From Chloroflexi bacterium CG23_combo_of_CG06-09_8_20_14_all_45_10 (GTDB lineage: Bacteria > Chloroflexota > Dehalococcoidia > GIF9 > AB-539-J10): DNA of 10,064 bases. Below are positions 1 through 10,064 of the stretch, piece by piece (position 1 is the stretch's first letter; each line of letters opens with the position of its first letter). A program made the position numbers and the translations under genes. The DNA is taken from the NCBI GenBank assembly GCA_002772325.1, contig PCSL01000018.1:1-10064 (forward strand), given 5' to 3'. The notes under the pieces are model-generated. The model saw nothing but the letters and a program-made list of their open reading frames with translations, did not search any database and was not told the DNA's origin.

Positions 1-73
1 AGCTGCAACGCAGGCTTTACCTCAAGAGTAAGCGAGAGTATGGCGAAGGGCTTGAAGGTGAAGAGTTGTCCGA

Positions 74-106
74 GAGCCGTGTGAGGGAAAACCTCACGCA
101 CGGTTC
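74..106 (+). ncRNA. Group II intron domain V hairpin
   Basis: GAGCCGTG (74-81) pairs with CACGGTTC (99-106) over 8 bp including one G-U. Then TGAGG (82-86) pairs with CCTCA (92-96), leaving the 2-nt CG bulge (97-98) on the 3' side. The AGC catalytic triad is at 75-77. This is the standard domain V architecture. The element is 33 nt rather than the usual 34, and the apical loop is GAAAA rather than a closed GNRA tetraloop, which may mean one base was lost in the distal helix. Confidence 0.85.
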
Positions 107-161
107 GATGAGGGGGAACTGGAAAAACAGGTGACCACTGTTCGCCTGTTCCCTACTCTAC
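107..161 (+). ncRNA. Group II intron domain VI and 3' splice site
   Basis: GGGAAC (114-119) can pair with GTTCCC (148-153), and AGGTGA (129-134) with TCGCCT (142-147, one G-U), giving an extended hairpin with a large 5'-side internal loop. A155 sits just 3' of the outer stem and is the seventh base from the proposed 3' end, the usual spacing for the branch-point adenosine. The intron-exon junction would be 161/162. Confidence 0.7.
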
Positions 162-166
162 ACAAA

Positions 167-173
167 AGGAGGG
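167..173 (+). promoter_or_regulatory. Strong Shine-Dalgarno of the TRAP binding-protein gene
   Basis: AGGAGGG lies 4 bases before the ATG at 178. It is in the first bases of exon sequence after the proposed intron end at 161, so splicing would leave the ribosome-binding site intact. Confidence 0.8.
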
Positions 174-177
174 TATT

Positions 178-1224
178 ATGCGCAAAGGAAGATGGTTGTA
201 TCTAGCAGTAGCAGTAGTATGTCTTTTCAGCTTAATCGTGGTTGGTTGTGCCAAGCCAGCGCCAGCAACACCAACAGAGCCAACAACACCAACGCCACCG
301 GCGATGAAGGCTCAGGAGTGGAAGCTGTCATCCTACTATGCTGAGCCACACCCACGCGCTCAAATGGATAAAAAATTCAAAGAGCTTATAGAAAAACGCA
401 CCAACGGCTTGATTACTATTAACATATATCCTGGCGAGTCATTGTTTCCGGGTACAGAATGCTTGTCTGCAGTAGCCACTAGGGCTGTTGAAGTAAGTCA
501 GGTCCCACCTCAATACTCCGAGGCGAAACACCCTATTAGTGGTGTTTTCAGCCCATGGGGTTACTGGAATGAGGAGAAGTGGCTCAAGTATGGGCCTGAG
601 GTAATAGACATAGTGAATAAAGATCCAAAGGGCTTTGAGGCTGCAGGTGTTAAGCTACTGTTCGCTTCCAGTCTATGTGATTACTACCTCATTTCCAGAA
701 CACCGATTAGCAAGCCCGAGGATCTGGTGGGGAAGTTAGTAAGAAGTGGTGGTGGCCTTATGGGGAAATGCATTAAAGCCATTGGCGGTGAGCCGGCCAG
801 AATATCAGCGGCTGAAACTTACGCGGCGCTTCAAAGAGGCACCTTGGATGGTGGCTGGATGGAGGGTCAGCGTGTTATTGCTGATAAGCTCTGGGAAGTG
901 GCGCCGTATGGTCTTAGCGGGCCAGGTTGGTCAGCTGTGGTTGTCTGCTACTACATGAACCTTGATTTATTTAATACCTTGCCTAAGGAGTATCAAAAAA
1001 TAGTTTTGGATGTCAGCCAGGAAACCTTCGAGTTTGGAGTTAAACTGGAAAGGCAGCTAGCCACGGAGGCAAAAGCTACAATAGAGCCGAAGATGAAAGG
1101 ATTTTTGTGGATGTCCAGTGATGAGGTACTGAGGTGGAGGGCGAAACAAGACCCTGTAATCGAAGAGTATGTTAAGACATACGGAGAGAATGCACGCCGA
1201 CTAGTAGAGATAATGAAAAAGTAA
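178..1224 (+). CDS. dctP: TRAP transporter solute-binding lipoprotein (DctP family)
   Basis: This is the extracytoplasmic binding protein of a tripartite, ion-gradient-driven TRAP transporter, which captures an organic acid and delivers it to the membrane subunits encoded next. The 348 residues begin with a lipoprotein signal: Arg/Lys-rich start, hydrophobic core at about 7-22, and a V-V-G-C lipobox placing the lipidated Cys at 24. A Pro/Thr/Ala-rich tether follows at 25-44 and the DctP fold from about 46. R189 matches the arginine that in this family usually forms the salt bridge with the substrate carboxylate. The family signature E-x-Y-x-A-L-Q-x-G-x-x-D-G spans 213-225. The ATG has a near-perfect ribosome-binding site. 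A 100-base gap with a hairpin separates it from the small membrane subunit. The ligand cannot be deduced; a carboxylate handled by the downstream CoA-transferases and mutases is the inference. Confidence 0.93.
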   Translation: MRKGRWLYLAVAVVCLFSLIVVGCAKPAPATPTEPTTPTPPAMKAQEWKLSSYYAEPHPRAQMDKKFKELIEKRTNGLITINIYPGESLFPGTECLSAVATRAVEVSQVPPQYSEAKHPISGVFSPWGYWNEEKWLKYGPEVIDIVNKDPKGFEAAGVKLLFASSLCDYYLISRTPISKPEDLVGKLVRSGGGLMGKCIKAIGGEPARISAAETYAALQRGTLDGGWMEGQRVIADKLWEVAPYGLSGPGWSAVVVCYYMNLDLFNTLPKEYQKIVLDVSQETFEFGVKLERQLATEAKATIEPKMKGFLWMSSDEVLRWRAKQDPVIEEYVKTYGENARRLVEIMKK

Positions 1225-1290
1225 AGGCTGTGCCATCATTTCTCAGCAAGTATGTTCTAAAGGAAGTTCCGGTTGTTTTCCTGCTTCTTG

Positions 1291-1307
1291 AATTAGTTTT
1301 ACTAATT
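1291..1307 (+). promoter_or_regulatory. Perfect hairpin between binding-protein and small-permease genes
   Basis: AATTAGT-TTT-ACTAATT is a perfect 7-bp inverted repeat with a 3-nt loop in the 100-base gap after the binding-protein stop codon. It is AT-rich and has no following U-tract, so it is a poor intrinsic terminator. It could protect the upstream mRNA 3' end or reduce expression of the membrane subunits relative to the binding protein. The rest of the 1225-1324 gap shows nothing else I can name. Confidence 0.4.
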
Positions 1308-1324
1308 AGCCAGAGGTATAGTTA

Positions 1325-1855
1325 ATGGCGACTAAATTTGAGCGATTGGCAAGTTGGCTGGAGCGTAGCTGTTTAGGGCTAGCTATAGTAGCAGGGGTTG
1401 TTGTTCTAATCATGACCCTGGATATAAGCTACTCCATATTTACCAGGTATGTGCTAAGAGCCCCCAGTGATATTCTCACTGAGAGTTCCAGGTATATGCT
1501 ATTAGTGACTGTTTTCTTTGCCACAGCCTATACTCTGTGGACCGAAGGTCATGTTAAGGTAGAACTACTACTAATAAGACTCTCCGTCAAAGTAAGAAAC
1601 TTATTAAACTTGATAACCCACAGCCTAGCACTTGTCTGGATTGCTGTTCTCACCTGGCAAACAGGCAGAATGGCGTGGATGGCATACAAATTAAGCTGGC
1701 ATTCCGATAGTATAAGCCATGTTTATTTATTCCCTATTTATATATGGATGCCCATAGGTAGCTTGCTACTTTTCCTCAGTTGCTGTTACAAGGTCTATGG
1801 CTTTTGGAAGGGTTGTAAGGAGCAAGCTAATCTAAGTTCAACCAAAGGTGGTTAA
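1325..1855 (+). CDS. dctQ: TRAP transporter small membrane subunit (DctQ family)
   Basis: This is the small four-helix membrane subunit that pairs with the large DctM-type permease of a TRAP transporter. The 176 residues have hydrophobic segments at about 15-36, 55-72, 92-113 and 135-156, the usual DctQ topology and length. The R-Y-V-L-R-A-P region (41-47), followed by an acidic and aromatic stretch (E53 to Y57), matches the conserved loop after helix 1. The G-H-V-K-V-E segment at 75-80 matches the family's G-x-H-V pattern. The start has a modest GAGG at 1313-1316, 8 bases upstream. The gene lies between the binding protein and the large permease in normal TRAP order. Confidence 0.9.
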   Translation: MATKFERLASWLERSCLGLAIVAGVVVLIMTLDISYSIFTRYVLRAPSDILTESSRYMLLVTVFFATAYTLWTEGHVKVELLLIRLSVKVRNLLNLITHSLALVWIAVLTWQTGRMAWMAYKLSWHSDSISHVYLFPIYIWMPIGSLLLFLSCCYKVYGFWKGCKEQANLSSTKGG

Positions 1856-1861
1856 TATTAA

Positions 1862-3163
1862 ATGGAATGGTATTTCTTAGCCCTCATTCTATTTGCGGCG
1901 CTGATTGCTCTGATAATCATTGGCATGCCCATTGGCTTCGCCCTTGGCTTCATTGGCGTTGTGGGGCTAATCTTCCTTATAGGACCTCAGTCACTCACAT
2001 TAGTAGGTAGCCTTGTCTGGGAAAAGAGCATCTCTTGGAGCCTTGTTTGCTTACCTTTGTTTATCTTTATGGCTGAGGTGATGGTGTTTACCGGGATTGG
2101 CAGTGATGCCTTTAAGGCAGCTAACTTATGGCTGGGTTGGTTGCCTGGTGGTGTGGGCGTAGCCACAGTGGCTGCCTGCGCTGTCTTCTCTGCCGCTTGT
2201 GGCTCAAGCACTGCTTGTGCTACGGCTATTGGAATAATGTCCATACCTGAGATGCTTAAACTCGGCTATCATAAGAGAATGGCAGCGGGTGTAACTGCTG
2301 CCGGCGGCACACTGGGCATCCTTATCCCGCCAAGTATAGTTATGGTCATCTATGGCACCATAACTGAGCAATCCATAGGACACCTTTTTATTGCCGGAAT
2401 AATACCTGGCATCATACTGGCGGCGATTTTTGTCACATATACAATCATCACAGCACTAAGGCATCCTGAAGTAGCTCCACGACCAGCTGCAGTTACATGG
2501 CATGAAAGGTGGGTTTCCTTGAAGGGTGTAATAGGCATAGTAGTCATAATGGGATTTGTCTTCGGCACATTATACACGGGAGTTTGTACCCCGGTTGAGG
2601 TGTCTGGTGCCGGCGCTCTTATGGCTCTTATTGTATCTTTGGTCTACCGCAAGCTTAACTGGTCAAATTTGAAAGCCGCTTTCCTACACACAGTTCGGAC
2701 CAATGCCTTTATATTCTTTATCCTCTTCGGGGCAGTGATATTTTGCGGGCTGGTTTGTTACCTGGGAATCTCAGAAGACATGGTGATATGGATGACTGGG
2801 CTTAGCCTGCCACGTTGGGGGATATTAATCATTATATATGTAATATATATTATCTTGGGCATGTTCCTTGACCCTACGGGGATGATGATGATTACTCTGC
2901 CTTTTCTTTTCCCAGTCATTGTGAAACTAGGCTACGACCCTATCTGGTTTGGAGTTGTAGTGACTATGCTTTGCGAAATGGGTTATCTCACGCCACCATT
3001 TGGGTTTAATCTATTCATTATAAAAGGTATTTCACCACCAGAGGTGGGGCTAGGAGACATCATTCGGGGTTGTGTTCCATTTGTAATACTAATGCTAATA
3101 GCTATAGTTATTTATACTATCTTCCCGCAGATAGTTTTATATCTGCCAAGTAAAATGGGTTAA
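1862..3163 (+). CDS. dctM: TRAP transporter large membrane subunit (DctM family)
   Basis: This is the large permease subunit that carries the translocation pathway of a TRAP transporter. The 433 residues are of standard family length and form about a dozen hydrophobic segments. Visible DctM landmarks are P-L-F-I-F-M-A-E at 65-72, the C-G-S-S-T-A region at 113-118, G-T-L-G-I-L-I-P-P-S at 149-158, the amphipathic I-Y-G segment at 163-165, L-G-M-F-L-D at 332-337, and E-M-G-Y-L-T-P-P-F-G at 372-381. The gene starts 6 bases after the small-subunit stop codon with AGGTGG just upstream, so translation is probably coupled. No frameshift is seen. A 52-base gap separates it from the first mutase gene, without a terminator, so the transporter and the catabolic genes may share a transcript. 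Confidence 0.94.
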   Translation: MEWYFLALILFAALIALIIIGMPIGFALGFIGVVGLIFLIGPQSLTLVGSLVWEKSISWSLVCLPLFIFMAEVMVFTGIGSDAFKAANLWLGWLPGGVGVATVAACAVFSAACGSSTACATAIGIMSIPEMLKLGYHKRMAAGVTAAGGTLGILIPPSIVMVIYGTITEQSIGHLFIAGIIPGIILAAIFVTYTIITALRHPEVAPRPAAVTWHERWVSLKGVIGIVVIMGFVFGTLYTGVCTPVEVSGAGALMALIVSLVYRKLNWSNLKAAFLHTVRTNAFIFFILFGAVIFCGLVCYLGISEDMVIWMTGLSLPRWGILIIIYVIYIILGMFLDPTGMMMITLPFLFPVIVKLGYDPIWFGVVVTMLCEMGYLTPPFGFNLFIIKGISPPEVGLGDIIRGCVPFVILMLIAIVIYTIFPQIVLYLPSKMG

Positions 3164-3215
3164 ATCTTTTGACTCAAGGAGAAAGCTGTCATAATCACTT
3201 CAACGGGGAATCGAC

Positions 3216-4883
3216 ATGGACATTAATGCTAAAGAGATTGAGCAAGCTTATCTAGAAAAACCAAGAAGGCTGAAAACATCGTCTGGCATACCAGTAAAGG
3301 AGGTATATAGTGCTGATGACATAAAAGACATCGACAATGCCAAGGATACAGGCAAACCAGGGGAGTTCCCTTTTACACGGGGAATACATCCCGATATGTA
3401 TCGAGGGAAATTGTGGACGAAACGGCAGCAATGGGGACACGGGAGCGCCGAGGATACAAATAAAGGGCTTAAACTGCTCATCAGTCAAGGCAGTACCGGG
3501 GTTTCACTTTATCGTGATTTGCCTACAGCATTGGGGATTGACCCTGATCATCCCATGGCTAGAGGTGAGGTGAACGCCGTGGGAACATCTCTGTGCTGTA
3601 TTGATGATATGAAGGTAGCCACTGATGGGCTCCCCTTAGATAAATTGAGCATTTCCATTCTCTGTGCCTCTTGCCCGGCTATCGTGCTCTTATCCCAGTA
3701 TATAGCTACAGCGGAAGAAAGAGGCATAGATAGGGCTAAACTAAGGGGACAGTTAACAAATGACCCCTTGGTAGGCTATTTCTGCTATTGTAAGGAGGCG
3801 AACCCTCCAGAGCTAGGCATAAAGATATCAACAGATATCATAGAGTATTGCACCAAGAGCATGCCGTTGTGGAATCCTATGTATGTCAGCGCTTTCTATA
3901 ATTGGCGAGAAGCTGGTGCGCTTACTGCACCTCAAGAGATAGCCTTTGGCTTCTCAGTGGCATTAGCTTTCATTGAAGGAGCATTGCAAAGGGGCATAAA
4001 TATTGACATTATCGCTCCAAGGGCGTCTATCTACGCTCAGGCCGGGATCGATTTCTTTGAGGAAATAGCCAAGCTACGGACAATGAGGCGAATGTGGGCT
4101 AAACTGATGAAGGAGAGGTTTGGTGCCAAGGATCCGAGGTCCTGGCGACTCAGGATAGCAATTCAAACTACAGGCAGCGACCTAGTGGCCCAGCAACCCT
4201 TGAACAACATTATTCGTATCGCTTATCAACAATTAGCTGCAGTCCTGGGCGGCGTTCAATCTATAACATCTTCCACTTATACCGAACCAATATGTCTACC
4301 CACCAAAGAAGCACATATGAGCGCTCTTCGAAGCATGCAGATTTTGGCTTATGAAACAGGGGTACCATTGGTTGCCGACCCGCTAGGCGGGTCATATTAT
4401 ATAGAATATCTTACTACCGAGATAGAGAAGCAAGCAACAAAGATATTGAATGATATAGAGAACAGGGGTGGAATTATCAAGGCCATCAAATCAGGTTGGG
4501 TAGAGGCGGAGTTTGAGAAATCAATCCTACAGCATCAAAAGGAGGTAGAAAGCAAAGAAAGGACAATAGTAGGAGTCAATGCTTATACTTCGCCACCTGA
4601 AGAAGACGTTCTACCCGGTGGTGTGCTCCGAGTTGCAGCACATAGCGAGCAGGAGCAAATAGCAAAAATTAAAAAATTTAAGCAAAGTCGAGATGATAGT
4701 AAGGTAAGGGAGGCAATAAGAGAATTGCGTGGGGGGGCAGAAATGGGAGAGAAGGAGAATTTAATATCTTACATCATCAAGGCAGTTAAGGCTCGGGCTA
4801 CTCTAGAGGAGATTATGGGCACTATTCGTGAGGCTTATGGTTATAGCTATGACCCCCTAAATATGCGAACTTCGCCCTTCTGA
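3216..4883 (+). CDS. B12-dependent acyl-CoA mutase large subunit L1 (methylmalonyl-CoA mutase family, substrate unknown)
   Basis: This is the TIM-barrel subunit of an adenosylcobalamin-dependent carbon-skeleton mutase. At 555 residues without a B12 domain, it has the split architecture of isobutyryl- and 2-hydroxyisobutyryl-CoA mutases. Family blocks are R-G-I-H-P-D-M-Y-R-G-K-L-W-T (55-68), A-P-R (267-269), E-E-I-A-K-L-R (282-288), A-D-P-L-G-G-S-Y (387-394) and V-G-V-N (452-455). Against Propionibacterium methylmalonyl-CoA mutase, R283, Q330, Q361 and E370 are kept (R269, Q317, Q348, E357). However Y89 is Q72, R207 is Y191, H244 is N229 and H328 is A315. Loss of the R207 equivalent argues against a methylmalonyl/succinyl substrate. 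GGGGAA at 3205-3210 serves the ATG. The B12-binding subunit follows almost directly. Family assignment is firm; the reaction is not known. Confidence 0.88.
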   Translation: MDINAKEIEQAYLEKPRRLKTSSGIPVKEVYSADDIKDIDNAKDTGKPGEFPFTRGIHPDMYRGKLWTKRQQWGHGSAEDTNKGLKLLISQGSTGVSLYRDLPTALGIDPDHPMARGEVNAVGTSLCCIDDMKVATDGLPLDKLSISILCASCPAIVLLSQYIATAEERGIDRAKLRGQLTNDPLVGYFCYCKEANPPELGIKISTDIIEYCTKSMPLWNPMYVSAFYNWREAGALTAPQEIAFGFSVALAFIEGALQRGINIDIIAPRASIYAQAGIDFFEEIAKLRTMRRMWAKLMKERFGAKDPRSWRLRIAIQTTGSDLVAQQPLNNIIRIAYQQLAAVLGGVQSITSSTYTEPICLPTKEAHMSALRSMQILAYETGVPLVADPLGGSYYIEYLTTEIEKQATKILNDIENRGGIIKAIKSGWVEAEFEKSILQHQKEVESKERTIVGVNAYTSPPEEDVLPGGVLRVAAHSEQEQIAKIKKFKQSRDDSKVREAIRELRGGAEMGEKENLISYIIKAVKARATLEEIMGTIREAYGYSYDPLNMRTSPF

Positions 4884-4896
4884 GGTGCAGAAATTG
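4882..4896 (+). promoter_or_regulatory. Ambiguous start of small subunit S1: GTG 4885 or TTG 4894
   Basis: The L1 stop TGA (4881-4883) is followed by one base and then GTG (4885). That GTG is itself part of GAGGTG (4882-4887), the only Shine-Dalgarno-like sequence here. GAGGTG lies 6 bases before an in-frame TTG at 4894, a better-spaced start that removes three residues. Either start keeps the whole B12 domain. Confidence 0.45.
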
Positions 4897-5313
4897 ATTT
4901 CTGAGGGCAAGAGAATAAGGATCCTGCTCAGCAAGGTAGGGCTTGATGGTCATGATAGAGGAATAAAGCTTGTGGCCAGTATCTTGCGAGAGGCAGGCAT
5001 GGAAGTTGTTTACCTTGGTAAACTCCAAAGCCCTGAGGGCATTATACAAGCGGCTATACAAGAAGATGTTGATGTTATTGGAGTCAGCTGCCTGACTGGG
5101 GAACACTTGTCCTTAGTACCTGATATTGTTGAATCAATTAGGAGGAATAATCTTCGTATGCCTCTCATTGTTGGCGGAATTGTTCCCAGGGAAGATATAC
5201 CACAACTGAAGAATATAGGTGTCGCTGCGGTGTTCACCTCAGGTAGCACATCAGTGGAGATCGTCAAATGCATAAAGGATTTAGTGCACAATCCGGAAAC
5301 AAGGCGAGTTTAG
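4885..5313 (+). CDS. Cobalamin-binding small subunit S1 of acyl-CoA mutase
   Basis: This is the stand-alone Rossmann-like B12-binding subunit that should complete the mutase encoded immediately upstream. The 142 residues (139 if TTG 4894 is used) match the separate small subunits of isobutyryl- and 2-hydroxyisobutyryl-CoA mutases. The base-off/His-on motif is intact: K17, then D21-x-H23-x-x-G26, with H23 as the expected lower axial cobalt ligand. S68-x-L70 and the G97-G98 turn, which line the dimethylbenzimidazole tail pocket, are also present. The gene starts one base after the L1 stop and its stop codon abuts the ATG of the first CoA-transferase, so all three are probably translationally coupled. 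It may also serve L2, whose own small subunit is degenerate; that is speculation. Confidence 0.92.
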   Translation: MQKLISEGKRIRILLSKVGLDGHDRGIKLVASILREAGMEVVYLGKLQSPEGIIQAAIQEDVDVIGVSCLTGEHLSLVPDIVESIRRNNLRMPLIVGGIVPREDIPQLKNIGVAAVFTSGSTSVEIVKCIKDLVHNPETRRV

Positions 5314-6561
5314 ATGTCTGAATCTTTATTAGAATCATATCGCGTTTTAGACCTTACTGATGAAAAGGGATTTCTTTGTGGCCGGATATTAGGTGATATG
5401 GGTGCTGATGTGATAAAAATTGAACCACCTGGTGGAGACTCATCGCGTAACAGGGGACCCTTTTACCACGATATACCTGATCCCAACAAGAGCCTTTATT
5501 GGTTTGCTTATAACGCCAATAAGAAAGGAATAACGCTTAATATCGAAACTAAGGATGGGCAACAGATATTTAAGAGCTTAGTTAAGCATGCTGACTTTGT
5601 TATCGAGTCTTTCTCTCCCGGGTATTTAGAGAGTTTGGGATTAGGCTATGAAGATTTAAGCCAAATAAACCCGGGGCTTATTCTAACTTCGATCACGCCT
5701 TTTGGGCAGACTGGACCCTATAGCCATTATAAGGCATCAGACATTGTTTCTATGGCTATGGGGGGACTGATGTATTTGAGTGGTGACCCTGACCGCCCCC
5801 CGGTTCGTGTTAGCTTCCCACAGTCCTATCTTCAGGGAGCGGCCGCTGCTGCTGCCGGGACAATGACAGCTTTCTATTACAGGCAGATTAGCGGGGAAGG
5901 GCAGCAGGTTGATGTCTCAATACAGGAAGCCGTTATCCGGGCTACATTGCAACCCCGCATGTTTTGGGATGTAGCGGGAAGAATTGTAGAGCGTGCCGGG
6001 CAATATCGAACTGCATTAAGCGCTCTGTCTACTCAGCGGGTAGTTTGGCAGTGCAAAGACGGTTGGATAAATTTCCCCATATTTGGGGGTGTTGCCGGAG
6101 CAAGGACTAATCGAGCTCTCGCACAATGGATGGAAAGCGAGGGCGTGAGCGACAAATTTTTGCTTACTAAGGACTGGGAAGCCTTTGATATGGCTACAGC
6201 AACAGAGGCTGAGATAAGGGACATTGAAGGGCGGTTAGTTAAGTTCTTCATGAGTCACACTAAAACTGAGCTTCTTGAGGGCTCACTTAATAAGCGCATT
6301 ATGTTATATCCCGTTTTCACCGTCGAAGATATTGTCACCTGCGCTCAACTTAAAGGTCGGGAGTTCTGGGAAGAGGTGGAGCATCCCGAATTGGCAACTT
6401 CTATTATCTATCCTGGGGCCTTCATAAAAATGTCACAAACTCCTTGTCAAATAAGGAAACGACCTCCTATCATTGGGGAACATAACGATGAGGTTTATCG
6501 AGGCGAATTCGGGTTTTCCAAAGGGGAAATTGCTGCGTTGAAACAAGGAGGTGTTGTTTAA
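5314..6561 (+). CDS. Class III (CaiB/BaiF) CoA-transferase family protein, catalytic Asp apparently missing
   Basis: This is a family III CoA-transferase fold, which normally moves CoA between carboxylic acids through an aspartyl-CoA anhydride intermediate. The 415 residues are of normal length. The N-terminal L-G-D-M-G-A-D-V-I-K-I-E-P-P-G (26-40), the N-K-K-G-I-T-L-N region (69-76), the S-I-T-P-F-G-Q-T-G-P stretch (126-135) and G-E-G-Q-Q-V-D-V-S (194-202) are family hallmarks. The catalytic Asp should lie 22 residues before the first Gly of G-E-G-Q. Here that region reads P169-Q-S171-Y172-L-Q-G, with no Asp between D160 and D200. It may therefore be an inactive or structural partner of the next protein. 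It starts directly after the S1 stop codon, with only weak AAGGCG upstream. The acyl substrates are unknown. Confidence 0.9.
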   Translation: MSESLLESYRVLDLTDEKGFLCGRILGDMGADVIKIEPPGGDSSRNRGPFYHDIPDPNKSLYWFAYNANKKGITLNIETKDGQQIFKSLVKHADFVIESFSPGYLESLGLGYEDLSQINPGLILTSITPFGQTGPYSHYKASDIVSMAMGGLMYLSGDPDRPPVRVSFPQSYLQGAAAAAAGTMTAFYYRQISGEGQQVDVSIQEAVIRATLQPRMFWDVAGRIVERAGQYRTALSALSTQRVVWQCKDGWINFPIFGGVAGARTNRALAQWMESEGVSDKFLLTKDWEAFDMATATEAEIRDIEGRLVKFFMSHTKTELLEGSLNKRIMLYPVFTVEDIVTCAQLKGREFWEEVEHPELATSIIYPGAFIKMSQTPCQIRKRPPIIGEHNDEVYRGEFGFSKGEIAALKQGGVV

Positions 6562-6564
6562 ACA

Positions 6565-7791
6565 ATGACCAAGTTTCGGAGAAAACAAGTGTTTGAAGGA
6601 ATAAAGATTGCTGACTTCTGCTGGGTAGGAGTAGGTCCCATAGTGATGTCTTATTTGGCAGACCACGGGGCGACTGTGATTCACATAGAATCGGCTACCA
6701 GGCCTGAGATATTGAGGACAACGCCACCCTTTAAGGATAATATACCAGGCTTAAACCGCTCCGCTTATTTTGCTAACTTTAACAATAACAAATATGGAGT
6801 GACCCTCAACTTAAATCACCCTAAAGCTATAGATATAGCCAGAGGATTTGTTTCCTGGGCAGATATCATAGGCGAGGCTTTCACCCCCGGAACGATGGAC
6901 AAGTGGGGCTTGGGCTATAAAGACTTGGTAAAAATAAAGCCTGACATCATCATGTTTAGCACTTGCCAGCAAGGACAAACCGGACCCTGGGCCAGGCAGC
7001 CAGCTTACGGGACTCAGTTAGTATCTCTCTCTGGTTTTACCAATTTAGCCGGCTGGCCTGACAGGGGACCAACAGGGCCCTTCGGAGCATACACCGATAG
7101 CATAGCCCCTCTATTTGGGGTAGCAGGTCTTGTAGCTGCGCTTGACTATCGCCGAAGGACAGGCAAGGGGCAGCACCTCGACCTTTCTCAATTCGAGGCA
7201 GGTGTTCATTTTGAAGCACCACTCCTTCTGGATTACTTTATAAATGGGCGAGTAGCCAGTGCAACAGGAAATCGTTGCCCGCATGCTGCTCCACATGGAG
7301 CGTATCCCTGCCGTGGCAATAACAGGTGGTGTACAATCGCCGTATTCACCGATGTGGAGTGGCATAATTTTTGTCATGCCATCGGTGACTCTGAGTGGAC
7401 TCAGAATTCCAGGTTCAGCACCTTGCTTGGCAGAAAAGAGAATGAAGATGAGCTAGATAAGCTGATTGCAAAATGGACGCTCGACTTTACCTCCGAGGAG
7501 GTAATGACTAAAATGCAGGGCGTTGGAGTAAGCGCCGGGGTAGTTCAAAACATGAAGGATATACACGAAGATGCTCAATTGGAGCATCGGCACTACTTAT
7601 GGCAACTGGAGCACGCCGAGATAGGGAAGCACTTCTACGACGGACCACCCTTCAAGTTATCCAAAACACCCTGTGAATTAATTATGCCTGCCCCCTGTTT
7701 AGGCGAGCACAATGAGTATGTATATGGTAAAATCTTGGGGATACCAGATAAAGAATTCGTAGAGCTGCTTTCTGAGGGGGTTTTTGATTAA
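6565..7791 (+). CDS. Class III (CaiB/BaiF) CoA-transferase, catalytic Asp present
   Basis: This is a family III CoA-transferase of 408 residues, a diverged paralogue of the preceding protein. D178, in Y-T-D-S-I-A-P, lies exactly 22 residues before the first Gly of T-G-K-G-Q (199-203), the spacing of the catalytic aspartate in formyl-CoA transferase. The P-G-T-M-D-K-W-G-L-G-Y region (108-118) and Q-Q-G-Q-T-G-P (135-141) match family blocks, and the C-terminal G-E-H-N is typical. The start lies 3 bases after the previous stop codon, with AAGGAGGT beginning at 6546, a rather long 11 bases from the ATG. The likely role is to activate the imported acid to its CoA thioester using another acyl-CoA as donor, possibly as a heteromer with its upstream neighbour. 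The donor and acceptor cannot be read from the sequence. Confidence 0.9.
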   Translation: MTKFRRKQVFEGIKIADFCWVGVGPIVMSYLADHGATVIHIESATRPEILRTTPPFKDNIPGLNRSAYFANFNNNKYGVTLNLNHPKAIDIARGFVSWADIIGEAFTPGTMDKWGLGYKDLVKIKPDIIMFSTCQQGQTGPWARQPAYGTQLVSLSGFTNLAGWPDRGPTGPFGAYTDSIAPLFGVAGLVAALDYRRRTGKGQHLDLSQFEAGVHFEAPLLLDYFINGRVASATGNRCPHAAPHGAYPCRGNNRWCTIAVFTDVEWHNFCHAIGDSEWTQNSRFSTLLGRKENEDELDKLIAKWTLDFTSEEVMTKMQGVGVSAGVVQNMKDIHEDAQLEHRHYLWQLEHAEIGKHFYDGPPFKLSKTPCELIMPAPCLGEHNEYVYGKILGIPDKEFVELLSEGVFD

Positions 7792-7830
7792 TACAGTATA
7801 ACTTCATCCAAGTTCAAGGAGGTTAAACAT

Positions 7831-9510
7831 ATGAGTAGCACAGATTTTGATGCTATTAAAAAGGCTGAGAGACGATATGAGGAAGAAGTAAGCAAATTTC
7901 TGGAGACGCATAAGGAGTTGCAGCGTGATTACAGGACAATCTCAGGAATACCCTTGAAGCGTGTTTATACTCCGTCTGATATTGAAGAGATAGACTACCT
8001 TAAGGACATTGGCTTTTCTGGTCAATATCCGTATACTCGAGGATCGTATCTGGATGGTTACCGAACCAGACCATGGAAGGTACAGCCGTTGATTGGCATT
8101 GATACTTGCGAGGAAACTAACCAGAGGTGGCGCAACCTTATCTCTCAAGGACTAACGGGGCTTGTTTTGGACGGCTTCCCTCCGATGTCATGTGAAGGAG
8201 GTGACCGAGGACAAATTTGCTACAATAGCGATGATGAACGTACGGAGGGATATATCGGGCATTGTGGTCTTGTTGTTGAGACACTTGCCGACTGGGAAAG
8301 GCTTTTTGAAGGTATAGACCTAGAAAAGATTAACATAAACATCCTTGCACATCAAAGTGTCCAGATGGCGATGTATTTATCCCTGGCAGAAAAAAGAGGA
8401 GTAGATAAGAGGAAGCTAAGAGGCACTCACGAAACCGTTACCTATGGTCTCAGTGATGGGGATGAAGATAGGCGAGAGCAACTTGATGAGATGGAATATT
8501 GTGTCAAAAATTTACCATTATGGAATATCACTACATTTAAGGGAAGGAATATGCGTGATGGGGGCTGCACAGCCCCTCAAGAGATAGCCATTAATCTAGC
8601 GATGGGGATTGACACTGCACGAGCGCTAATTAAGGAAAGGGGATTGGATATTGACCAGGTTGCCCCGAGGATGGGGTTTATGTTCTGTGCCCATATGGAC
8701 TTTTTAGAGGAGATAGCAAAGTTACGGGCAGCGAGAAGAATGTGGGCAAGGATAATGAAAGAGATGTTTGGGGCTAAGAACCCCCGTTCACAGATAATGA
8801 GGTTCCATGTGCAAACTGCCGGCTCTGCTCTCACTCGGCAGCAGCCACTGAATAATATTGCCCGAGCTGCTATCCAGGGGCTAGCTGCTATCCTAGGCGG
8901 AGCTCAATCTCTGCACCTGTGCCCTATGGATGAGGGCTATACTATACCTACGGAGTTTTCTACCCTAGTATCTATGCGTGTTCAGCAAATCCTTGCTCAT
9001 GAGACCGGGGTTATAAATGTCTGCGACCCCCTGGGAGGTTCTTATTGCATCGAGTCATTAACAAAACAGATTGAGAAAGAAACACAGAAGCTTTTAGATG
9101 AGATCGAGAAGAGAGGTGGTGAATGTAAGGCTAGAGGGTGGATTATTAACGAAATTTGCGCTTCAGCTTATAAATATCAAAAACAGATTGCCTCCAAAGA
9201 GCGAATCATTGTCGGAGTAAATGAATTTACCGAGGGGAATTACCCTTATCCCTTCGAGCTAAGGGACTATAATATATCCACCGCTGAAAAGCAAATATCT
9301 CGCTTAAACAAGGTTTGGAAGGAGAGAGATAATGCTAAAGCTGAGGCAATGAAGAAGAGTTTAATCCAAGCTTTCCAGAACAAAGAAAATATCATGCCTC
9401 ACTTAATCAAAGCATGTAAGGCTTATCTAAGTGCTGGTGAAATTCATCAGTGTCGTGTTGCTGCCGTAGGTGAGGAAGCTTGTTACTCTAAAGTTTCCTA
9501 TGAACATTAG
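7831..9510 (+). CDS. B12-dependent acyl-CoA mutase large subunit L2, divergent (possible hydroxyacyl-CoA type)
   Basis: This is a second split mutase large subunit of 559 residues, a paralogue of L1 sharing E-E-I-A-K-L-R (293-299), R-R-M-W-A (302-306), Q-Q-P-L-N-N (337-342), C-D-P-L-G-G-S-Y (398-405) and V-G-V-N (461-464). R280, H326, Q328, Q359 and E368 match methylmalonyl-CoA mutase R283, H328, Q330, Q361 and E370. The substrate pocket differs: Y89 is L87, Y243 is R239, H244 is N240 and E247 is D243. The segment holding Q197 and R207 is about 7 residues shorter. D114 falls where 2-hydroxyisobutyryl-CoA mutase has Asp117, and L87 where it has Ile90. An insertion of about 9 residues follows D114 (roughly 115-150) and contains three Cys (121, 130, 145). 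AAGGAGGT begins at 7816, 8 bases before the ATG. A novel substrate is likely; loss of mutase activity is also possible. Confidence 0.86.
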   Translation: MSSTDFDAIKKAERRYEEEVSKFLETHKELQRDYRTISGIPLKRVYTPSDIEEIDYLKDIGFSGQYPYTRGSYLDGYRTRPWKVQPLIGIDTCEETNQRWRNLISQGLTGLVLDGFPPMSCEGGDRGQICYNSDDERTEGYIGHCGLVVETLADWERLFEGIDLEKININILAHQSVQMAMYLSLAEKRGVDKRKLRGTHETVTYGLSDGDEDRREQLDEMEYCVKNLPLWNITTFKGRNMRDGGCTAPQEIAINLAMGIDTARALIKERGLDIDQVAPRMGFMFCAHMDFLEEIAKLRAARRMWARIMKEMFGAKNPRSQIMRFHVQTAGSALTRQQPLNNIARAAIQGLAAILGGAQSLHLCPMDEGYTIPTEFSTLVSMRVQQILAHETGVINVCDPLGGSYCIESLTKQIEKETQKLLDEIEKRGGECKARGWIINEICASAYKYQKQIASKERIIVGVNEFTEGNYPYPFELRDYNISTAEKQISRLNKVWKERDNAKAEAMKKSLIQAFQNKENIMPHLIKACKAYLSAGEIHQCRVAAVGEEACYSKVSYEH

Positions 9511-9522
9511 GAGGTCTCAAAA

Positions 9523-9927
9523 ATGGCGATAAGGGTGCTACTTACTGCTGATGAGACAGGACATTCTATGGGTTACCATACGATAGCCACGGCTCTAAGA
9601 GATGCTGGCATAGAGGTCATTCTAGGAGGCACTCAAATACCTCGTGAAATTGCACACACCGCCATACAGGAGGACGTAGATGTTATTGCGTATCGAATCA
9701 TGGGAGCCCACCCCCCAACATTAGTTTCCCGGCTGGTAAAGGTGCTGAAGGAGCAAGGTGCAGACAATATCCCCATAGTTGTAGGAGGTGCCATTCTCCC
9801 TAAGCAGGAAGAGCAGCTAAGGGAAATGGGGGTGCTAAGAATTTTCCCTCTAGGTTGTTCCCTCGAATCTGTCATTAGTTTTTTTGTAAAGTTTTCCGAG
9901 AACAAGCATTCTTCCAACGTCTCGTAG
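9523..9927 (+). CDS. Cobalamin-binding small subunit S2 of acyl-CoA mutase, degenerate B12 motif
   Basis: This is a stand-alone B12-binding-domain protein of 134 residues, presumed partner of L2. The fold is recognisable from A-I-R-V-L-L at the start, the T-A-L-R-D-A-G helix end (23-29), A-I-Q-E-D-V-D-V-I (47-55) and V-V-G-G-A-I-L-P (86-93). The usual D-x-H-x-x-G is T12-x-H14-x-x-G17, so the axial His is kept but the Asp that hydrogen-bonds it is Thr. The Lys before the motif is lost and the loop is one residue shorter. The usual S-x-L is R58-x-M60. TAGGAGGT overlaps the L2 stop codon and lies 8 bases before the ATG, so coupling to L2 is expected. It may bind cobalamin weakly or in a different manner. 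The last ten residues are polar and poorly conserved in style. Confidence 0.85.
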   Translation: MAIRVLLTADETGHSMGYHTIATALRDAGIEVILGGTQIPREIAHTAIQEDVDVIAYRIMGAHPPTLVSRLVKVLKEQGADNIPIVVGGAILPKQEEQLREMGVLRIFPLGCSLESVISFFVKFSENKHSSNVS

Positions 9928-9990
9928 CCTTCAGATAACGTTTAGCAATAGCTGTTTTAGTTTCTCTTTTCCCCAAGGGGGGGACTTTGC

Positions 9991-10014
9991 ACTTTCAGAG
10001 TTGACGCAGAAAGT
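9991..10014. repeat. Inverted repeat overlapping a -35 box
   Basis: ACTTTC (9991-9996) and GAAAGT (10009-10014) are perfect 6-bp inverted arms separated by 12 bases, and the -35 hexamer of the promoter candidate lies in the centre. This geometry would suit an operator, but such short arms can arise by chance. Confidence 0.25.
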
Positions 10015-10029
10015 AATGACTGATACAAT
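10001..10029 (+). promoter_or_regulatory. Sigma-70-type promoter candidate with extended -10
   Basis: TTGACG (10001-10006) and TACAAT (10024-10029) are separated by exactly 17 bases, each one mismatch from consensus, and TGA directly before TACAAT gives an extended -10. Transcription would start near 10036 and run out of the window, so this probably drives the next transcription unit. The rest of 9928-10064 has no gene and no convincing intrinsic terminator. Confidence 0.55.
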
Positions 10030-10064
10030 ACTACGAATGCAGAGAAAAGGCCTAGTTCTTAGTT

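Follow-up and report, generated by a model that had tools for sequence, protein, structure and literature searches.

The described systems closest to the locus analysed here are methylmalonyl-CoA mutase (MCM), 2-hydroxyisobutyryl-CoA mutase (HCM; PDB 4r3u) and the benzylsuccinate CoA-transferase BbsEF (PDB 9fn0), a family III enzyme with two subunits; the isobutyryl-CoA mutase IcmF, whose GTPase domain is fused in between the B12 and substrate domains, served as a further comparison. The catalytic Asp of BbsEF presumably belongs to BbsF, and we take Ile90 and Asp117 to have roles in HCM. The degradation of alkylsuccinates proceeds via a CoA ester and a mutase. HCM-type mutases serve acetone and butanone breakdown in sulfate reducers (PMC8084838).

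The stretch of DNA analysed (the window) is an entire contig of 10,064 bases from an uncultured member of the Dehalococcoidia, with nine genes on the + strand in the order DctP-DctQ-DctM-L1-S1-CT1-CT2-L2-S2, all with a Pfam match above cut-off. The intergenic gaps from DctP to S2 are, in order, 100, 6, 52, 1, 0, 3, 39 and 12 bases. The four terminator-like sites on the + strand are all intragenic, and the ten found on both strands are not commoner than expected (8.2 ± 3.2 in shuffles). This layout supports the reading of DctP to S2 as one operon, and the six genes L1-S1-CoA-transferase-CoA-transferase-L2-S2, which the earlier note had placed on this strand after a full TRAP set, were recovered at the positions it gave, each with its Pfam match. 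The contig stops 137 bases past the end of S2 and opens at the 3′ end of a group II intron (72..161, + strand; Rfam RF00029, 56.6 bits against a gathering score of 40), so the operon may extend beyond either side; the break at the intron end is probably due to a repeated element. No dehydrogenase, hydratase or thiolase gene was found on the 10,064 bases of the contig.

The first three genes encode a complete TRAP transporter, in order and each above its Pfam cut-off: the solute-binding protein DctP (178..1224; PF03480, 113 bits, with TRAP_S1 also above cut-off), the small permease DctQ (1325..1855; PF04290, 77 bits) and the large permease DctM (1862..3163; PF06808, 313 bits). Compared with solved structures, DctP matched many TRAP DctP proteins, with no one ligand prominent.

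CT1 (5314..6561) and CT2 (6565..7791) are family III CoA-transferase subunits (PF02515) of the BbsE and BbsF types, respectively, and their best PDB matches are the two chains of benzylsuccinate CoA-transferase (9fn0_A, 228 bits, and 9fn0_B, 282 bits), with 43.5 and 41.3% identity over 216 and 230 residues. The column of the catalytic Asp, checked in the alignment, holds Asp in CT2 and Tyr in CT1; the Asp is present in all eight CT2 homologues and missing from all eight CT1 homologues, the two Bbs chains show the same split, and a CT1 relative lies directly upstream of a CT2 relative in 8/8 fetched loci. Like BbsEF, CT1-CT2 is thus an adjacent pair with the Asp on one subunit alone, and what the earlier note had called a CoA-transferase pair is very probably one two-subunit enzyme, a heterodimer of the BbsEF type; two independent CoA-transferases were rejected, as the catalytic Asp is on CT2 alone. 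The names of the 9fn0 chains in the PDB say merely 'subunit', and their assignment to BbsE and BbsF is inferred from the catalytic Asp and from the JGI name 'BbsF subunit' carried by CT2 relatives. The locus differs from the benzylsuccinate system in that the remaining benzylsuccinate β-oxidation genes are absent from this contig. Relatives of CT2 occur in many copies per genome, so the resemblance to BbsEF does not fix the substrate.

The transferase is flanked by two split mutases. L1 (3216..4883; PF01642, 542 bits) and L2 (7831..9510; PF01642, 492 bits; cut-off 22.1) are large subunits, and S1 (4885..5313; PF02310, 99 bits) and S2 (9523..9927; PF02310, 54 bits; cut-off 32.1) are the B12-binding small subunits. 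All four thus belong to the acyl-CoA mutase superfamily by curated cut-offs. L1 and L2 are 40% identical, and S1 and S2 34%, so neither pair of subunits is a recent duplication; L1 and L2 have different residues in 10 of 14 active-site columns. An arrangement of L1 and L2 as a single MCM-like alpha-beta pair, half of it inactive, was judged unlikely, because L1 and L2 both keep Glu370 and each is paired with a small subunit that carries the ligand His. S1 carries the canonical motif K...DGHDRG and hence the D-x-H-x-x-G of cobalamin binding. S2 reads ADETGHSMG, that is T-x-H-x-x-G preceded by one residue fewer than usual; its cobalt-ligand His is intact, and the motif's Asp and Lys are gone. 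Among 83 distinct small-subunit rows, 77 have D-H, three E-H and two T-H, and one is no true small subunit. The AlphaFold2 model of L2 has a pLDDT of 88, with 4r3u and MCM as the nearest structures, and that of L1 a mean of 74, with long weak stretches.

Both mutases share the fold of MCM, its domain families PF01642 and PF02310 and Glu370, the last being present in all 208 large subunits aligned (chosen from matches to L1 and L2 and from fetched loci, with four duplicate rows removed), as working enzymes would show. They differ from MCM at three active-site positions: His244, Arg207 and Tyr89 are Asn, Val and Gln in L1, whereas L2 has Arg-Asn at Tyr243-His244, a deletion of the Arg207 stretch and Leu at Tyr89. 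HCM, in turn, has Gln at 207 and Ile at 89. Trees were built from 97 and from 56 sequences; in both, all three solved references included (two MCMs and HCM) share one His-keeping clade, and L1 and L2 fall outside it in separate supported clades, here termed Y-N/D and RN, so that the placement proposed in the earlier note as a check put neither with these solved enzymes; neither tree contains a sequence labelled as an isobutyryl-, pivalyl- or sulfate-reducer acetone-pathway mutase. Support for the His, Y-N/D and RN groups is 99, 99 and 100 (SH-aLRT) in the tree of 97, in which four end branches are flagged as long, including those of HCM and of the genome's own third mutase, and 98/93, 100/100 and 100/100 (bootstrap/SH-aLRT) in the more careful tree of 56. 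Both trees are unrooted, and a sister relation of Y-N/D and RN is not readable from them. The 207 column holds Arg in 88 and Gln in 32 of the 120 aligned His-group members, and neither His244 nor an aligned Arg207 occurs in any of the 57 Y-N/D or 31 RN members. However, 23 of the 57 Y-N/D members, L1 not among them, have an Arg no more than four alignment columns away from 207, and the carboxylate clamp may be displaced rather than absent in part of this clade. Unlike IcmF, L1 and L2 (555 and 559 aa) carry PF01642 only, with no GTPase domain, and score 190 and 161 bits on the NCBIfam IcmF model against a cut-off of 1500. Another contig of the window's genome holds a separate mutase pair of the His type with a carboxyltransferase gene, and this pair is likelier than L1 or L2 to be the genome's MCM. 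Both new clades occur in Dehalococcoidia and Thermodesulfobacteriota, among others; no assigned reaction was found for either, and no description of either clade or of the gene order was found in the titles and abstract openings of the open-access papers that the literature searches listed.

The conservation of the arrangement was examined around 28 L1-type genes, a non-random set of best L1 matches in 27 loci (L192 has two), from which the L1-type gene of L131 (overlap filter), L055 and L101 were left out. Neither CT1 or CT2 nor an RN-type mutase lies within 6 kb of any of the 28, absences that are lower bounds because several contigs stop near the gene. A further mutase large subunit lies within 6 kb of 11 of the 28 (in 10 loci), and two mutases side by side are thus not unique to the window. 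Five two-mutase cassettes of Deltaproteobacteria (L009, L192, L195, L206 and L011) resemble the window in having an L1-type gene near a second, different large subunit, with one or two small subunits; they differ in that every partner that could be read falls outside the RN clade (the L009 partner sequence is incomplete), in lacking CT1-CT2 and in having an acyl-CoA dehydrogenase gene within 6 kb in each. L2-S2 was found in one other genome (G406), with neither L1 nor CT1-CT2 adjoining, and L2 is absent from two congeneric genomes (82 and 68% complete). In G406, L2-S2 stands with genes for a thiolase, an OB-fold protein, an amidohydrolase, an OYE-type enzyme and a hot-dog dehydratase. Of the 28 L1-type genes, 18 have an acyl-CoA dehydrogenase gene and 8 a thiolase gene at a distance of up to 6 kb, and on these neighbours both clades appear to accompany β-oxidation-like catabolism. 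In seven of the eight CT-pair relatives, no mutase was present in the fetched stretch. The relatives examined thus show what the earlier note had named as evidence against its proposal, namely homologous clusters with parts missing, and by that standard the six-gene set resembles modules brought together locally rather than a fixed cassette.

Scanning genome contigs with the L1 alignment returned mostly His-type mutases among the matches listed, with Y-N/D genes in at least L009, L010, L011 and L055. In a class sample of 393 genomes, 181 matched L1 at E 1e-130, many of these matches being of the His type, and none except the window's own genome exceeded 52% identity. For a relative of L1 (P0127, 83%) and a relative of L2 (P0003, 86%), the longest contig listed is the same length, 21,345 bases, which suggests that the two travel together elsewhere. 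P0241, a near-identical CT2 cluster, has contigs of up to 17,723 bases, a figure missing from the L1 and L2 lists; this point against a linkage of CT2 to the mutases is weak, since the same lists also miss the link among the window's own genes.

The operon probably catabolises a branched acid by a route not described so far. The TRAP transporter would import a branched carboxylic acid, and CT1-CT2, acting like BbsEF with a single active site on CT2, would transfer CoA to it, drawing on succinyl-CoA or a different donor. The two coenzyme-B12 radical mutases, L1-S1 and L2-S2, each of its own clade, would rearrange the acyl-CoA skeleton, and β-oxidation enzymes encoded elsewhere would complete its breakdown. 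All parts of the operon would serve one pathway, both mutases are predicted to be active, and the substrate would be branched and, unlike methylmalonyl-CoA, present no carboxylate to the enzyme. We hold this reading as a whole, from import through CoA transfer to B12 rearrangement, to be somewhat better than an even bet. It stands as the natural reading of an operon by layout; the six-gene arrangement on which the earlier note had also built it was not seen in the relatives examined. The case for a common function draws on one contig and the loose neighbourhood in G406, given the 0/28 count for the transferase near L1-type genes and the lack of a mutase beside most CT-pair relatives. The missing L2 in the congeneric genomes, the altered motif of S2 and the contig's want of dehydrogenase, hydratase and thiolase genes also count against this reading.

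Two alternatives concern L2-S2, the likelier of the two pairs to be a decayed or regulatory copy with no working mutase. The altered B12 motif of S2 and the deleted substrate loop of L2 are in keeping with such a loss; seven further L2 sequences, however, are at least 72% identical over 99–100% of the length, the S2 orthologue in G406 (64% identical) has the same variant motif, and neither the ligand His nor Glu370 has been lost, so L2-S2 looks selected rather than decayed, and we regard loss of function as very improbable. It is also unlikely, if less so, that L2-S2 is an HCM-type 2-hydroxyacyl-CoA mutase that reached this specificity separately. L2 has Leu at the position of HCM Ile90, and an Asp-Gly common to L2 and its seven closest relatives is set by the smaller alignment on the column of the MCM-type Ala, with the Asp on that of HCM Asp117; the search with the predicted model ranks 4r3u first, its Z tied with MCM. 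The larger alignment, however, sets this Asp past a gap, off the column, and L2 lies outside the HCM clade and has no His244. L1 has Gln and Tyr at the Ile90 and Asp117 columns.

How the two mutases would divide the work admits several answers. They may act in parallel, each taking a different acyl-CoA or stereoisomer derived from acids taken up by the one importer and activated by the one transferase, which we consider a tentative possibility: the two clades, distinct in unrooted trees, and the unlike active sites point this way, as do L2-S2 without L1 in G406 and the lack of RN-type mutases near L1-type genes, whereas the tight packing of both pairs about a single CoA-transferase and the apparent joint travel of P0127 and P0003 argue against it. 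Two successive rearrangements of one imported acyl-CoA, moving the branch stepwise by mutases of two lineages without the active-site His and aligned Arg207, are a rather doubtful proposal. Quite improbable is a pathway for alkyl- or arylsuccinates, in which a fumarate adduct would be imported by the TRAP transporter, activated by the BbsEF-type transferase and rearranged by the mutases from (1-methylalkyl)succinyl-CoA to (2-methylalkyl)malonyl-CoA. Benzylsuccinate CoA-transferase is indeed the closest solved protein to CT1-CT2, and alkylsuccinate degradation likewise runs through a CoA ester and a mutase, but L1 and L2 have no Arg at the carboxylate-clamp position of MCM, an expected need with a dicarboxylyl-CoA substrate, and a search for glycyl-radical enzymes (PF02901) came up empty in both genomes that hold L2, the window's own (73% complete) and G406 (99% complete). 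A fumarate adduct could itself be imported, which tempers the absence of PF02901.

The preferred reading, of import, CoA transfer and B12 rearrangement of a branched acid, bears on the mutase family as a whole. Where the solved mutases placed form one His-keeping branch, Y-N/D and RN add two well-supported branches, and if these rearrange other branched acyl-CoAs, they would partly explain the use of recalcitrant acids by uncultured bacteria; they would also offer new starting points for radical biocatalysis. With one importer, one transferase and two mutases, the window is a compact testable set. If the two rearrangements are indeed successive, B12-dependent skeleton rearrangement would be a broad catabolic strategy for branched and alicyclic acids in uncultured bacteria, a view that draws also on Deltaproteobacteria with 16–32 first-look mutase candidates per genome.

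The window is the whole of one 10,064-b contig of its source genome (1.0 Mb, 73% complete; placed in Dehalococcoidia, Chloroflexota). Nine genes follow one another on its + strand, encoding a TRAP transporter (DctP, DctQ, DctM), the large and small subunits of a B12-dependent acyl-CoA mutase (L1, S1), two family III CoA-transferase subunits (CT1, CT2) and a second mutase (L2, S2), with 100, 6, 52, 1, 0, 3, 39 and 12 bases between successive genes. The gene order of the earlier note holds, and no intergenic terminator-like site was found on the + strand of the window. The 3' end of a group II intron (72–161; RF00029, 56.6 bits) lies at the left contig end, directly 5' of the TRAP operon, and the contig was probably broken there by a repeated copy of this intron. 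The right end lies 137 bases beyond S2, and the operon may, given these two ends, extend beyond the window.

The operon most likely handles a carboxylic acid, which would be imported, activated by CoA transfer and then rearranged in its skeleton. The best solved matches of CT1 and CT2 are chains A (228 bits, versus 141 for the next) and B (282 bits, versus 174) of benzylsuccinate CoA-transferase (BbsEF), chain B being, we infer, BbsF. The catalytic column holds Asp in CT2, like chain B, and Tyr in CT1, like chain A; it is Asp in 8/8 CT2 homologues and 0/8 CT1 homologues. As all eight CT2 relatives fetched also have a CT1 relative directly upstream on the same strand, CT1 and CT2 very probably form, judging from sequence, a single heterodimeric enzyme; the CoA-transferase pair of the earlier note would then be one enzyme. 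CT2 relatives (E 1e-60 or better) were found in 11 of the 13 genomes searched, with up to 11 per genome. Succinyl-CoA is described as the CoA donor of BbsEF (PMC10818641), and many CaiB-type transferases, as well as TRAP transporters, are already reported for SAR202 genomes, also Chloroflexota (PMC5395668).

That no Arg aligns with position 207 speaks against a methylmalonyl- or succinyl-type substrate held in the manner of methylmalonyl-CoA mutase. The thioester carbonyl could still be held by the Asn that replaces His244. The motif of S1 is the canonical DGHDRG. The S2 motif, ADETGHSMG, retains the ligand His, has Thr for Asp, lacks the Lys and has one residue fewer before the Thr; the S2 orthologue of genome G406 (64% identical) shares this variant. 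Among 83 distinct small-subunit rows including those of the window, one of which is not a true small subunit, the motif Asp position holds Asp in 77, Glu in three and Thr in two. The source genome has a third, His-type mutase pair on contig C96 (locus L128, 307–8891), with radical SAM, CaiB, two enoyl-CoA hydratase and carboxyltransferase genes; this is likely its methylmalonyl-CoA mutase region. In the large subunit of this pair, part of the segment surrounding Tyr89 is missing.

A protein search found nine proteins at least 60% identical to L2, including L2 itself. Relatives were present in 1/400 genomes of the phylum sample (its own; E 1e-150), 2/393 of the class sample (its own and G406; E 1e-142) and 1/52 of the family sample (its own; E 1e-150); neither of the two further genomes from its genus has one. 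Among 120 listed matches to L1, seven proteins including L1 are at least 83% identical, followed by one at 64% and the remainder at 49–59%. L1-type matches occur in 16/85 genomes from the class to which L011 belongs (Desulfobacteraceae, Thermodesulfobacteriota; E 1e-155 or better), 4/42 of the class of L010 (E 1e-150 or better) and 8/8 of the class of L009 (Deltaproteobacteria; G739, G890–G896), with two to six each at E 1e-155 or better. The latter class shows a striking B12 mutase expansion, with 16–32 first-look candidates per 1.9–3.1-Mb genome. The longest contig listed is 21,345 b for both P0127 (83% to L1) and P0003 (86% to L2), which suggests that L1 and L2 are linked in a second genome too.

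An alkylsuccinate substrate is a weakened alternative. Glycyl-radical enzymes (PF02901) are present in 6 of the 14 genomes searched, several of which have L1-type mutases (14 matches in G490, 13 in G739, 11 in G890, seven in G896, four in G853 and three in G845), but none was found in the other eight, which include the source genome and G406, and L1 and L2 lack an aligned Arg207. In two of 20 fetched glycyl-radical stretches (L229, 2752–11906; L230, 3957–8583), the glycyl-radical enzyme has a mutase with its small subunit close by. Eight scanned glycyl-radical proteins fell below all listed NCBIfam cut-offs. For the rearrangement of an imported, CoA-activated acid, serial action of L1-S1 and L2-S2 is the bold reading and parallel action the cautious one.

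The earlier note proposed a search for co-occurrence of both large subunits with the two CoA-transferases. Among the loci examined, the six-gene set is complete here only, and the CT1-CT2 pair and both mutases each keep different company elsewhere. Downstream of the L2-S2 orthologue in G406 lie genes for a thiolase, a ChsH2-type OB protein, an amidohydrolase, an OYE-type protein (in our reading dienoyl-CoA-reductase-like) and two hot-dog dehydratases; a CT1-CT2 pair, its subunits 50% and 48% identical to those of the window, lies about 15 kb beyond, on the same contig and strand, with hot-dog, acyl-CoA dehydrogenase, His-type mutase and thiolase genes downstream. Of 28 L1-type genes, at loci of our choosing, 19 have a small subunit next to them; acyl-CoA dehydrogenase (18), a second mutase large subunit (11), thiolase (eight) and CaiB-type transferase (three) genes lie within 6 kb, whereas neither CT1 nor CT2 lies within 6 kb of any of the 28. 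At MCM position 244, several partner mutases of two-mutase cassettes (L191, L192, L194–L197, L206) have Ala, Val or Ser; they fall, with weakly supported placement, outside the three main large-subunit groups. Neighbouring pairs of His-type large subunits occur in Dehalococcoidia-class genomes (L136, L137, L138, L151), followed by a small subunit in L136 and L137.

This distribution of parts speaks against a fixed pathway. What is new here is how parts of familiar kinds are combined, together with two mutase branches without an assigned reaction, rather than a new kind of system. The beta-oxidation genes around relatives suggest that branched acyl chains are rearranged so that they can be oxidised.
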